A stretch of 64,000 nt of DNA, from contig JAKSIC010000004.1 of assembly GCA_024399015.1 (NCBI GenBank), forward strand, positions 1 through 64,000, in the 5' to 3' direction. The notes below the pieces were generated by a model that saw nothing but the letters and a program-made list of their open reading frames with translations, was not told the origin of the DNA and searched no databases. The position numbers and the translations under genes were made by a program. Numbering within the stretch: the stretch's first letter is position 1; the number at the start of each line of letters is the position of its first letter. This document shows positions 1 to 64,000 of this stretch, piece after piece. Origin of the DNA: Fibrobacter sp. GTDB lineage: Bacteria > Fibrobacterota > Fibrobacteria > Fibrobacterales > Fibrobacteraceae.

Positions 1-99
1 AAGATATGCCGTTTGGGCAAATAAAGCCGTGGGCAAAACTAGCATAGCCAGCACCATGACCAGCGAGGTCAAATAAGAGTTAATGCTATTTCGCATCAT
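1..99 (-). CDS. Exported protein, N-terminal fragment (runs off left edge)
   Basis: Only the first 33 codons are inside the window. They read as a signal peptide: MMRNS, a polar stretch, then a hydrophobic core (LVMVLAMLVLPTALFA) and a likely signal peptidase I site after Ala-Gln. A GAGGA ribosome-binding site (complement of 111-115) sits 11 bases before the first ATG at 99; a second in-frame ATG lies at 96. The mature protein is outside the window, so no function can be given. Confidence 0.6.
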   Translation of the reverse strand, partial: MMRNSINSYLTSLVMVLAMLVLPTALFAQTAYL

Positions 100-414
100 G
101 ATTTATTTTCTCCTCAAAATCAAAAAGGGCGCGGAACCCGGCCCTCTACAAGCATTATTGATTCAGTACAAATATAGTTGCCCGTAAGATTTTTGTAAAG
201 ATTGAACACCCTTCAAGAAATCCAAAACCGCTTTTTACAGCGCCTTGATTTTTAATATTTCGTTTTTGTATATTGTCAACCGAGTGAGTAATCCCCATGC
301 GTGGGGCAAGTAAAACTCTCTGCTTGACGTCGTTGCCTTAGTTTATACCTGGCAACAGGAACCCTATGGGGAAGCCGGCCCCAGATGATCAACGTAGAGC
401 TCCCAGAACAGACT
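100..414. other. Divergent intergenic region upstream of the PIN module
   Basis: No gene is apparent in this stretch. It separates the leftward exported protein from the rightward PIN toxin and should hold both promoters. Visible elements are a TTTTTGTATATT stretch near 262-273 resembling other putative -10 regions in the window, and two short GC-rich inverted repeats in otherwise AT-rich DNA: CCCCA-tgcg-TGGGG at 293-306 and a GGGG...CCCC pair near 368-382. The second lies just before the possible upstream start of the PIN gene and could be an operator or mRNA hairpin; that is a guess. Confidence 0.3.
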
Positions 415-879
415 ATGACACAAAGGGAGATAAAAATATATTTAGACAACTGCTGTTACAACCGTCCTTACGACAACCAAGCGCAAATTAGGGTTGCTTT
501 GGAATCTCAAGCAAAGCTGCATGTCCAATCTCAAATCAAGGAAGGCAATCTGTCTTTAGTAACCTCGTTTGTCCTTGAGTTTGAAAACCTCAAAAATCCA
601 TATCTAGACAGACAATGTTCTATTGCAGACTTCTTCAAGTATTCTAGAGAATACATTGACATCGAGAAACGAACTATAATAGAGCATAACGCAGAAAAAA
701 TAGTCGCTACCGGAGTTAAATTTATGGATGCGTGTCATGTGGCATGTGCCGAATTCGCCAAATGTGATTATTTTTTAAGTACAGACAAGCGACTTCTGAA
801 ATACAAAAGCTCCACGATGAAGTTAGTCAATCCTATTGATTTTCTTTCTGAATTGGAGGGAGGCAACAATGGGAATTAA
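415..879 (+). CDS. PIN-domain ribonuclease, putative type II toxin
   Basis: This is a 154-residue PIN-fold protein. It has the family opening IKIYLDNCCYNRPYD with the first metal-binding Asp, a middle Glu (VLEFEN), then FMDACHVACAEFAKCDYFLS with the DAxH and later acidic residues, and a C-terminal NPIDFL strand. PIN toxins (VapC type) cleave RNA using Mg ions held by these acids. An in-frame ATG at 385 would add ten residues, but relatives start a few residues before the IYLD strand, so 415 is preferred; neither start has a strong ribosome-binding site. The gene overlaps the next one by 11 bases, as in toxin-antitoxin operons. Its RNA target is unknown. Confidence 0.75.
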   Translation: MTQREIKIYLDNCCYNRPYDNQAQIRVALESQAKLHVQSQIKEGNLSLVTSFVLEFENLKNPYLDRQCSIADFFKYSREYIDIEKRTIIEHNAEKIVATGVKFMDACHVACAEFAKCDYFLSTDKRLLKYKSSTMKLVNPIDFLSELEGGNNGN

Positions 880-1099
880 TGATGTAAAAATCCCTTCCAC
901 GATGGAAATTCTCAACAAGGGCATGAAATGCCTTACGGAACATCTCGGTGTTGTGGAGGCCGAATATTTCATTTCAGCTGTGAAGCGAGAAAACTTCGAT
1001 TATACAGAATGGCGAAAAAGCGCATTCAACGAGTACAAGTCGCTGAAGGAACTGCTGGATGACGCCGAGCGAACTCTAAAAAAAGGGAACGTCGGCTAG
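869..1099 (+). CDS. Small acidic partner of PIN toxin, putative antitoxin
   Basis: This 76-residue protein has a GGAGGGAGG ribosome-binding site just before ATG 869, inside the end of the PIN gene. It contains LGVVEAEYFISAVKRENFDYTEW, a pattern I associate with short proteins encoded beside PIN genes of this type, then a charged helical tail (YKSLKELLDDAERTLKKG). No standard DNA-binding motif is obvious. The translational overlap argues for a co-produced antitoxin. Here it lies downstream of the toxin, the reverse of the usual vapBC order. An in-frame start at 836 lies within the toxin gene and has no ribosome-binding site. The antitoxin role is inferred from context. Confidence 0.6.
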   Translation: MGINDVKIPSTMEILNKGMKCLTEHLGVVEAEYFISAVKRENFDYTEWRKSAFNEYKSLKELLDDAERTLKKGNVG

Positions 1100-1233
1100 T
1101 GCCGCGGCTGCAAAGGCTCCCACAGCGATCTCCACGCCCAAACCGCAAAAATTTTCCCCTTGTCCTCCCCCCTCTCTGTTTGATATACTGCAGGTATAAC
1201 CATCAACGTTCGCCATGCGGACAAGGAGAAATC

Positions 1234-1803
1234 ATGAGAAGCTACACAACGTTCAGCCTGCAGTACGCCCACCGTTTCTACGGTTTCAAGGGAGAGGCCC
1301 AGTACCTTCACGGTCACACGGGGATCTTGACCATCGAAGTGGAGGATTCCATCAATGCGGGGGTGAACATGGTGTTCCCCTGCAACGAAATCCAGAAGAC
1401 GGCCTGGGACATTCTGCGGAATTTCGACCACGCACTCATTCTGCGTGAAGACGACCCGCTGCTCCCCGCGATTCTGGACGTGTACGAAAAGCAGGGCATC
1501 AAAAACGGTCACCCGCAAAACAAGATGAAGGGGCCTGCGTTCAAGACGGCACTGGCCACGGCTTACCCAGATTGCCGCCTGGTGGTGACGAAGGAGACTA
1601 TGACGGTGGAAGGCATGATCAAGATTGTCTACGACCTTCTGAAAATGAAGCTGAACATCGCAAAGATTACCTTCACCAGCGGAGCGAATGCCGCCTCCCA
1701 GGAATTCCCTGTTGCAAGCACGGTCAAGCGTTGCCCTCTCTGCGGAATCGCCCTGGACGAAAACGGCGTTTGCCCCAAGTGCGGATATAAGGAAAAAGCG
1801 TAA
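1234..1803 (+). CDS. 6-pyruvoyl-tetrahydropterin synthase / QueD-like protein with C-terminal zinc ribbon
   Basis: This 189-residue protein starts at ATG 1234 behind AAGGAG. The T-fold is recognisable: AHRF near residue 12 and LHGHTG near 29 supply the three zinc-binding His, FDHALIL matches the conserved Asp-His, and KETMTVEGM carries the pterin-binding Glu region. Canonical QueD has Cys in CxxxHGH as catalytic base; here that position is Ala (AQYLHGH). About 25 extra C-terminal residues form CPLC-x10-CPKC, a zinc ribbon absent from typical QueD. It is a clear PTPS-superfamily member, but 6-carboxytetrahydropterin synthase activity is doubtful. No queC, queE or queF neighbour and no preQ1 riboswitch were seen. 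Confidence 0.75.
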   Translation: MRSYTTFSLQYAHRFYGFKGEAQYLHGHTGILTIEVEDSINAGVNMVFPCNEIQKTAWDILRNFDHALILREDDPLLPAILDVYEKQGIKNGHPQNKMKGPAFKTALATAYPDCRLVVTKETMTVEGMIKIVYDLLKMKLNIAKITFTSGANAASQEFPVASTVKRCPLCGIALDENGVCPKCGYKEKA

Positions 1804-1839
1804 TTCGCGATTCGCCCACTCGGTGCAAAACAATCTTAG

Positions 1840-1873
1840 AGGCCGTCCATCGATTTTGGGGCGGCCTTTTTTT
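1840..1873 (+). terminator. Rho-independent terminator after the QueD-like gene
   Basis: AGGCCGTCC pairs with GGGCGGCCT across a 10-base loop and is followed by a run of T. Confidence 0.85.
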
Positions 1874-1979
1874 GACGAGATTTTTTCTTAAACTGTTAAG
1901 ACAATTTTATTATTCACTTTCAATTTAAAATTTCCATTATTTTCTAATTTCCTTATTTTGTATATTAAAGGATTTCTAT

Positions 1980-2948
1980 ATGAGACATCGCATTCTTAAA
2001 ACTTTAATTACAGCGGCCGTATGCCTCATCGCTGTTGGTTGCAGTTCCACCAAGCCTGTCCCTTCTTCCGAAAACTTCGGCAATTTGTTCATCGGCGCCT
2101 GGGTGGGCGGCCCCGAAGAAATTCCCCAGCCCACCGTCGCTAACGTAGAGGCATTCGAGAAACTGCAGAACCGTCACCTGGACGTGATCAATCATTTTGT
2201 TCTTTGGCAGTACAATGACTGGGCATGGACCAAGCCCTACGCCGAAATGGCAAAGAGCCGCGGCTCCATCATGATGATTACCTGGATGCCTCAGCCCTAC
2301 ACCGCCCAGGACATTCTGGACGGCAAGACTGACGCCTACCTGGATGACTTCGCCAAGGGCGTCAAGGAATTCGGCGCAGAAATCTGGCTGCGACCGCTCC
2401 ACGAATCCAATGGCGACTGGTACACCTGGGGAACCGGCAAGGATTCAGAAAACAACTCCGAAGAAAAGGTTGCCGCAGCCTTCCGCCATATCGTAGACCG
2501 ATTCCGCGCACAAGGCGCCACCAACGTCAAATGGATCTGGACCACAAACGCAGGCAGCAGCGCAGGCGCCACACTCACCGGATCTTACCCCGGCGACGAC
2601 TACGTAGATTACACATCCATCGACGGCTACAACTGGGGAACTGCACAGAGCTGGTCCCATTGGCAATCCTTCTCCGAAGTTTTCAAGCCCGCCTACGATG
2701 CGCTTTCCGCCTACGACAAGCCCATGTTCATCGCAGAATTTTCCTGCACCGAGCACGGTGGCAGCAAGGCCGAATGGTTCAAGAACATGTTCGAGGTTCT
2801 GCCTACAGAATTCCCGAAAATCAAGGGTCTCGTCATCTTTAGCCAAAGCAAGAGTCACGAAGCCGACTGGGGCGTTGACACTTCCGAAGATGCCCTAAAT
2901 GCCTGGAAGAACGGCATCGCCGCCTACCCCGCCGCTAGCGCGAAATAG
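1980..2948 (+). CDS. GH26 endo-beta-1,4-mannanase, lipoprotein
   Basis: This 322-residue protein has a lipoprotein signal peptide (lipobox AVGC, Cys21) and a single GH26 catalytic domain (about residues 33-318). GH26 enzymes cut beta-mannan by a retaining mechanism with two Glu. The acid/base is Glu142 in RPLHESNGDW and the nucleophile is Glu253 in FIAEFSCTE. Substrate-site aromatics (WQYNDWAW, GYNWGTAQSW) are present. It is probably anchored at the cell envelope to attack hemicellulose. An AAAGGA ribosome-binding site precedes ATG 1980, and TATATT lies just upstream. The following gene is a paralogue with a near-identical catalytic domain. Confidence 0.92.
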   Translation: MRHRILKTLITAAVCLIAVGCSSTKPVPSSENFGNLFIGAWVGGPEEIPQPTVANVEAFEKLQNRHLDVINHFVLWQYNDWAWTKPYAEMAKSRGSIMMITWMPQPYTAQDILDGKTDAYLDDFAKGVKEFGAEIWLRPLHESNGDWYTWGTGKDSENNSEEKVAAAFRHIVDRFRAQGATNVKWIWTTNAGSSAGATLTGSYPGDDYVDYTSIDGYNWGTAQSWSHWQSFSEVFKPAYDALSAYDKPMFIAEFSCTEHGGSKAEWFKNMFEVLPTEFPKIKGLVIFSQSKSHEADWGVDTSEDALNAWKNGIAAYPAASAK

Positions 2949-3045
2949 TCCAAAAACAGTTACAACATTTTTTCTTTCAAGAGTCGTTAAAAAGAGTGTT
3001 TTCTTGCCGAGAATTTCTTATTTTTGGAGAATTGGAGGATAACAA

Positions 3046-4242
3046 GTGAAACATTCTTTTTTTAAATCTCTGGTCGCAGCCTGTGTTTGCGGCCTCGTTA
3101 TCGGTTGCGGTTCAGACAAGCCTTCTGCTCCCAGCGACAGCCCTATTCCAGGAGAATCCAGTTCTTCTTTCGAATTGCCCGGCAGTTCAGCCATTGCAGG
3201 CCTTAGCAGTTCCGCAACAGAAACACCCCTTAGCTCCATGGCACAGGTTACCACAAGCTCATCTTCGCAATTAATCAACCCAGCAAGTTCTTCGTCGCAA
3301 TTAATCAATCCGGTTAGTTCATCCTCAGAACAGCAAAATCCGATTTCTCAGAATTCCGAGACTTTCGATTCCATGTTCTTTGGCGCATGGGTGGGCGGTC
3401 CTGAAGAAGTTCCCCAGCCAACGGTCGCCAACGTAGAGGCCTTTGAAAAATTACAAGGCCGCCACCTGGATATCATCCATCATTTTGTCCTGTGGCAGTA
3501 CAATGACTGGGCATGGACCCAACCCTACGCCGAAATGGCAAGGAGCCGTGGCTCCATCATGATGATCACCTGGATGCCCCAGCCCTACACAGCACAGGAC
3601 ATTCTCGATGGCATCACCGATGATTACCTTGACGATTTCGCCGACGGTGTCAAGAATTTCCAAGACGAAATCTGGCTGCGACCGCTCCACGAATCCAACG
3701 GCGATTGGTACACCTGGAGCACCGGCAAGGACCCCGTCAACAACGCAGAAGACAAGGTGGCCGCAGCGTTCCGCTATATTGTTAAACGCTTCCGAGCCAA
3801 GAACGTCACCAATGTAAAGTGGGTCTGGACGACCAACGCTAGCAACAGCGGAGCAAAGTCCACATTGAAGGGTTCCTACCCTGGCAACGACTATGTAGAC
3901 TACACATCTATCGACGGCTACAACTGGGGTACCGCACAAAGCTGGTCTAGCTGGCAAAGCTTCTCCCAAGTGTTCAAGGCTGCATACAGAGCCATCGAAG
4001 GTTTCAACAAGCCCATGTTCATCGCAGAATTTTCCTGCACCGAGCACGGTGGCAGCAAGGCCGAATGGTTCAAGAACATGTTCGAGGTTCTGCCTACAGA
4101 ATTCCCGAAAATCAAGGGTCTGGTGATCTTTAGTCAAAGCAAGAACACCGAAGAAGCCGACTGGGGTCTGGACACATCCAACGAATCAATCAACGCGTGG
4201 AAAGAAGGCATCGCCGCCTTCCCCGCAGCCAAGCGCAACTAA
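3046..4242 (+). CDS. GH26 endo-beta-1,4-mannanase with Ser-rich linker, lipoprotein
   Basis: This 398-residue protein starts at GTG 3046 behind GGAGG. It has a lipobox (VIGC), a linker of about 80 residues rich in Ser with the repeated block SSSSQLINP, and a GH26 domain closely matching its upstream neighbour, including RPLHESNGDW (acid/base) and FIAEFSCTE (nucleophile). The linker should hold the enzyme away from the membrane, a common design in Fibrobacter surface enzymes. A 115-base stretch (4007-4121) is identical to 2716-2830 of the neighbour, while sequence outside it has diverged, suggesting gene conversion after tandem duplication. TATTTTTG at 3020-3027 may be a promoter element. Confidence 0.92.
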   Translation: MKHSFFKSLVAACVCGLVIGCGSDKPSAPSDSPIPGESSSSFELPGSSAIAGLSSSATETPLSSMAQVTTSSSSQLINPASSSSQLINPVSSSSEQQNPISQNSETFDSMFFGAWVGGPEEVPQPTVANVEAFEKLQGRHLDIIHHFVLWQYNDWAWTQPYAEMARSRGSIMMITWMPQPYTAQDILDGITDDYLDDFADGVKNFQDEIWLRPLHESNGDWYTWSTGKDPVNNAEDKVAAAFRYIVKRFRAKNVTNVKWVWTTNASNSGAKSTLKGSYPGNDYVDYTSIDGYNWGTAQSWSSWQSFSQVFKAAYRAIEGFNKPMFIAEFSCTEHGGSKAEWFKNMFEVLPTEFPKIKGLVIFSQSKNTEEADWGLDTSNESINAWKEGIAAFPAAKRN

Positions 4243-4278
4243 CCAAAATCAAAGAACCCCGGGTTCAACGAATCACAC

Positions 4279-4311
4279 AAGGGCATGAGACCAAATCTCA
4301 CGCCCTTTTTT
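4279..4311 (+). terminator. Terminator after the second mannanase
   Basis: AAGGGC and GAGA pair with TCTC and GCCCTT around a short loop, followed by six T. Confidence 0.8.
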
Positions 4312-4330
4312 GCATTTGTATCATATACAG

Positions 4331-4453
4331 AATTCTTGTTTTATTTACACATTCAAGACGCAAATCAATCGGCAAAAAACGTCTATTTTTATAAAATTCC
4401 GTCATTTTTGTATCATTCACAAGTTATTTTAATAAAAAACAAGGGATAGCAAA
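4331..4453 (+). promoter_or_regulatory. AT-rich control region of the first TIGR02147 regulator
   Basis: The region is strongly AT-rich. It contains AATTCTTGTTTTAT, which recurs on the plus strand at 22551-22564 near the second TIGR02147 gene, and a TTTTATAAAA palindrome near 4385-4394, also found beside the second gene. TTTTTGTATCATT near 4400 resembles other putative -10 regions. Because the two shared elements flank both regulator genes they may be operators for autoregulation; this rests only on similarity by eye. Confidence 0.35.
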
Positions 4454-5269
4454 ATGAAACCAATTTTTGAATATCAAGACTACCGTGCCTACATGGGCGA
4501 CTATTATGACGATCGAAAGAAAAAATCCGCCTTTACCTGGCGCGACTTTTCCAAAGCCGCAGGTTTCGCCTCGCCTTCTTACTTGAAGTTGGTTTGCGAC
4601 GGAAAGAGTTCCCTAAGTCGCGTAGGCATGCCCAAGGTGGCCGCAGCCATGGGGCTCGCTGGAGCAGAACTTGCCTACTTCAAGGCCTTGGTTGAATTCG
4701 GCAACGCCAAGGACGACAAGAAGAAAACAAAGTTCCTTAACGAAATGACCCGTATCGCCACCGAGCTGAAGGTACGCGTTCTTTATGCAGACACATTCGC
4801 CTATTACGATTCCGCAGTCAATTCTATCGTTCGAGAATTGGCCCCTCTGATGCCGGGTGCCCTCCCCAATGACATCGCAAAGAAGATCAAGCACACCTTC
4901 TCCGCACAACATGTCAGAGAATCCCTGGCGTTCCTCACCAAAGCCGGCCTCCTGAGGGAAACAGATACAAACACCTACGAACAAACCGACAAGGCAATCA
5001 CAGGATCCAAGGAAGCAATTCCCCTGGCAATCCGCTCCATGAACCGCCAAATGATCGATTTAGCCAGGGAATCCTTGGACAAGGTCGATGCAAGTGAGCG
5101 AAACATTTCCGGCGTTACCATGGGAGTAAATGCAGATACCTATGCCCAAATAGCCAAGGAAGTCGACGCCTGTCGCAAAAAAATTATATCTATTGCAAAC
5201 AAATGCCAAGACATTGATCGAGTTTATCGATTAAATTTACAACTGTTCCCGTTAACGGATACGATCTAG
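4454..5269 (+). CDS. TIGR02147/DUF4423 family putative transcriptional regulator
   Basis: This 271-residue protein belongs to a family greatly expanded in Fibrobacter. It opens with PIFEYQDYRAYMGDYYDDRK, followed by a helix-turn-helix-like region (about residues 25-75: FTWRDFSKAAGFASPSYLKL, then SRVGMPKVAAAMGL), a helical middle and the typical ending VYRLNLQLFPLTD. DNA binding is inferred; the C-terminal DUF4423 region has no known ligand. The start follows AAGGG. A lipoprotein gene begins nine bases after its stop, so the two should be co-transcribed. The same regulator-then-lipoprotein order recurs at 22429-19703 on the other strand. Confidence 0.85.
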   Translation: MKPIFEYQDYRAYMGDYYDDRKKKSAFTWRDFSKAAGFASPSYLKLVCDGKSSLSRVGMPKVAAAMGLAGAELAYFKALVEFGNAKDDKKKTKFLNEMTRIATELKVRVLYADTFAYYDSAVNSIVRELAPLMPGALPNDIAKKIKHTFSAQHVRESLAFLTKAGLLRETDTNTYEQTDKAITGSKEAIPLAIRSMNRQMIDLARESLDKVDASERNISGVTMGVNADTYAQIAKEVDACRKKIISIANKCQDIDRVYRLNLQLFPLTDTI

Positions 5270-5278
5270 GAGACCAGC

Positions 5279-5995
5279 ATGAACATTCAAAAGTTTTCGA
5301 AAATATCAAAGGTCACACAGGCAGCCCTGCTCAGCCTTAGCCTTGCAACCTTTTTCTGCGCATGCACAGGAGCAAATGTCGCCGGCACCGACGAACATGG
5401 AAATTCCATTGCCGACGGAAATACTGGACTCCCGGACAAAGACTCCGAAAACGTTCCCCAACACGGAAACAATGGTCCCTCCAGCAGCACCCCCAGTTCC
5501 TCCAGCAGCGTCCCCAATTCCTCCAGCAGCACCCCCAGTTCCTCCAGCATCGCAATCGCACCGCAGTCCAGTTCCAGCGGAACCGGAGGTTCAATCGAAA
5601 AGAACGACCTGGACGAATTGCTGGAGGCAGCCGACAAAAACCTCACCTTGGGCAATGCAGTCGACTGCATCTGCGGAACATTCCTTACTGCAGAAACCGA
5701 ACTTGGCAAACTGGAATACAAAACAGAAAACCATTATCAATATATTTCTTGCGAAGAAAACAACGGAAGCATGGAATACTACCGGGTCACCAAAGAGTTC
5801 TACGAAATCATCAAGGTTTTCTACTCTGTAAACCCCGATGAACAGGAATTTTTCAAGGATAATTGCAGTAACGAACTTGGGACATACAAAGTCAGCGACA
5901 ACAGAGCTACATGTACGCTGGCCATGACCCAAGACTACAAAGACCCGAATTGGATCAACATGAAGGACTTGGTCATCAGCCACTGCATGGAATAA
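5279..5995 (+). CDS. Lipoprotein with poly-serine linker, partner of TIGR02147 gene
   Basis: This 238-residue protein starts behind TAGGAG. It has a signal peptide ending in a Cys-rich lipobox region (FFCACTG), an acidic segment, a repeat-rich linker of SSSSTP/SSSSVPN units (about residues 68-100) and a C-terminal domain of about 130 residues with six Cys (CICG, SCEE, NCSN, TCTL, HCME), probably disulfide-bonded. I do not recognise the C-terminal domain. It sits nine bases after the regulator and ahead of a strong terminator, so the two form a compact transcription unit. A regulated surface protein is the safest description. Confidence 0.7.
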   Translation: MNIQKFSKISKVTQAALLSLSLATFFCACTGANVAGTDEHGNSIADGNTGLPDKDSENVPQHGNNGPSSSTPSSSSSVPNSSSSTPSSSSIAIAPQSSSSGTGGSIEKNDLDELLEAADKNLTLGNAVDCICGTFLTAETELGKLEYKTENHYQYISCEENNGSMEYYRVTKEFYEIIKVFYSVNPDEQEFFKDNCSNELGTYKVSDNRATCTLAMTQDYKDPNWINMKDLVISHCME

Positions 5996-6049
5996 ATACG
6001 AAGTAAAGCTTCTCTCTCAAATTTTGTGCCCACCGCACAAAAAGAAACA

Positions 6050-6081
6050 GCCCCGCACCATTCGATGCGAGGCCGTTTTTA
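6050..6081. terminator. Bidirectional terminator between the lipoprotein gene and amtB
   Basis: GCCCCGCA pairs with TGCGAGGC (one mismatch). T-rich tracts follow on both strands, serving the rightward lipoprotein gene and leftward amtB. A second perfect repeat, TTTTGTGC-ccacc-GCACAAAA, lies at 6022-6042. Confidence 0.75.
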
Positions 6082-6123
6082 TTATGGCTTAACTTAGTTG
6101 CGGGCTAAGCCGCGTTCCACACA

Positions 6124-7458
6124 TTAAGTGTTGGAGAAAATCTGGAAGCCACCGTAGGATTCCTGACCGTGTTCGGCAAGGTCGAGGCCCTTCAGTTCTT
6201 CCTTTTCGCTGACGCGGAGACCCATAGTCTTCTTGATGACGATGAAGATCAGGCATGCAGAGAGGAAGCAGGGGATTGCGTAGGCGACTACGCCGAGAGC
6301 CTGAGTTGCAACGTTGAAGCGACCGGTGTAGTCGAAGATACCGACAGCGAGAGTACCCCAGATACCGTTTACAAGGTGAACAGAGAGAGCACCAACCGGG
6401 TCGTCCAAGCGGAGCTTTTCGAACATATACACAGCCAGGACTACGATCACACCGCCGATTGCACCAATGATCCAGGCGCTCATGGGGCTAACAGTATCAG
6501 CCGGAGCAGTGATTGCTACGAGGCCAGCCAAGCATCCGTTGAGAGCCATGGTAGCATCGGGCTTCTTTGCAATGATCCAGGAAGTTGCGGTTGCGGTGAT
6601 GATGCCAGCGACAGCAGCGAGGTTAGTGGTCACGAGGATGAGAGAAGTATCGAAGGGGTTGCCAGAGAGAGCGGAACCGCCGTTGAATCCCCACCAGCCG
6701 AACCACAGGATAAACACACCGATAGTTGCCAGCGGAACGTTGTGAGCGGGAATTGCATGAGCCTTGCCGTTCACATACTTGCCGATACGGGGTCCGAGAA
6801 TGATTACGCCAGCGAGAGCGCCCCAGCCACCAACGGAGTGAACCAGTTCAGAACCAGCCAGGTCGTGGAAGCCTTCAGCACCGAAAGCGGAGAAGTTGGA
6901 GAGCCAGCCGCCGCCCCATACCCAGGAGCCAACGATCGGGTAGACGAAGGCTACGTAGAAGAAGGTGAACACCAGGAAGGAGGAGAGCTTGATACGTTCA
7001 GCAACAGCACCGGAAACGATGGTAGCGGCAGTTGCAGCGAACATAGCCTGGAACAGCCAGTCAGTGAAGAGGGAGAAATGGCCATTGTAGGCAGCGGTGA
7101 ACTTAGTGGGATCCATCCAGTCGCCAATGCCGAAGCCAGCGAAACCCAGCCAACCATTGAATTCACCCGGGTACATCAGGCCGAAGCCCAGGAGTGCGTA
7201 CACGGAAATACCGATTGCAGGCACAGCCACATTCTTAAAGCAGATGTTGGATGCGCTCTTTGCACGGCAAAGACCAGATTCAACGCAGGCAAAGCCAAGG
7301 CCCATGATGAACACCAGCATTGCAGAAATCATGATCCAGATGTTTTCGGTCATGAAGATGGCATCGCCAGCAGTGGGAGCGGGAGCAGCTTCTGCGGCAG
7401 AAGCGAATGCGGCAAAAGCTGCAACAAGAATAGCGGAAGTGGAAAGTATTCTAGACAT
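6124..7458 (-). CDS. amtB: Ammonium transporter Amt
   Basis: This 444-residue protein has a cleavable signal peptide (ending SAAEAAPAP) and eleven predicted membrane helices. Amt signatures are visible: FACVESGLCRAKSA after the first helix, the DLAGSELVHSVGGWGALAG segment with the first pore His, and SVHLVNGIWGTLAVG with the second. It conducts ammonium at low external concentration. The stop-to-start gap to the upstream P-II gene is 14 bases, the standard glnK-amtB arrangement in which the P-II trimer plugs the channel. Transcription should come from the sigma-54 site upstream of glnK. Confidence 0.97.
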   Translation of the reverse strand: MSRILSTSAILVAAFAAFASAAEAAPAPTAGDAIFMTENIWIMISAMLVFIMGLGFACVESGLCRAKSASNICFKNVAVPAIGISVYALLGFGLMYPGEFNGWLGFAGFGIGDWMDPTKFTAAYNGHFSLFTDWLFQAMFAATAATIVSGAVAERIKLSSFLVFTFFYVAFVYPIVGSWVWGGGWLSNFSAFGAEGFHDLAGSELVHSVGGWGALAGVIILGPRIGKYVNGKAHAIPAHNVPLATIGVFILWFGWWGFNGGSALSGNPFDTSLILVTTNLAAVAGIITATATSWIIAKKPDATMALNGCLAGLVAITAPADTVSPMSAWIIGAIGGVIVVLAVYMFEKLRLDDPVGALSVHLVNGIWGTLAVGIFDYTGRFNVATQALGVVAYAIPCFLSACLIFIVIKKTMGLRVSEKEELKGLDLAEHGQESYGGFQIFSNT

Positions 7459-7472
7459 ATTCAGTTACCTCC

Positions 7473-7814
7473 TTAGCCGATTGCGTCCGGGCCAGTTTCA
7501 CCGGTGCGGATACGGATACATTGTTCAAGGTTAGTGACGAAAATCTTGCCGTCACCGATATTTCCAGAGCGGGCGCCGGCAATGATTGCATCGATACAGG
7601 GCTGAACGTATTCGTCGTTCACAGCGATACGGATGCAAATTTTCTTCAGCAGGTTAACTTCGGTTTCGACACCACGATAAACCTGAGTGTGACCCTTTTG
7701 CTGGCCGCAACCCAGAACGTTGGTAACAGACATTTTAAAGATTTCGGCTTCATAAAGCGACTGCTTTACGCTATTGAGCCTTTCAGGTTGAATGTAAGCT
7801 GTAATGAGCTTCAT
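7473..7814 (-). CDS. glnK: P-II nitrogen regulatory protein (GlnK type)
   Basis: This 113-residue P-II protein is full length and starts behind AAGGA. It has the T-loop [12 protein letters not shown], the B-loop [10 protein letters not shown] equivalent ([11 protein letters not shown]) and the C-terminal RIRTGE. It senses ATP/ADP and 2-oxoglutarate and gates the Amt channel encoded next to it. Aligned without gaps to the E. coli GlnB T-loop, position 51, the uridylylated Tyr of enteric proteins, is Thr here, while Tyr46 is kept. Control by GlnD-type uridylylation is therefore unlikely. It is the first gene behind the sigma-54 promoter at 7861-7877. Confidence 0.95.
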
Positions 7815-7860
7815 ATTTCGTCCTTGTGTTGAGGTTTTATTTTTGTTTTCGCCCCACTAT

Positions 7861-7877
7861 CGCAAAGACCGTGCCAA
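7861..7877 (-). promoter_or_regulatory. Sigma-54 promoter of glnK-amtB
   Basis: On the minus strand the sequence is TTGGCACGGTCTTTGCG, matching the -24/-12 consensus YTGGCACGNNNNTTGC at every fixed base. Transcription would start near 7850, leaving a leader of about 35 bases with an AAGGA ribosome-binding site. This fits NtrC-type activation under nitrogen limitation. Confidence 0.92.
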
Positions 7878-8154
7878 TTTCAAAAAAGGTACAGAAAACA
7901 TTAACCTGGCGCCAGCAAAATTGGCATTTTAAGCGAATTTCAAGGATTTTTATTTTTTCGAAGACTCTGCGGAAAACCCAGACAACCCCTCCACACCCCT
8001 TACACTTTGTGAAAAAGAAATTTATCTGCATTTACAATTTATGCAAATTATTCAGATTTTTTCTTATTACAACTTGGAATATACGGCTTTACGACATCCA
8101 AGAATTCAATAACACATTTTCGTAATTTTCAAAATTTGTAAATCACGTCAAAAC
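7878..8154. other. AT-rich region upstream of glnK
   Basis: No gene is supported here. A perfect 10-base palindrome, CTGGCGCCAG near 7906-7915, lies about 35 bases upstream of the -24 element and is a candidate activator site, though closer than typical NtrC enhancers. The rest is AT-rich, with no clear inverted repeats. Confidence 0.35.
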
Positions 8155-8181
8155 AAAAAAACTCCCTTTCGGGAGTTCTCT
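8155..8181 (-). terminator. Terminator of the PorU operon
   Basis: Reading leftward, AACTCCC-gaa-AGGGAGTT is followed by seven T. It lies about 45 bases after the stop of the membrane-protein gene. Confidence 0.8.
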
Positions 8182-8226
8182 TTTCTGCCAAGCGGTTCAA
8201 CACCCAGCGTCAATCAATATTCCATT

Positions 8227-9174
8227 TTATTTCTTGGAAGACTTCTTGTCGCCTTTCTTTTCAGTCTTCTTTTTCTTGTCCTTCATTTCCACGCGGCGGG
8301 AACCTGCACGGAGGCGTTCCCACGGAGCAAAGGACATGGTGGGATAGACAAATCCGAAGAACCACACATTGAACACAAAGAAATAGAGGACTGCGCCCCA
8401 GACATTGTTCATGGGATCAACAACTACATCAGCAGCAGCTTCAGCAGCCTCCCCCGCAGCGCCCGTTGCAACAGCGGCAGTGTACATATCAAAAGCCAAA
8501 GCTCCGAGAACCACAAAGGAGGAAAGAAGCATGGGCATCAGGGTCTGCTTAGCAGCCTTTACCAAGGAACCCGCCTGGGGAACGCCAGCACCAAGATGCT
8601 TGCCTGCAGAAACAGACAATGCCATGGAGCCTGCAAAACCAAGTGCAGAAAGGAGTGCCCAAACGCGCCAACTGGGCTCCAGTGCCTCAGGCAATGCCGC
8701 CATTAAACCGCTAAAGAAGCACCAACCCAAAACGAAGGGGAACAAGCCGCAGGCGACACTCAACTTCAAGACGATCATGGCCAGCGCAGCCACCAAGGCC
8801 AAGCCGCCCATCATCATCAGCGGCATTTCCTCATTGCCGCCCAGCAAGAACAAAGCTCCAAAAGCAAGGGCAAAGGAAATGATAGAAGCAAAGCCGCTAC
8901 GAATTCCGCCAAAGACAAAGAAAAGCACTACAGCCGCAATACCGGCAACAGCCAAATACTGGGCAGAGGCCCACACGGAAGCAACATCTTCAATTTCAGC
9001 AATCCACATTCCTAGAGCTTCGGAAGCTCCAAGCGGCAAGCTCACAATTTCCTGCCATTTTGTTGCGACAAAAGTCGCAGAAGCAACAACAATTGCCACA
9101 ACAGAAATCAAACGGAAACGGAGCAACAATTCCATAACGGTCTGAACCTTGCCAGGCTTTTCTCTCAAATCCAT
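8227..9174 (-). CDS. Integral membrane protein of the PorU operon, unknown function
   Basis: This 315-residue protein has a short cytoplasmic N-terminus, about seven or eight hydrophobic segments (for example LISVVAIVVASATFVA, YLAVAGIAAVVLFFVFGG, LFFLLGG-type stretches) and a very basic Lys-rich C-terminal tail (KDKKKKTEKKGDKKSSKK). I do not recognise a family. It begins two bases after the stop of the PorU-like gene and precedes the operon terminator, so it is almost certainly co-expressed with that peptidase. A role in the envelope or in type IX secretion is inferred from position only. Confidence 0.65.
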   Translation of the reverse strand: MDLREKPGKVQTVMELLLRFRLISVVAIVVASATFVATKWQEIVSLPLGASEALGMWIAEIEDVASVWASAQYLAVAGIAAVVLFFVFGGIRSGFASIISFALAFGALFLLGGNEEMPLMMMGGLALVAALAMIVLKLSVACGLFPFVLGWCFFSGLMAALPEALEPSWRVWALLSALGFAGSMALSVSAGKHLGAGVPQAGSLVKAAKQTLMPMLLSSFVVLGALAFDMYTAAVATGAAGEAAEAAADVVVDPMNNVWGAVLYFFVFNVWFFGFVYPTMSFAPWERLRAGSRRVEMKDKKKKTEKKGDKKSSKK

Positions 9175-9176
9175 AT

Positions 9177-12100
9177 TTACCTCGAGATCAACAATTTTTG
9201 TTTTTTAGTCCAAGTCTTCTTACCGGAAGTTCCTGCAGCAGGGACTTCACTGCGCACAATGTAATGATAAAGACCGTTTGCCAACAATCTACCATGCATA
9301 TCCTTGCCATCCCAATGGGTTACGCCAGATTCTGCATTCTTCAATACCTGCACCAGTTTTCCATTCTGGTTATAGATATAAATGTTCACCTTGGAAGTAC
9401 GATTGATTGCCAAGTTTTTGAAATAGAACGTGGTTCCCTTCTTGCCCATCGGATTCGGGGCATTGAAAACATCGGAAAGTCCGGACACCATATCATCCGT
9501 AATTTCCACGTTTACAGACATAAAGCTCGCATTGCCAAGAACATCCGCTGCACGAACCTTGAACACATACTTGCCGGCAGGATACTGGTCTACAGCAAAG
9601 TTCATTCGGGCCTTGGCGCGCTTCGAAGTCTGCTCCAAATAGGGCCACGGATGGAACGGATCCTGGACACCGACAACTTCGAAGGAAATACCTTCATCAG
9701 CCTGTTCACGGAAATCCAACGCCGTGGAATCAAAAACCACAACCTGCAAGCAAGCGGGACTTTGCAACTTCACTTCTTGACCGTAATAGAAATCAGTTGC
9801 GACACCACTGTTGTTACAGGGTTGCACCTGAATCACAGGAGGAACAGTATCCTTCAAAGAATCCGCATAAGCAGAAACACCAGAAATGGAAATTCCTTTC
9901 TTCCAAATACGGCCAACCTTGGGACTGTTGGAAGAATAAGCCCAAACTCTGAATTCTGCAGCAGTGTCACCGATGGAAATTTTTCGCGGAGTAACAAATT
10001 CAGTCATGAATCGGCCATTCTTGACAGGGACCTCTTCCGAGTATATCAAAGAGCCATCGTACGCAACATCGATAGAATCCATCAGGATCTTTGTGACGGA
10101 ATCGATTCTCGAATCCACTTCAAAATAAATAACCGTGTCTTTTCTTACAATTTGCATGTCCATGCGCTTATTGGCACGGCCCTCAGTTATCAGCAAGTCA
10201 ACAAATCCATTATCCAAGCCATCTACGGTTCCAGACAAGGTCATCTTATCCAGAGCCTTCAAGGTGTCCAGCTTTTGATTCAGGCTTACGTTCAAGCCTG
10301 ACTGCGGCATAGCCACCACAGGTTCACCAATCAAAACATACTTTTCACCATTATAACGGCTTCTGTTATAAGTTTGTCCAAAGATCCCCTTCGCCTTGAA
10401 GAACGATTCGCCAAGAGTCCTAGTCTTTTCGCCCAAGGCATTCACCAGCATCGCTTCAGCCAGTTTAACGTTTCCGTCCTTGAACGTTTCGCGAGTAGCA
10501 CCAATAGAAGCAATAGCACCAGCATCGGGAGCCACCATAAATTCCTCAGACAGAGACCTGGTCGTACCCTCATCAAAGCGACCCACCGTGCAGGAGAAAG
10601 AACCTAAAATGGTATAACGCTTTTTATTGTTCAGTCGTCCCACATAGCTAGCCTTAAGCAAGCCTTCCGAAGCCCAATCCGTTTTGGATCCATGCCCAAC
10701 ATATATGGAAAACAGGGAACCCTGATTCAAAATGTTTATAAAGTCATTGGTGGCTTCTTTTTTCTGAGCTGCAGCGTCTTCCTCGTAATCTAGGAGGTAA
10801 ACCTTCTTCATATTCCAGCGCTGCTGCCTAGTCGCAGCAAGGCTATCAATCGACCGTGCAATATTTTCCTGGATTTCGGCATGTCTGGAATTGTCCTGGT
10901 TACCGGAATTCTTCGCATCGTCTGCAGCGAACAACAAGGTAGAACGCCAGTCGGAATAATCCATCACGCCAAGCTTTTCATAATCCTTGATTTTCTGGAG
11001 GTAGTTTTCAAATTCAGTTGTGTTAAGCAGAGGCAAGCGACCAACAATGACATCGAGATCATAGGTACCATAAAGTACGGATTCTCCAGAATCAAGGACC
11101 GCAAAGAAATCTTCAACAACAGCATCTTCCTTTTCAAAGGGCGGAATAAAATTACGAGTCAACTTTTTATTCGAGCCACGGTAGTCATAGTTGCCGGCAC
11201 CGGCCAGCAAAATAAACTTCAAGTTTGGACAAACTGAATAAACATAGGATATATAATTTCGAATCGCAACAGGAGACAATCGGCCCGCTGTATAGCGAAG
11301 ATAGATGTCATTGACATTAACAACAGAGGTCGGAACCGTAGTAACAGCTTCACCGTTAGATCTAAATTCGGCCAAGGCTACAGCCTGATCCAAAAATTCT
11401 TCCGGAGCAATAATCAGGTACTCCAACTTTGAATTCGGAGCAGTCAAGTCAGAAAGGACATTTGCATGAGGTTTGGAAATGCCTGAGACACGAGCTACAG
11501 AACGGAACTTCCCTTCGCGGAAAGCCAAGTACCTAACATCATCGGATTCAGAAACGCTATCCTTGGCAAAACCATCCTTCACAGAAAGAAGTCCAACCTG
11601 AACATCGTTCTTGAACTTCATCACCTGGACGCCAGATTCCACCGGAATCCGGATTACACCAGAAACAGAACCAGGAAGAAGCCATTCCGCAGTCTCCACC
11701 TCAGGGTTCCACTGGTAGGCAACGGTATAGCCATCAAAACGGTCGTACTGCCTCTGATTACCCAACATCACCAACGCATATTCATTCTTCGAAGATTTCA
11801 GTCCGGGATTGTCAATTCTAAAGTTTCCGACAGGCAGTAACTGCATTGAAGATCTATGTGTTGACGAGCCATTCACACCGAAAGAGAAATTGATGCTGTC
11901 CATTCGTGTCGCATAATCCATACCAGACAGCGACATATTCTGAACCTGAGCAACGGTGGTGTATTCATACACAGATCGATGTGGGAAATAGGTCACGGCA
12001 ACATACCGATCCCCACCTTCCACTAAGCCCGGCAGATTTTCCGTTTCGGGAGAGCGCAGTGTAAACGGAGAAACTTCAGTGGTGTCGCGGCCATCATGCC

Positions 12101-13319
12101 AGATCCAGAACCATTCCTTTCCAGATGAAGATTCCCAGTTCAAGGATTTGCCATAATAGGTATCACGAAGAATAGCGTCCTTTTCAGCACGGGTGTAGCG
12201 CATCCATTTCACATCCTTGCCAGATGCAGACGGGGATTCGATTTTATCCTTGAGACGCAAGCCCTTACCATTGGACTTCCAACCAAACAAGAAATGCTGA
12301 TAGAAGGAATATGGCGAATAGGAATGGAAATAATCCATCTTGCCATTCACGAAGGACGGGTTTTCCTTATCGAAGCGTTTCCATAAAGCGTTGCCGTAAC
12401 CAACGAACACAAGCGTATCGCCCTCACCGAAAATGCCATCGGGTGCGGAACTGCCGTTGGAATGGTCTCGAATTTCAATAGGGATTTCAAACAGCTGATT
12501 CGGATTTCGGGTCGCATCATCAGGGCCCATATCTGCAAGAGTATCGGGAGAAGCGCCATAAAGGCAAATCTTGTCTACGGCAATACCGTTCAATTCATCT
12601 TGACGCTGAAGCTGCAAAAGAGAATTTCGGATGGTCTTAAAATCCAAGGCATACACGCCATCCTCTTCAAAGGTGGCAATATCTTCATCGCCAACAAGAA
12701 TCTGCGATAGGAAATTCACATCGGCATACTTATTGGATGCAGCCTTACGAAGAGACTTGCGCAAAGCGGTCTGGGGAACTCCAAAGCGGGATGCCCCAGC
12801 CTGGTTTTCCACCCTGAACAAAGCTCTTTTTCCAGGATTTACACCGTTAGCGGAGCCATGGAAATTCACCTGCAATTTAAAGTTTTTTCGAAGAGCAACA
12901 GAGGATCCTTGCTTCACATAAAGGGGAACGCGGACGTCCGTAATCCAAAGTCCATCTTTCAAAACCGGTTCGGAGGTGGAGATTGGCAAAAACTTTAATG
13001 GTTCATCCTTACAATGAGCCTTTCCAAGGCTCACCATGTTTATATCCGAAATAGAAACAGTCGGCAATTCATTATTGGGCAAAGCGATGCGGTAATACCT
13101 AAAGGGAACAGCGTTATCATCTTGGTAATGAGCACCTTCAGGTTTGAATCTACCTTCAGCGGGGTTTCCACTTTCGCAATCAAAAATGTCCGTTTCGTAG
13201 ACATCATCTTCCAGAATAAATTTCGCTCTGGAATCTTCAATAATTTTAGAAGCAAAAGATGGCATTGCAAGCAAGGCCACCATTGCAGCAAAACGAATAT
13301 TTAGGCTTAAAAACTTCAC
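9177..13319 (-). CDS. porU: PorU-like C25 (gingipain-family) peptidase, type IX secretion
   Basis: This protein of about 1380 residues has a signal peptide (ending AMPSFASK), a long N-terminal prodomain-like region, a C25 caspase-fold domain and a C-terminal FlgD-like/T9SS-type domain (YIYNQNGKLVQVL...HWDGKDMHGRLLANGLYHYIVR). The catalytic His is in SIYVGHGSKTDWASEG (about residue 875) and the catalytic Cys in GSFSCTVGRFDEG (about 909), the pattern of gingipains and PorU. PorU removes C-terminal sorting signals and attaches cargo at the surface in type IX secretion; that role here is by homology. GTG 13319 gives the best signal peptide, though its GAGGGG is unusually close; TTG 13334 is an alternative. 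It is third in a four-gene operon. Confidence 0.85.
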   Translation of the reverse strand: MKFLSLNIRFAAMVALLAMPSFASKIIEDSRAKFILEDDVYETDIFDCESGNPAEGRFKPEGAHYQDDNAVPFRYYRIALPNNELPTVSISDINMVSLGKAHCKDEPLKFLPISTSEPVLKDGLWITDVRVPLYVKQGSSVALRKNFKLQVNFHGSANGVNPGKRALFRVENQAGASRFGVPQTALRKSLRKAASNKYADVNFLSQILVGDEDIATFEEDGVYALDFKTIRNSLLQLQRQDELNGIAVDKICLYGASPDTLADMGPDDATRNPNQLFEIPIEIRDHSNGSSAPDGIFGEGDTLVFVGYGNALWKRFDKENPSFVNGKMDYFHSYSPYSFYQHFLFGWKSNGKGLRLKDKIESPSASGKDVKWMRYTRAEKDAILRDTYYGKSLNWESSSGKEWFWIWHDGRDTTEVSPFTLRSPETENLPGLVEGGDRYVAVTYFPHRSVYEYTTVAQVQNMSLSGMDYATRMDSINFSFGVNGSSTHRSSMQLLPVGNFRIDNPGLKSSKNEYALVMLGNQRQYDRFDGYTVAYQWNPEVETAEWLLPGSVSGVIRIPVESGVQVMKFKNDVQVGLLSVKDGFAKDSVSESDDVRYLAFREGKFRSVARVSGISKPHANVLSDLTAPNSKLEYLIIAPEEFLDQAVALAEFRSNGEAVTTVPTSVVNVNDIYLRYTAGRLSPVAIRNYISYVYSVCPNLKFILLAGAGNYDYRGSNKKLTRNFIPPFEKEDAVVEDFFAVLDSGESVLYGTYDLDVIVGRLPLLNTTEFENYLQKIKDYEKLGVMDYSDWRSTLLFAADDAKNSGNQDNSRHAEIQENIARSIDSLAATRQQRWNMKKVYLLDYEEDAAAQKKEATNDFINILNQGSLFSIYVGHGSKTDWASEGLLKASYVGRLNNKKRYTILGSFSCTVGRFDEGTTRSLSEEFMVAPDAGAIASIGATRETFKDGNVKLAEAMLVNALGEKTRTLGESFFKAKGIFGQTYNRSRYNGEKYVLIGEPVVAMPQSGLNVSLNQKLDTLKALDKMTLSGTVDGLDNGFVDLLITEGRANKRMDMQIVRKDTVIYFEVDSRIDSVTKILMDSIDVAYDGSLIYSEEVPVKNGRFMTEFVTPRKISIGDTAAEFRVWAYSSNSPKVGRIWKKGISISGVSAYADSLKDTVPPVIQVQPCNNSGVATDFYYGQEVKLQSPACLQVVVFDSTALDFREQADEGISFEVVGVQDPFHPWPYLEQTSKRAKARMNFAVDQYPAGKYVFKVRAADVLGNASFMSVNVEITDDMVSGLSDVFNAPNPMGKKGTTFYFKNLAINRTSKVNIYIYNQNGKLVQVLKNAESGVTHWDGKDMHGRLLANGLYHYIVRSEVPAAGTSGKKTWTKKQKLLISR

Positions 13320-13341
13320 CCCCTCAAAATACAAAATTTGG

Positions 13342-14238
13342 CTAGGGGCGAGTAATGATCAACTCGGAAAAACCGCTTCCATTGGTCTTAAACTGGACCG
13401 TTTCTCCATTCTTTGTTTTAGCGCTAAATAATGTAAAAGATTCAGGGGTGATTCCACGCATCAAAATCGATTCCAATTCTGAACGGGACATCATGAATTT
13501 TCCATTCCATTCCTGCAAATACCAGTGCCAAGGCTGCCAATTGAACACAGCGCGTGTAGACTGGACAAAAGCCCTAAGCATCAAGGAGTATTCATACTTG
13601 AAGTAGTCCTCAAAGTCCCGCAGCACAGAGTTCTTTTCCACAAAAGTCTTGGTGGCATAATCCGAAGGAATCTGCAGAGGATCCTCCCCCTTCATCACGT
13701 AGGTAAATCGGATGCTTTTAGGAGTAACCAGGACCTTCAAGTTTTTCTTGTCGCGGTGGACGAATTCTGTTTCGGAAATTTGTTCGTAATCGCGGAAAAC
13801 CACGTCCGGAGAAAGGACTTTGTTGATTTCCAGCGCAACAGGCTTGGCATCAAGGCTTTTCAGTTCATAGAAAATGATAACCTCACCACGGCCCTTCGGC
13901 AAAAGCACAGCAACTAGAGGCTTCTGGCGTTCCACAATCACCCAGACCATTTCCGGTTTGTTGTCCGCCTTCAGCATAGGGTCCAGGACTTCCATCAAGG
14001 ACGGATCGCGAACGCTATTTACATCCCACTCCATCCATGTACCGGAACCACCCATAGAGTCCAAAACCGCAAAGAGTCTATCACCACTAAAAGGCGCAGG
14101 AGAATCCACCGCTCCCATAATTTTTGCAGAGCCCGAGGTGTAAGCCTTGGGCGCATTCTTGCTAGACTTCGTCGGTGCAGCAAAGCAAATTGCTGCCGCC
14201 AGCAACACTGCACACCAAATTTTCATTTTAGAAATCAT
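13342..14238 (-). CDS. Secreted protein of the PorU operon, unknown function
   Basis: This 298-residue protein has a signal peptide (MKIWCAVLLAAAICFAAPTKSS). The mature part is mixed alpha/beta, with no membrane segment, and is notable for WHWYLQEWNGKFMMSRSE and the ending SGFSELIITRP. I recognise no family. It starts right after a heptanucleotide repeat array that also supplies its GAGG ribosome-binding sequence, and its stop lies 7 or 22 bases before the PorU start, depending on the start used. It may be an outer-membrane or periplasmic assembly factor for the secretion system, but nothing in the sequence proves this. Confidence 0.65.
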   Translation of the reverse strand: MISKMKIWCAVLLAAAICFAAPTKSSKNAPKAYTSGSAKIMGAVDSPAPFSGDRLFAVLDSMGGSGTWMEWDVNSVRDPSLMEVLDPMLKADNKPEMVWVIVERQKPLVAVLLPKGRGEVIIFYELKSLDAKPVALEINKVLSPDVVFRDYEQISETEFVHRDKKNLKVLVTPKSIRFTYVMKGEDPLQIPSDYATKTFVEKNSVLRDFEDYFKYEYSLMLRAFVQSTRAVFNWQPWHWYLQEWNGKFMMSRSELESILMRGITPESFTLFSAKTKNGETVQFKTNGSGFSELIITRP

Positions 14239-14242
14239 TTCT

Positions 14243-14274
14243 CGGGCCTCGAACCTGGAGCCTAAGGCCTAAAA
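14243..14274. repeat. Heptanucleotide repeat array (GC-rich type)
   Basis: Four degenerate units with period 7 (GCCTCGA, ACCTGGA, GCCTAAG, GCCTAAA) lie between the lipoprotein and secreted-protein genes, overlapping the stop of the first by a few bases and providing the ribosome-binding region of the second. Confidence 0.7.
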
Positions 14275-15012
14275 TCCAATAGGTTCACAGAGGGATTCAT
14301 CCAGGCGGCTATACTGCATGTGATATTCGCGATCAATCCAGTACAGGGCAAGTTTCTTTCCACTCCAATTCTTCTTGGACGCAGTGGCCTCCATTCCCTT
14401 GGTAATCAGCGGAATGGTTTCAGCAAGGTTCAGCTTCCATGCAGTATCATCCCATTCAAAAAGCATAATGGGGACTTCAGGGCTGCTTGCAAGACCAATG
14501 CTTCCGCGGTCATTCTTGATTTTCATGGGACCGAGTTTCAAGCCGGTAAACTTCTGGAAGAGGCCTGCCTTGGACATAAAGAGCCAAAGCATGCGGTCTT
14601 CAGAGACTTCAAACAGATGTTCACGTTCATAGAGGCGATACATCAAGATAGAGAAAGCTTCGTAGAACTGGCAGGTGTCCAAATCTTCGGAGGTATAGAC
14701 CTTGGCACGATTTTCCAAAGTGTCCAACCAGTATTCGGAAGTATCCGTCATCATAGCCAAAAGTTGTTCCGCCGGAGTATCAGTGCGAGTTGCTGCCAGA
14801 AGTTCCTGGAACATTCCTTCAAGCATGGTCTGCTTATCCTGTTCCTGACTCTGATGCTTTGCGTCCTTTACGGAAGCAGATTCATCCATGAAGGAGGTGC
14901 TTTCTTTTTTTGCACCATCAGCAGATCCGTTGGAAGAACCTGCGCAACCGGCAAAAAATGCCAAGGAGCCGATGACAGCGGCTGCAACTATTTTATTTTT
15001 CAGTACATGCAT
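14269..15012 (-). CDS. Lipoprotein, first gene of the PorU operon
   Basis: This 247-residue protein starts at ATG 15012 behind AAGGTAGG. It has a lipobox (FFAGC), a hydrophilic Ser/Lys-rich segment and a mainly helical domain (MLEGMFQELLAA...EYWLDTLENRAKVY...FSILMYRLYEREHLF), then a beta-rich C-terminus. I know no family. A longer frame upstream reads back through the divergent RF-like gene and has no supporting start. The gene overlaps the 5' end of that divergent gene by six bases, an unusual arrangement, so its promoter must lie inside the neighbour's coding sequence. Confidence 0.7.
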   Translation of the reverse strand: MHVLKNKIVAAAVIGSLAFFAGCAGSSNGSADGAKKESTSFMDESASVKDAKHQSQEQDKQTMLEGMFQELLAATRTDTPAEQLLAMMTDTSEYWLDTLENRAKVYTSEDLDTCQFYEAFSILMYRLYEREHLFEVSEDRMLWLFMSKAGLFQKFTGLKLGPMKIKNDRGSIGLASSPEVPIMLFEWDDTAWKLNLAETIPLITKGMEATASKKNWSGKKLALYWIDREYHMQYSRLDESLCEPIGF

Positions 15013-15498
15013 CGCGATACCTACCTTAAAATGACTCTCGACGAACTTTTGCGGGCCTGCACCCTCAAGGGTTTCCAGGGCAGTGGCCCCGGTGGCCAGC
15101 ACCGAAACAAGACTAATACGGGAGTCCAGCTTACACTTCGTGAATTTAATTTAGAAATCAAATCCTGCGAAGGGAGAAGCGCCTTAGAAAATAAGACCCA
15201 TGCACTGCATAGAATGCAGATGGCATTGGCTTTACAGGTCCGCGAGGAGCCTGCCAACCCCGAAATGCGTTTTCCTGGAAGCAACGGGCACATTCAGCCG
15301 TCTAATCCCCAGTTTCCCCTGTTCGTAGCTCATGTCTTTGACATTATGTGCTCCAAGGGAGGCGACACCAAGGCCGCAGCAGCAGCATTTGGAATTTCTC
15401 CCAGCGCCTTGGTGAAAATCCTACGTCAGGACAAGTCCTGCGCCGCCAAACTGCAAGGCAACCGTCAAGAAAACGGCCAGAAAAAGTTGCACCTGTAA
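15007..15498 (+). CDS. Release-factor-like GGQ protein (peptidyl-tRNA hydrolase domain)
   Basis: This protein of about 163 residues has the class I release factor catalytic loop GSGPGGQHRNKTNTGVQL (GGQ at residues 29-31) and the rest of the RF-1 domain, but no codon-recognition domain and only a short C-terminal extension. Such proteins (ArfB, RF-H and relatives) hydrolyse peptidyl-tRNA on stalled or damaged ribosomes. There is no Shine-Dalgarno. TATTTTTC lies exactly five bases before ATG 15007, the leaderless-start pattern seen at several genes in this window, which favours 15007 over the in-frame ATG 15031. The C-terminus lacks the long basic tail expected of ArfB, so a separate subfamily is likely. 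Confidence 0.8.
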   Translation: MHRDTYLKMTLDELLRACTLKGFQGSGPGGQHRNKTNTGVQLTLREFNLEIKSCEGRSALENKTHALHRMQMALALQVREEPANPEMRFPGSNGHIQPSNPQFPLFVAHVFDIMCSKGGDTKAAAAAFGISPSALVKILRQDKSCAAKLQGNRQENGQKKLHL

Positions 15499-15707
15499 AA
15501 GGGGCTCCCATAAACGCGGCACCGATAATTCTCTGCTTCAAATATCGGAAACTAAAAAAATCGCGGCCGCATCGGGATTTATCCGCGAACACCTCGCAAT
15601 TTTACTGTGGACGCTTTGCGATGTAATTGAAATTTTTCAAAAAAAACGTGTCTGAAAAAATTTTTCCTGCGTGTGTATTATAAGGCATTTTACAACATGG
15701 AGGAAAA

Positions 15708-16979
15708 ATGCAAAAACAAAAAACAAAATCCGTGACGCCGTTTGCCAAGGCTTCGGCATACTTGTTCAAGATTGCGACAGCGCTCCTTTGCGCAATCGCT
15801 TTCTGGAACTGCAGCAGCGAGTCTGAACAAAGTAATACCGCAGCAATCGAAGGTGGCACCACCAGCGTAGCCCTGAAATTGGAATACGCAAGCGCCCCCT
15901 TGCTGGACAGCCTTGTGCTGGACTGCTATGGCGCAGACACGCTGCATTACGTACATTCCACAGAGGACGCGTCCTTCGGGTTGGAATTGTTCCCCAGCGA
16001 CCATTGGAATTTCAAGGCCAAAATTTACGCCAACGGAACTCTGATGCAGGTGGGTGAACTTGAAACCAAGCTGGAAGCAGGCACAACAGTCAGCCTGAAC
16101 ATCCAGATGCATGCCATCGTAGGCTTTGTCTACATTGACATTCCCCTGGGACTGCATAACGAAGCTGGCATCGAGAGCGGTGAAATGAAGCTCACCTCCA
16201 AAAGCGGAAGCTACACCATCCCCATGGAATTTTCCGCCAACAGAGGCGTTTTCAAAAGCGGCAGCCTAAAGCTAGGCGAGTCCTACGACATCACCATATC
16301 GTTGCTGGATTCCAACGGCAAAAAGATTTACGAGCTGTCAGACAAGTTCGACCTCTCCGAAAACAGTCCCGTTCCAAGCCTTGAACTGAAATCCTTGCGA
16401 TCTCAGGTAGCCCTTGCAATCCAGGCGGCAGCGGACAAGAACATTGAACTATCGCTACCGCTTCCTGCAGGTTACCGCAAACCCAAGGTCGAAGAAATCC
16501 TCATTACGGAATACTTCTCCGCCCCCTCCACAAACGACACCACCCAGTATGAATTTGTAGAAATCTACAACGGTAGTCTGGACACCTTGATTCTTGATGA
16601 TTGCAGCCTTGGAATCACCAGTTCCTCGTCTACAAAGCACTTCCCCTTGACGGTAAGCGAAATCGCGCCAAGCCAAGTTCTTGTGCTGGGCAACCCCAAC
16701 GGAAAGAATACCCCACCGTTGTACATCAATACCGACGGATGGGCCGATATGGCCAACAGCAAGGGCCAGGTCGTTTTGAAGTGCGACGGAGTCACCCTGG
16801 ACTCCCTCTACTATTCCAGCACCCCCGATTCTATTCACACCAACGTGGTTCCTGCCATGGGCTCCAGCAAGTACGGAAGCAGCGGACAGTTGAACATCGA
16901 CCGATGGGACAGCAGACGGGACTCCAGCGCCTGGTGCCTGGGCACACCTACCCCGGGCAAACTGTCCTTCTGCGACTAG
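15708..16979 (+). CDS. Lipoprotein with C-terminal lamin-tail domain
   Basis: This 423-residue protein starts behind GGAGG. It has a lipoprotein signal (FWNCSS), two beta-rich regions resembling bacterial Ig-like or DUF4493-like surface domains (about 50-250), and a C-terminal lamin-tail domain (about 260-420: ILITEYFSAPS, YEFVEIYNGSLDTLILDDC, SSAWCLGTPTPG). Bacterial lamin-tail domains are found on secreted enzymes and surface proteins and are thought to bind or position cargo; no catalytic domain is attached here. It stands alone between two intergenic regions, with a weak GC hairpin near 17007-17033 downstream. Confidence 0.75.
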   Translation: MQKQKTKSVTPFAKASAYLFKIATALLCAIAFWNCSSESEQSNTAAIEGGTTSVALKLEYASAPLLDSLVLDCYGADTLHYVHSTEDASFGLELFPSDHWNFKAKIYANGTLMQVGELETKLEAGTTVSLNIQMHAIVGFVYIDIPLGLHNEAGIESGEMKLTSKSGSYTIPMEFSANRGVFKSGSLKLGESYDITISLLDSNGKKIYELSDKFDLSENSPVPSLELKSLRSQVALAIQAAADKNIELSLPLPAGYRKPKVEEILITEYFSAPSTNDTTQYEFVEIYNGSLDTLILDDCSLGITSSSSTKHFPLTVSEIAPSQVLVLGNPNGKNTPPLYINTDGWADMANSKGQVVLKCDGVTLDSLYYSSTPDSIHTNVVPAMGSSKYGSSGQLNIDRWDSRRDSSAWCLGTPTPGKLSFCD

Positions 16980-17149
16980 CCACAAAACATTCCCTCCATA
17001 ACAAAAAAGTCCCGCAGCAAACGCCGCGGGGCTTCTTAAACTTAACTGCAACTGACAATTCGCGCGTCCCGAAAGTACACACTGTTCTCCGGACATAGCG
17101 CAAACTGAACACAGGTTCTACACCTTATGAACGAGCTTAAGCGATACTA

Positions 17150-17599
17150 TTACGCGTGAATTTGAGTATTGGCTCGTTCCACGTCAAAAAGGCGACGGAG
17201 AAGTTCGGTACGGGCAGGGTCGCGTTCTTCCTGAAGAGTCAGCGGAGCCATGTTGATTGCCACCAGGATGGAACCCGGATAGTTGTTAGCATTCTTGACA
17301 AATTCGCTTGAGGAAACGCCATCGGAATAGAAGTCCACGACAAAGGTATCCCAGTCGTCGTTTTCCAACTGTTCCTGAGCTTCAGCTTCGGTCTTCACAG
17401 CCTTGAAAGTTGCACCAACCAGCAAGTCGGTAAGCACTTCGAGACAAGTTTCGCGACGGGTATCGTCTTCTTCCCAAATGAGGATGCGGCGATCGCTATA
17501 GTCACGGACAATCTGGGCAGCATTTTCTTCGGCTTCAAGCTGAGCAAGGGCCTCAGAGTCCATTTCTTCATCATCAAAATCTTCGATATTCTTTGCCAT
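17150..17599 (-). CDS. Divergent receiver-like protein (pseudo-receiver)
   Basis: This 149-residue protein has an acidic N-terminus (about 35 residues), then a response-regulator-like fold: RRILIWEEDD resembles the first strand and acidic pair, FVVDFYSDG carries a candidate phosphoacceptor Asp, and ILVAINMAP matches the fourth strand, but the conserved Thr/Ser and Lys of true receivers are not evident. No output domain is attached. Its start has no ribosome-binding site; TATATTTA lies seven bases upstream, close to the leaderless pattern. A heptad array lies just upstream. Function unknown; a phosphorylation-independent protein-binding module is possible. Confidence 0.55.
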   Translation of the reverse strand: MAKNIEDFDDEEMDSEALAQLEAEENAAQIVRDYSDRRILIWEEDDTRRETCLEVLTDLLVGATFKAVKTEAEAQEQLENDDWDTFVVDFYSDGVSSSEFVKNANNYPGSILVAINMAPLTLQEERDPARTELLRRLFDVERANTQIHA

Positions 17600-17619
17600 A
17601 GTGACATAAATATAATAAA

Positions 17620-17716
17620 AGGTTCGAGGCTCGAGGCTCGAGTTTTGTCACGAAAAGGTTCAAAGTTCGTTTTTTTATTTTTCATACCTGGAACCTCAAG
17701 CCTGGAGCCTCGCAGC
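17620..17716. repeat. Heptanucleotide repeat arrays between the pseudo-receiver gene and typA
   Basis: There are three clusters with 7-base period: GGTTCGA-GGCTCGA-GGCTCGA (17621-17642), AAGGTTC-AAAGTTC (17655-17668) and ACCTGGA-ACCTCAA-GCCTGGA-GCCTCGC (17686-17713). The first and third are in opposite orientation. Confidence 0.75.
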
Positions 17717-17789
17717 TACTTGCCATATATAAGGCATTTTTCTATCTTTGGGCGCAAAAAATACAACATCTCTTATTTAAAGAGGCCCT

Positions 17790-19622
17790 ATGGATCAGTC
17801 TAAAATCAGAAACGTCGCCATTATCGCCCACGTTGACCACGGTAAAACCACCCTGGTGGACCAGCTCCTCAAGCAGTGCGGAACTTTCCACGAAGGCGAA
17901 GAAGTCAACGAACGCGTGATGGACTCCGACAACCTGGAACGCGAACGCGGCATTACCATCCTTTCCAAGAACACCAACGTGATGTACAAGGGCTACCGCG
18001 TGAACATCGTGGATACCCCGGGGCATGCCGACTTCGGTGGCCAGGTGGAACGCGTTCTCGGTACCGTTGACGGTGTGATTCTGGTGGTGGACGCTTTTGA
18101 AGGTCCTATGGCCCAGACCCGTTTCGTGACTCAGAAGGCTCTTCAGATGGGCCTCATTCCTATTGTCGTCGTGAACAAGATCGACCGTGACGGTTGCAAT
18201 CCTCACGGCGCTCTGGACAAGGTCTTCGACCTGTTCTGCGAACTTGACGCTACTGAAGAACAGCTGGACTTCGACAAGGTGTTCGGTTCCGGCCGTCGCG
18301 GTATCTGCAAGGCAGAAATGGAAGATCCGGATGGCGACTTCTCCATCCTCATGGACAAGATCATCGAACGCATCCCGGCTCCCAAGGGCGATCCGAACGC
18401 AGAACCGCTGATGCAGATTACTTCTCTGGAATACTCCGGCTTCCTTGGTCGCTTGGCTGTGGGCCGCGTCCAGAACGGTATTTTCAAGCCGGGTCTCACT
18501 GTTGCACAGTCCACTGTTGACGGCAAGTTCAAGAACGTCCGTCTCCAGAAGGTCCTCCGTTACGACGGTCTTTCTCCCCAGCCGGTTGAAGAAGCCGGTC
18601 CGGGTGACATCGTTCTTTTGGCAGGTTTCGACAACTTCGACATCGGCGATACCCTGTCCGATCCGAAGAACCCTCAGGAACTCCCCCGTATCCATATCGA
18701 CCCGCCCACCATCTCCATGATGTTCACCGTGAACACCTCCCCCTTGGCTGGTAAGTACGGTGGCAAGTTCATGACTGGTAACCAGCTCCAGGAACGTCTG
18801 GAACGTGCTCACATGGCTGACCCCGCCCTCCTGGTGGAAAAGGCCGACGGCGCTTCCAACTTCAAGGTCTCTGGCCGTGGTATTCTCCACTTGACCATCC
18901 TGGTGGAAAACATGCGTCGCGAACTTTACGAATTCACCATCGGTTCTCCTCAGGTGATTTTCCAGAACGACGAAAACGGCAAGCTGCTGGAACCGGTTGA
19001 AGAATTCAAGGTTGAAGTCCCCAGCGAATTCTCTGGCGCCTGCATCCAGGAAATCCAGACCCGCAAGGGCGAAATGACCAACATGACCACCGACGAAAAC
19101 GACCGCGTCACCTTGGAGTTCAATGTTCCTTCCCGCGGCCTCATCGGTATTCGTCCCAAGCTCCTGTCCCTCTCCAAAGGTTACGCTGTTAGCCAGTCCA
19201 TCTTCAAGGGCTACGAACCGTACAAGGGAGAAATCCCGGCTCGTATCAACGGCGTGCTCATTGCCAAGGAACCGGGCGAAGCTGCAAGCTACGCTCTCTC
19301 CAACCTGGAAGACCGCGGCTACCTCATCATTGGACCGGGCGCAGAAGTTTATCCGGGTATGATCGTGGGTGAACACAACCGCGACGTGGATATCACCGTT
19401 AACGTTACCAAGGGTAAGCACCTCACCAACATGCGTTCCAAGTCCGCAGACGACATGATCCAGCTGACTCCGTACCGCCGCCTGACTTTGGAAGAATGCG
19501 TCACCTTCATTAACGAAGACGAATGCATCGAAGTCACTCCGGAAGTTCTCCGCCTTCGCAAGACCGAGCTCGACCCGATCAAGCGTAAGCAGCTCTCCAA
19601 GAAGCCGGTTGAGGAAGATTAA
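17790..19622 (+). CDS. typA: GTP-binding protein TypA/BipA
   Basis: This 610-residue translational GTPase has the expected full length. G motifs: [10 protein letters not shown] (G1), RERGITI (G2), [10 protein letters not shown] (G3) and NKIDRDG (G4). Domain II, an EF-G-like domain III and the BipA-specific C-terminal domain follow. BipA binds ribosomes and supports 50S assembly at low temperature and stress responses. An AGAGG ribosome-binding site precedes the ATG. TATCTTTG near 17742-17749 resembles the Bacteroidetes TAnnTTTG promoter element, here with a leader of about 40 bases. Codon use is strongly biased, as in other highly expressed genes of this window. Confidence 0.97.
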
Positions 19623-19645
19623 TTCTTCGGAACAACCCATTAAAA

Positions 19646-19675
19646 AGGCCCGCTTTCAAGGCGGGTCTTTTTTTT
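19646..19675 (+). terminator. Terminator of typA
   Basis: CCCGC-tttcaag-GCGGG is followed by eight T. Confidence 0.9.
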
Positions 19676-19702
19676 GTTATTCCAAAAAGTTATACGAGCT
19701 AT

Positions 19703-21592
19703 TTATTCTTCGTACTTACGCCATTTTTGGCCGTCGCACACGACAGTATCACTAACCGCGCCCGAACCCATCGGATTGCCCCCACTTATAGCTTGCACAG
19801 TTTCATTTCCATTACAGCCTCCATGAATACTATACATTCGGGTATAAGCCGGAGATTCTACGAAAACAACAGAATCCTTCAAGTTTTCATTGCACTTCAA
19901 CAAAGTTCCCGAAAAAGCATTGTTTACAGTAAAGCATATCAATTGACCATCGGTACAAACTTTTTCAGATGTTAAACAATTTGTAGTACAATATTCTGAC
20001 TTACATAAAGGTTCATCAACCATCCAACCATTTCGTGAACAACGAGCATAAGTGATCTTTTCATTCTGGGTTCCAACCCCTAAAGTTTTCAAGACATACT
20101 CACCGATATTATTCTCGTCGCAGACTTGATTTTCCACAGCCTTTTCCACGGCACTGAATTCGCGAATCACCCCGTCAGCGCACCAATACACATTGTTCCT
20201 GTACACGGTTCCATTCAACAGCGTTGGCTCGGTAAGTTTACGGCAACTATCTCTCAAGTCAACGGTATTGGTATAAATCATAGGAGCCTCATTCCAATGA
20301 CCTGTAGCGGAGTCACAGACGAAATACTGATTCAGGTAGGTCACGGAACTTGTATCCCACACTGCAGCAATTTTATCCGACGTTGATTGTCCAGGTTTCT
20401 TGTGAACAGCACAGGCAGCACCACCATTGGCGATCATTATGGAATCCACATCATCACCAGCAAACCATTTTTCGCCATCAAAAACATAGATCCTCCTAGG
20501 ATCAACATCACCATGACGGATTTCCCCAGCTTCGGCGTCGTTATCCCAGCCTTCGGTATCTAATTTTCTCTGAGCATCGATCTGATAATCCTTAATTTCC
20601 TTATCTGTTGCTTCTCGCCAACCATTTTCGTCACAAGTGAATGTTGAATTCGCATTCGAACTAATAGCGTTCAAATTAGGCTTTGTTTCACCTCGATTCT
20701 TTTCGCTGCAATCTCCTAAACCATAATTATACCACCAGTAGCGATGTGCGTACTTTTCAAAATTAGAAGCAGTCCCCAAATTCCAGGACTCAATATGTCG
20801 TCTATATTCAGCCATATAGAAATCCGGATTGCTGCTAGAGAAACAGTCTGCAATTTGGGTTTTCACAGAATCGTTGTTCCACAAGCCATCCTTCTCCAGG
20901 TCCAACGAAATATCAGACATCAATGCAACCAGATCAGCCTCGGATCGCGATTGCAACATCGCTATTTGGTTACAACCCTGCTGCAGCAAAATTGAAATGC
21001 CCAACAAAGCTGCGTCACCTTCTTCCTCGTTGAAAATATTCAGGTCTTCAAAATCGGCTTGAACATTATCCATATAGAAGGCTTTCAGAACTTCCTCTTC
21101 CGCCTGTTTCTTTGCTTGCGCAACAGACATTCCATTCTTTACTAGGTAAAGAACTCGGTCAAAAGAGATGTTTGTCAAAAGGTTAATGTTCACTGTTTCT
21201 CGTTTACTCAAATCCGATACAGCAAGAAGCGTTATGGGAGCATTTGATTTTTCGCCGGTAATTTCATTTCGGTAGAAGCCTTCCGCTTCCAGCAAGACAT
21301 ATTGTGATTTCAGGTTCACATCCGAGAAAGAGAAATCACCCTTGTCGCTGTTAACCTTTCCCATAAAAACGGAACCAGTCTGTGCAAGAGTTCTAGGATT
21401 AAGTCCATAAAGATGAACACTAGAGCCTTTCACAAACGGTCCTTTCTGAGATACACCGGAAACGGTCTTGTCTACAATGGCAATACCCTGAGTTTCTTCA
21501 GTAACTCCGCCTGCGGTCTTATCGTCGCCGCAGGCCCAGAAAGCAAGTCCACACAAGCCCACCAAGCATAGCATGTTATTCAAGTATTTCAT
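19703..21592 (-). CDS. Large Cys-rich lipoprotein, partner of second TIGR02147 gene
   Basis: This 629-residue protein starts behind AGGAGGAAC. It has a lipobox (FWACG), an N-terminal region resembling a carboxypeptidase-regulatory-like beta domain (SGVSQKGPFVKGSSVHLYGL...NSDKGDFSFSDVNLKSQYVLLEAEGFY), a helical middle and a long Cys-rich C-terminal half with repeated short beta motifs (CDENGWRE, YVFDGEKWFAG, CDSATGHWNEAP, CADGVIREF, CDGQKWRKYEE). These repeats resemble those in other large Fibrobacter lipoproteins. Its start lies 12 bases after the TIGR02147 regulator, repeating the pairing at 4454-5995. Function unknown; surface recognition is plausible. Confidence 0.7.
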   Translation of the reverse strand: MKYLNNMLCLVGLCGLAFWACGDDKTAGGVTEETQGIAIVDKTVSGVSQKGPFVKGSSVHLYGLNPRTLAQTGSVFMGKVNSDKGDFSFSDVNLKSQYVLLEAEGFYRNEITGEKSNAPITLLAVSDLSKRETVNINLLTNISFDRVLYLVKNGMSVAQAKKQAEEEVLKAFYMDNVQADFEDLNIFNEEEGDAALLGISILLQQGCNQIAMLQSRSEADLVALMSDISLDLEKDGLWNNDSVKTQIADCFSSSNPDFYMAEYRRHIESWNLGTASNFEKYAHRYWWYNYGLGDCSEKNRGETKPNLNAISSNANSTFTCDENGWREATDKEIKDYQIDAQRKLDTEGWDNDAEAGEIRHGDVDPRRIYVFDGEKWFAGDDVDSIMIANGGAACAVHKKPGQSTSDKIAAVWDTSSVTYLNQYFVCDSATGHWNEAPMIYTNTVDLRDSCRKLTEPTLLNGTVYRNNVYWCADGVIREFSAVEKAVENQVCDENNIGEYVLKTLGVGTQNEKITYARCSRNGWMVDEPLCKSEYCTTNCLTSEKVCTDGQLICFTVNNAFSGTLLKCNENLKDSVVFVESPAYTRMYSIHGGCNGNETVQAISGGNPMGSGAVSDTVVCDGQKWRKYEE

Positions 21593-21604
21593 AAAAGGTT
21601 CCTC

Positions 21605-22429
21605 CTAACCATTCAAAGATTTTGTCAACGGAAACAGTTGCAAGTTCAATCGATAAACCTGATCTGTTTCATCATCGTCTGTTGCGATCGCAATAACTCT
21701 TCTACGGAACTCCGCCATTTCTTCAAGGATCTTTCCGTAGGCTTTTTTCGTAATTCCAAGAGTGAGACCGCTAAAGTTTCGTTCCGTTATGGGCAAATCC
21801 ATCAAGGCATTCTTTGCCAGTTCAGCCATTTCCAACTGCATTGCATGAACAGCTTCAGGCACCACATCCATCGGACCCGTAGAAATCACGCGGTCAGTCA
21901 AATGATAACAGCCTTCGTTATCTTGGGATAGCAATTCGCGATCCTTCAAAAACTTGATTGTTTCTACAACTTCCGCAGCACTGACTCTTGGATAGCACTG
22001 ATCAGCAATTTCAGAAGGTTTGGCATTAGGCATTGCCGGCACCAATTCGCGAAGTACCGGATTACGCCAAGACGAAAAGTAATTGAAGAATTCATCGCCT
22101 GCGATTTTTACCTTATGTTCCTTTCCCAAGGTAATCATTTTTTCGAAAGCGGTCCGTTTTTCTTCGCGACCTTTAGCATCGTTATATTCCACCATCAACA
22201 GAAAATATTTCTGTTCATAACCAGCAAGCCCCATGGCCTCAGCAGTCTTTGCAGCTCCCTCCTGAGTGAGACGAGTCTTTCCATCACACACAAGTTTCAA
22301 ATAAGAACCCGAAGCATAACCCGCAACCTTCGCAAATTCACGCCAAGTAAATCCGGAACGTTCCTTGCGTTCCCGGTAATAATCATTTATATAAACACGG
22401 TAATCTTTATATTCGATTATAGGTCTCAT
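21605..22429 (-). CDS. TIGR02147/DUF4423 family putative transcriptional regulator, second copy
   Basis: This protein of about 274 residues is co-linear with the 4454-5269 gene product: PIIEYKDYRVYINDYYRERK, the HTH-like FTWREFAKVAGYASGSYLKL and TQEGAAKTAEAMGL, and the ending VYRLNLQLFPLTKS. The two are clear paralogues with divergent middle regions. ATG 22429 is preferred over the in-frame TTG three bases upstream. No ribosome-binding site is visible, but TATATTGG lies six bases before the ATG, close to the leaderless pattern. It is followed 12 bases later by a lipoprotein gene, so the regulator-lipoprotein order is conserved between loci. Confidence 0.85.
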   Translation of the reverse strand: MRPIIEYKDYRVYINDYYRERKERSGFTWREFAKVAGYASGSYLKLVCDGKTRLTQEGAAKTAEAMGLAGYEQKYFLLMVEYNDAKGREEKRTAFEKMITLGKEHKVKIAGDEFFNYFSSWRNPVLRELVPAMPNAKPSEIADQCYPRVSAAEVVETIKFLKDRELLSQDNEGCYHLTDRVISTGPMDVVPEAVHAMQLEMAELAKNALMDLPITERNFSGLTLGITKKAYGKILEEMAEFRRRVIAIATDDDETDQVYRLNLQLFPLTKSLNG

Positions 22430-22432
22430 CAA

Positions 22433-22565
22433 GAACCAATATAGCTAAGCATTTTATAAAAAACAACAATTTTATAGAACAAAAAGCATAATTTTTAATA
22501 AGTTTTCAAAGTTTTTAATAAACATTAATAATTTTGTTTTATATGAAACATAATTCTTGTTTTAT
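22433..22565 (-). promoter_or_regulatory. AT-rich control region of the second TIGR02147 regulator
   Basis: The region is very AT-rich, with TTTTATAAAA palindromes at about 22453 and 22559 and a related TTTTATAGAAC near 22470. It also holds AATTCTTGTTTTAT, shared with the upstream region of the other regulator gene (4331-4346) but in opposite orientation relative to its gene. TATATTGG at 22436-22443 may be the promoter element. Confidence 0.35.
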
Positions 22566-22592
22566 AAAAAAAGCCCGCTTTTGAGGCGGGCC
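22566..22592. terminator. Terminator of the FISUMP gene
   Basis: GCCCGC-tttt-GAGGCGGGC has A-rich sequence to the left and T-rich to the right, so it can work in both directions; its main client is the leftward gene ending at 22639. Confidence 0.8.
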
Positions 22593-22638
22593 TTTTCGTT
22601 GCAAAATGATGTACGATTGTCGCAAATCTGGCTGGGAA

Positions 22639-23289
22639 TTACTTTTCTCGAACGCACCTTACGGAGAAACCGAAATCCTTGGGTTTGGCCATGTAGCCGA
22701 AAGCCATGGATTTTGAGGTCAGATACCACACCCGGGCGCTACCCTGGGGAATACCTTCGGAGGAATCATCGGCGCTCCAGAAGAAAGCGAATTTCATCAT
22801 GTTGCCGTAGGTTTCATCGTCAAAGCGGTTTCCTGCAGGCATGGCGCTGAATTTCAGAGTATCGTTGCCGTTCGTATCACCATTCCAGCCGTAATCGGTT
22901 TTCAGCAGATAGCCTGCATTGAAATCGGCGCCGGCAGCTGTCCAGAGGCTTTCAAAGTCCTGATGGGTGGGCAGACGGAATCCTGCGGGGCACGCAGACT
23001 TGGCGGCACTCCATGTGTAAAGACGGCCATAGGCCATACATTGGTCTTCATCATCCTTATAGCAAAAGCTACCGTCTGCTTTATAATTGAGGTTATCCCC
23101 CATCCATTCAAGGCCCGCAATAGTGACCGTACGGTATTTCTGCTTGTCGCGGGAATCCACCAGCTGGTTCGGCTTTGCCGTCGACGATTTTGCCGGCGTT
23201 GCTTTCGCGGTCTTTGAACCTTTCTTTGCCGCACACGCAGGTATCGCCATCAAGAAAGCCACCGTAATCAAAACAAGCAAACGAGTCAT
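22639..23289 (-). CDS. FISUMP-domain exported protein
   Basis: This protein of about 216 residues has an N-terminal signal peptide (LLVLITVAFLMAIPACA), possibly a lipobox (IPAC). A Lys/Thr/Ala-rich spacer follows, then one FISUMP domain (TIGR02145): VTIAGLEWMGDNLNY, YGRLYTWSAAKSACPAGFRLPT, a Gly-rich loop, FFWSAD and SVRCVREK at the end. FISUMP is a domain of unknown function hugely expanded in Fibrobacter and thought to act on the cell surface. ATG 23289 is chosen because it begins a proper signal peptide; the frame is open further upstream. Its terminator follows at 22566-22592. Confidence 0.82.
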   Translation of the reverse strand: MTRLLVLITVAFLMAIPACAAKKGSKTAKATPAKSSTAKPNQLVDSRDKQKYRTVTIAGLEWMGDNLNYKADGSFCYKDDEDQCMAYGRLYTWSAAKSACPAGFRLPTHQDFESLWTAAGADFNAGYLLKTDYGWNGDTNGNDTLKFSAMPAGNRFDDETYGNMMKFAFFWSADDSSEGIPQGSARVWYLTSKSMAFGYMAKPKDFGFSVRCVREK

Positions 23290-23353
23290 TTTGTACCTAC
23301 AAAAAAGAACATCCGCAAAATAGAAATTCAAGGAGTCAAAACGTTTTCAGAAG

Positions 23354-24274
23354 TTACCGCGCCATGGGGCAGTTACAGCACTGCGCCTCGGGCGCATTCC
23401 CATTTCCGAAACGGCGTTCTGGGTTAGGGCAATGCTGTTCCGTACCGTCGGGCAGAATCCAAAGTTCATCATCAAAGCCGCAGCGAGGGTCGACGCGCGG
23501 CGCACTATTGGCATCGTCACGGTTCCCGTTGCCAAAGAACAAGTTTCCCTCGTGCTTCACTTTGCCACCCAGCGCAACAAAACCTTTCACGTAATTTCGA
23601 ATCTCTGCAACACGTTCCGGAGACAGGGCAAACTTTTCCACAAGTTCCTTGGGCGCAGTGCTCAAGAACACCACCCTATTCCACTTAATGCGATCGATGC
23701 CTTTAGCGCTCGCCCAGGCAATCACTTCAGGAATCATCATCAGGTTTTCCTTGTGGAGAGTCACCTGTAGCGACACCGTGGTGGCGAACTCTACGGCATT
23801 TTCCATGGCAGAACCTACAGCAAAATTTTCAACGGTAGACCTAACATTCAGTAATTTTTCCACGTTGGCTCTCCAACCGTCAAACTGCTCCGAAGCCAAG
23901 GTACTGATCTTAATATCGCAGCAACATTCCAGCAGCTTTCTCATGCCTTCAGTCGTTCCCCAAAATCCAGGAAACGTTCCATTGGTAGTCAAATTGACCT
24001 TCACATTCAAGGACTTGCACAGGTCCAGCAACTCATTGAAATGGGAATAAAGTAAAGGCTCCCCCATAGTACTGGGAATTACCTCGCGCAACGACCTGCC
24101 AGCGACATTTCCCGCAGCATACCCCCCACGACCAGCATACTTTTCAATTGCAGCCTTCGCCATTTCCCAAGGCATTTCGCCCATACCAAAAGCACTCACC
24201 CGCTGGTTCAAAAAACAGAGGGGACAATGCAAATTGCAAACATCTGGATTTGTAAGAAGTGTAATGCGGCGCAC
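23354..24274 (-). CDS. Radical SAM protein with C-terminal Cys cluster
   Basis: This 306-residue protein starts at GTG 24274. CNLHCPLC near residue 13 is the CxxxCxxC motif for the SAM-binding [4Fe-4S] cluster. STMGEPLLY (GE motif) and LTTNGT strengthen the partial TIM-barrel assignment. The C-terminus has CGF...HCPNPERR...CCNCPM, similar to SPASM/twitch auxiliary cluster sites, with a WILPDGTEQHC segment typical of SPASM proteins. Family members modify peptides or sugars; no precursor peptide is obvious nearby. The gene is flanked by a FISUMP gene and a heptad array. No strong ribosome-binding site is visible. Confidence 0.8.
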   Translation of the reverse strand: MRRITLLTNPDVCNLHCPLCFLNQRVSAFGMGEMPWEMAKAAIEKYAGRGGYAAGNVAGRSLREVIPSTMGEPLLYSHFNELLDLCKSLNVKVNLTTNGTFPGFWGTTEGMRKLLECCCDIKISTLASEQFDGWRANVEKLLNVRSTVENFAVGSAMENAVEFATTVSLQVTLHKENLMMIPEVIAWASAKGIDRIKWNRVVFLSTAPKELVEKFALSPERVAEIRNYVKGFVALGGKVKHEGNLFFGNGNRDDANSAPRVDPRCGFDDELWILPDGTEQHCPNPERRFGNGNAPEAQCCNCPMAR

Positions 24275-24369
24275 GAATTTAATTATGAATTATGAAGTAC
24301 GAGGTATGAGATTTATAATCGCGGCTCCGCCGCACAGATTTAACTACGAATAACGAAATTTACAAGTTC
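24274..24369. repeat. Heptanucleotide repeat arrays (AT-rich type)
   Basis: Units AATTATG, AATTATG, AAGTACG, AGGTATG, AGATTTA run head to tail at 24281-24315, and AACTACG, AATAACG, AAATTTA at 24342-24362, separated by a GC-rich inverted repeat (GCGGCTCCGCCGC). They form the whole intergenic gap between the radical SAM and reductase genes. Confidence 0.75.
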
Positions 24370-24373
24370 ACTT

Positions 24374-25237
24374 TTATCTGTTTTCTCTCAGGTACTTGAT
24401 TGCAGCAAGGCCTGCCTGAGCGCCCTGGCCAACAGCCACAGAAACTTGAAGGATTCCACCGGTACAATCACCAGCAGCATACAAGCCAGGAATGGTAGTC
24501 ATCAAGTTTTCATCAAGAACCAGCTTGCCCTGATCAAAAGCCGCACCAGCCTTCAATGCAAGGTCCGTTGCATTAGCACTACCAAGAGCAACGAACAAAC
24601 CATCAAACTCACCTACGGAATCATCCTCAAAGGTAACGCCCTTGAATGCGCCCTCACCCACCAAGCCCTTCAGCTTGCGGGATTCAATCTTGATAGATTC
24701 TGGGAAAGCTGCAGTCAGAGGTTCACCATTGGTCAGCAAGGTCACGCTGGACGCCACCTGCAAAAGTTCCGTAGCTTCGTGCAAAGCGTATTCGCCAGAA
24801 CCCAGAACAGCCACGTTTTTATGACGATAGAAGAAAGCGTCACAAACAGCACAGTAACTCACGCCATGGCCTTCCATTTCAACCATCCCCAGCAGAGGCT
24901 GCTTCTTACGAGCAGAACCCGTAGCCATCACACAAATTTTTCCGCGATATTCACCCTTAAGGCCTGTGGCCACAAATTCATTGCCATCAAACATCAAATC
25001 TGTAATTTCGTCTTCAGCAATCTTGGCACCAAGAGCCAAGGCCTGCTTCTTGCCCACTTCCACAAGTTCCGGACCAGTCAAAGGCTTTTCAAGGCCGTAG
25101 TAATTTTCAATCAAATGGGCCTTTTGAAGGGCGCCGCTATCCTTACCCACCAGCTGGACGTCCAAATTAGAACGCAAACCATACAAAGCAGCCGAAACAC
25201 CGGCCGGACCATAACCCAAAATCAACATATCTGACAT
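24374..25237 (-). CDS. Thioredoxin-reductase-like flavoprotein, NADPH site atypical
   Basis: This 287-residue flavoprotein starts behind AGAGG. It has the FAD-binding GYGPAGVSAALY at the N-terminus, the redox pair in YCAVCDAFF (CxxC) and the C-terminal FAD motif GLYAAGDCTGG, the plan of low-molecular-weight thioredoxin reductase. The second dinucleotide motif is GSGEYALHEA, and the HRRxxxR motif that grips the NADPH phosphate is replaced by TNGEPLT. Together with the short length this recalls clostridial ferredoxin-dependent thioredoxin reductases, which do not use NADPH. Electron donor unknown. It diverges from the GH8 gene. Confidence 0.8.
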   Translation of the reverse strand: MSDMLILGYGPAGVSAALYGLRSNLDVQLVGKDSGALQKAHLIENYYGLEKPLTGPELVEVGKKQALALGAKIAEDEITDLMFDGNEFVATGLKGEYRGKICVMATGSARKKQPLLGMVEMEGHGVSYCAVCDAFFYRHKNVAVLGSGEYALHEATELLQVASSVTLLTNGEPLTAAFPESIKIESRKLKGLVGEGAFKGVTFEDDSVGEFDGLFVALGSANATDLALKAGAAFDQGKLVLDENLMTTIPGLYAAGDCTGGILQVSVAVGQGAQAGLAAIKYLRENR

Positions 25238-25316
25238 AATAAACCTCTACCTAAAGATACGAATTTATTTATCTTAGCAATAAGGGTTTTTAGGGTAAAA
25301 TACAGAGGATTTTTCT

Positions 25317-26429
25317 ATGGAACGTTTCAAGCCAAGAGATATGTTCGTTGAGGCCGGCTATGGTCCCAATTTTGCAAACCAGTTAATTCAAAACGGCTAC
25401 AGCAAGCTTTTTGAAGGCGATCCCATAGACGAAAGAGTCTGCTTCGATGCATCCGATGACATGTCCTACATTGTAGACATCGGCCACGATGATATCCGCT
25501 CCGAAGGCATGAGCTACGGCATGTACATCTGCGCCCTCACTGGCCACGAAAAGCAGTTCGACAAGCTTTGGAATTTTACCAAGCGCTATTTGCGCAATAA
25601 CGACGGTCCTCACCAGGGTTATTTCTCCTGGCAGGTTTCCACCACCGATTTTAGCATGATGGATCCGGGTGCAGCCCCCGATGGCGAAGAATATTTCGCT
25701 ATGGCACTACTTATCGCTGCAGAAAAGTTTGGCCGTCCGGAACTCAAGAAGGAAGCTGTAGATCTCATCAACTGGATCCGCAACAAGCCGGACAACGGAG
25801 AAGTCCGCCCCATAATCGACCCGGAACGTCTTATGGTCCGTTTCTCCCCGGTCAAGGGCAATGACTTTACCGATCCCAGCTACCACACCATCGCATTCTA
25901 CCGCGCCTTTGCAGAAGCAACCGGTGATGACACCTGGCTTGCCATCGCAGACAAGAGTATTGAATACATCCAGAAGGCAGCCCATTTTGAAACAGGCCTT
26001 TGCTCTGAATATTCCGAATTCGACGGTACCCCGAGAGCAACCCCCTGGTATCCGGAAAGCAATTGCTTCAGCGGCGACGCCTGGCGCGTGGCTATGAACC
26101 TTGGCCTGGACTATGCCTTGTTCCGCGGCCACAAGTGTGAAAAGGACATTTGCGAAAGAATCCTTTTCTTCTGCGAAAGCCATCGCCCCTACTTGGCAGA
26201 CTACGCTGTAGACGGAGGCGATTTCCCCCGTCAGGGCCGCGCTGCCACACCGGGCGTTATTGCAATGAACGCTGCTGCCACCCAAGTTTTAAGTGCCGAC
26301 GATGCTCTTCTCAAGCCCTTTGTTAAGGACCTGGCCGCACTTTCTGTGCCCTGCAGAGTTTGGCGTTACTACGACGGTATGTTGTACATGATCGGCTTGC
26401 TGGCTACCGCAGGCAAAATTTATTTCTAA
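25317..26429 (+). CDS. GH8 reducing-end xylose-releasing exo-oligoxylanase
   Basis: This 370-residue protein has no signal peptide, so it is probably cytoplasmic. GH8 (alpha/alpha)6-barrel signatures are clear: DIRSEGMSYGMY with the general acid Glu, FDKLWNFTKRYL, GYFSWQV, APDGEEYFAMAL and GDAWRVAMNLGLDY with the catalytic base Asp. Intracellular GH8 enzymes of this kind (Rex) release xylose from the reducing end of xylo-oligosaccharides. A role in finishing imported oligosaccharides fits a hemicellulose degrader. A GAGGA ribosome-binding site precedes the ATG. The next gene starts 17 bases downstream. Confidence 0.88.
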   Translation: MERFKPRDMFVEAGYGPNFANQLIQNGYSKLFEGDPIDERVCFDASDDMSYIVDIGHDDIRSEGMSYGMYICALTGHEKQFDKLWNFTKRYLRNNDGPHQGYFSWQVSTTDFSMMDPGAAPDGEEYFAMALLIAAEKFGRPELKKEAVDLINWIRNKPDNGEVRPIIDPERLMVRFSPVKGNDFTDPSYHTIAFYRAFAEATGDDTWLAIADKSIEYIQKAAHFETGLCSEYSEFDGTPRATPWYPESNCFSGDAWRVAMNLGLDYALFRGHKCEKDICERILFFCESHRPYLADYAVDGGDFPRQGRAATPGVIAMNAAATQVLSADDALLKPFVKDLAALSVPCRVWRYYDGMLYMIGLLATAGKIYF

Positions 26430-26446
26430 AAAAACGGGAGTTAAGA

Positions 26447-27373
26447 ATGAACAAGTTCATCATGCCGGTTGTCGGCTGCTTTTTCGCATTATCCACATTG
26501 ACTAGTTGCGGAGACGACATCCGTACGGAAACCTACCCTAGCGGAAAGATCCGTTCCCAGGCAACTTATGTGGACAACAAGAAAGAAGGTCCTGAAAAGG
26601 AATTCTACGAAAACGGAAACCTGAAGCGCGAAGCTACATACGTAAACGATCGTCGTCAGGGCGATTCCAAAGAATACTACGAAGACGGGACCTTGCAGGC
26701 AGAATACAACTACGAAGATGGCTACATCGAAGGTCTTGTAACCCGTTACCATAAGAACGGCAAGATGGCCTCCAAGGCCAACTACAAGCAGAACAAGCAA
26801 ATTGAATTCGGTGAATACTTCGGTGAAGACGGTGAACCGGCAACAAGCGGTAGCTACAAGGATCCTCGCGACGGCATCTCCTACGAATGGATTCGCATCG
26901 GCACCCAGCTCTGGACTGCCGAAAATATGAACTACGCAACCGCAAGCGGTTCTCTTTGCGCACAGTGCAATCACTGGGGACGCCTCTACGATTTCGAAAA
27001 TGCACAGAAGGCTTGTCTTGAAGGATTCCACATGCCGTCCAAGGATGAATGGCAGGTTTTGCTGACTTACGCCAGCGTGGAAACGAAGGCTGGCATTGCC
27101 CTTAAGGCCGGTTACGGTTGGGATCCGCTGAAGGGTACCGCTCAATACGGTAACGGCAAGGATGAGCTGGGCTTTGGCGCCAAGGCTGGTGGTGGCCACT
27201 TCGCAAAGAGTGATGTTCCCCTGAAGGACCGCAAGTTCGAAGGTGCTGGCCAGAAGGCTTATTTCTGGGTTAGCAACGGAGAAGTCCTCACCTTCTACCA
27301 CGACAAGGACATTGCAAAGTTCGAGAAATTCAAGCCCGAACACGCAGCAAGCCTCCGCTGCCTCAAGGACTAG
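26447..27373 (+). CDS. Lipoprotein with MORN-like repeats and a FISUMP domain
   Basis: This 308-residue protein starts at ATG 26447 behind GGGAG. It has a lipobox (LTSC), then four or five MORN-like/YwqK-type repeats of about 23 residues (YPSGKIRSQATYVDNKKEG, YENGNLKREATYVNDRRQG, YEDGTLQAEYNYEDGYIEG, YHKNGKMASKANYKQNK), then a FISUMP domain (about 155-308: WIRIGTQLWTAENMNYA, WGRLYDFENAQKACLEGFHMPS, ASLRCLKD). The repeats form flat beta-hairpin surfaces used for binding. It may be transcribed with the GH8 gene before it. Ligand and function are unknown. Confidence 0.82.
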   Translation: MNKFIMPVVGCFFALSTLTSCGDDIRTETYPSGKIRSQATYVDNKKEGPEKEFYENGNLKREATYVNDRRQGDSKEYYEDGTLQAEYNYEDGYIEGLVTRYHKNGKMASKANYKQNKQIEFGEYFGEDGEPATSGSYKDPRDGISYEWIRIGTQLWTAENMNYATASGSLCAQCNHWGRLYDFENAQKACLEGFHMPSKDEWQVLLTYASVETKAGIALKAGYGWDPLKGTAQYGNGKDELGFGAKAGGGHFAKSDVPLKDRKFEGAGQKAYFWVSNGEVLTFYHDKDIAKFEKFKPEHAASLRCLKD

Positions 27374-27412
27374 GCTACACAAAGCAAAAAATCACAGCCA
27401 AACAAGGTTTAA

Positions 27413-27443
27413 GCTCCCAGAAAAACTTCTGGGAGTTTTTTTT
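27413..27443 (+). terminator. Terminator after the MORN/FISUMP gene
   Basis: CTCCCAG pairs with CTGGGAG across an eight-base loop, followed by eight T. Confidence 0.9.
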
Positions 27444-27498
27444 GACAATCAAGTGTCATTTTATGATAATAGATTTAAGGAACAAAGGATATTAAAAT

Positions 27499-28797
27499 AT
27501 GAACTCAATTCTCATTATCATCGGCTTTATCATTTGCATCGTTCTTGGCACATTCATCGGCCTCCTCGTATCTCGCAGTAAACAAGCTGTTCTTGAAACC
27601 CAACTTGAATCAACCAAGACTATACTTGCAGAAACCCGCAGCGAGGCAGCACGGCAATTATCAGAAGCCAAGGCCGACTTCCAAAAGCAACGCGATTTTT
27701 CCTTGAACGAACAACAGCGTCGCTTTGACGAAACCGTTGCCAAGGTTCAGGAGCAACTGAAAATTGCAACCGATGAAATGCTTAAGCAGCGCCAACAGGA
27801 ATTTGCAAAGACCAATGGTCAGAACATGGAGCAAATCGTAAGCCCCCTAAAGGAAACCATCAAAAAGATGGAAGACACCATGAAGGCCTCCACCAAGGAA
27901 CAGTCTGAATTAAGCGGGGCTTTAAAAACTCAGATTGAAAACGCCATCAAGATGAGCGAAAATGCAAAAGCTAGCGCCGAGGAACTGAGCCGCGTATTTA
28001 AGCATAGTTCCAAGATTCAGGGTGACTGGGGCGAAAACGTTCTCAAGGACCTTCTTGATGGACAGGGAGCCCACTACGATTCACAGGAATCCTTGCGTGA
28101 CGCACAAGGAAACCTCATCAAAAACGATTCAGGACGAAGCCTTCGACCCGACTTTATTCTCCATCTAGACAACAAGCGCGAAGTCATCATTGATTCAAAA
28201 GTTTCTATGTCCGCATTCATGGACTATGTCAATGCAGAAACTGACGAACAGCGTGCAGCAGCCCTTGCAGCCCACGTTGCAAGCATCAAAAAACATGTGG
28301 ATGAACTTTCTCGAAAGGATTATTCCTCCTACATCATGGCACCCAAGGTCAAGATGGATTATGTTATCATGTTCGTACCCCATTCTGCAGCCCTTTGGAC
28401 AGCATTGAATGAAGCTCCATCCCTGTGGCGCGATGCCATGGCAAAGCACGTGTACATTGTTGATGAGCAGACCTTGTACGCAGCGCTCCGTATGATTGAT
28501 CTTACCTGGACTCAAATTGCACAAGCCCAGAATCACGAAAAGGTCTTTGAATTGGCTAACGAAATGCTCGAACGCGTAGGCCAGTTCATGAAAAAATACC
28601 AGGCCATCGGAACTGCTCTCAGTAGCGCCCAAAAGGCTTACGAAGACGGGGAAAATAAATTAACGCCTGGTGGAAAAAGCATCATCACCACCTGCGGCAA
28701 GTTGATTCAGCTTGGAGCAAAACAAAGCGACAAGCATCCCGTTCCTGGGCTTCTTGACATAGACGATGCCTTGCTGGAAAACGAATCACAAGAATAA
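27499..28797 (+). CDS. rmuC: DNA recombination protein RmuC
   Basis: This 432-residue protein has one N-terminal membrane helix (ILIIIGFIICIVLGTFIGLLV), a long coiled coil (about 30-185) and the conserved RmuC core: SSKIQGDWGENVL, RSLRPDFILHLDNKREVIIDSKVS, the nuclease-like Asp-...-Asp-Ser-Lys motif, and VIMFVPHSAALWTALNE. RmuC limits recombination between inverted repeats and belongs to the PD-(D/E)XK-like superfamily. AAAGGA precedes the ATG. It stands alone and ends at a terminator shared with argJ. Confidence 0.95.
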   Translation: MNSILIIIGFIICIVLGTFIGLLVSRSKQAVLETQLESTKTILAETRSEAARQLSEAKADFQKQRDFSLNEQQRRFDETVAKVQEQLKIATDEMLKQRQQEFAKTNGQNMEQIVSPLKETIKKMEDTMKASTKEQSELSGALKTQIENAIKMSENAKASAEELSRVFKHSSKIQGDWGENVLKDLLDGQGAHYDSQESLRDAQGNLIKNDSGRSLRPDFILHLDNKREVIIDSKVSMSAFMDYVNAETDEQRAAALAAHVASIKKHVDELSRKDYSSYIMAPKVKMDYVIMFVPHSAALWTALNEAPSLWRDAMAKHVYIVDEQTLYAALRMIDLTWTQIAQAQNHEKVFELANEMLERVGQFMKKYQAIGTALSSAQKAYEDGENKLTPGGKSIITTCGKLIQLGAKQSDKHPVPGLLDIDDALLENESQE

Positions 28798-28802
28798 AGA
28801 AA

Positions 28803-28829
28803 AGCCTCGGTTTTACCCGAGGCTTTTTC
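28803..28829. terminator. Bidirectional terminator between rmuC and argJ
   Basis: AAGCCTCGG-tttta-CCCGAGGCTT is flanked by A-rich and T-rich tracts, serving two convergent genes. Confidence 0.88.
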
Positions 28830-28878
28830 TTTGCTGACGAACGGTAACTCGAAAGTACGCGCCAAACGAGCGGTCTTA

Positions 28879-30096
28879 TTAGGTTGTATATTCAGCGTTG
28901 ATCTTCACATAGTCGTAGCTCAAGTCGCAAGTGAATGCGCTAGCGCTAGCATGACCAATGTTCAGAACCAAGGTAACCTTGTATTCGCGCTGACGAACAA
29001 CAGCGTGGAGGGCATCCATCTGTTCCTTGGAAAGCTGCACCGGACGGCCGCCTTCCAGAACCTGAACGTCACCGAAGTACAGGTCAGTGTGTTCAGCAAC
29101 CATGTTGCAGCCGCTGGAACCTGCGGAGCTCAGGATACGGCCCCAGTTGGGGTCTTCACCGAACATAGCGCACTTGGCCAAGTTACTGGTGCCAATGAAG
29201 CGAGCCATCTTCAAAGCTTCTTCATGGGATTCTGCCTTTTCAATGCGGAGTTCGATAAGCTTGGTAGCACCTTCACCGTCACGAACGATATCCTTGGCGA
29301 GGCTCTGCATAATCATGGTGAGAGCTGCGCGGAATTCGCCCTGTTCAGACAAGGTAAGATCTTCGTACTTGATGCCGCTCATGCCGTTGGCAAGGAGGAT
29401 GCAAGTATCGTTGGTGCTGGTGTCGCCATCAACGGTAATAGCGTTGAAGGAGTCTGCGATGTTTGCACGGAATTCAGCAAAGAAGTCGATAGGCAAACCA
29501 AGGTCAGTGGTAATGAAAGCCAGCATGGTAGCCATGTTGGGGTGGATCATGCCACTACCCTTGCAGGCGCCACCGATGGTGACCACACCCTTTTCGGTCT
29601 GGATTTCAACAGCGTGGCTCTTCAAAGCCAAGTCAGTAGTAAGAATTGCGCGGCCGAATTCTTCGGAAGCATCAGCGCGAAGCTTTTCCACCAAGCGAGG
29701 AATACCAGCTTCGATCTTGTCCATGGGCATCAGGTGACCAATAACGCCGGTGCTGCAAACGAGAGCGCTCTTCGGAGTAAGGCCGAGAGCTTCTTCGGTA
29801 AGAGCAGCCATGCGTTCGGCATCCTTGTAACCCTGTTCGCCAGTGCATGCATTTGCGTTACCGCTGTTCACGATAACAGCAGAAGCAAAGTGAGCGTGTT
29901 CCAAGGCTGCTTTGTCGTAAAGGACCGGGGCAGCCTTAACCTTATTGGTTGTGAAAACAGCGAAGCAGCGTGCAGCCTTTTCACTCTTCAGAAGAGCCAT
30001 ATCAGCATTGCCGCTGGCCTTGATGCCGGCACAAATACCGGCTGCGGTAAAGCCCTTGGGAGAGCAGACGCCGCCTTTTTCCAACACAGTATACAT
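28879..30096 (-). CDS. argJ: Glutamate N-acetyltransferase / amino-acid acetyltransferase ArgJ
   Basis: This 405-residue protein starts behind AGGAG. The self-cleavage site of the ornithine acetyltransferase family, with Thr as new N-terminus, is in KGSGMIHPNMATMLAF. TTNKVKAAPV, NSGNANACTG and the C-terminal region matching ArgJ are also present. It makes N-acetylglutamate and recycles the acetyl group from N-acetylornithine in arginine synthesis. Whether it is mono- or bifunctional cannot be told from sequence. No other arg genes are nearby. It is divergent from greA across about 100 bases. Confidence 0.96.
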   Translation of the reverse strand: MYTVLEKGGVCSPKGFTAAGICAGIKASGNADMALLKSEKAARCFAVFTTNKVKAAPVLYDKAALEHAHFASAVIVNSGNANACTGEQGYKDAERMAALTEEALGLTPKSALVCSTGVIGHLMPMDKIEAGIPRLVEKLRADASEEFGRAILTTDLALKSHAVEIQTEKGVVTIGGACKGSGMIHPNMATMLAFITTDLGLPIDFFAEFRANIADSFNAITVDGDTSTNDTCILLANGMSGIKYEDLTLSEQGEFRAALTMIMQSLAKDIVRDGEGATKLIELRIEKAESHEEALKMARFIGTSNLAKCAMFGEDPNWGRILSSAGSSGCNMVAEHTDLYFGDVQVLEGGRPVQLSKEQMDALHAVVRQREYKVTLVLNIGHASASAFTCDLSYDYVKINAEYTT

Positions 30097-30199
30097 AGTA
30101 TCTCCTATTGATTTTTTACACGCTAAATATACAACAAAAAAAGCCTCCTCGCTAGCCTTTACCTGGTCTACTCCCCTAAAAAAATTCTAATTTAAGGCT

Positions 30200-30664
30200 A
30201 TGGCAAAAACACCCTGTACTAAAGAAACTTACGACAAGCTGGTTGAACGTTACAATTTCCTCAAGAAGATTGAACGTCCCCGCGTTGTTGACGAAATGGA
30301 AGAAGCCCGCAAGCAAGGCGACCTGAGCGAAAACGCAGAATACCATGCCGCCAAGGAAATGCTGGCACACATCGATCTGGAAATTCCCAAGCTGGAAGAC
30401 CAGATTTCCAACGCTATCATCGTTGAATTCGACGCAAATTCCGACACCGTCCGCTTTGGCGCCACCGTCATTGCCAAGAACTTGGCTACCAAGCGCGAAG
30501 TGACTTACCAGTTGGTAAGCCCCGAAGGTGTGGATCCTATGAATGGCAAGATCAGCTTTAAGAGCCCCATGGGTTCTGCATTCATGGGCAAGAAGAAAGG
30601 CGAAATCGTAGAAGTTGTTACCCCCAAGGGCAAGAACAAGTTCGAAATCGTTGACTTCAAGTAA
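30200..30664 (+). CDS. greA: Transcription elongation factor GreA
   Basis: This 154-residue protein has the N-terminal coiled coil bearing the acidic tip GDLSENAEYHAAKE and a C-terminal FKBP-like domain (PMGSAFMGKKKGEIVEVVTP). GreA stimulates RNA cleavage in backtracked RNA polymerase. TAATTTAA lies four bases before the ATG, so this may be a near-leaderless start, although AAGG at three bases is also possible. holA begins nine bases after the stop, suggesting an operon. Confidence 0.97.
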   Translation: MAKTPCTKETYDKLVERYNFLKKIERPRVVDEMEEARKQGDLSENAEYHAAKEMLAHIDLEIPKLEDQISNAIIVEFDANSDTVRFGATVIAKNLATKREVTYQLVSPEGVDPMNGKISFKSPMGSAFMGKKKGEIVEVVTPKGKNKFEIVDFK

Positions 30665-30673
30665 GCTTCTGCT

Positions 30674-31639
30674 ATGATTTTAGCCCTCATCGGCAAGGAC
30701 CAGTTCACCAAGGACAAGCTGATCGACAAGTTCCTGCTTGACGCTCTTGGTGACCGCAAGGACGACCCGCTTTCCAAGCAGATCGTGTATGCGTCTGATA
30801 CTAACATTCCTTCCGTAGCAGGGCTCATCATGGAAAGCTGTGGAGCGGTTTCCATGTTCGCTCCTGAACAGGCAGTGGTAGTCCGTAAGGCCGACGCAAT
30901 GAAGGCCGAAGAAACCAAGGCTCTCGCCCGCTGGCTCAAGGACGCACCCGACTGCAAGCTTCTGCTGGACTTCGAAGAACTTCGCGCCAACTCTGAATTG
31001 TACAAGATTCTCGCTAAAGTTGGTAAAGTCGAAAAGTACGAGGAACCCAAGCAGTACAAAATGCAGGAATGGATTTCCGCCATGGTGCCGACCCATTTCC
31101 ACAAGGCAATTGATCCCAACGCCAGCCTGTATCTGGCAGACGCCTTGGGAACAAACACCCGCCTCGTCAGCGAAGAAATTGAAAAGGTTCTGCTGTACAA
31201 GCCCGACTGCGCCAAGATCACCTTGGACCTGGTCAAGATGCTTGTGGTTCCCCAGCGCGAAATCCCGCCCTACGAAATCCTCAATTTCTTCGGTATGCGT
31301 GACGCCGCCGGCTATACCAAGAAGCTTCATGAAATTCTCTACGGTGGTGGCGACGCCATCAGAGTCGCTAACGCTCTCTACAGCCACGCCATCGATTTGT
31401 TGAATTTCATGTCCCTTACTGCCAAGGGCAAGTCTCAGGAAGACGCCGCACAGGAACTGGGCAAGAACGCCTACATCTTCTGCAAGCAAGGCAACGCCGC
31501 AGAATGCTGCCGCCGTTGGGGCAAGCCACTCCTCTGCCGTGTCATCAATCGCTTGGCAGAACTGAACTACGAATTCAAGAGTTCAAGCTGGACTACCGTA
31601 AGCCAAGAACTGGCTCTCGCCGCCCTCGTAGTCCGCTAA
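30674..31639 (+). CDS. holA: DNA polymerase III subunit delta
   Basis: This 321-residue protein matches HolA: an N-terminal segment of the clamp-loader fold (MILALIGKDQFTKDKLIDKF), a middle domain with LLLDFEELRANSELYK and ADALGTNTRLVSEEIEKVLLY, the delta signature, and a helical C-terminal collar domain. Delta opens the sliding clamp during loading. It follows greA by nine bases and is followed by a terminator. Conservation with well-known HolA proteins is weak overall, as usual for this family. Confidence 0.88.
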   Translation: MILALIGKDQFTKDKLIDKFLLDALGDRKDDPLSKQIVYASDTNIPSVAGLIMESCGAVSMFAPEQAVVVRKADAMKAEETKALARWLKDAPDCKLLLDFEELRANSELYKILAKVGKVEKYEEPKQYKMQEWISAMVPTHFHKAIDPNASLYLADALGTNTRLVSEEIEKVLLYKPDCAKITLDLVKMLVVPQREIPPYEILNFFGMRDAAGYTKKLHEILYGGGDAIRVANALYSHAIDLLNFMSLTAKGKSQEDAAQELGKNAYIFCKQGNAAECCRRWGKPLLCRVINRLAELNYEFKSSSWTTVSQELALAALVVR

Positions 31640-31690
31640 CGAATTCCAGCATCTTTTGGCGCATTCGCCGCCAAGTTTTCTTGTATAAAA

Positions 31691-31717
31691 AAGGCCCCGC
31701 TTCCGCGGAGCCTTTTT
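31691..31717. terminator. Bidirectional terminator between holA and pilQ
   Basis: AAGGCCCCGC-ttcc-GCGGAGCCTT is flanked by A and T runs, serving convergent holA and pilQ. Confidence 0.85.
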
Positions 31718-31756
31718 AAACTTTTGAACGATTAGATCAACGTCCGTTAGACTCTA

Positions 31757-33364
31757 TCAGTCCCATCCGTCGTCGTCATCTTCTTCTTCAGCAGCCGGAG
31801 CAGCCGGTGCTTCAGGAGCAGGTTCTTCTGCGACAGGTTCTGCAGCAGGAGTCGGTTCTTCAGCAACGGGTTCTTCAACCACTTCTTCCTGAGCAGGAGC
31901 CGGTTCTTCAACAGGCTGAGTTGCAGGCTGTTCCTGTTCAACAGTTTCCTGTGCCGGAGCTTCTTCAACCTTCTTGGCTTCAGGAGCAGACTTGCCTTCT
32001 TCCTTTTCATCCTTGTTGATGCGGATCGGAGCTTCGGAAATATCAACGTTGCCAACGTAGTTGCGAATGATACGCGGGGTAACGAAGATTACGAGGTCCT
32101 TCTTCACAACAGACTTACGGGTGTACTTGAAGAGGTTACCGATAAGCGGGATGTCCTTCAAGAACGGAATACCGCTTTCAGATTCCTGAGATTCATTACG
32201 GGTAAGACCGCCAATCACGACAGTTTCACCATCAGCAACAACAACCTTGGTCTTGGCTTCCTGCTTACTAATCACGATCTGACCCTTAGAGTCATAGTCG
32301 TAAGAGTTGTTCTGCGGGTTCAAGTCGAGCAAGATGCGGTTGTCGCCAGAAACATGAGGAGTAACAGTCAGCTTAATACCAGTTTCAACCATCTGGTTGG
32401 AAGATTCACCACTATCGTCAATCACGCGGATGGAGACCTGGTCACCCATGAAGACTTCAGCCTGAGTGTTGTCGAGAGTAGAAACCTGGGGGCTTGCGAG
32501 AACTTCAGTAGAAGCGTCACCCATCAAGTTGCTGATTGCAATCTGGAGGTTGTTATCCAAAAGGCTTGCGGTAATTGCGGTAGTTGCACCACCAACAGCG
32601 GGAGATGCGCCACCGTGCGGGAAGGACTGGATTGCAGCACTGGTACGAGAGTTTCCTGCTGCGGAACCGGTACCTGCAACAGCGGTACCCGGAGTAAGGG
32701 CAACGTTACCAGCATTCATAGCCCAGTCAACACCAAGTTCACGAGCACGTTCGCTGTTCACAACAACGAGCTTTGCAGTAATCATGATCTGCAAGGTTTC
32801 GATGTCCAATTCAGTCATGGCATTTTCCATCTGTTCGATCTTGTCGTCAGTATCGTAAACGATGATGGAGTTGGTGCGTTCCACAGTAGTAATCTTACCA
32901 CGGGGAGACTTCATGCTTTCAAGAACCTTGACCAGTTCGTCAGCCTTAGCATGATGAACCTGGAAGTTCTTACGGACCAGCGGAGCATTCTGTTCAGCCT
33001 GAGCTTCTTCGTCAGCAAGCTTCTTTTGCTTTGCCTGGTAAGTAGCCTGACGCTGGATGGTAATGTACTTGTCCTGGATGATCCAAGCTAGGTCATTCAA
33101 TCCGCAGATGATGTCCAATGTTTCCTGCCAGGTCTTCTTGGTAACGCGAAGACTCATCTTGCCCTTTACATCGGGAGCCATGAGAATGTCTACGCCAGCA
33201 ATTACGGAGATAGAGCGGAACACGGCTTCATAGTCCATGTTGACAAAGTTGAAGTCATACAACTTCTTGTTCGGAGCAACGGAACCCTGGGCAGGAGCAG
33301 CCCAAGTCGTAGCAATGCCTGCGACCAAAAGAAGAACTGTTAAAATTTTCGTCAGCTTTTTCAC
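31757..33364 (-). CDS. pilQ: Type IV pilus secretin PilQ
   Basis: This 535-residue protein starts at GTG behind GGAGG. It has a signal peptide, an STN/N0 domain (VNMDYEAVFRSISVIAGVDI), an N1 domain (FQVHHAKADELVKVLESM) and the secretin beta-barrel (VLASPQVSTLDNTQAEVFMG, VTPHVSGDNRILLDLNPQNN, GETVVIGGLTRNE, PLIGNLFKYTRKSVVKKDLVIFVTPRII). It lacks the N-terminal AMIN domains usual in PilQ. The last 90 residues are a Pro/Ala/Glu-rich tail ending in an Asp run, EEEDDDDGWD, unusual for secretins and presumably flexible. Last gene of pilMNOPQ; its start overlaps the PilP-like gene by four bases. Confidence 0.95.
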   Translation of the reverse strand: MKKLTKILTVLLLVAGIATTWAAPAQGSVAPNKKLYDFNFVNMDYEAVFRSISVIAGVDILMAPDVKGKMSLRVTKKTWQETLDIICGLNDLAWIIQDKYITIQRQATYQAKQKKLADEEAQAEQNAPLVRKNFQVHHAKADELVKVLESMKSPRGKITTVERTNSIIVYDTDDKIEQMENAMTELDIETLQIMITAKLVVVNSERARELGVDWAMNAGNVALTPGTAVAGTGSAAGNSRTSAAIQSFPHGGASPAVGGATTAITASLLDNNLQIAISNLMGDASTEVLASPQVSTLDNTQAEVFMGDQVSIRVIDDSGESSNQMVETGIKLTVTPHVSGDNRILLDLNPQNNSYDYDSKGQIVISKQEAKTKVVVADGETVVIGGLTRNESQESESGIPFLKDIPLIGNLFKYTRKSVVKKDLVIFVTPRIIRNYVGNVDISEAPIRINKDEKEEGKSAPEAKKVEEAPAQETVEQEQPATQPVEEPAPAQEEVVEEPVAEEPTPAAEPVAEEPAPEAPAAPAAEEEDDDDGWD

Positions 33365-35211
33365 TTTTGACCTCCAAATTTATCAGGGAGACCCATGGAG
33401 TAGCGACGGCTCACACCAAATTCCTGAATAAGGAAGAGCACGTCAGTTTGTGTAATTTTCAAGACCTTACCGTTCAAGATCTTATCACCTTCCTTAAGTG
33501 TATAAGATACGGACGGATTCTTAGATTCAACCAAGATTGCCATCGGGACGTCGGATTCCCAAATGATACCAACAAGTTCAACCTGGTCAATATTGATACC
33601 TTCTTCCACAAGACCCTTGATTTCAACGAACGGGTCACGACGGCCGAAGGAGCTATAGGTAACACGATCTTCATAAAGGTCATCAAGCTTGCTTGCCGGA
33701 CCTTCGACGGCATTCAGCTCTTCCCCACGATCCTTGTCCACCTGCTTCAAGCGTTCTGCCTGAACAGAAGAAAGTTCATCACGGAAGCTGACAGCGCGCT
33801 TATTCACGTAACCCACACGGTTACCGAACTGCACCTTGCGATAAAGTCCGCTCAAGTCCATGCTAACCAGACGGTCACCAAAGACAAGACGATGCAAGAC
33901 CTGTGCGTTTTCATTAGGTGCTGCATAGAATTCAATTTCATCAGCAACAACGATGAGTTCGCGGACGACCGGGCGCAAATGGAAAGTCTGAGAGCCAGAA
34001 ACAATCTTCTTGCTATCCTTTTCGAACTTCTTGACGAACACATCAAAGTTCGGCTTGTCTTCAACAGCCTTCATCCAGTCTCTGATATAGATGCCAGTAG
34101 GCTGAGCAGACCAGAAGACGAAACCATCCTTCTTAATCTTGTTTTCCTGAATCTGGAGAATCAAGGCGCCTTCCTGAACCATCATCACAGGAGTTACACC
34201 GGTGTGAAGCTGGATCTTAAGACCATTGGAGCCCCATGTAACATACTTGACCATGGAACCGGTACCAATCTTAAAGACCGGGGACTTCTGGGGGCCAGAC
34301 AAACCAACGGTAATGATGGAAGCCTTGTCCGGACCAGTGACGTTCTTGATTTCAATGGGAGAAGAAGCAACCAATCTAAACTGTTCCATGCCGGAACCGA
34401 TCAACACGGTCATTTCCTTCAAGTTCGGGAGAAGAGCGGAAATAGCACCACCTTCCTTGATGGCTTTTTCCAACTGCTTCTGCTCTTCAGCAATTCGCTT
34501 TTCTTCTTCCTTGGCTGCCTTTTCTGCGGCCTTCTTATCCAGGAGAGCCTGCTTTTCAGCTGCCTTTTTTTCGGCAGCCTGACGCTTCTTTTCCTCGAGA
34601 GCGGCCTTTTCTGCAGCCTTCTTCTCAGCAGCTAAACGAAGCTTTTCTTCCTTGGCGGCCTTTTCAGCGGCTTTCTTTTCGGCAGCAAGACGAAGCTTTT
34701 CTTCCTTGGCAGCCTTTGCAGCAGCCTTCTTGTCGAGGACAGTCTGCTTTTCAGCAGCCTTGTCGGCTTCCTTCTTGCGAGCGGCGTAAAGCTTGGAGAG
34801 AGTCCAGTCTCTGCCACCCTTGCCCTTGAACTTGACCAAGAAATTAGACTTGTCCAAGGAGATATCGTTCTTGTCGGAAGAAACAGCAGCACCCACTTCC
34901 ATTTCAATCTTCAGGAAGTTAGTTCCACGGAAGGTTTCCTTGAAAACCTTCATGTTCTTCACAAACTTGGAATTGCCGTCGATATTGAAATCACCTTCAC
35001 CAAGAGCAAAGTTTGTTTCAGAGAAGCCAACAGTGAACTTCTTTGTAGCGGCGTCGTACTTTTGGAAGAATGTCGGCAAATCCTTGTCGGAAGCAAAGGA
35101 GAATACCAAGTGGCAGCCTCTTTCGCAAGTAAAGCGGACATCCTTGATCTGAGCCGCATAAGATGCGACTGCAGCAATCATCAGCAAAATAAGAATCTTA
35201 CACTTCATCAT
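33361..35211 (-). CDS. pilP: Enlarged PilP-like type IV pilus protein (AMIN-like, coiled coil, SH3, PilP)
   Basis: This 616-residue protein occupies the pilP slot but is over three times the usual length. Apparent layout: signal peptide; AMIN-like beta domain (22-130); highly charged Ala/Lys/Glu helix with repeated KAAKEEKLRLAAEKKAAE blocks (140-255); a second AMIN-like region (265-360); a bacterial SH3 domain (about 430-485: EFYAAPNENAQVLHRLVFGDRL); and a C-terminal PilP-like domain (YSSFGRRDPFVE...VELVGIIWES...VSYTLKEGDKILNGKVLKI). Since PilQ here lacks AMIN domains, peptidoglycan binding may have moved to this protein. That idea is inference; the PilP-like end and operon position are good evidence. 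ATGA overlap with pilO. Confidence 0.8.
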   Translation of the reverse strand: MMKCKILILLMIAAVASYAAQIKDVRFTCERGCHLVFSFASDKDLPTFFQKYDAATKKFTVGFSETNFALGEGDFNIDGNSKFVKNMKVFKETFRGTNFLKIEMEVGAAVSSDKNDISLDKSNFLVKFKGKGGRDWTLSKLYAARKKEADKAAEKQTVLDKKAAAKAAKEEKLRLAAEKKAAEKAAKEEKLRLAAEKKAAEKAALEEKKRQAAEKKAAEKQALLDKKAAEKAAKEEEKRIAEEQKQLEKAIKEGGAISALLPNLKEMTVLIGSGMEQFRLVASSPIEIKNVTGPDKASIITVGLSGPQKSPVFKIGTGSMVKYVTWGSNGLKIQLHTGVTPVMMVQEGALILQIQENKIKKDGFVFWSAQPTGIYIRDWMKAVEDKPNFDVFVKKFEKDSKKIVSGSQTFHLRPVVRELIVVADEIEFYAAPNENAQVLHRLVFGDRLVSMDLSGLYRKVQFGNRVGYVNKRAVSFRDELSSVQAERLKQVDKDRGEELNAVEGPASKLDDLYEDRVTYSSFGRRDPFVEIKGLVEEGINIDQVELVGIIWESDVPMAILVESKNPSVSYTLKEGDKILNGKVLKITQTDVLFLIQEFGVSRRYSMGLPDKFGGQK

Positions 35212-35810
35212 TGGCCCACCTTCTTGGATGTGTAGGTGGTCAGATTGAAAGACACGGACATGGTAATCGGGGTCCAGCCATGGCTTTCAGCCTTTTCAAG
35301 TTCGGCCTTGATACCTGAATAACGAGAAAGCTTCAAGTTACTGATAGCCGTAGGATAGTTGAAGTTTGCAATTTCTGCAAACAGGTAACCCAGCATGTGA
35401 TAACCGGAATTCACAGCAATGGAATAACGGTTTTCAATGTAGTGTTCACGGGCAACACCGCGGCCTTCAGGATTGAACTTCTGGATCTGAACGCCAGAGC
35501 TACGCAGCACGGAATAGAGGTCCTGCAAACGCAGAGGAACCTTTTCTTCTTCCGGGAACATTTCCTTCAGCTTTTCAAAATCCTTTTCAGCCTGAACAAG
35601 CTGCAATTCCAATTCAGCAACGCGATGCTTCTTGGCATTGATCTTATCAAGTTCTGCCTGAGCAGAATTGAGTTCATTTTCAAGACGTTCACGTTCCATC
35701 ACAAACGGATTCCACATGTAGTCGTACACGTAGTAAGCTGCACCCAGAATCAGGAGGATGATTGCAATGGCGTATATGTTCTTTTTGTCTTTAAAGTCGA
35801 TATTACCCAT
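35208..35810 (-). CDS. pilO: Type IV pilus inner-membrane protein PilO
   Basis: This 200-residue protein has a short cytoplasmic N-terminus, one membrane helix (IYAIAIILLILGAAYYVYDYM), a coiled coil (ERERLENELNSAQAELDKINAK) and a ferredoxin-like periplasmic domain. PilO pairs with PilN in the alignment subcomplex linking the inner-membrane motor to PilP and PilQ. Its start lies one base after the pilN stop, and its stop overlaps the next start as ATGA. Confidence 0.9.
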   Translation of the reverse strand: MGNIDFKDKKNIYAIAIILLILGAAYYVYDYMWNPFVMERERLENELNSAQAELDKINAKKHRVAELELQLVQAEKDFEKLKEMFPEEEKVPLRLQDLYSVLRSSGVQIQKFNPEGRGVAREHYIENRYSIAVNSGYHMLGYLFAEIANFNYPTAISNLKLSRYSGIKAELEKAESHGWTPITMSVSFNLTTYTSKKVGQ

Positions 35811-35811
35811 A

Positions 35812-36423
35812 TTAGCCCTCCTGTCCGATGTCCTTATTCAGGACAACCTTAATGGTGAAGCTATAGGCTTCTTCCCCATCCACCTTGGTGGTAGAGATGG
35901 TCACCAAAGACACGTTCTGAACGCTGGGCTGTTTTTCCAGCTTGACCATGTACTCGGCAACTTCAGAGAAGTCGAAAGTAGAGCCCTTCATTTCCAGGTC
36001 AAATTCACCCATCTGGTTGATACTCAACAACCACATGTTCGGTGGCAAGACAGAGGAGATGTTTTCGAACAAAACAACCCAACGCTTCTTGCTAACCTGA
36101 ATAGACTTAAGAGCGTTAATCTTTGTGTTGACAATGCCCTGCTTCTGTTCAAGATCGCTGATCTTGGAAAGGAGCGGACGTTCACGTTCAACTTCAGCCT
36201 TCACGCGAGAAAGATTTTCGTTCAAAGCGGTCGTAGTGTCGTTCATGAAAGTGCAGAGCATATAAATGCAAACTGCGACAACGATAAGAGCGACAGTAGG
36301 CCAAATTGTACGACGGTCGGTTGCCCAAGAAAAGTCTTTCTGTTTCTTGCGGAACTCAACCGGCATGAGGTTGATGGAAATGGCTAGAGCATTTCTAGCA
36401 GAGTCTTTTTTCTTCGCTGCCAT
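35812..36423 (-). CDS. pilN: Type IV pilus inner-membrane protein PilN
   Basis: This 203-residue protein has the conserved N-terminal ALAISINLMPVEFRKKQKDF, which binds PilM (consensus INLLP), one membrane helix (IWPTVALIVVAVCIYMLCTF), a coiled coil and a periplasmic alpha/beta domain. Its ATG shares the final A of the pilM stop codon, so translation is tightly coupled. GAGGAAA upstream is the ribosome-binding site. Confidence 0.92.
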   Translation of the reverse strand: MAAKKKDSARNALAISINLMPVEFRKKQKDFSWATDRRTIWPTVALIVVAVCIYMLCTFMNDTTTALNENLSRVKAEVERERPLLSKISDLEQKQGIVNTKINALKSIQVSKKRWVVLFENISSVLPPNMWLLSINQMGEFDLEMKGSTFDFSEVAEYMVKLEKQPSVQNVSLVTISTTKVDGEEAYSFTIKVVLNKDIGQEG

Positions 36424-37568
36424 TAGAATTTCCTCATAGCCAAGCCCAAAGCAGGGGCGTAGATGTTGGACAGAGCAACGGAGATACCGTTTTCACCAAA
36501 GACCTTAGCATCGCATTCTGCAAGACGGAACGGATTCACGGTATCCGTTTCAACGCCAGTGCGTTCAGCAATGTATTCCTTGAGACCCGGGATTGCGGCG
36601 CCACCGCCACCGAGCAAGATCTTGTTGAGAGACTTGGAATCTTCGGAAGACGAGAAGTAGCGGATACCGAAATCGATCTGAGCCATCAAGTCTTCATATG
36701 CAATTTTAAGAGCGGCTTCAACTTCTGCTTCAGAGAATCCATCAACGATGGACATGTCGCCCTTGTCAAAAATTTCGTGACATTTTTCGGCATCAATGCC
36801 TAAGTTCATGCAGGTCTTGTTCACGACCATATCCAGTGAACCACCGGTCATGGCACGCATAGAATGGAACTTGCCATCCTGCAGGAAAGCCACACTCATC
36901 TTCTTTTCACCAATGTTGAAAACGGCTGTTGTATTTTCGAGTTCCTTGGAGTCTGCCGTTGCAACATAAGCGTTGAGAAGGCCAAAGATATCTACATCCA
37001 TGGCTGTAATATGAACGTCTCTACGAGTAAAGAACTTAGCCCAGGAATCAAGCAGGGCATTCTTTGCAGCGACGACGTTCACCTTAAGTTCATCGCCTTC
37101 GCGAGAATAAACTTCATAGTCAATGACGTTATCCTGGTCATCAAAGGGCGGACGGGACTGGGCGGTCTGAAGAATAATAGCCGCTTCATTACCGTTCTTG
37201 GGCACCTTCACGGAAAGCTTATCCACAAGGATACCGCCGGCGCCAGCACCGCAGTTTACAGAAACCACGACATCGCAGGATTCATCCAAAGGATGGCGCA
37301 GCAACAACTTAGCGAGAGCTTCGCCCAGCAGATCACTGCCATCTTTTTCGCGCGGACCATCACCCTCGGTCGAGGCTTCACTATCACGCACTTGAATTTC
37401 GCCATTGACGATGGCTCCATCAGGAACGCGTTCTAAGTCCGCATCCACAACGATACGATCCCCGTTGGCGTTATGCAAAACCTTGACGTACTTGATGCTG
37501 TAATGACCAACATCAATACCGACAGTTTCGCGTACACCACGAATTTTCGCAATTAATCCTAAAGCCAA
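36423..37568 (-). CDS. pilM: Type IV pilus assembly ATPase-fold protein PilM
   Basis: This 381-residue actin-like protein has motifs TVGIDVGHYSIKYVKV (phosphate 1), TTAVFNIGEKKMSVAF (phosphate 2) and ILLGGGGAAIPGLKEYIAERTG (adenosine region). PilM is the cytoplasmic ring that binds the PilN tail. The start is TTG 37568, supported by GGAG seven bases upstream; no ATG fits. An insertion of about 30 residues, Asp/Glu-rich (VRDSEASTEGDGPREKDGSD, about 60-80), is not typical. First gene of pilMNOPQ, behind the sigma-70-type promoter at 37602-37630. Confidence 0.94.
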   Translation of the reverse strand: MALGLIAKIRGVRETVGIDVGHYSIKYVKVLHNANGDRIVVDADLERVPDGAIVNGEIQVRDSEASTEGDGPREKDGSDLLGEALAKLLLRHPLDESCDVVVSVNCGAGAGGILVDKLSVKVPKNGNEAAIILQTAQSRPPFDDQDNVIDYEVYSREGDELKVNVVAAKNALLDSWAKFFTRRDVHITAMDVDIFGLLNAYVATADSKELENTTAVFNIGEKKMSVAFLQDGKFHSMRAMTGGSLDMVVNKTCMNLGIDAEKCHEIFDKGDMSIVDGFSEAEVEAALKIAYEDLMAQIDFGIRYFSSSEDSKSLNKILLGGGGAAIPGLKEYIAERTGVETDTVNPFRLAECDAKVFGENGISVALSNIYAPALGLAMRKF

Positions 37569-37601
37569 AATAAAACTCCAAGAGGAAACAATACAGTGTA
37601 A

Positions 37602-37630
37602 ATTCTACCTTTATAAACGACGAATGTCAA
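37602..37630 (-). promoter_or_regulatory. Housekeeping promoter of the pilMNOPQ operon
   Basis: Reading leftward: TTGACA, 17-base spacer, TAGAAT. Transcription would start near 37594, giving a leader of about 25 bases with GGAG before the TTG start of pilM. Confidence 0.75.
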
Positions 37631-37678
37631 GCGAATTTTCCGCTAAGTCGTTGAAAATGAACAAGTTATGACCATTTT

Positions 37679-38686
37679 CTACGCCTTGACCCCCTGTTTC
37701 TTGTTCTTATTCACCTCAAAAATGTACTGAAGCACCCTTTCCTGGGTCCAACCGAACTCACCGGCAAAGGAAGCAGTCAAACAGTAATAATTGGGGAAAT
37801 CACTGTTTTTATGGCCAAGATTACGCAAAATTTCAATTTCGACGTTCTCTTCGCCAAAGCTTGGCAATTCAAAATGAATTCGTAAATGCTGACCGGAATG
37901 ACATTCCACGGGAAGACCAATCATAATACCGCCAGCAGACAAGTCAAACAAAGATCCGCTACTGGTAGAGCCATCGGGGAATGTGGCCTCCACGGGGAAC
38001 GAGACAAGTTCACGAACCCAGCGACGGAGTTGCTTCTTGTCAAGAATCGAAGTATGAGGAAGAATCAGCTGTCCCGGTAAGCAGGAACGAACTTGCAAAC
38101 GGGCGGAATACACAGCATCGTCCGGGCGGGTCCAACGGACAAGAACCGTCTTGCCCACAAACGACAAGGCAGGTCCGTAGCTTTCGTCGTAAGCAATGAA
38201 CCATTCCTTCTCCGAGCGGTGAATGATTTCAGAATGTTTGAAAACCTTTCCGTCGTCAAGGAACAGATCAATACGGTCACCTACACAGAACTGGCGTGTG
38301 GAACAAACCTGCGTCAAAGGATTTGCCGCTGTAAATCCCATCTTTTCACGGACACTTTCAACTGCATCCACGGTTTCGTCACGAATCGTGAAAACGTTAC
38401 GATAGTCATAAAAATTTGTTACGGCCTGTTCGAACAAACCAGAAGAATTGATGACCGCGTCCTTGTTTTCAAAGGACGACGTACGGACCATCTTCTCCAG
38501 AGTTCGTTTTTCCTTGGCAGTAAACGCAAAGTCCTTGACCTTTTCGTCAAAGGCTTCCGAGCCAAACATCTCCTCGTTGTCGCGACGGTAGTTGATTCGA
38601 TGGATTTCCAACAAAATCAACAACAGCAAGAACAAGAAGATGATGAACGCGATCCAGACTAATTGTAACGGTTCAACAACGATCAA
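37679..38686 (-). CDS. Membrane-anchored PilZ-domain protein
   Basis: This protein of about 335 residues has one N-terminal membrane helix (LVWIAFIIFLFLLLLILLEI), a cytoplasmic helical region, a YcgR-like beta domain (CVGDRIDLFLDDGKVFKHSEI) and a C-terminal PilZ domain with both c-di-GMP motifs: RRWVRELVSF (RxxxR) and DLSAGGIMIG (DxSxxG). It should bind c-di-GMP and may adjust motility or adhesion. The frame runs back into the pyr gene, but TTG 38686 has AGAGG six bases upstream just after that gene's stop and is the best start. It lies directly upstream of pilM, suggesting a link to pili. Confidence 0.82.
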   Translation of the reverse strand: MIVVEPLQLVWIAFIIFLFLLLLILLEIHRINYRRDNEEMFGSEAFDEKVKDFAFTAKEKRTLEKMVRTSSFENKDAVINSSGLFEQAVTNFYDYRNVFTIRDETVDAVESVREKMGFTAANPLTQVCSTRQFCVGDRIDLFLDDGKVFKHSEIIHRSEKEWFIAYDESYGPALSFVGKTVLVRWTRPDDAVYSARLQVRSCLPGQLILPHTSILDKKQLRRWVRELVSFPVEATFPDGSTSSGSLFDLSAGGIMIGLPVECHSGQHLRIHFELPSFGEENVEIEILRNLGHKNSDFPNYYCLTASFAGEFGWTQERVLQYIFEVNKNKKQGVKA

Positions 38687-38699
38687 CGACAACCTCTGG

Positions 38700-39995
38700 C
38701 TATGCGTTAGTCCAGACACCACCGATGTAGGAGCCAACGATTGTCGTAGAAAGTTCTGTACCCACCAGCGGAGAGTTGCAGACATGACCTGCAAAGTCAG
38801 ATTCAGCAACAGTGTGAGGCTTGTCGGCAAGAACAACAATGTTCATGAGCTTTTCATCTGCCGTCACACCAGCAATCTTTGCCGGTGCGGTAGAGAGAAG
38901 TTCAATTGTCTTGGCTTCGCCGAAGCGTTCGCTGAGCAACTTCCAAAGAGCAGGCAAAGCCACTTCCAGGGAAACAGCACCTGGTACGGAATCTTCGAAA
39001 TTAACTTGTTTGTCCTGACGGAGCACCGGAGTATGGTTCACGCTAATAGCGTTGATGGTTCCGTCTTCAAGGCCCTTCAACAAGGCTTCGCGGTCTGCCG
39101 CGGCACGGAGGGGCGGAAGCAGATGGAATGCGGAATCCGTTGAGGTAAGGACGGAGTCGTCAAACAGCAAGTGGTACATGTCCACGTCACAAGTGACATC
39201 AATACCCTTCTTGCGGGCGTCGCGGATCAAGTCCAGAGTTTCACCACAGGTCACCTGTTTGAAATGAACCGGCACCTGCAGGAAGCGGGCGTTTTCAAGA
39301 ACGGTGTATGCAGCAATAGTTTCTGCAATACGTGGAATACCCTTCATACCCATCATGTCGGAGTAGGCACCTTCGTGAACGCAACCGCTCTTGCGGAGTG
39401 TCTTGTCCATGGGCTGGAAGAAGAAACGCTTGCCGGTCATCTTGCCGTATTCCATGGCAAGGCGGATGAAGCGGTTGTGCGGAATACTTGCATTGCCATC
39501 GCCGAAGCCAGCAACACCCTTCACGTCCAGGTCTTCGTTGCCTTCTGCGAGTTCAAGCATTTCAGCCAAGCGGTCGCTACCGAATTCAACGCTGTAGGCG
39601 CCAAGTACGGCGAACTTCATGTTCTGGCCAGCCAAGCGATTTTCAAGAGCGGCAAGCTTTTCGCTGTCGTCCACCGGATTTGCAGAACTTTCGTAGAGAG
39701 CGCCGTAGAAGCCACCCTTACGCATAGCCTTGATACCATCCTTTGCTGTGTAGATATCGTCGCGAAGCGGTTCACGGAAATCAACACCAAGGGCGAATAG
39801 CGCAGGCATCACCATGGCGCCAGCGCAGTCAACTTCCCCATCCAGTTCGGCAGGATTCTTGGTGAAGTAGTCCGGTTCAACTTCGTAACCGTTAGCAATT
39901 GCAATAGCGTCCTTCTGGACAAACTTTGCACCGTCCCAAACGCGGACGTTCTTCAAAACAACATTTTCAATTTTCTTTTCGCATGCCTTAGTCAT
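38700..39995 (-). CDS. Dihydroorotase-like protein, probably inactive (PyrC' / PyrX type)
   Basis: This protein of about 431 residues is an amidohydrolase-fold dihydroorotase homologue. The metal-binding HxH of active enzymes (DMHVHLREP) is replaced by ALGVDFREP, the Asp of DHAP is Asn (VNHTP), and only one later His (MYHLLF) is kept. It should therefore not hydrolyse dihydroorotate. In Pseudomonas, a similar inactive subunit assembles with aspartate transcarbamoylase in a pyrR-pyrB-pyrC' operon, the same order as here. ATG 39995 overlaps the pyrB end and has GGAGG eight bases upstream; a GTG six bases earlier is the alternative. Confidence 0.85.
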   Translation of the reverse strand: MTKACEKKIENVVLKNVRVWDGAKFVQKDAIAIANGYEVEPDYFTKNPAELDGEVDCAGAMVMPALFALGVDFREPLRDDIYTAKDGIKAMRKGGFYGALYESSANPVDDSEKLAALENRLAGQNMKFAVLGAYSVEFGSDRLAEMLELAEGNEDLDVKGVAGFGDGNASIPHNRFIRLAMEYGKMTGKRFFFQPMDKTLRKSGCVHEGAYSDMMGMKGIPRIAETIAAYTVLENARFLQVPVHFKQVTCGETLDLIRDARKKGIDVTCDVDMYHLLFDDSVLTSTDSAFHLLPPLRAAADREALLKGLEDGTINAISVNHTPVLRQDKQVNFEDSVPGAVSLEVALPALWKLLSERFGEAKTIELLSTAPAKIAGVTADEKLMNIVVLADKPHTVAESDFAGHVCNSPLVGTELSTTIVGSYIGGVWTNA

Positions 39996-40941
39996 TTGCA
40001 CGACCTCCAGCCAAAAGGTAAAGCACAGCCATACGTACAGCCACGCCGTTGGTCACCTGGTCAAGGATTACAGAATGTTCGCCGTCGGCGATGTCGGAAT
40101 CAAGTTCCACGCCGCGGTTGATGGGACCCGGGTGCATGATGATTACCTTGTCCTTGCAGCAAGCGAGAACTTCGTCGGTGATACCGAAGAAGTTGCGGTA
40201 TTCGCGAGTGCTAGGCAAAAGCGCATCGTCCATACGTTCGTTCTGCAAACGAAGAGCGATGACGGCGTCAGCGTCGGCGACAGCCTTCTTCACATCGGTT
40301 TCCCAGCTGACGGAGCCAGCCAGTTCAGGATACTGCAGCAGTTCGGTATTGCGGGGAACCAGAGTGGACGGACCGCAGAGAGTGACATGAGCGCCCATGG
40401 TGGTCATGCCCCAGATGTTGGAGCGAGCCACGCGGCTGTGGCGGATGTCACCGATGATTGCCACCTTCTTGCCTTCCAGAGAGCCAAGCTTTTCTTCGAT
40501 GGTGAGCATGTCCAGAAGACCCTGGGTCGGATGTTCATGAGCACCGTCGCCTGCGTTCACCACGATGGCGTTGCTGTGTTCGGCAAGGAACTTAGGAACG
40601 CCAGTTCCCTTGTGGCGGACAACCACGATATCAATCTTCATGGATTCGATATTGCGGAGTGTATCCACCAGAGTTTCGCCCTTCTTCACACTGGAGCTTG
40701 CGGTAGTAAAGTTCACGGTGTCAGCAGAGAGGCGCTTTTCAGCCAGTTCAAAACTGGTGCGGGTGCGGGTGCTGTTTTCAAAGAACAAGTTCACCACAGT
40801 GAGACCGCGAAGGCTCGGAACCTTCTTTACGGGACGTTCCAAAATTTCACGGAACTGTTTTGCGTTGTCGAGAATAGTGCGGATGTCCTGCTTGGACACG
40901 CCCTGGAGCCCGAACAAATGCTTGATTTGCAAAGCGCTCAC
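39988..40941 (-). CDS. pyrB: Aspartate carbamoyltransferase catalytic subunit
   Basis: This 317-residue ATCase has the carbamoyl-phosphate loop FFENSTRTRTSFE, the Ser/Lys loop SSVKKGETLVDT, the HPTQ-type motif GDGAHEHPTQGLLD, the aspartate-site region VIALRLQNERM and HPGPINRGVE. It makes carbamoyl-aspartate in pyrimidine synthesis. It sits one base after pyrR and overlaps the pseudo-dihydroorotase gene. The N-terminus matches Pseudomonas-type ATCases that need the PyrC' partner for assembly. Confidence 0.97.
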   Translation of the reverse strand: MSALQIKHLFGLQGVSKQDIRTILDNAKQFREILERPVKKVPSLRGLTVVNLFFENSTRTRTSFELAEKRLSADTVNFTTASSSVKKGETLVDTLRNIESMKIDIVVVRHKGTGVPKFLAEHSNAIVVNAGDGAHEHPTQGLLDMLTIEEKLGSLEGKKVAIIGDIRHSRVARSNIWGMTTMGAHVTLCGPSTLVPRNTELLQYPELAGSVSWETDVKKAVADADAVIALRLQNERMDDALLPSTREYRNFFGITDEVLACCKDKVIIMHPGPINRGVELDSDIADGEHSVILDQVTNGVAVRMAVLYLLAGGRAND

Positions 40942-40942
40942 T

Positions 40943-41500
40943 TTAAGCCTCCACTTCTACGAGATATACAGAATTTTCTTGATCAATAGGTTCGATTTGC
41001 ACGCGGACTTCCTGGTCCTGGGCGGTTTCTACGGAGAGACCGACGCAGTCGGGTGCAATGGGCAGTTCGCGATGACCGCGGTCAACGAGAACGCAAAGGC
41101 GGATAGCTGCCGGACGTCCAAGATCCAGAACAGCGCGCATGGCGGCCAGCACGGAGCGGCCGGTATAAAGAACATCATCCACCAGGATCACAGTCTTGCC
41201 TTCTACGGAAGCGGGCATTTCAGTAATGCGCATTTCGGTAGAGACATGCTTGCGGTAGTGGAAGTCATCGCGGTAGAATGTAGCATCCAGGCTGCCGAAA
41301 GAGATGGACTTGCCAAACTTGGTTTCCAGACGTTCCTTCAGCTTTTTTGCCAGAGGAATGCCGCGGCTAGCCATACCGAGAATTACCACGTCATCTGCGG
41401 TGGGATGGATTTTCGCAATCTTAGCGGCCATTTCGTCCAAGGCGAATTCCATGGCCTGAGCACTTAGAAGCTCACGGATTTTTTTGCAGTTATCTTTCAT
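40943..41500 (-). CDS. pyrR: PyrR-like uracil phosphoribosyltransferase / regulator
   Basis: This protein of about 185 residues is a type I phosphoribosyltransferase, with PRPP motif VILVDDVLYTGRS and the PyrR-family pattern ILGMASRGIPLAKKL, DATFYRDDF and LVDRGHRELPI. PyrR senses UMP/UTP and in many bacteria binds pyr leader RNA to cause attenuation. ATG 41500 is preferred; the frame also has a TTG six bases upstream. The Shine-Dalgarno is weak. Two strong inverted repeats lie in the upstream leader. First gene of pyrR-pyrB-pseudo-pyrC, possibly with the PilZ gene at its end. Confidence 0.93.
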   Translation of the reverse strand: MKDNCKKIRELLSAQAMEFALDEMAAKIAKIHPTADDVVILGMASRGIPLAKKLKERLETKFGKSISFGSLDATFYRDDFHYRKHVSTEMRITEMPASVEGKTVILVDDVLYTGRSVLAAMRAVLDLGRPAAIRLCVLVDRGHRELPIAPDCVGLSVETAQDQEVRVQIEPIDQENSVYLVEVEA

Positions 41501-41824
41501 ATTCAATCTGACTTTTTTCGGTTTTTCTAATTCCCGAATTTAGATTATTTGAATATTGGAAAACGGCCTAAAATGCAAGAAAAGACCGATTTTAGGCAGG
41601 TTCAAGAACCAGCCAAAGTACAACAAATACAAGCCCACTCTGTCTAAAACATATAACTCGTTGAATATCATAGAGTTATAAAAGATTCCTCGTTTTTTTC
41701 ATTACAACAGTCTACAAAGTTTCTTTTTTATATATATTGCGTTCTAGAAACAATCAACTCAAGGTCCAGTTCCACGCCCCTCGTGCCTGGTGCTGGAGCC
41801 TGAAACCTCACAGGAGATAATTCC
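41501..41824. promoter_or_regulatory. Divergent region: pyr leader hairpins, ppi promoter and heptad array
   Basis: No gene lies here. On the pyrR side, GCCTAAAAT at 41566-41574 pairs with ATTTTAGGC at 41589-41597 (nine perfect base pairs), and a neighbouring GGTTC-aa-GAACC hairpin at 41599-41610 extends outward with one mismatch. Both would lie in the pyrR mRNA leader and are candidate PyrR or attenuation sites. TATAACTC/GAGTTATA pair at 41652-41680. A TATATATATTG stretch near 41731-41741 may be the cyclophilin promoter. Degenerate GC-rich heptads fill 41761-41812, up to the cyclophilin ribosome-binding site AGGAG. Confidence 0.5.
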
Positions 41825-42370
41825 ATGGCATTTAATCAGCTGGATAAGCCCCAGGCAGGCGAAACCATCGCCATCATGAAGACCAACTTCGGCGTTATGA
41901 AGCTCCGCCTCTTCCCGGAACGCGTCGGCGAATGCGCAACCAACTTCATCGAATTGGCCAAGCAGGGCAAGTATGACGGCGCCCCCTTCCACCGCATTAT
42001 CTCTGGCTTTATGATCCAGGGCGGCGACTTTACCAACCGTAACGGTACCGGTGGCCACGCAGCTGGCGGTCCGGGCACCACCATCGACGACAAGTATGAT
42101 CCTTGCCTCACCCACATGCGCGGTGCACTCGCTTGGGCAAAGACCATGATGCCCCATTCCATCGGTTCCCAGTTCTACATCGTCCACGGTGACGACGTCC
42201 ACTTCCTGGACCATCCGGCAAACGGCGGCAAGAACGAAGGCTACTCTGTTTTCGGTCAGCTCTATGAAGGCTTCGAAGTTCTCGACGAAATCGCAGGTGT
42301 TAAGACCGACCGTCGCGACGCACCGTTCGAAGACGTCACCATCGAATCCGTGACCATCGAAACCGTCTAA
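41825..42370 (+). CDS. Peptidyl-prolyl cis-trans isomerase, cyclophilin type
   Basis: This 181-residue cyclophilin has no signal peptide, so it is cytoplasmic. Signature regions: FHRIISGFMIQGGDFTNRNGTGGH (catalytic Arg, Phe and Gln), GALAWAKT, SIGSQFYIV and GYSVFGQLYEGFEVLDEI. It speeds isomerisation of Xaa-Pro bonds. The start follows CAGGAG. The gene is preceded by a heptad array and followed by a strong terminator, so it is monocistronic. Codon bias is strong, suggesting high expression. Confidence 0.95.
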   Translation: MAFNQLDKPQAGETIAIMKTNFGVMKLRLFPERVGECATNFIELAKQGKYDGAPFHRIISGFMIQGGDFTNRNGTGGHAAGGPGTTIDDKYDPCLTHMRGALAWAKTMMPHSIGSQFYIVHGDDVHFLDHPANGGKNEGYSVFGQLYEGFEVLDEIAGVKTDRRDAPFEDVTIESVTIETV

Positions 42371-42401
42371 TTCGTTAAAAAGCAACAAATTAACGATAAA
42401 A

Positions 42402-42428
42402 GCGCAGGGTAAAACCTGCGTTTTTTTT
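42402..42428 (+). terminator. Terminator of the cyclophilin gene
   Basis: CGCAGG-gtaaaa-CCTGCG is followed by eight T. Confidence 0.9.
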
Positions 42429-42481
42429 GTTTTGAGCCAACGCAACTCAAAATTTTCCATTCCAAACGATGCGACAAGCTC

Positions 42482-42530
42482 GCAATTCATAGTTTACATT
42501 CCATAATTCATACTTCATAATTCATAACTG
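42482..42530. repeat. Heptanucleotide repeat array (AT-rich type)
   Basis: Seven head-to-tail units: AATTCAT, AGTTTAC, ATTCCAT, AATTCAT, ACTTCAT, AATTCAT, AACTGTG. It lies between the cyclophilin terminator and the tRNA promoter. Confidence 0.8.
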
Positions 42531-42564
42531 TGGAAAAATCTTCAGATTTTTCCACCCAACCCCC

Positions 42565-42593
42565 TTGACAGATTACCGATAAATTTCAATATT
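42565..42593 (+). promoter_or_regulatory. Promoter of tRNA-Ala
   Basis: TTGACA, 17-base spacer, AATATT. The start would be near 42600, six bases before the mature tRNA 5' end. Confidence 0.7.
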
Positions 42594-42605
42594 TGGGTCA
42601 CCCTC

Positions 42606-42678
42606 GGGGTTATAGCTCAGTTGGTAGAGCACCACGCTGGCAGCGTGGGGGTCAGGAGTTCGAATCTCCTTAGCTCCA
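42606..42678 (+). tRNA. tRNA-Ala (anticodon GGC)
   Basis: A 73-base cloverleaf: acceptor GGGGTTA/TAGCTCC with two G-U pairs, D arm GCTC/GAGC, anticodon arm CCACG-CTGGCAG-CGTGG with anticodon GGC, T arm AGGAG-TTCGAAT-CTCCT and discriminator A. It reads GCC and GCU. The 3' CCA is not encoded, since the next bases are CT, so it must be added enzymatically. Confidence 0.96.
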
Positions 42679-42682
42679 CTAA

Positions 42683-42715
42683 AAAGACTCGCTTCAAAGC
42701 GGGTCTTTTTTTGTT
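42683..42715 (+). terminator. Terminator of tRNA-Ala
   Basis: AGACTCGC-ttcaaa-GCGGGTCT (one mismatch) is followed by seven T. Confidence 0.85.
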
Positions 42716-42855
42716 TTAAAAAATACGTTTTCACATGCTTGCTTCCGGCCTATTCAACTAAGGTTTTGTACTTCTTACAACGCTAGTTTGTCTGTTGCCC
42801 CTTAACTCTAAAGTAAGAATTTTGTATCTTTTACGGCGGAATCAAGAGGATCATT

Positions 42856-44844
42856 ATGACCAAGGTTTGGAACTCCTTTTCTAAGATTATTTTAGGAAGC
42901 GTCATTTCGTTCTCCGCCGCTGCATTCGCTGAAGAATGCAACGAAGAAACCATGGACGCCTTCGCTTACGAAGATTGCATCAACGCACAAAAGGGCGCCG
43001 TCATCGACGACTCCAATTTTGGAAGCGGCGCTCCTGAAACAAAAGTCCCTGTTGCTGAAGAAGAAAAATATTCTCCCTTTGGCAGAGACGCCTACTTGAC
43101 TTCATCCTTCGGCGAAAACCGCGGCACCCGCTACCACGCCGGTTTGGATTACTCCACCCAGATGGAAGAAGGTTGGCCCATTTACGCACCGGAAAATGGC
43201 GTGGTCAAGGAAATCCGAGTCTCCCCCTTCGGCTACGGCAAGGTGATGTTCTTCCAAGGCAAGAGCGGCAAGACTTGGGTATTCGCTCATCAGAGCAGCT
43301 TCGGCGACTTGGATGAAGCCGTGATGCGCCAACAGTACGCCACCAAGAAAAACGATGTTACACTAAAGCCGGGCAAGGCTTACAAGAAGGGTGACGTTCT
43401 TACATTCTCCGGCAGCTCGGGTATTGGCAATCCCCACTTGCATCTGGAAGTTCGTCTGGACAATGACCGCGTTATTAATCCCCGTTTGATGAACACCGTG
43501 GTTTCCGACTCCATCGCACCCCAGGTTTTCGGCGCCGCCGTATGGCAGGATAACGAACTCGCATTCACTTCTGCAGAAGCAATCAACAAGGGTTGCGTCG
43601 TCACCCCCGTCAAGAACGAATTTAAGCTGAACATGGCTGTAAAGATCGTGGATTACAGCCGCGAACCCAAGGATAACCCCATGTCGGTCCGTCGCATTTC
43701 CATGTGGCGTTACGACGAAAAGATTTATGATGAAACCTTGGACACTTTGCGTTTCAGCAAGATGCTCCAGATCCGTGATCAGTTGCTGTGGGCAGAAGAA
43801 GCAGACACCGCAGGCGACTGGCACGTAATCAACACAAAGATTGCTCCGCTTTCCACCTACACTTTGGAAATCGAAGACTTCGCTGGCAATGTAACCACCA
43901 AGAAGTTCAGTTTCCATCCCAAGTGCAAGGGCAACGTAGACCTTCAAATGACCAAGGTCCAGACAGCACCTGTATTTACCTACTTGAGCCGTCCCATGCT
44001 GGACTTGTTCCGTTGCGAATCCGGAATGACCTTTACCGCCATGAAGAAGGACGAAGTTCTTTCCGAAAATCTTTGCAGCGTCTACAAGGACCACAAGCCA
44101 ATGCTCATCGCAAAGATTCTTGAAACCTATCCTGAAATGACAGACATCCACTACACCGCCGATGCATCTTCTACAGGTGACGGCAAGGCCGTAGATGAAA
44201 ATATTGCTGTATTGGGCTTCGGAAAATACCAGAGCAATGTGAACTGGAAGGTTTCCATGGGCGACATCGACATCACCCAGAAGCTCTCAGGAATCGCCGC
44301 CAGCAAGGATACCGCAATCCGCGTTCTTGCAGTAACCAAGACCCGCACCGATAGCCTCGACTATCTGGAATTCCATCCCAAGGGTTTGCAGTTGAAGAAC
44401 TGGAACGTCTGCGTGGAAAATAAGTCCAATCCGGCTCCGCTTTACTGGCTTGGCGAAACCAGCCGCAACTGGTTCATCTTTAGCAAACAAACCAAGGGCA
44501 AGAACCGCTGCGCCAGCGCAAACGAACTTCGCGACATCGCAAGCATCGACAACCAGGAACCGCCCACTCTCGGCTTCCCCTACTGGGACGCCATCATGAT
44601 CGGCGGCGTAAGACAGCCGGCCTTGAAGATTCCTCTGATGTTCAAGTACGATGGCGTAGCTGACGGCAACGCAATCACCGTGAAGTACAAGAACAAGTGG
44701 CTTGCCGCTGAATACGATTCTGAACCTCGTGAAATCGCTATCGAAGGCGAAAAGCTTCCAGATGCCGGAGAAGACATTACCGTGCAAATCGTCGACGAAG
44801 CCGGCCACAAAGTCAGCTACGACGTAACTATTCCGGAGATGTAA
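42856..44844 (+). CDS. Secreted M23 (LytM-type) peptidase
   Basis: This 662-residue protein has a signal peptide (ending AAAFAEE) and an N-terminal M23 domain (about 75-215). Zinc ligands are visible: His and Asp in RYHAGLDYST and the HxH in NPHLHLEVRL; FAHQSS matches the catalytic His region. M23 enzymes cut peptidoglycan cross-links or act as scaffold activators. The remaining 440 residues form beta-rich domains with Ig-like character (STYTLEIEDFAGNVTTKKF, ITVQIVDEAGHKVSYDV) and are unassigned. AGAGGA precedes the ATG, and TATCTTTT lies about 30 bases upstream. Confidence 0.88.
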   Translation: MTKVWNSFSKIILGSVISFSAAAFAEECNEETMDAFAYEDCINAQKGAVIDDSNFGSGAPETKVPVAEEEKYSPFGRDAYLTSSFGENRGTRYHAGLDYSTQMEEGWPIYAPENGVVKEIRVSPFGYGKVMFFQGKSGKTWVFAHQSSFGDLDEAVMRQQYATKKNDVTLKPGKAYKKGDVLTFSGSSGIGNPHLHLEVRLDNDRVINPRLMNTVVSDSIAPQVFGAAVWQDNELAFTSAEAINKGCVVTPVKNEFKLNMAVKIVDYSREPKDNPMSVRRISMWRYDEKIYDETLDTLRFSKMLQIRDQLLWAEEADTAGDWHVINTKIAPLSTYTLEIEDFAGNVTTKKFSFHPKCKGNVDLQMTKVQTAPVFTYLSRPMLDLFRCESGMTFTAMKKDEVLSENLCSVYKDHKPMLIAKILETYPEMTDIHYTADASSTGDGKAVDENIAVLGFGKYQSNVNWKVSMGDIDITQKLSGIAASKDTAIRVLAVTKTRTDSLDYLEFHPKGLQLKNWNVCVENKSNPAPLYWLGETSRNWFIFSKQTKGKNRCASANELRDIASIDNQEPPTLGFPYWDAIMIGGVRQPALKIPLMFKYDGVADGNAITVKYKNKWLAAEYDSEPREIAIEGEKLPDAGEDITVQIVDEAGHKVSYDVTIPEM

Positions 44845-44936
44845 GGAGGCGACGAACATCGCGCTGCGAAGTTGTGCCGATGTAAGGCCCCCAAAGCAGC
44901 GCCGATGTAAGCACCCTACGTTGTCTTTAAAAAACA

Positions 44937-44968
44937 AAAAATCCTGCGAGTTCATCGCAGGATTTTTT
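44937..44968. terminator. Bidirectional terminator between the M23 gene and htpG
   Basis: AAAATCCTGCGA-gttca-TCGCAGGATTTT is a near-perfect 12-bp stem with T runs on both strands. Confidence 0.9.
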
Positions 44969-45000
44969 CGTAGGAGCGACGCGATTCGCGCCACATAACC

Positions 45001-46884
45001 TTACTTAGCAGCGGCGGTGAGCAACTTGGTAATTGCTGCTACATACTCTGCAGGGTTCGGCAGCGGAGAACCTTCGGCAAGGAGAGCCTGACCGTAGAGA
45101 GCCTTCGGCCAATCACCCAGATCTTCCTTAGCTTCAGCCTTAGCCTTCAGCATTTCGCAGATGGGGTGCGTGGGGTTGATTTCCAGAATGCGCTTGGACT
45201 TCGGCACGTTAGCCTGACCCATAGCCTTCATCATACGTTCCATCTGAGCGCTCATAGCGTCTTCGCTGGTGACGAGACAGCAGGGGCTGTCCTTCAGGCG
45301 GCTGGACACGCGGACTTCCTTGATGTCTGCATCAAGAACCTTCTGCAAGTCTTCGCAAAGGCCCTTGAAGATGCCCTTGTTTTCTTCTTCAGCCTTCTTT
45401 TCGTCTTCGGTCTTTTCGAAGTCCACATCACCGCGGGAGATGTCGTGGAACTGCTTTTCACCGAATTCGGTAAGGCTGGACATCATGAATTCATCGATGC
45501 CATCACTCATGAGAAGTACTTCGTAACCCTTGGCCTTGAATGCTTCCAACATGGGGTTGGACTTCACTGCGTTCTTGTCGCCAATGAGATAGTAGATTTC
45601 CTTCTGGCCTTCCGGCATGCGGTCCACATATTCCTGGAGGCTTACGAGCTTGCCTTCTTCAGTCTTAGTGCTTTCGAAGCGGATCAGCTTCTTCAGTTCA
45701 TCAAGATGCTCCCAGTTCATGTAGAAGCCTTCCTTAAGAACCATGCCCAGTTCCTTCCACCAGGCATTGTACTTGTCCACGTCCTTGGACATGTTCTGCA
45801 ATGCTTCGAGAGTCTTCTTGATGACGTTCTTACGGATAGTAGTCACAATCTTGTTGGACTGCAAAATTTCGCGGCTCACGTTCAGCGGCAAGTCTTCGGA
45901 TTCAACCACACCGCGAACGAAGCGGAGCCAAGGCGGAAGCAAGTCCTTGCAATCGTCCATAATGAAGGTCTTCTTCACATAGAGCTTCAGACCGTGCAAT
46001 GCATCGTTCTGCCAAATGTTGTAGGGAGCCTTGGAAGGAATGTACACCAGGTTCCAGAATTCCAGGGAACCTTCAGCATGGCTGTGGCTCCAGCAGGCCG
46101 GCTCGCCACCGTCGTGGCAAATGACGTTGTAAAATTCCTTGTATTCTTCTTCCTTCACTTCCTTTTCAGACTGGCGCCAGAGAGCGGTCTTGTCGTTAAG
46201 CTTTTCTTCTTCCTTAACTTCGATTTCGCCCTTGTCGTTCTTGGTTGCTTCCGGATGGAAGTAAATGCCGTAGTTTACGAAACCGCTGTACTTCTTGACA
46301 ATGTCCTTGATCTTCCATTCGCTGGTGAAGTCTTCTGCGTCTTCGTCGTCCTTCAGGTACAAGGTAATCTTGGTACCCACTTCGTTACGGGGGCATTCGG
46401 AAATTTCAAATTCACCGGTACCTTCGGAGGTCCAGAGGTAACCCTGGGATTCGCCGGCCTTGAGGGTCAAGACTTCAACCTTCTTAGCCACCATAAAGAT
46501 GGAGTAGAATCCCACACCGAACTGACCAATGAGATCAACGCTGGACTTATCGGAGTCCTTCAGGTTCTTAATGAAGTTCTTGGTGCCAGAACGTGCGATA
46601 GTACCCAGGCAGTTGATCAAGTCTTCCTTGTTCATGCCGATACCGTTATCGGTAATGGTCAGCTTCTTCTGATCCTTGTTCACATCGATGTCGATGCGGA
46701 GCTGGGTACCCTGGGGCAGCAAATCTGCATTAGAGAGAGAAAGGAAACGACGCTTGTCCAATGCGTCAGCAGCGTTGGAAACCAATTCGCGGAGGAAGAT
46801 TTCCTTGTTGCTATAAAGTGAGTTGATCATGAGGTTCAGCATATCGCGAACTTCAGTTTGGAACTCCATTTTTTCAGTTGCCAT
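45001..46884 (-). CDS. htpG: Molecular chaperone HtpG (Hsp90)
   Basis: This 627-residue Hsp90 has the N-terminal ATPase domain (EIFLRELVSNAADALDK, ITDNGIGMNKEDL, GQFGVGFYS), the middle domain (FVRGVVESEDLPLNVSREIL with the ATP-contacting Arg) and a dimerisation domain. It is full length and lacks the eukaryotic linker. The start follows AGGAG. Its leader of about 150 bases contains a heptad array and a GTTTC...GAAAC hairpin. The only promoter-like sequence seen upstream is a perfect sigma-54 site at 47043-47059, not the usual control for htpG. Confidence 0.97.
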   Translation of the reverse strand: MATEKMEFQTEVRDMLNLMINSLYSNKEIFLRELVSNAADALDKRRFLSLSNADLLPQGTQLRIDIDVNKDQKKLTITDNGIGMNKEDLINCLGTIARSGTKNFIKNLKDSDKSSVDLIGQFGVGFYSIFMVAKKVEVLTLKAGESQGYLWTSEGTGEFEISECPRNEVGTKITLYLKDDEDAEDFTSEWKIKDIVKKYSGFVNYGIYFHPEATKNDKGEIEVKEEEKLNDKTALWRQSEKEVKEEEYKEFYNVICHDGGEPACWSHSHAEGSLEFWNLVYIPSKAPYNIWQNDALHGLKLYVKKTFIMDDCKDLLPPWLRFVRGVVESEDLPLNVSREILQSNKIVTTIRKNVIKKTLEALQNMSKDVDKYNAWWKELGMVLKEGFYMNWEHLDELKKLIRFESTKTEEGKLVSLQEYVDRMPEGQKEIYYLIGDKNAVKSNPMLEAFKAKGYEVLLMSDGIDEFMMSSLTEFGEKQFHDISRGDVDFEKTEDEKKAEEENKGIFKGLCEDLQKVLDADIKEVRVSSRLKDSPCCLVTSEDAMSAQMERMMKAMGQANVPKSKRILEINPTHPICEMLKAKAEAKEDLGDWPKALYGQALLAEGSPLPNPAEYVAAITKLLTAAAK

Positions 46885-46898
46885 TTTTATCTCCTATT

Positions 46899-46938
46899 AG
46901 GTTCGAGGTTCCAGGTACGAGGCTCGAGGATCGAGGGC
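46899..46938. repeat. Heptanucleotide repeat array (GC-rich type) in the htpG leader
   Basis: Units GGTTCGA, GGTTCCA, GGTACGA, GGCTCGA, GGATCGA, GGGCGCG run head to tail on the plus strand, within the predicted htpG mRNA leader. Confidence 0.85.
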
Positions 46939-46991
46939 GCGATACGCGGAATTCAAACCTTTTTATTTTTAAACATTCAACCGGCCGTAAA

Positions 46992-47006
46992 GTTTCAAAA
47001 TGAAAC
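46992..47006 (-). other. Inverted repeat in the htpG leader
   Basis: GTTTC-aaaat-GAAAC is flanked by CCGG on both sides (46981 and about 47010), giving a possible larger hairpin in the mRNA about 30 bases after the predicted start. It could be a structural or thermosensing leader element, or incidental. Confidence 0.3.
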
Positions 47007-47042
47007 AAACCGGTAGTTTTTCCTTGTTTTCGCAGGTATAAA

Positions 47043-47059
47043 TGCAAGAACCGTGCCAA
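47043..47059 (-). promoter_or_regulatory. Sigma-54 promoter upstream of htpG
   Basis: On the minus strand the sequence is TTGGCACGGTTCTTGCA, matching YTGGCACGNNNNTTGCW at every fixed position. Transcription would begin near 47032, about 150 bases before the htpG ATG, with no other gene between. Confidence 0.85.
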
Positions 47060-47067
47060 TTAGGGGC

Positions 47068-47096
47068 AAAAAAAAGGAGTCGCGGTGGGCGGCTCC
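47068..47096 (-). terminator. Terminator of the collagen-like FISUMP gene
   Basis: Reading leftward, GGAGCCGC-ccacc-GCGACTCC (one mismatch) is followed by seven or more T. It separates this gene from the sigma-54 promoter of htpG. Confidence 0.8.
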
Positions 47097-47123
47097 TTCG
47101 AAACGTTTTATGTGAAGTTCGGG

Positions 47124-48308
47124 TTAGTCGGAATTCTTGAGGCAGCGGACATAGCGAGTGTCCCTTTTTGACTGTGCAGACATTTCAATATCATTAAGTT
47201 CAAAGCCGACTTTAAATCGCCATGCTCCTGTTGCGGAATTTTCCGTAGAAGACCATATATAAGCACCTTGATTGTCATATCCATAATTTTTTGTTACGGT
47301 CAATATGCCAGCAGGAATAATAGAAAGACCAAAAAGATCAGTTCCTTCATCTACTCCGGCGTAAGGTTTCCAATTCGCAGTAGGATTCTTTGATTTCAAG
47401 GACGTTCCAGCCCCTTCTCCATCATAATCCACCAAATTCACAGCTTTAACATAATTTCTTAATTCACCCCACTCTGTAGAATCAGGAATATGCCAACCCT
47501 CAGGGCAAATCCCCTGAGCAGGAAAACGAACTACAGAATCCAAACCATTGGCCTTGGAAGCCCTCGTTGTATTATACACAAGATCCAGATTCATTGCAGA
47601 GGCCCAAGTATACCCTCGTCCACGAGAATAGCAAGAATCAAGACTGTTGTTAAAACAGTAACTCTCAACGCCACCATCGCTATAATTCAAATTCTGAGCC
47701 ATCCAAGTCTGCTTGCCGATTTCAATGGTACGGTACACCTTGTTATCTCGCTTGTCCACAAGAATGCCATACTTGCCTTCGGCTAGCATCTCCTGATTCA
47801 GAAATTCTGTAGTCACAGTGTCATATTCGGCAACAAGATCCTTACCAGGCTCGCCCTGATCACCTTTGTCACCTTTTTCTCCATTCAGCACAACGCCAAC
47901 GGAATCGCCACCGCAGACAATCTTGTATCCATTGTCAATTTCTTCAACACTGCAGCCAGCACCAGCAGAACCACTGGAACCATTTTCACCATTAGAGCCA
48001 TCGGTTCCATTCTCGCCGTCCTTGCCATCGGCTCCATCTTTACCGTCGGCACCATCTTTACCGTCGGCACCATCTTTACCGTTCAGAGTCTGCCAATCGC
48101 TGCCATTACAATAGTACACAGCCGCAGAATCCGTAACGAAAATCATTTCGCCAACAAGGTCTTCAGTGCATTTATCCAGTTTTTTACCAGCCTCCAACAC
48201 AGAGATTCCAGTCTGGTAATTGTTGGTAACCTCATCTCCGCAAGCAGACAAACCAAAAGCGCCCAGAGCCAGTGCACTTACGCCAAAACCAAGGGTTAAC
48301 TTATTCAT
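47124..48308 (-). CDS. Lipoprotein with collagen-like repeats and a FISUMP domain
   Basis: This protein of about 394 residues starts at ATG 48308, with GGAAG upstream. It has a lipobox (LSACG), a short Cys-containing domain (KCTEDLVGEMIFVTDSAAVYYC), collagen-like Gly-X-Y tracts (GKDGADGKDGADGKDG..., then GEKGDKGDQGEPGKD), and a C-terminal FISUMP domain (about 205-394: TIEIGKQTWMAQNLNY, RGRGYTWASAMNL, GICPEGWHIPDSTEW, YIWSSTE, TRYVRCLKNSD). The collagen tract probably forms a stiff trimeric stalk presenting FISUMP at the surface. An in-frame start 12 bases upstream has no better support. Confidence 0.85.
   Translation of the reverse strand: MNKLTLGFGVSALALGAFGLSACGDEVTNNYQTGISVLEAGKKLDKCTEDLVGEMIFVTDSAAVYYCNGSDWQTLNGKDGADGKDGADGKDGADGKDGENGTDGSNGENGSSGSAGAGCSVEEIDNGYKIVCGGDSVGVVLNGEKGDKGDQGEPGKDLVAEYDTVTTEFLNQEMLAEGKYGILVDKRDNKVYRTIEIGKQTWMAQNLNYSDGGVESYCFNNSLDSCYSRGRGYTWASAMNLDLVYNTTRASKANGLDSVVRFPAQGICPEGWHIPDSTEWGELRNYVKAVNLVDYDGEGAGTSLKSKNPTANWKPYAGVDEGTDLFGLSIIPAGILTVTKNYGYDNQGAYIWSSTENSATGAWRFKVGFELNDIEMSAQSKRDTRYVRCLKNSD
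48013..48083. repeat. 18-bp tandem repeat encoding the collagen-like tract
   Basis: At least three near-identical 18-base units (core CCATCTTTACCGTCGGCA on the plus strand) encode Gly-Lys-Asp-Gly-Ala-Asp. The in-frame unit could expand or contract by slippage. Confidence 0.8.
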
Positions 48309-48430
48309 AAATACTTCCATTTTATCTACACGTCTTTTATGTAAAAATTTTCAAGCGTTCCGTCAATAAAAAAACAATTTATACGTAATCCTCCATTCAC
48401 GAACTGTGACTCACCTCACCAAGTCACAAC

Positions 48431-48460
48431 AAAAAAAAGACCGCCATTTTGTGGCGGCCT
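48431..48460 (-). terminator. Terminator of uppP
   Basis: Reading leftward, GGCCGCCA-caaaa-TGGCGGTC is followed by eight T. Confidence 0.85.
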
Positions 48461-48470
48461 TATTCGCTAA

Positions 48471-48511
48471 AACCTCGGCCCTCGAGCCTGGAGCCTCGCG
48501 CCTCGAGCCTA
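48471..48511. repeat. Heptanucleotide repeat array (GC-rich type)
   Basis: Units GCCTGGA, GCCTCGC, GCCTCGA, GCCTACT, preceded by related CCTCG blocks, run up to the uppP stop codon. Confidence 0.75.
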
Positions 48512-49360
48512 CTTAATGAAAATCAGGCCCAAGATACCAGCAACCCACAGGTAGTAGCTGAAGTAGTGGAACTTGCCCTTCTGCACGAAGGCCATGAGCC
48601 ACTTCAGTGCGATAATGCCGAAGATGAAGGCGACAACCATGCCCACCAGAAGTTCAGGAGTAAAGCCCGAAGCGTCTGCGCAAGCCAAGGCCTTTTCGGG
48701 CTTTTCGATGGCATAGCGGGCAACGGTTTCGGGATCCTGGCACTTGATCCACTTGATGCAATCCAAGAGGGCGGCGCCGCCCACAGCAGGAATACTCATG
48801 AGGAAGCTGAATTCGCCAGCGTACTTGCGGTTCACTCCAAGGAAAATCATGCCGCTGATGGTAGAACCGCTACGGCTAATACCCGGGATGCAGGCAATAC
48901 CCTGCACAACGCCGGTAACCAAAGCACGCCACCAGTTCATCTTGACGCCTTCGCATTCGGGATGCTTACTGCCAGTCTTGCCCCACTGGGAAACGAACAG
49001 CAAGGTGGCGGTGAAGAGCATAGCGCAGCAAACGGCCTTGGGATTTTCGAAGAGGCTTTCCAGCGGCTTCTTAAAACCAATGCCGATGATGGCGGTGGGA
49101 ATGGATGCCAAAACGATGTAGCCCACTTCCTTCAGTTGGGCGGGATCTCGATGGATACAACCCACGATCATGTCCACAATCTTCTTGCGGAACACGACAA
49201 AGATGGAAAGGAGGGTTCCAGCATGGAGCATGATATCGAAAAACATGCCCGCTTCCTTCATGTTCAAAAGCTTTTCGCCAAGAACAAGATGGCCGGAACT
49301 AGAAATGGGGAGAAATTCTGCCAAGCCCTGTAACAGGCCCAAAATAATGGATTCAATCAT
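48509..49360 (-). CDS. uppP: Undecaprenyl-diphosphatase UppP/BacA
   Basis: This 283-residue polytopic membrane enzyme has the signatures LGLLQGLAEFLPISSSGHL (Glu-rich motif and Ser loop) and GIACIPGISRSGSTISGMIFLG (PGxSRSGxT). It dephosphorylates undecaprenyl diphosphate to recycle the lipid carrier for cell-wall and O-antigen synthesis. There is no ribosome-binding site. TATCTTTC lies exactly five bases before the ATG, implying a leaderless mRNA. Divergent from the deacetylase gene at 49441, which has the same start pattern. Confidence 0.95.
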   Translation of the reverse strand: MIESIILGLLQGLAEFLPISSSGHLVLGEKLLNMKEAGMFFDIMLHAGTLLSIFVVFRKKIVDMIVGCIHRDPAQLKEVGYIVLASIPTAIIGIGFKKPLESLFENPKAVCCAMLFTATLLFVSQWGKTGSKHPECEGVKMNWWRALVTGVVQGIACIPGISRSGSTISGMIFLGVNRKYAGEFSFLMSIPAVGGAALLDCIKWIKCQDPETVARYAIEKPEKALACADASGFTPELLVGMVVAFIFGIIALKWLMAFVQKGKFHYFSYYLWVAGILGLIFIK

Positions 49361-49365
49361 GGTGT

Positions 49366-49373
49366 GAAAGATA
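49366..49373 (-). promoter_or_regulatory. Putative -7 element of uppP (leaderless)
   Basis: TATCTTTC on the minus strand, five bases before the start codon. It fits the window-wide TATNTTNN-N5-ATG pattern. Confidence 0.5.
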
Positions 49374-49427
49374 GCAAAATTGGAATTATAAACAAAATAA
49401 AGTCCACCGCTTACAGGAAAATTTATT

Positions 49428-49435
49428 TATCTTCC
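49428..49435 (+). promoter_or_regulatory. Putative -7 element of the deacetylase gene (leaderless)
   Basis: TATCTTCC, five bases before ATG 49441, with no Shine-Dalgarno. Confidence 0.45.
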
Positions 49436-49440
49436 AAACC

Positions 49441-50175
49441 ATGAACCGCAACTATCTACTGTGCTTTCACGATTTTAGCGTATGGAACTACGAGACCATT
49501 ACGCCCATTCTGCGTGAGCTCAGGGATTTAGCAGGCAGCCCCTTCAGCGTCCTTGTCATTCCAGGTACCGAGGGAGCCAGCGAAGAAGCCATCGAAGGAT
49601 TCCGCAAGACCCTCGCAGAACTCAAGGACGAAGGCTTTGAGCTCGCCCTTCACGGCTACATGCACAAGGCAGAATTCAGTCAGGGTCGCAGCTACGCAGG
49701 CCTCGCCGCTATGGTTCTTACAAATCGTGAAGCAGAGTTCGCCGGACTCACCGAATACGAATCCAGCAGAGTTTTACAGCAGGCCATTAGCGCCTGGGAC
49801 AAGCTTATGAATTGCGCCAGCGAGGAAAATGACGGAAGCGCCATTCGCCCCTCCGCATTCATTCCGCCAACCTGGTACAGCAACAAGTTCCTCCCCCGCC
49901 AGGTCAAGGGCGCCAAAATGACTTACGAAAGCCGCTTCGCACTGACAAATACCCGCGGAAAGAAAATCATCTCTCCTGTCGCAAGCTTTGCAGGCATTCC
50001 CAAGAATACCGAAAAGATGATGATGGCCTTGGCAAGAGCATTCTTGAAGTTGCCCGTCGGAACACCCAGAGTCGCCCTGCATCCTTGCGACTTTCCCCAC
50101 CTGCGCGACAACATCCGAGACCTGATTCGCATTGGGCTCAGCACGCGTAAAATCATCCGCTATAGCGACCTTTAG
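49441..50175 (+). CDS. DUF2334-family polysaccharide deacetylase
   Basis: This 244-residue protein has no signal peptide. The NodB-like fold is shown by the first strand motif CFHDFS (His-Asp), ELALHGYMHK (HxxxH metal site) and VALHPCDFPH near the end. Such enzymes remove N-acetyl or other acyl groups from sugars. DUF2334 proteins are often linked to envelope polysaccharide genes, and its neighbour is uppP. Cytoplasmic location suggests action on a precursor such as a lipid-linked or soluble sugar. Start as for uppP: TATCTTCC plus five bases, no ribosome-binding site. Confidence 0.78.
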   Translation: MNRNYLLCFHDFSVWNYETITPILRELRDLAGSPFSVLVIPGTEGASEEAIEGFRKTLAELKDEGFELALHGYMHKAEFSQGRSYAGLAAMVLTNREAEFAGLTEYESSRVLQQAISAWDKLMNCASEENDGSAIRPSAFIPPTWYSNKFLPRQVKGAKMTYESRFALTNTRGKKIISPVASFAGIPKNTEKMMMALARAFLKLPVGTPRVALHPCDFPHLRDNIRDLIRIGLSTRKIIRYSDL

Positions 50176-50251
50176 GCATTCCTCAGCCCAGTAAGCTTCT
50201 TCTTTTGAAAACAAAAAAGCCCGCCTTTACAGCGAGCTTTATTTTTAACCA

Positions 50252-50287
50252 CAAAAAAATCCGGCAACCATCGGTTACCGGATTTTT
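50252..50287. terminator. Bidirectional terminator between the deacetylase and lipoprotein genes
   Basis: AATCCGGCAACC-atc-GGTTACCGGATT (one mismatch) has A and T runs outside, serving convergent genes. A weaker GC hairpin lies just before it at about 50216-50240. Confidence 0.85.
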
Positions 50288-50310
50288 AAAGATTCTAGCT
50301 CAGTGAACTA

Positions 50311-51171
50311 TTACTTTGCCTCGAAGTAGTAGGTCTGGAGAGTCTTGCCATCCTGGGACAGCTGAAGAATCTGCTTGCCAGACATGAGGTTACCCTTGAT
50401 TTCGAACAGGTTTTCAGCCTTGTATTCGACTTCAAGAGAAGCGCTCTTGGACTTGTCTACAAAGAGACCGGTCTTTTCGTCTGCGCCGAAGCCCTTACAG
50501 TCAGCGTGATCAGCAACCTTGCCTTCAACTGCAGCAAAGACGGTAGCAACCAGCGGAGAAGTAACAGAGCTTGCGTTCACATAGAACACGTCGATTGCAG
50601 AGCTCATTGCCAACGGAGCCGGGAGGTTAGAAACCTTGGGAGCCTTGTCAGCCTTCTTCTTCTTCTTGTCAGCCTTCTTGCCCGGAACCTTAGCGGCGTC
50701 GGTATTGATCGGCATGGTCAAACGGTAACCAGCAACGGATTCGTTGCAGCTAGTGGAGTAGACAACCCACTGGTTTTCAATCTTTTCGGGACCTTCGGTG
50801 GTGCCGCTCTTGTAGAGACCCGGCTTCACCTGATCGCTATATTCGTACAAAGTCACGTTCAAGTTCGGATTTTCGTCGGTAGTAGCAATACGGGACTGAC
50901 CGAGAACATACTTGGAACGACGGGCCTTGATCAAATACTGACCAACGGGAACCTTTTCGAACTTGAACTTACCCTGCTGGAGTTCACCCTTGTACGGATA
51001 CTTGGGGTTCTGGGTACCGTAGATGGTAGAGTCCATCCAAACGGTGGGCATTTCGATAGCCTTGCCAGTAAACGGATCAAGAACAACACCTTCGATGGTG
51101 CCGGTCTTTTCGCAGCCAGTCATAGCCATTGCAATGAGAGCTGCTGCGCACAAAGTAAGTTGCTTTTTCAT
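50311..51171 (-). CDS. Lipoprotein with carboxypeptidase-regulatory-like domain
   Basis: This protein of about 286 residues starts at ATG 51171, six bases after AAAGGA; the ATG at 51177 overlaps that site. The lipobox is MTGC. Residues 25-110 form a CarboxypepD_reg-like beta sandwich (GTIEGVVLDPFTGKAIEMPTVWMDS...GKFKFEKVPVGQYLIKARRSKY). A very basic stretch (KKADKKKKKADKAPK, about 165-180) interrupts the protein before a second unassigned domain. Single gene between two terminators. It is probably a periplasmic or surface protein; no function is suggested. Confidence 0.72.
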   Translation of the reverse strand: MKKQLTLCAAALIAMAMTGCEKTGTIEGVVLDPFTGKAIEMPTVWMDSTIYGTQNPKYPYKGELQQGKFKFEKVPVGQYLIKARRSKYVLGQSRIATTDENPNLNVTLYEYSDQVKPGLYKSGTTEGPEKIENQWVVYSTSCNESVAGYRLTMPINTDAAKVPGKKADKKKKKADKAPKVSNLPAPLAMSSAIDVFYVNASSVTSPLVATVFAAVEGKVADHADCKGFGADEKTGLFVDKSKSASLEVEYKAENLFEIKGNLMSGKQILQLSQDGKTLQTYYFEAK

Positions 51172-51190
51172 ATACATCCTTTAGAAAAGA

Positions 51191-51216
51191 TAAAAGCCTC
51201 CCTTGATTGGGAGGCC
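51191..51216 (-). terminator. Terminator of rpmE2
   Basis: Reading leftward, GCCTCCC-aatcaa-GGGAGGC is followed by TTTTA. Confidence 0.82.
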
Positions 51217-51228
51217 TTTACGAATAAA

Positions 51229-51528
51229 TTATTCAGCGTCAGCAGCCGGGCGTTCAGCCTTGCGAGTCTTACGCTTTGCACCGGTGATGTTGCCAGCGAA
51301 ACGCTTGTTGAAGCGATCGATACGGCCAGCGGTATCCACGCGATGCTGCTTACCTGTCCAGAACGGATGGGTGTCTGCAGTAATTTCGAGGGAGATCACA
51401 CTGTATTCTACACCATCGATAGTCTTCTTTTCGGCGGAAGACTTCGTGGAGCGGGTGATATATTCTTTACCCGTATTCGCATCGACGAACACGACCGGTT
51501 GATAGTTAGGGTGGATACCATCTTTCAT
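51229..51528 (-). CDS. rpmE2: 50S ribosomal protein L31, type B
   Basis: This 99-residue protein starts at ATG 51528 behind AGGAAG. It has the L31 opening MKDGIHPNYQPVVFVDANTG and TADTHPFWTGKQHRVDTAGR. The zinc-binding Cys of type A L31 are absent, which marks the zinc-independent type B, often expressed under zinc limitation. The C-terminus carries an extra basic tail (KRKTRKAERPAADAE). No Zur-like operator was recognised upstream. Confidence 0.95.
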   Translation of the reverse strand: MKDGIHPNYQPVVFVDANTGKEYITRSTKSSAEKKTIDGVEYSVISLEITADTHPFWTGKQHRVDTAGRIDRFNKRFAGNITGAKRKTRKAERPAADAE

Positions 51529-51606
51529 TTTTAAACTTCCTGTGAAGTAGTTGTTAAGAGAGCCTAAATTTAGCAGATTTTCGCAATTTTGGCAAGCCAA
51601 ATATAG

Positions 51607-51614
51607 TATTTTTG
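51607..51614 (+). promoter_or_regulatory. Putative -7 element (leaderless lipoprotein gene)
   Basis: TATTTTTG, a perfect match to the Bacteroidetes TAnnTTTG consensus, five bases before ATG 51620. Confidence 0.55.
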
Positions 51615-51619
51615 GGAAC

Positions 51620-52222
51620 ATGAAGCGATTATTAATGGCAATTCCCTTAATGTTCATGGCCTGTGGCAATGATTCCCCCGTTGCAAAGATCATTGTCGTG
51701 AACCAAAAGATGCCCCTGACCGAATGGCCAGACAGCACCTACATAGCCAGTTTGGACTCCATTTTGGCGTCCGAACCCGTCGTTGCCAAGAAAGAAGTGG
51801 ACGCAAACCTCACCATGAAAGGTTTTAAGGCTCCCGGGTTTAAACTGCCACCCTCGGTCACAGGAAAGCCCGACCCGAAGAAGTCTACCAAGAGCAATTC
51901 CGGCAATGCCAACGCAGCCAAAAAGAACAACATCCTGACAGCCAAGTCCAACGACAATGGTTCAGGAAACGCAGAGCAATTTGCGAACAAGTTCTCCGAT
52001 GCACTTTCCAGATTACAGTCTGATCCTAGCAATTCCAGTCTCTACAGAACTGTAGAAGCCAAGGATGGCGACGACTTGTTCAAGTTGTTAAGGCGAACCT
52101 ATGGTGGCGGAGTAAACAACCTCCCCCGCTTTTACGTGCTTTCCGCACTGCAGTCTGTGAACGCCGGCGTGGCTTTGGAACATCTGAACGCAGGCGACAA
52201 AGTTCGAATTCCAAAAATCTAG
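51620..52222 (+). CDS. Lipoprotein with LysM-like C-terminal segment
   Basis: This 200-residue protein has a signal peptide with lipobox (FMACG), a low-complexity middle rich in Lys, Asn and Ser (about 75-120) and a C-terminal stretch, DDLFKLLRRTYG...VLSALQSVN...LNAGDKVRIPKI, that resembles a LysM peptidoglycan-binding motif. It lies divergent from rpmE2. No Shine-Dalgarno is present; the start follows TATTTTTG by five bases. The LysM-like assignment is by pattern only. Confidence 0.65.
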   Translation: MKRLLMAIPLMFMACGNDSPVAKIIVVNQKMPLTEWPDSTYIASLDSILASEPVVAKKEVDANLTMKGFKAPGFKLPPSVTGKPDPKKSTKSNSGNANAAKKNNILTAKSNDNGSGNAEQFANKFSDALSRLQSDPSNSSLYRTVEAKDGDDLFKLLRRTYGGGVNNLPRFYVLSALQSVNAGVALEHLNAGDKVRIPKI

Positions 52223-52244
52223 GATTTTTGAATTCGAACAGGAA

Positions 52245-52404
52245 CCAATTACGAGTTATGAATTACGAGAGGTTCGCGGGATGAATTCCGCGGGCCTTTT
52301 TCAGTTATAAATTACGATGTATGAAGTATGTGAAAAAAATGGCTCGCCGAAGGCGAGCTCTTGTAACTTATACTTCGTAATTCATAACTGGAGCTTTGTA
52401 ATTA
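52245..52404. repeat. Heptad arrays interleaved with two terminator hairpins
   Basis: AT-rich heptads occur at 52248-52270 (AATTACG, AGTTATG, AATTACG), 52303-52331 (AGTTATA, AATTACG, ATGTATG, AAGTATG) and 52364-52398 (TAACTTA, TACTTCG, TAATTCA, TAACTGG). Between them lie CGCGG...CCGCG with T-rich sequence (52267-52302, rightward terminator of the lipoprotein gene) and GCTCGCC-gaa-GGCGAGC (52342-52358), which read leftward precedes a T run and terminates hisB. Confidence 0.7.
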
Positions 52405-52417
52405 GCGCACAGCGCAA

Positions 52418-53002
52418 TTACAAAACTCCTTTACTGCTGGGCACGCCCTTCACATTGCGGGACGGAGCAACAGCCATAGCCACAGAGCGAGCGAAAGCCT
52501 TGAAGATGCTTTCGAGGCAGTGGTGGTTGTCGTTACCGTAGAACAGTTCCACATGCAAGTTCATGCGAGCGTTTTCGGCAAGGCTCTTGAAGAAGTGTTC
52601 AAACATGCTTGCTTCAATGCCACCGGCGGTAGCAGCAGGAAGCTTAACATTCCAAACAAAACCGATGCGATTGCTGAAGTCGATGCATACGCGGCTCAAT
52701 GCTTCATCCATGGGAACGAAGTAGAATCCATAGCGTTCGATACCCTTCTTGTCGCCAAGGCATTCAACGAGAGCCTGACCAAGAACGATGGCGATGTCTT
52801 CCATGCTGTGGTGCATGTCCACTTCCACGTCGCCCTTGCAGGTCAAATCCAAGTGGAAACCACCGTGCACCTGGAACAAGTTGAGCATGTGATCCAGGAA
52901 GCCGGAACCAGAACTAATCTTACCCGGAGTGCAATCATCCAGGTTCAAAGCGAGTTCGATATCAGTTTCGCTTGTCTTTCTAGAAATCTTGGAGCTACGC
53001 AT
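52418..53002 (-). CDS. hisB: Imidazoleglycerol-phosphate dehydratase
   Basis: This 194-residue monofunctional HisB has manganese-binding motifs GFLDHMLNLFQVHGG, DMHHSMEDIAI and the later ELFYGNDNHHCLESIFKA. It dehydrates imidazoleglycerol phosphate in histidine synthesis. AAGG upstream serves as ribosome-binding site. It follows rodZ by 22 bases and ends at the hairpin at 52342-52358. No other his genes are in the window. Confidence 0.96.
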   Translation of the reverse strand: MRSSKISRKTSETDIELALNLDDCTPGKISSGSGFLDHMLNLFQVHGGFHLDLTCKGDVEVDMHHSMEDIAIVLGQALVECLGDKKGIERYGFYFVPMDEALSRVCIDFSNRIGFVWNVKLPAATAGGIEASMFEHFFKSLAENARMNLHVELFYGNDNHHCLESIFKAFARSVAMAVAPSRNVKGVPSSKGVL

Positions 53003-53024
53003 AGGTACGCCTTTTTAGAACAAA

Positions 53025-53999
53025 TTATTTAACGATCTGGCCACCGTAAACGCGGAAGCGAGTTACGCGACCAAACTTCATTTCGGGAAGCGGAGTTTCC
53101 ACACCATTCAAGAGCATCTTGGAAACAGCCTTGGGTTCACCGATGGTTACACACAAAGTATCCATGGTGTTATAGACCATTCTTACGCCAGCTCTTGCAA
53201 TGTTTGCTTCCTTGAGGAAGGAGTTGGAATCTTCGCGACGCTTGAGGCCAACCCAAGAAAGAGCTTCACCAGAACCAACCAGGACAAAGTTAGTCTTGTT
53301 GGTCACCGGAGCCACAGCTGCAGAATCAGTCTTCTTGGAATCAGAAGAAATGAAGATTGTTGCAGAAGCCGGAAGATCGGATTTCTTAAGAGCTTCATCT
53401 ACGACAGCCTGGCTAACACCGTCAGCCTTCTTGGCGGAGGAATCAACGACAACAGAATCCTTCTGCAAAGAATCTGCGGGAACAACTTCAGCACCTTCAG
53501 GAATTTCCTGCTGTTCGGTAGAATCTTCCACAGCAACAGGTTCTGCGGCAGGAGCCGGAGCAGCCTTCTGTTCAGCCAAAGCTTCCAAATTCAGGAATCG
53601 AGAAGCGACTAGGAATGCCAGTACGAGAACCACAAGAACAATAGGAACAGCCTTGCTCTTCTTCTTGGTTTCATCTTCGGTCACCGGAGCAATCTTGCTA
53701 TGGTTAGAAACATCATCAAATTCATGAGACTGAACCAAGCCCATTTCTGCAGAATAAGCCTGAAGAACCTGCTTCTGGTCCAAGTTCAACTTTGCAGAAA
53801 TAGAGTTCAAATAGCCACGGACATAAGCTGCAACCGGGAAGGACTTCCAATCGGAAGCTTCAATAGCCTTAACATTGGCGACTGTGAGTTTCGTCACACT
53901 AGAAAGTTCTTCAATAGACATGCCGCGTGCTTCGCGGACTCGTGCGATATACTCACCTAAACGTTCATCGGGTCTTTTTTCTTCAACCTGATTAGACAC
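53025..53999 (-). CDS. rodZ: RodZ-like cytoskeletal/helix-turn-helix membrane protein
   Basis: This protein of about 324 residues has an N-terminal HTH of the RodZ type (LGEYIARVREARGMSIEELSSVTKLTVANVKAIE), one membrane helix (VPIVLVVLVLAFLVASRFL), a Pro/Ala/Glu-rich periplasmic linker and a C-terminal DUF4115-like beta domain. RodZ links MreB filaments to the wall-elongation machinery. GTG 53999 has GAGG seven bases upstream; the TTG at 54005 overlaps the maf end. Its start lies inside or next to the maf stop, so they are coupled. Confidence 0.88.
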   Translation of the reverse strand: MSNQVEEKRPDERLGEYIARVREARGMSIEELSSVTKLTVANVKAIEASDWKSFPVAAYVRGYLNSISAKLNLDQKQVLQAYSAEMGLVQSHEFDDVSNHSKIAPVTEDETKKKSKAVPIVLVVLVLAFLVASRFLNLEALAEQKAAPAPAAEPVAVEDSTEQQEIPEGAEVVPADSLQKDSVVVDSSAKKADGVSQAVVDEALKKSDLPASATIFISSDSKKTDSAAVAPVTNKTNFVLVGSGEALSWVGLKRREDSNSFLKEANIARAGVRMVYNTMDTLCVTIGEPKAVSKMLLNGVETPLPEMKFGRVTRFRVYGGQIVK

Positions 54000-54001
54000 T
54001 A

Positions 54002-54562
54002 TCAAACCTCAACATTCAAACTTTTAAGCAACTCCAACGTCTTTGCCACAGGCAACCCGACAACGTTGTAGTAGCACCCCCTAATTTCCTTGATAAGTCG
54101 CGCTCCAGCTGTCTGGATTCCATATGCGCCAGCCTTATCCATCGGGTCCTTAGAATTTACATATTTTTCGATTTCCTGTAAGGAGTTGTTTCTGAAAACG
54201 ACCTCCGTTTCCTCTTCAGATGCGGCAAGCAGTTTGCCATCTTGCGCAACAGCCACTCCAGTAATCACCTTGTGACCGCGGCCATTCAGACTTTTAAGCA
54301 TTTCCACGGCATCAGATTCACTTTTCGGTTTGCCCAAAGGTTTACCATCCAGGAACACCAAGGTATCAAAGCCAAGGACAATTCCTGACACATTTTTAGA
54401 AACGGAAAGAGCCTTGATGGAAGCATTTTCTCGAGGAAAATCCAACGGATTGGTAGAAGTCGGTTTTTCGTCTTCACCAGAAACAACGACTCGAAAATCA
54501 ACTCCGATCAATTTCAAAATTTCAGAACGCCTCGGAGATCCACTAGCAAGAATAATTTGCAT
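54002..54562 (-). CDS. maf: Maf-like nucleoside triphosphate pyrophosphatase
   Basis: This 186-residue protein has the signature ILASGSPRRSEILKLIG, then GFDTLVFLDGKPLGKP (catalytic Asp), GHKVITGVAV and KDPMDKAGAYGIQ. Maf proteins hydrolyse dTTP, UTP or modified nucleotides; the exact subtype is not resolved. Located between lptD and rodZ in an apparent lptD-maf-rodZ-hisB operon, with 25 bases to lptD. Confidence 0.95.
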   Translation of the reverse strand: MQIILASGSPRRSEILKLIGVDFRVVVSGEDEKPTSTNPLDFPRENASIKALSVSKNVSGIVLGFDTLVFLDGKPLGKPKSESDAVEMLKSLNGRGHKVITGVAVAQDGKLLAASEEETEVVFRNNSLQEIEKYVNSKDPMDKAGAYGIQTAGARLIKEIRGCYYNVVGLPVAKTLELLKSLNVEV

Positions 54563-54587
54563 ACAAATTAACTCTCAAAATCCAATT

Positions 54588-57065
54588 TTAATTGACTGAC
54601 GCAGTTTCCGTGCTACCAGCATTAAGCTTAATATCAGGCAGGTCTCGCACATAAATGGAGAAGCTCCAACCTGCAGCAGGACCTGTAGGAGTCCAACTGA
54701 AATCAAGTTGCCAGCAGTGCAGAACACGATTGAAAGTAAAGCTATGGGTAACGAACTTTCCTTCGTTATAGTTGTAGCGGGTACTATAAGTCATTTCCCA
54801 GTTCTTGGTCGGCTGCAATGTTGCGCTAATACCTGTGGAATGGGTAATCTTATCCTGGAACAAATCCCTACCCACTCGGGAACTTCCAAAGCTATAGCTG
54901 TAGTCAAGACTAAAGGTCCACTTCAGCATTTCATACTTACTCATTTGAGACGGAAGACCTGCGTTGATTTCACCGCTCCAGCTAAAGCGTTTGCTGAAGT
55001 CATAACCATAATAGGTCAATTCCGGGAAGCGGATCTTATTGGGATCTTCAGTAAACTTGTGATAGAAACTATGACGGGTATTGATGGTAAACAAGTAATC
55101 CGGAAGAATCTGGAAACCGAAAGAAGAATTGATATCAGAAAAACGCAGTGAATCTGCGGCAAAGTTATAGGAAACATTATGCCTTGTAGTAAACAAGCGA
55201 CGTGTTCCATACTGGTCTTCAACAGCCTTTGATGTATCACCCTTCGATGTATCGGCAGCATGTCCCACCACCTTGAGGTACTTAATATCAAAGTCGTTAT
55301 TCAGGCTAAGTCCAATAGTTTTCTGTTTGTTTTGGTAGGGGCTCTGGCCAAGCAAAGGATGAGGGGCAAAACGTTTTACCGTATCAATTTCAGGAGCATA
55401 GGTATAAGAAAGGCTGGGAGAAAGGACATGGCGAACACCAGTAAAACGTCCAATTTCAGGAACCCAAATACCATAAAGTTTTGTATCGGCAGTAATGCTG
55501 TAATTGTGATTATAAGCCACATCACCATAACTATCATGTTCCGGATCGAGGCTCATGAATCGCTTGCGATACTTCAGGGAATCTTCAGGGTTGACCCAAC
55601 CCGTACCAGACCAATAACCCGTAAAGTTCGCTCTAGGAGTAATATTGATTACATCAAACAAAGAACCCGAGTAATCCAAGGTAAAGTTACCCGTGTAACC
55701 CACATATTCCGCAGTAGTATCCGCATTGATGGTGGAATCCATCGCAGTACGGGTAAAGTAATTGAATCTGTTGGTAAAGCTATAGTTCAGTTTTTCCAGA
55801 TAACTTTTGAAGGAACCGTCTTCATCGGCAACTTCATCTTCATCCAGTTCAAAATTGAATAACTGGCCACTCATGCGATACTGAATGTCCGGAATTTGGC
55901 GTTCCACAAGACCGGTAACCAAGTTGTGGCTCTGGCTCGCCTTCACCGTCAAATTCTTATTTGTTCCGAAACGGCCGGAATAGGTCAACTGAGCGTTTGC
56001 CTGCTGGTTCAAAACAGATTCCGCATCCAAGGCATTTTCCTTACGGATACTCTGGCTACTTACAAATGTACCGGAACCGCTCAAGGTATGTTTGCCATCG
56101 GGAGTCAAGTTCTGGTTGTGGCTAAAGGAAATGTCGTAGCCGCTATTGCCAAAATCAAATTCTTCCAAATAAGCGGAATAGGAAATGCTTCCGTCAAGAA
56201 CATAGCGTTTACGATAACGTAATTCGCCCGTCAACTTGGAACGTTCAAATCGAGCCTGTTCACCTTCAATAATGTCGCCCTTGATTGTTGCGTCCCAATA
56301 ATCGTTGGCTGCATAGTAGAAGCCCAAGTTGTTCATGTAGTAACCCTGTTTCTGGTCACCACCGAACTTAGGCGTCAAAAGACCGGACTTTCTGCCACTC
56401 TTCAGAGGAGCCACCGCCATGGGAAGAACTGCCACCGGAACGTCCGCAATGTTCAGCACCACAGGTCGAGCCGTAATGGTTTCCTTTGGTTTCACCACCA
56501 TACGGCGGCCATAGAAATAGAAATGCTGATGAGCAGAATCGTTACAGGTACTAAAGTCACCGCGGGCGATTTGAATTCGCTGGTCAGGCAGTCGGCGGAC
56601 TTCCATGCCGTTCAGTTGCTGGTTATCCTGGTAGGTGGTAGCGTAGTAGATTTCTCCAATGCGGGATTTCATATTGTACTTGAGGCGCATGCCCGACAAG
56701 GAGGGATTCTTCGTTTCCTTGAGGACCGGGTCGCCACTTGCAGCAAGGACACTGTTTCGCTGGTCGAACCAGATAGTATCCGCATCCAAGGTTGCGGTAC
56801 GATACTTCAACTGAGCACCGTTATTCAAGTTGAAGGACTCGCTTTCCACATCGTATTCCAGATCCACAGCATGGTATTCAATGGTATCCGTGCCCGTGGT
56901 ATCGTTCATCCAGTCCACTTCGACAGTGTCTTCTTCCACCACGTCCTCACGTTCTTCCAACTCAAAGCGAGTCATCTCCTGGCCGAATACGGCCGGAGTG
57001 AAGAGGACTGCAAGCAACACGGCAAAAACAGCCCACAGAAGACTATGGGATTTTGGTTTTAACAC
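54588..57065 (-). CDS. lptD: LPS-assembly outer-membrane protein LptD
   Basis: This protein of about 825 residues has a signal peptide (LLWAVFAVLLAVLFTPAVFGQ), an OstA/LptA-like N-terminal domain (LKYRTATLDADTIWFDQRNSV...GEIYYATTYQ) and a large beta-barrel domain with alternating aromatic strands. The conserved PVAVLPMAVAPLKSGRKSGLLTPKFG matches the LptD LPM motif region. It inserts lipopolysaccharide into the outer leaflet. GTG 57065 begins a normal signal peptide; the frame extends 16 codons upstream through the yicC terminator. TATTTTAA lies eight bases before the GTG, a looser version of the leaderless pattern. Confidence 0.9.
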   Translation of the reverse strand: MLKPKSHSLLWAVFAVLLAVLFTPAVFGQEMTRFELEEREDVVEEDTVEVDWMNDTTGTDTIEYHAVDLEYDVESESFNLNNGAQLKYRTATLDADTIWFDQRNSVLAASGDPVLKETKNPSLSGMRLKYNMKSRIGEIYYATTYQDNQQLNGMEVRRLPDQRIQIARGDFSTCNDSAHQHFYFYGRRMVVKPKETITARPVVLNIADVPVAVLPMAVAPLKSGRKSGLLTPKFGGDQKQGYYMNNLGFYYAANDYWDATIKGDIIEGEQARFERSKLTGELRYRKRYVLDGSISYSAYLEEFDFGNSGYDISFSHNQNLTPDGKHTLSGSGTFVSSQSIRKENALDAESVLNQQANAQLTYSGRFGTNKNLTVKASQSHNLVTGLVERQIPDIQYRMSGQLFNFELDEDEVADEDGSFKSYLEKLNYSFTNRFNYFTRTAMDSTINADTTAEYVGYTGNFTLDYSGSLFDVINITPRANFTGYWSGTGWVNPEDSLKYRKRFMSLDPEHDSYGDVAYNHNYSITADTKLYGIWVPEIGRFTGVRHVLSPSLSYTYAPEIDTVKRFAPHPLLGQSPYQNKQKTIGLSLNNDFDIKYLKVVGHAADTSKGDTSKAVEDQYGTRRLFTTRHNVSYNFAADSLRFSDINSSFGFQILPDYLFTINTRHSFYHKFTEDPNKIRFPELTYYGYDFSKRFSWSGEINAGLPSQMSKYEMLKWTFSLDYSYSFGSSRVGRDLFQDKITHSTGISATLQPTKNWEMTYSTRYNYNEGKFVTHSFTFNRVLHCWQLDFSWTPTGPAAGWSFSIYVRDLPDIKLNAGSTETASVN

Positions 57066-57077
57066 AGTATGGATTAA

Positions 57078-57110
57078 AATAGAAAATTCGCCCCACACTG
57101 TGAGGCGAAT
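57078..57110 (-). terminator. Terminator of yicC
   Basis: Reading leftward, ATTCGCC-n11-GGCGAAT is followed by TTTCTATTTT, just before the lptD start region. Confidence 0.7.
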
Positions 57111-57138
57111 CACTATAAGCTATGTAAGATTGCTTGGA

Positions 57139-58020
57139 TTAAGCAATGTTGAGGGACTGCTCGCGAATGCATTCCACTTCGTTCTTGAGCTCGATAGCGA
57201 GAGCTGCAATTTCTGCGCTCTGGCACTTGGTTCCCAAGGTGTTAGCTTCGCGGCCCATTTCCTGAAGAATGAAGCCGAGGTTCTTACCCTGCGCGCCACC
57301 TTCCTTGAGAGCGTTGAGGAACAAATTGTTGTGGCTCTTGAAGCGGGTGATTTCTTCGTGAATGTCCAGTTTGTCAGCCATGATACAGGCTTCCTGAAGG
57401 AGGCGAACTTCATCGATTTCGGTATCTGCCAGAAGGACCTTGAGGCGGTCGCGGAACTTGACTTTCCAGTTTTCAATGCGCTGCGGGTCAAGAACTTCAA
57501 CCTTGGCCAAGACTTCATCCAAGTGTCTTACTCGATTGGTCAAATCAGCGGCGAGGTTTGCACCTTCCTTAGCGCGCATTTCAGTAACCTGATCCAGGGC
57601 CTTATCCAATTCCGCTGCCAAATGCTTTTCCAAAGCTTCGTTGTCGGAACCGCTGTCAGAGAACTGCAGCACTTCCGGCAAAGCCAAGATGTTTTCCAAC
57701 TTGATATCACCGGCAATGCCGAACTTAGCCTGCATGGACTTGGTGATTTCCACAAACTTTCCGATAGCAGCTTCGTTGTAGGAAACGGGAATGTTGCCTG
57801 CGGTACCTGCGCCGAGAGTGACGCTGAAAATGACGGAGCCGCGAACTAATTTGTCCTTAATCTGGTTCTTGAAACTGTTTTCCAGGTAAGCCAAATTCTT
57901 CGGCAACTTGCAGGAAATATCCAAGAAACGATTATTGACGCTACGAACTTCAATCACACAAGAGATTCCATTGAACATGGATTCGCTCTTGCCAAAACCT
58001 GTCATCGACAAAATTGCCAT
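57139..58020 (-). CDS. yicC: YicC-family endoribonuclease
   Basis: This 293-residue protein has the N-terminal signature MAILSMTGFGKSE and IEVRSVNNRFLDI, and the C-terminal DUF1732 region EEITRFKSHNNLF...GKNLGFILQEMGREANTLGTKC. YicC/YloC proteins are RNases that affect small-RNA and mRNA turnover. The start has AAGG upstream and lies 14 bases after metXW, so co-transcription is likely. Confidence 0.94.
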   Translation of the reverse strand: MAILSMTGFGKSESMFNGISCVIEVRSVNNRFLDISCKLPKNLAYLENSFKNQIKDKLVRGSVIFSVTLGAGTAGNIPVSYNEAAIGKFVEITKSMQAKFGIAGDIKLENILALPEVLQFSDSGSDNEALEKHLAAELDKALDQVTEMRAKEGANLAADLTNRVRHLDEVLAKVEVLDPQRIENWKVKFRDRLKVLLADTEIDEVRLLQEACIMADKLDIHEEITRFKSHNNLFLNALKEGGAQGKNLGFILQEMGREANTLGTKCQSAEIAALAIELKNEVECIREQSLNIA

Positions 58021-58034
58021 AATAAAACCTTCAA

Positions 58035-59831
58035 CTAAACTTTCTTGCTGACCACAGCCACAACGTGTTCTGCACCAAAGTTCTTAAGACCAATCGCGGT
58101 AAGGACCTTGCTCAAAGCCTGTTCGTTCTGGAAAGCCATCTTTTCAATGACCAAGCCTTCCTTTTCGCACAAAGTATAGAAGTCCTTGACGGTGAGCAAA
58201 CGAATGTTCGGTGTATCGTACCATTCGTAGGGCAGTTCCTTAGACTTGGGCATACGACCGTGAAGCATCAAGGAACCACGGGCAGACCAGTGACCGAAAT
58301 TGGGGAACGTTACAATCACCCGTTTTGCCACACGGAGAATTTCATTGAGCAAAGCCACCGGATCACGAATTTCCTGAATGGTACGGTTGATGATGGCGTA
58401 GTCATAGCTACCGCTCTGGATGTCGGAAATACCACGTTCATCCAAGTCGCGCTGGATTACCGGAACATCATTTTCAAGACAACCTAAAATATCCTTCAGG
58501 TTCTTTTCGATACCCATACCGCTAACGTTCTTGGTGCGATGCAAGTAGTCGATAAGTTCGCCACTACCACAACCCAAGTCCAAGACACGGGCTCCGTCGG
58601 AAACCATAGAACCCAAAAGTTCAAAGTCCTGTTCGTTATGGAACACCGGAATAGACTGGGTACCGTTGGATTCCACAATCTTGCTATCCAGGAAACGGCC
58701 CACGGCCTTGCCCAACTCGCCCACTTCAATAAGGAAGCCGTCATGGCCAAACTGGGTATCCATTTCCAGACTAGTCACCTGCTTGCCAGCAGCAATCAAG
58801 GCGCTGGTAATGCGGCGGGATTCATGAGGCGGGAACAGCCAGTCCGTAGAAAGGTTCACGTTCAAGACTTCAGCCTTGATATCCTTGAAAGCATTTTCCA
58901 AGGAACCATATTCCGTTTCAAGATCGAAGCAGTCGGTGGCGTGAGCAATGTGCAGGTAGCTGTTAGCATCAAAACGGTCCACGAACTTTGCACCCTGGTA
59001 ACGGAGATAGCTTTCCAGCGGAAGCTGCAAATCAAACGGAGTGCTGTAGGTAATCGCATGATTGCGATTTTCCTGATCCTGGGCACGCTTAAACTTCTTT
59101 TCCATACCTACGGCACTGAGGTAGGTAATGTGAGCCAACTTACGAGCGTTTGCAAGACCAACGTCCGGTTTAACCGGCTGGTCGTAATAGTCGCCGTTAT
59201 TGTAGTTGGGATCCTGAGTGATAATATCACGGGCCACCACTTCAAAGCCGAGAGCCTGGCTGCTGAAGCGAGGAGAAGTTGCAATAATGATGCAACGCTT
59301 TACAAGTTCCGGATAGTAGATAGCCCACTTCATGGCCTGGAAGCCACCCATGGAACCGCCAACGACGCAGAACATACCCTTACAGCCGAGGCCGTCAAAA
59401 AGTTCCTTCTGAGCATGGACCATGTCACCGATGGTGATGGTGGGGAAAGAACCACCATAGGGTTTGCCGGTACGGGGATTGATGCTTGCAGGACCAGTAG
59501 AGCCCTTGCAGCCACCCAAGATGTTGCTACAAACAACAAAGAACTTATCGGTATCAATAGCCTTACCCGGACCGATCAGGGCATCCCACCAACCAGGTTT
59601 CTTGTCTTCGGTGGAATAGTAACCAGCAACGTGGGCATCAGCAGTCAAGGGAGAACAAACCCAAATGACGTTATCCTTGGTGTCATTGAGCTTGCCGTAA
59701 GTTTCGTAACAAATTTCCAAAGCAGGAAGAGTCTTGCCATTTTCAAGCAAAAAACCTTCATTCCCAAAATCCTTATTGAAGGTCTGGGAAACAACAGGGC
59801 AAAGACTACCATTATGCAAAGATTCACTCAT
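58035..59831 (-). CDS. metXW: Fused homoserine O-acetyltransferase MetX and MetW methyltransferase-like domain
   Basis: This protein of about 598 residues has residues 1-385 as MetX: an alpha/beta-hydrolase with nucleophile Ser160 in VVGGSMGGFQ, Asp in STDWLFPPHESRR and His in FGHDGFL. It acetylates homoserine for methionine synthesis. Residues 400-598 are MetW: a class I SAM-methyltransferase fold (VLDLGCGSGELIDYL, YDYAIINRTIQEIRDP, VTFPNFGHWSARG). In proteobacteria these are separate adjacent genes; here they form one open frame with no internal stop or start signal. No Shine-Dalgarno; TATATTTA lies five bases before ATG 59831. ATG 59837 would fall inside that element. Confidence 0.93.
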   Translation of the reverse strand: MSESLHNGSLCPVVSQTFNKDFGNEGFLLENGKTLPALEICYETYGKLNDTKDNVIWVCSPLTADAHVAGYYSTEDKKPGWWDALIGPGKAIDTDKFFVVCSNILGGCKGSTGPASINPRTGKPYGGSFPTITIGDMVHAQKELFDGLGCKGMFCVVGGSMGGFQAMKWAIYYPELVKRCIIIATSPRFSSQALGFEVVARDIITQDPNYNNGDYYDQPVKPDVGLANARKLAHITYLSAVGMEKKFKRAQDQENRNHAITYSTPFDLQLPLESYLRYQGAKFVDRFDANSYLHIAHATDCFDLETEYGSLENAFKDIKAEVLNVNLSTDWLFPPHESRRITSALIAAGKQVTSLEMDTQFGHDGFLIEVGELGKAVGRFLDSKIVESNGTQSIPVFHNEQDFELLGSMVSDGARVLDLGCGSGELIDYLHRTKNVSGMGIEKNLKDILGCLENDVPVIQRDLDERGISDIQSGSYDYAIINRTIQEIRDPVALLNEILRVAKRVIVTFPNFGHWSARGSLMLHGRMPKSKELPYEWYDTPNIRLLTVKDFYTLCEKEGLVIEKMAFQNEQALSKVLTAIGLKNFGAEHVVAVVSKKV

Positions 59832-59836
59832 ATGCA

Positions 59837-59844
59837 TAAATATA
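59837..59844 (-). promoter_or_regulatory. Putative -7 element of metXW (leaderless)
   Basis: TATATTTA on the minus strand, five bases before ATG 59831. Confidence 0.45.
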
Positions 59845-59891
59845 GTAATCTGCTAAAAATGATTTCGATAAATCAGCGATGCTGACTAAAA

Positions 59892-60764
59892 TTAATCGCG
59901 TTTGCCTGTCCAGCCAAGTTTTTCGCGAAGCGCACCAACGAAACCCGTATGGCGCATGCGAAGGAAAGTGGTAAAGGACTTGCTCTGAGTAAGAACTACG
60001 TGATCTTCAGGTTCCAGGGCAACGCAGGAACGACCATCAAAAACCAAGTCTAAAGTCTTACCAGCTGCAGGTCTCAACACCAGAGTCTTTTCAGTAAGGG
60101 ACATGACCAGAGGGCGCACAGAAAGGCTTCCGGGAGCCACGGGAGTCAGCACCACGGCATAAGTCGCAGGATGAATAATGGGGCCGCCGGCAGCCAAGTT
60201 GTAAGCGGTAGAACCCGTCGGCGTAGACACCAGAAGGGAATCAGCCCAGTATTCCGTGTAGTCGGTTCCGTTATATTCCACCTTCACGTTCACCATACGT
60301 TCGGGAGCGTGGGCGCGGACGTGAACTTCGTTAAGCACAGTCTGCTTGGCGATGCATTTTTTTCCGTGGAAGACAGCGGCATCAATCATCATACGATCGC
60401 GAGTGGAGTAATTTCCTGCAAGGAGGTCGTCCAAAGTCTGGGAGAGAGCCTTCACACGAGTTTCCGCAAGGAAGCCCACGCGGCCCGCATTCACACCAAG
60501 AATAGGAATGTTATGACCGAGAGAAATATGGGCTGCAGAAAGTACGGTGCCGTCACCACCAATAGCGAGAAGCAGGTCAGCCTTCTTGATGGTTGCTTCT
60601 TTCACAATCTTGATAGGAGCCTTCACCAGTTCCTTCAAGTTTTCCATGGCAACAAACTTCACCTGAGGATGAGCACTACCCCACTGGGAAATAGTTTCGA
60701 GAGCCAAGGCCAGTTCCGGACTTTTATCCTTCCAGCCAATAATGCCAATTGTTTTGAAAGTCAT
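59892..60764 (-). CDS. nadK: NAD kinase
   Basis: This protein of about 290 residues has the GGDG motif (LLAIGGDGTVLSAAH), LNEVHVRAHAPERM (NE motif) and STPTGSTAYNLAAGGPI. It phosphorylates NAD to NADP. ATG 60764 has GGGAGAA upstream and lies just after the preceding gene; the frame is open further upstream into that gene without a ribosome-binding site. Confidence 0.95.
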   Translation of the reverse strand: MTFKTIGIIGWKDKSPELALALETISQWGSAHPQVKFVAMENLKELVKAPIKIVKEATIKKADLLLAIGGDGTVLSAAHISLGHNIPILGVNAGRVGFLAETRVKALSQTLDDLLAGNYSTRDRMMIDAAVFHGKKCIAKQTVLNEVHVRAHAPERMVNVKVEYNGTDYTEYWADSLLVSTPTGSTAYNLAAGGPIIHPATYAVVLTPVAPGSLSVRPLVMSLTEKTLVLRPAAGKTLDLVFDGRSCVALEPEDHVVLTQSKSFTTFLRMRHTGFVGALREKLGWTGKRD

Positions 60765-60768
60765 AAAA

Positions 60769-62133
60769 CTATTCTCCCTTCTCCACCACAATGGAATTTG
60801 CCTGATCCAACTTTTCAAGCATGCCAGGATAAGTTTTTTCTACAAGTTCACTATTGGCCACAGTTTCTGAATTCTGCAGAGCAGTAGAAAGAACAGCCAA
60901 AGCAAGGCCCATAGCGGCAGAATCGCCACCGTCGAAATCACTTCCGTTCACGATGGTTTCAAGACCGCGAATCACGAGGCCGTCATCATAGACTCCTACT
61001 TCGGCACCTGTCTTACGAAGGTTTTCAGCCAACTCTTCATTCAACGGGCGCATGGCCTTACGGGTTTCCTTTGGCAAACGAAGAATGGATTCACCTTCAG
61101 CAAAGCAAGCTGCCACTGCAAGGAAAGCATACTCCTCAAAGCATGTGGAAATCACTTCTTCAGAGAATCGACGGCCTTGCAAGCGCTTACCGGACACCAT
61201 GGGATAAGCTTCAATATCACCGTAGACATCGCCAAAACGTTCGCGACGGCTCACGGTTTCAATGTTCGCTCCCATTCGCTTCAAGCATGTCAAAGCCCCA
61301 GCGCGACTGGAATTCAAATCAACGTTCTTAATGGCAATACAAGCATTCTTCGGGATGTTGCCGATGGTTGCCAAAAGCACCAAAGCCATAGCCTCGGTGG
61401 TGTCCCCAGGAACAAAGTATTCGCGGGCGGTAATCACCTTAGTTTCAGCAAGCTCCGTAAACTGGGTGCGTTCAATTTTCTGACCGCGAGCCATCATCAT
61501 TCGGCGTTCCAATTCCGTAAGCTGATCCATACCACGAATTTCGTACTTCAGATTCACACCGAAGTACATCAGCATCTTTGTCAGCTGGTCATGAACCGAG
61601 TTCTTTTCTTCAAAGGAAATATAGCCGTAGCGAATCAAGTTACGAAGGAGCACGCGGTTTCGCATGATGTAGGCAATGTTGCCCAGGGAGTCCTTCTTGA
61701 GAGCAGGATCTTCCACTGCAAAAGTAAAGGTAAACTTGGCCGGTTCGTCGGAAACAGGCTTCACCTTGAAGTAAGCCAGGAGCATATCCTTGGCAGCAGC
61801 TACCTGTGCAATGCCAGCTTCGTCAGCTTCGGCGGCAAAGGTGTAAATCTGTTCGGAATCCTTGGATGCAAGGGTCCACAGAAGAACGTTGCGGAATTCA
61901 CTGAAGTCCATTCGGAGCATGGAAGGCAACTGGTACTGGAAGCCTTTTCCAGTAAGCACCAACTGATGTCCCTGAACTTCGTAGTCAAGGCCAAATTCCT
62001 TAAGAGCCTCAGCAAAGGGTTCAGCGTCGGCGGCCCAGGCAAAATCTTCAAGAACGGTACGGCCATTAACCAAGAGCGCCATTACCAGCGCCAAGTCCAT
62101 ACGTTCACGGTCCGGGTTCAGCAAAAAATCCAT
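60769..62133 (-). CDS. EPSP synthase-like protein with degenerate active site
   Basis: This 454-residue protein has the two-domain EPSP synthase/MurA fold. Domain-2 features are recognisable: VPGDTTEAMALVLLATIG, IKNVDLNSSRAGALTCLKRMGA (canonical VxLNPTRTGLL), FEEYAFLAVAACFAEG and AAMGLALAVLSTAL. The substrate-binding residues are mostly gone: the N-terminal LPGSKSxSNR is NPDRERMD, the GNAGTxxR motif is missing and DHR before the last helix is GDS. It is either a very divergent AroA or an inactive relative. Context (chorismate mutase, prephenate dehydrogenase upstream; nadK downstream) supports aromatic amino-acid metabolism. AAAGGA precedes the ATG. Confidence 0.7.
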   Translation of the reverse strand: MDFLLNPDRERMDLALVMALLVNGRTVLEDFAWAADAEPFAEALKEFGLDYEVQGHQLVLTGKGFQYQLPSMLRMDFSEFRNVLLWTLASKDSEQIYTFAAEADEAGIAQVAAAKDMLLAYFKVKPVSDEPAKFTFTFAVEDPALKKDSLGNIAYIMRNRVLLRNLIRYGYISFEEKNSVHDQLTKMLMYFGVNLKYEIRGMDQLTELERRMMMARGQKIERTQFTELAETKVITAREYFVPGDTTEAMALVLLATIGNIPKNACIAIKNVDLNSSRAGALTCLKRMGANIETVSRRERFGDVYGDIEAYPMVSGKRLQGRRFSEEVISTCFEEYAFLAVAACFAEGESILRLPKETRKAMRPLNEELAENLRKTGAEVGVYDDGLVIRGLETIVNGSDFDGGDSAAMGLALAVLSTALQNSETVANSELVEKTYPGMLEKLDQANSIVVEKGE

Positions 62134-62147
62134 CGGCGTTTATCCTT

Positions 62148-62221
62148 TTAAATTCGTCGCAGTTTATTCGTCTCTGTTTTGCAGTTTTATTCTTTGTATC
62201 GCAGGTTTATCCGTCGCAGCG
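62148..62221. repeat. Imperfect short repeats between tyrA and the EPSP-like gene
   Basis: TTCGTCGCAGTTTA, TTCGTCTCTGTTTT and later GTATCGCAGGTTTA and CCGTCGCAG repeat at about 7, 14 or 21 base intervals. Weaker than the other heptad arrays but with the same periodicity. Confidence 0.45.
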
Positions 62222-62226
62222 CCCGG

Positions 62227-63363
62227 TTAGCGTTCCTTAACTTCGTAATCCAGAAGGCCAAGAATCTGGACCGCGCGGCGAGCTTCTTCCGGAGTCTTGA
62301 AAGCAAGCAGAAGCGTTCCGGCAATGTTTTCGCGAACCTTCATCAATTCGATGTCGCGGATGTTCAGGCCTGCGTCGGCGAGAGGCTGAAGTACATGGAG
62401 CAATGCACCCGGCACATCCTTCAGCGGAACTGTAATTTCAGAGAATGCGGCGGCGGCATTGCGGCCCGGCACAAACAAGCTTGCACGGCCATCGTTACCA
62501 GCCTTGAAAACCTTTTCCAGCTTTGCAGAACTGTCTTCTGCAGCGGGCTTACCATCGGAAACCACCACCAGGCTATCCATAGCGGCAATAGTTTCGTCGA
62601 TACCTTCACGAACTTCGCGGAGGGCACGAACGGTTTCACTGCGGTTCGTTACAGCAATGTCATGCCACATATTCCAACCGGAAGCAGCAATGCGGGTCAT
62701 ATCCCTAAAGGCACGGCCGGCATAATGCTGGTAGTTCTTGTCCACCAGGCGTTCCGGCAGGCTTGCTGCCAAAGTGGAACTGAGCATCTGGGGCATATGG
62801 CTTACCCAGGCCATGGTCATATCGTGATGCTCCGGCGGAAAAACCACGGAATTTGCACCTAGGAAGGAAATCAACTGAAGCAAAGGCTTGTAGGCGGATT
62901 CTTCAGTTCCTTCAGGCGGGCAAACGAACCAGTAGGCATTTTCAAAAATCGAGGGATCGTTGTATTCCAAGGTGCGCTTTTCGGAACCAGCCATAGGGTG
63001 GCTGCCCACAAAGCAGAAGGGAGCCGGAAGCTTGGAACCAGCCTTGCAGATTTCGACCTTGGTACTGCCGATATCGCTAACGAGGATCGGCTTGTCTGCA
63101 GAAATCTTCACCTGGGAAAGAGCGTCAATAGTCTTGAGGATATGAAGAATGGGAGAGCAAAGCAAAATAATGTCGGAACCTTCAGCCCACTTTTCCGTTT
63201 CATCGTAGCTGAAAAATTCATCGGCAATACCCATTTCCTTGGCGCGGTCCAAGGTAGAAGCGGAACTAACCGCACGGATAACCGTGGGCAACTTGGCCTG
63301 CTTAACAGCAGCAGCAATGGAACTGGCCAAAAGGCCAAAACCGACCAAAGTGATTCTCTGCAT
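62227..63363 (-). CDS. tyrA: Prephenate dehydrogenase with C-terminal ACT domain
   Basis: This 378-residue protein starts behind GGAGG. It has the NAD-binding motif ITLVGFGLLASSIAAAV, VSDIGSTK, the catalytic-site region FVGSHPMAGSEKRTLEYND and VSHMPQMLSSTLA. Residues 300-375 form an ACT domain (ITVPLKDVPGALLHVLQPLADAGLNIRDIELMKV), probably for feedback by tyrosine. It converts prephenate to 4-hydroxyphenylpyruvate. One base after the chorismate mutase gene. Confidence 0.95.
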   Translation of the reverse strand: MQRITLVGFGLLASSIAAAVKQAKLPTVIRAVSSASTLDRAKEMGIADEFFSYDETEKWAEGSDIILLCSPILHILKTIDALSQVKISADKPILVSDIGSTKVEICKAGSKLPAPFCFVGSHPMAGSEKRTLEYNDPSIFENAYWFVCPPEGTEESAYKPLLQLISFLGANSVVFPPEHHDMTMAWVSHMPQMLSSTLAASLPERLVDKNYQHYAGRAFRDMTRIAASGWNMWHDIAVTNRSETVRALREVREGIDETIAAMDSLVVVSDGKPAAEDSSAKLEKVFKAGNDGRASLFVPGRNAAAAFSEITVPLKDVPGALLHVLQPLADAGLNIRDIELMKVRENIAGTLLLAFKTPEEARRAVQILGLLDYEVKER

Positions 63364-63364
63364 C

Positions 63365-63619
63365 TTATTCCTCCACCTTGCGGGTTTCTTCCATAATTAC
63401 CTGGAAGATTCTCTTGATGGAATCGGAAGAAAGAGGGCCATTTGTCATGGAGCCGACTTTTTCCAGAATGAACTGCTCACGGGAAGCATCAAAAACAGGC
63501 AAACCCTGTTCTTTTTTCAGCTTGCCAATTTCAGTGGCATAACCAGCCCTCTTATTCAAAAGGGCTATCAATTCTTCATTCAATTCATCAATACGGATGC
63601 GCCAATCTTCAATACTCAT
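63365..63619 (-). CDS. Chorismate mutase, AroQ type
   Basis: This 84-residue helical protein has the AroQ pattern: RIDELNEELIALLNKRAGYATEIGKLK (Arg, Glu, Lys active-site positions), PVFDASREQFILEKV and a final helix. It makes prephenate for the downstream TyrA. ATG 63619 follows TATTTTGC by five bases with no ribosome-binding site; the frame also contains a TTG nine bases upstream. First gene of a CM-tyrA unit. Confidence 0.92.
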   Translation of the reverse strand: MSIEDWRIRIDELNEELIALLNKRAGYATEIGKLKKEQGLPVFDASREQFILEKVGSMTNGPLSSDSIKRIFQVIMEETRKVEE

Positions 63620-63624
63620 ATTGG

Positions 63625-63632
63625 GCAAAATA
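63625..63632 (-). promoter_or_regulatory. Putative -7 element of the chorismate mutase gene (leaderless)
   Basis: TATTTTGC on the minus strand, five bases before ATG 63619. It overlaps the T tract of the upstream terminator. Confidence 0.45.
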
Positions 63633-63636
63633 GAAA

Positions 63637-63661
63637 AAAGCGAGGGAAATCTCCCCCGCTT
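63637..63661 (-). terminator. Terminator of the GH53-like gene
   Basis: Reading leftward, AAAGCGGGGG-agatt-TCCCTCGCTTT (one mismatch) is followed by a T run. Confidence 0.8.
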
Positions 63662-63673
63662 TGATCCAAATAA

Positions 63674-64000
63674 CTAGCGGAACAACACCTTATACTCGTC
63701 AAAAGCCTTGGCATTTGCCTTTAAATTATTGCCGACCCAGTCAAACATGGCCGTGCCCCAAGCTCCCGAACGTTCCGGTTCCCAAATAAAGGCCCCTATT
63801 CCACGAGGAATTTCATCCATGATTTGGTGAGTCTTGGCACGGGATCCATCGTAGGCATAGTAATCTGATTTCGATGCGCCATTGTATTCCGCAATCATGA
63901 ACTCAAGATTATTGTAAGTCTTACCCAAATCAATCATTAATTTTTTCCATGAATCAGGATTTCCATGCTCATAGGCCGTATAAGCGGAGAACGCCATTAC
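63674..64000 (-). CDS. C-terminal part of a GH53-like glycoside hydrolase (runs off right edge)
   Basis: The last 108 codons or so of a leftward gene are present. LEFMIAEYNG carries a likely nucleophile Glu at a strand end, and RGIGAFIWEPERSGAWGTAMFDWVGNNLKANAKAF resembles the C-terminal FYWEP...ALFD region of GH53 beta-1,4-galactanases, members of clan GH-A. Signal peptide and acid/base lie outside the window. A pectin-side-chain-degrading role would suit the mannanase and oligoxylanase genes here. Other clan GH-A families remain possible. Confidence 0.6.
   Translation of the reverse strand, partial: VMAFSAYTAYEHGNPDSWKKLMIDLGKTYNNLEFMIAEYNGASKSDYYAYDGSRAKTHQIMDEIPRGIGAFIWEPERSGAWGTAMFDWVGNNLKANAKAFDEYKVLFR

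Follow-up and report, generated by a model that had tools for sequence, protein, structure and literature searches.

Both genes of the TIGR02147 regulator family in the window (the whole stretch of DNA that was analysed, 64,000 nucleotides of a Fibrobacter sp. contig) are directly followed by a lipoprotein gene, and the two pairs have counterparts throughout the genome and across Fibrobacterota. Each such unit is probably a dedicated, self-targeting operon in which the regulator controls itself and its own lipoprotein, and the many copies would give the cell a choice of displayed heads. The pairing of the genes, the repeats in their promoters, the signature peptide of the lipoproteins and the co-divergence of the partners can all be read directly in the sequences, and are described in turn below.

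The two pairs of the window

The pairs comprise the following features.

4454 to 5269, plus strand: regulator 1, TIGR02147/DUF4423, HTH and winged helix (NCBIfam 308.7 bits, 3.5e-92; Pfam DUF4423 92.1 bits)
5279 to 5995, plus strand: lipoprotein 1, lipidated Cys29 (codon 5363-5365) by a custom lipobox rule, Ser-rich linker
5378 to 5413, plus strand: signature peptide VAGTDEHGNSIA of lipoprotein 1, 5 residues past the lipidated Cys
21605 to 22429, minus strand: regulator 2, TIGR02147/DUF4423 (NCBIfam 300.6 bits, 1e-89; DUF4423 84.7 bits), alternative TTG start at 22432
19703 to 21592, minus strand: lipoprotein 2, 629 aa, lipidated Cys21 (codon 21530-21532), with an 'SQKGPF' domain common to other followers
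21479 to 21514, minus strand: signature peptide AGGVTEETQGIA of lipoprotein 2 (38.0 bits, the sequence itself being part of the profile model)

In each pair the lipoprotein gene lies on the same strand directly after the regulator gene, with gaps of 9 and 12 bp, as had been noted originally, and the coordinates are exact. The two lipoproteins had also been called unrelated. This holds over their length, where no significant BLASTP similarity is found, but not for the segment after the cysteine, where a common signature is present. Neither lipoprotein has a Pfam or NCBIfam match. The regulators are 44% identical to each other and match TIGR02147 over positions 1-271/272, above the curated cut-off of 50 bits. 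Both are clear members of TIGR02147 (NCBIfam 'Fsuc_second', type paralog) and of Pfam DUF4423. These are family names only, and no partner, operator or function was found described in the literature searched. The only mention of DUF4423 there concerns a protein of Bdellovibrio that is upregulated during growth in prey (PMC12546842).

AlphaFold2 models of 13 sequences, of good confidence over residues 1-180, give an all-helical HTH domain (residues 1-100) and a winged helix (112-177), followed by a poorly modelled C-terminus. Weak profile matches lie at fitting positions, to the HTH chain 3kxa and the winged-helix chain 3b73 (PDB, E about 0.01), and a regulator of PHROG 2440 matches the wing (1.8e-4). 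No TPR fold of the kind typical of RRNPP proteins can be recognised from the secondary structure of the model. With this HTH and winged-helix fold, TIGR02147 proteins are probably DNA-binding regulators.

Pair 1 is retained in all 12 of 12 orthologous loci despite differing upstream genes. Upstream of it in the window (1980-4242) are two neighbouring, nearly duplicate GH26-type lipoproteins, which are considered to lie outside the module because they do not adjoin pair 1 in most other orthologous loci.

Pairing in the genome and across Fibrobacterota

Genes were called with a simple custom codon-pair caller and lipoproteins with the custom lipobox rule. The genome contains 26 TIGR02147 genes, and 24 of them are followed, at a spacing of -14 to +42 bp, by a co-directional gene for a protein with a signal peptide and a lipobox-like cysteine. 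At the other two loci, L040 and L045, a convergent gene faces the TIGR02147 gene and there is no lipoprotein partner. Under the strict lipobox rule, 23 of the 24 co-directional followers are lipoproteins. Other genes reach 65 of 465 by this rule (Fisher, 1.1e-17), and among co-directional genes at similarly close spacing the count is 28 of 179 (Fisher, 3.2e-15). The pairing in the window is thus not due to chance. At L044 (6865-7878) the TIGR02147 gene precedes a solute-binding lipoprotein of the TRAP/TAXI type (NMT1_3).

Of 121 genomes of Fibrobacterota that were searched, 111 contain TIGR02147, and tens of copies per genome are frequent; the same search found none in genera g15 and g19. A distant set of 80 TIGR02147 loci from 14 distant genomes included 71 with a called gene and a follower. 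The follower is co-directional and no more than 100 bp away in 65 of these, 34 of which have a 4-bp overlap of the ATGA type. The strict lipobox test is passed by 53 followers, and most others are clear lipoproteins in which the residue preceding the cysteine is unusual. In the distant-family genome G012, neither of the two TIGR02147 genes (L173 and L174) has a lipoprotein partner; possibly, the regulator has a different role there, or an older one.

In other Fibrobacter the pairs also form tandem arrays, and a partner is present for 35 of the 37 TIGR02147 genes there. The second lipoprotein of an operon in the arrays L252-L263 often repeats the signature variant of the first, for instance AGGTTEDAGII twice. 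The core copy of the pair is present in 60 of 61 genomes, and the paralogue L037 in 2 of 61.

The idea that these are cognate pairs was to fall if the downstream neighbours of TIGR02147 genes proved random in function and orientation. The listing of neighbours in the genome and in the distant set reveals the opposite. Together with the co-divergence of regulator and lipoprotein and the distinct promoter repeats of each lineage tested, the non-random followers strongly support cognate pairs.

Putative operators

Repeats in the same direction precede the regulator genes, and the candidate operators of the window are as follows.

4316 to 4324, plus strand: candidate operator copy 1, TTGTATCAT, distal, conserved in 13 orthologous loci
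4336 to 4344, plus strand: candidate operator copy 2, TTGTTTTAT (GTGATTCAT or TTGTTTCAT in orthologues), conserved across orthologous loci
4408 to 4416, plus strand: candidate operator copy 3, TTGTATCAT, proximal, 38-46 bp before the start codon, conserved
22455 to 22548, minus strand: tentative operator region of regulator 2, with TTTCATA (22542-22548), TTGTTCTATA (22473-22482) and TTGTTTTTTATA (22455-22466)

The three repeats of pair 1 are conserved in the 13 loci even though the genes upstream differ. Within the genome of 3.34 Mb there is a single occurrence of the double site TTGTATCAT-N70..100-TTGTATCAT, and TTTTGTATCAT is present only twice. No clear -35 and -10 elements are seen in the promoter of regulator 1. 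The region of regulator 2 was assigned solely by its resemblance to the paralogue L037, since its orthologues are too few for footprinting.

Two further lineages have repeats of their own. In the core lineage the sites are of the GTGTTCCC type, in about four same-direction copies, two of which are 11 bp apart. At least two GTGTTC copies are present in 43 of 44 loci, with a mean of 3.7 per 230 bp compared to 0.05 in shuffled sequences. In the third lineage TTTTGTTTCAT occurs twice in each of two loci, with a promoter resembling TTGAC-17-TTACAT just downstream of the proximal copy. A generic test for direct repeats over all 26 upstream regions is only marginal (p=0.047), and putative operators are therefore proposed for these three lineages only. 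A wider regulon was considered and rejected, as the double site of the window is unique and the one extra match of the core pattern is at the level of the reversed control.

A conserved putative small RNA, formed by TATATTTAGGGAACACCCAATCCCATCCCTC, a hairpin and then a poly-T run, lies on the strand opposite to the core TIGR02147 promoter at L028 (C23:17322-18173, minus strand) and also at L266-L309. It has no Rfam match, and the genome has a single copy of its conserved segment.

The signature peptide

A few residues past the lipidated cysteine, the followers have a common signature, approximately C-[ST]-x(2-8)-AGG-x-[ST]-[ED]-[TA]-[GET]-N-[AST]. When lipoproteins of the genome were scored with a profile trained only on loci of other genera, the 17 best were 16 TIGR02147 followers and one orphan (Mann-Whitney, 1.2e-8); this orphan is the only one with the signature among the 61 other lipoproteins scored. 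When the whole genome was searched with a mixed profile, 15 distinct proteins matched at E<0.01, and 14 of these are TIGR02147 followers. The recall of this second search is circular, as the model includes sequences from the same genome, but the lack of other matches is not. There was no full-length match to the profile in seven genomes without TIGR02147. Three followers in the genome, at L042, L044 and L046, do not have the signature. The orphan, L061 (10535-12181; C23:110535-112181, minus strand), is a lipoprotein with the full signature AGNSAETGSPELAG and no adjoining TIGR02147 gene, and it lies 148 bp before a co-directional gene with GH10 xylanase-like sequence.

Among 44 orthologues of the core pair, a nine-residue stretch of the signature exists in four variants: GTVTDTGNT (25), GTATQTENT (8), GTATDTENM (6) and GTATDTENT (5). 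Synonymous codons are used freely within it, which rules out conservation as DNA. Where the regulators are 0.88-0.94 identical, the signature is 100% identical, while the lipoprotein bodies are 59% and the signal peptides 33% identical. The few protein variants, the free codons and the divergence of body and signal peptide all indicate that the constraint acts on the signature peptide.

Lipoprotein bodies and their co-divergence with the regulators

A transthyretin-like CarboxypepD_reg domain is found in 11 of the 24 followers in the genome and in 48 of 61 distant followers. Beyond it are laminin-G/concanavalin domains, NHL, Kelch and Reg_prop propellers, LRR, DUF2341, fn3 and Fib_succ_major domains and one pectate lyase. 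By these domain matches, the heads of the lipoproteins are binding or carbohydrate-active folds. In F. succinogenes, 40 of 49 quantified lipoproteins are lower on cellulose, several of them with carboxypeptidase-regulatory domains, although they were not assigned to TIGR02147 pairs (PMC6851124).

The divergence of the regulators correlates with that of both parts of their lipoproteins (Mantel, 0.57 with the signature and 0.69 with the body). As the body is tracked at least as well, the correlation does not point to co-evolution specific to regulator and signature, and no clear result emerged for co-evolution of the signature with any single regulator domain. The co-divergence of the body rules out, as a general rule, that bodies are freely swapped while the signature stays.

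Proposed mechanism and its alternatives

By combining these observations, it is possible to outline how a unit may operate. The TIGR02147 protein would bind the two to four same-direction repeats, specific to its lineage, in the promoter of its own operon, the proximal copy being placed at the -35 region. It would then control transcription of itself and of the translationally coupled lipoprotein. The location of the proximal repeat near -35 favors activation over repression, and the regulator is more likely an activator. The repeats before its own gene, the lack of another obvious target of pair 1, the coupled translation and the co-divergence all suggest a self-targeting regulator of one lipoprotein. 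The lipoprotein is the presumed output, anchored in the envelope and probably exposed at the surface, with the conserved N-terminal signature beside the lipid and often with a transthyretin-like (CarboxypepD_reg) stalk that would carry a variable binding or enzymatic head. With many such copies in parallel, the cell might choose which heads to display in response to some input signal. Of the two directions originally proposed, a regulator controlling its surface protein is the better supported, and one responding to it is possible.

The second direction would make the lipoprotein a sensor, the head of which binds a ligand outside the cell, while the signature, either directly or after its release as a fragment, signals to the cognate regulator in the cytoplasm. 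The strongest indication of a part in the circuit, either as a sensor link or as a feedback element, is that the signature occurs almost exclusively in lipoproteins linked to a regulator. Its absence from genomes without TIGR02147, its invariance as protein with free codons, the repetition of the first signature variant in second lipoproteins of the same operon and the likeness of the heads to ligand binders are also in line with sensing. However, the operon has no inner-membrane transducer, the repeats of the regulator are found only before its own operon, so that no other output is visible, and the regulator follows the signature no better than it follows the lipoprotein body. Because the co-divergence test does not single the signature out, its participation in the circuit stays a minority reading, and a sensor appears somewhat unlikely. 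It is harder still to credit that such lipoproteins serve the whole phylum as outside-in sensors, reporting ligand binding via the post-cysteine peptide, possibly released, to their own TIGR02147 regulators. If they did, insoluble polysaccharides or neighbours would be sensed by tens of parallel lipoprotein/one-component pairs, with no kinases or anti-sigma factors. The signature is also unlikely to be a mere export or anchoring signal of surface lipoproteins whose genes are in operons with TIGR02147 by coincidence. It does lie close after the lipidated cysteine, like the lipoprotein export signal of Bacteroidota (PMC5080379), but it differs from that signal, which is an acidic K-(D/E)2 at +3 to +5. 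Apart from the one orphan, the other lipoproteins scored in the genome do not have it, which makes a pure sorting signal hard to accept, and genomes that lack TIGR02147 lack the signature too.

The original prediction also raised a switchable surface-antigen system; in such a system the pairs would be expressed singly. The many paralogues, the tandem arrays and the rapid turnover, apparent when L037 is compared with the core copy, would suit such a system; yet the pairs stay coherent, as seen in their co-divergence, and no inverting DNA, recombinase or phase-variable tract was noticed while reading the loci, which leaves it improbable. An HTH protein next to a lipoprotein might also suggest a phage-type repressor with a lysogenic-conversion lipoprotein, or a defence module. 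This is very improbable indeed, given that the core copy is present across the genus and that no match was found in viral contigs, plasmids or PADLOC. The self-targeting operon is the preferred reading.

Comparison with known systems

Autoregulated operons of one-component regulators with the class II activator architecture are known. The TIGR02147 units resemble them in the direct repeats of their own promoter, the proximal copy near -35 and the presumably co-transcribed target, but differ in their tens of parallel paralogues per genome, which all have a lipoprotein and a repeat sequence of their own, and in the shared signature peptide. In cell-surface signalling (FecR/ECF sigma and PUL-type sensors), an envelope protein for recognition is paired with a transcription regulator, in many copies. 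The multi-copy pairing of envelope protein and regulator is alike, whereas neither an anti-sigma factor nor a TonB receptor nor an inner-membrane kinase is encoded in the TIGR02147 operon.

The Bacteroidota lipoprotein export signal, K-(D/E)2 at +3 to +5, is general to surface lipoproteins (PMC5080379). Both it and the Fibrobacterota signature are short conserved sequences just past the lipidated cysteine, but the latter is AGGxTETGNA-like, lies further in and is almost confined to regulator-linked lipoproteins. Neither K-(D/E)2 nor an acidic run was found at +2 to +6 after the cysteine in the alignments of followers. Enterococcal peptide pheromones are cut from lipoprotein signal peptides and have cytoplasmic receptors (PMC7074142, PMC7117660). 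The likeness applies to the sensor alternative only, where a DNA-binding protein would sense a peptide derived from a lipoprotein; in the TIGR02147 pairs it is the mature protein, and not the signal peptide, that contains the conserved part, and release and import are hypothetical.

The literature searched contained no mention of TIGR02147 or of the signature string and, in keeping with the expectation of an undescribed system, no description of the regulator-lipoprotein pairs. While autoregulated operons are already known, the massively paralogous, signature-tagged family of regulator-lipoprotein pairs is, within that literature, new.

Implications for Fibrobacterota

How cellulase genes are regulated is listed as an unanswered question in the genome paper on F. 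succinogenes, which notes few regulators in their vicinity (PMC3079729). The present analysis identifies tens of regulators per genome that are probably dedicated, and these come with specific predicted operators and with specific envelope proteins that have domains of the binding type. The signature peptide may be used as a sequence tag for finding such proteins, and is itself a candidate signalling or sorting element. The pair family points to an undescribed system for selecting the surface proteins that are displayed. With probable dedicated regulators and specific predicted operators, surface remodelling would become testable gene by gene in a major fibre-degrading phylum.
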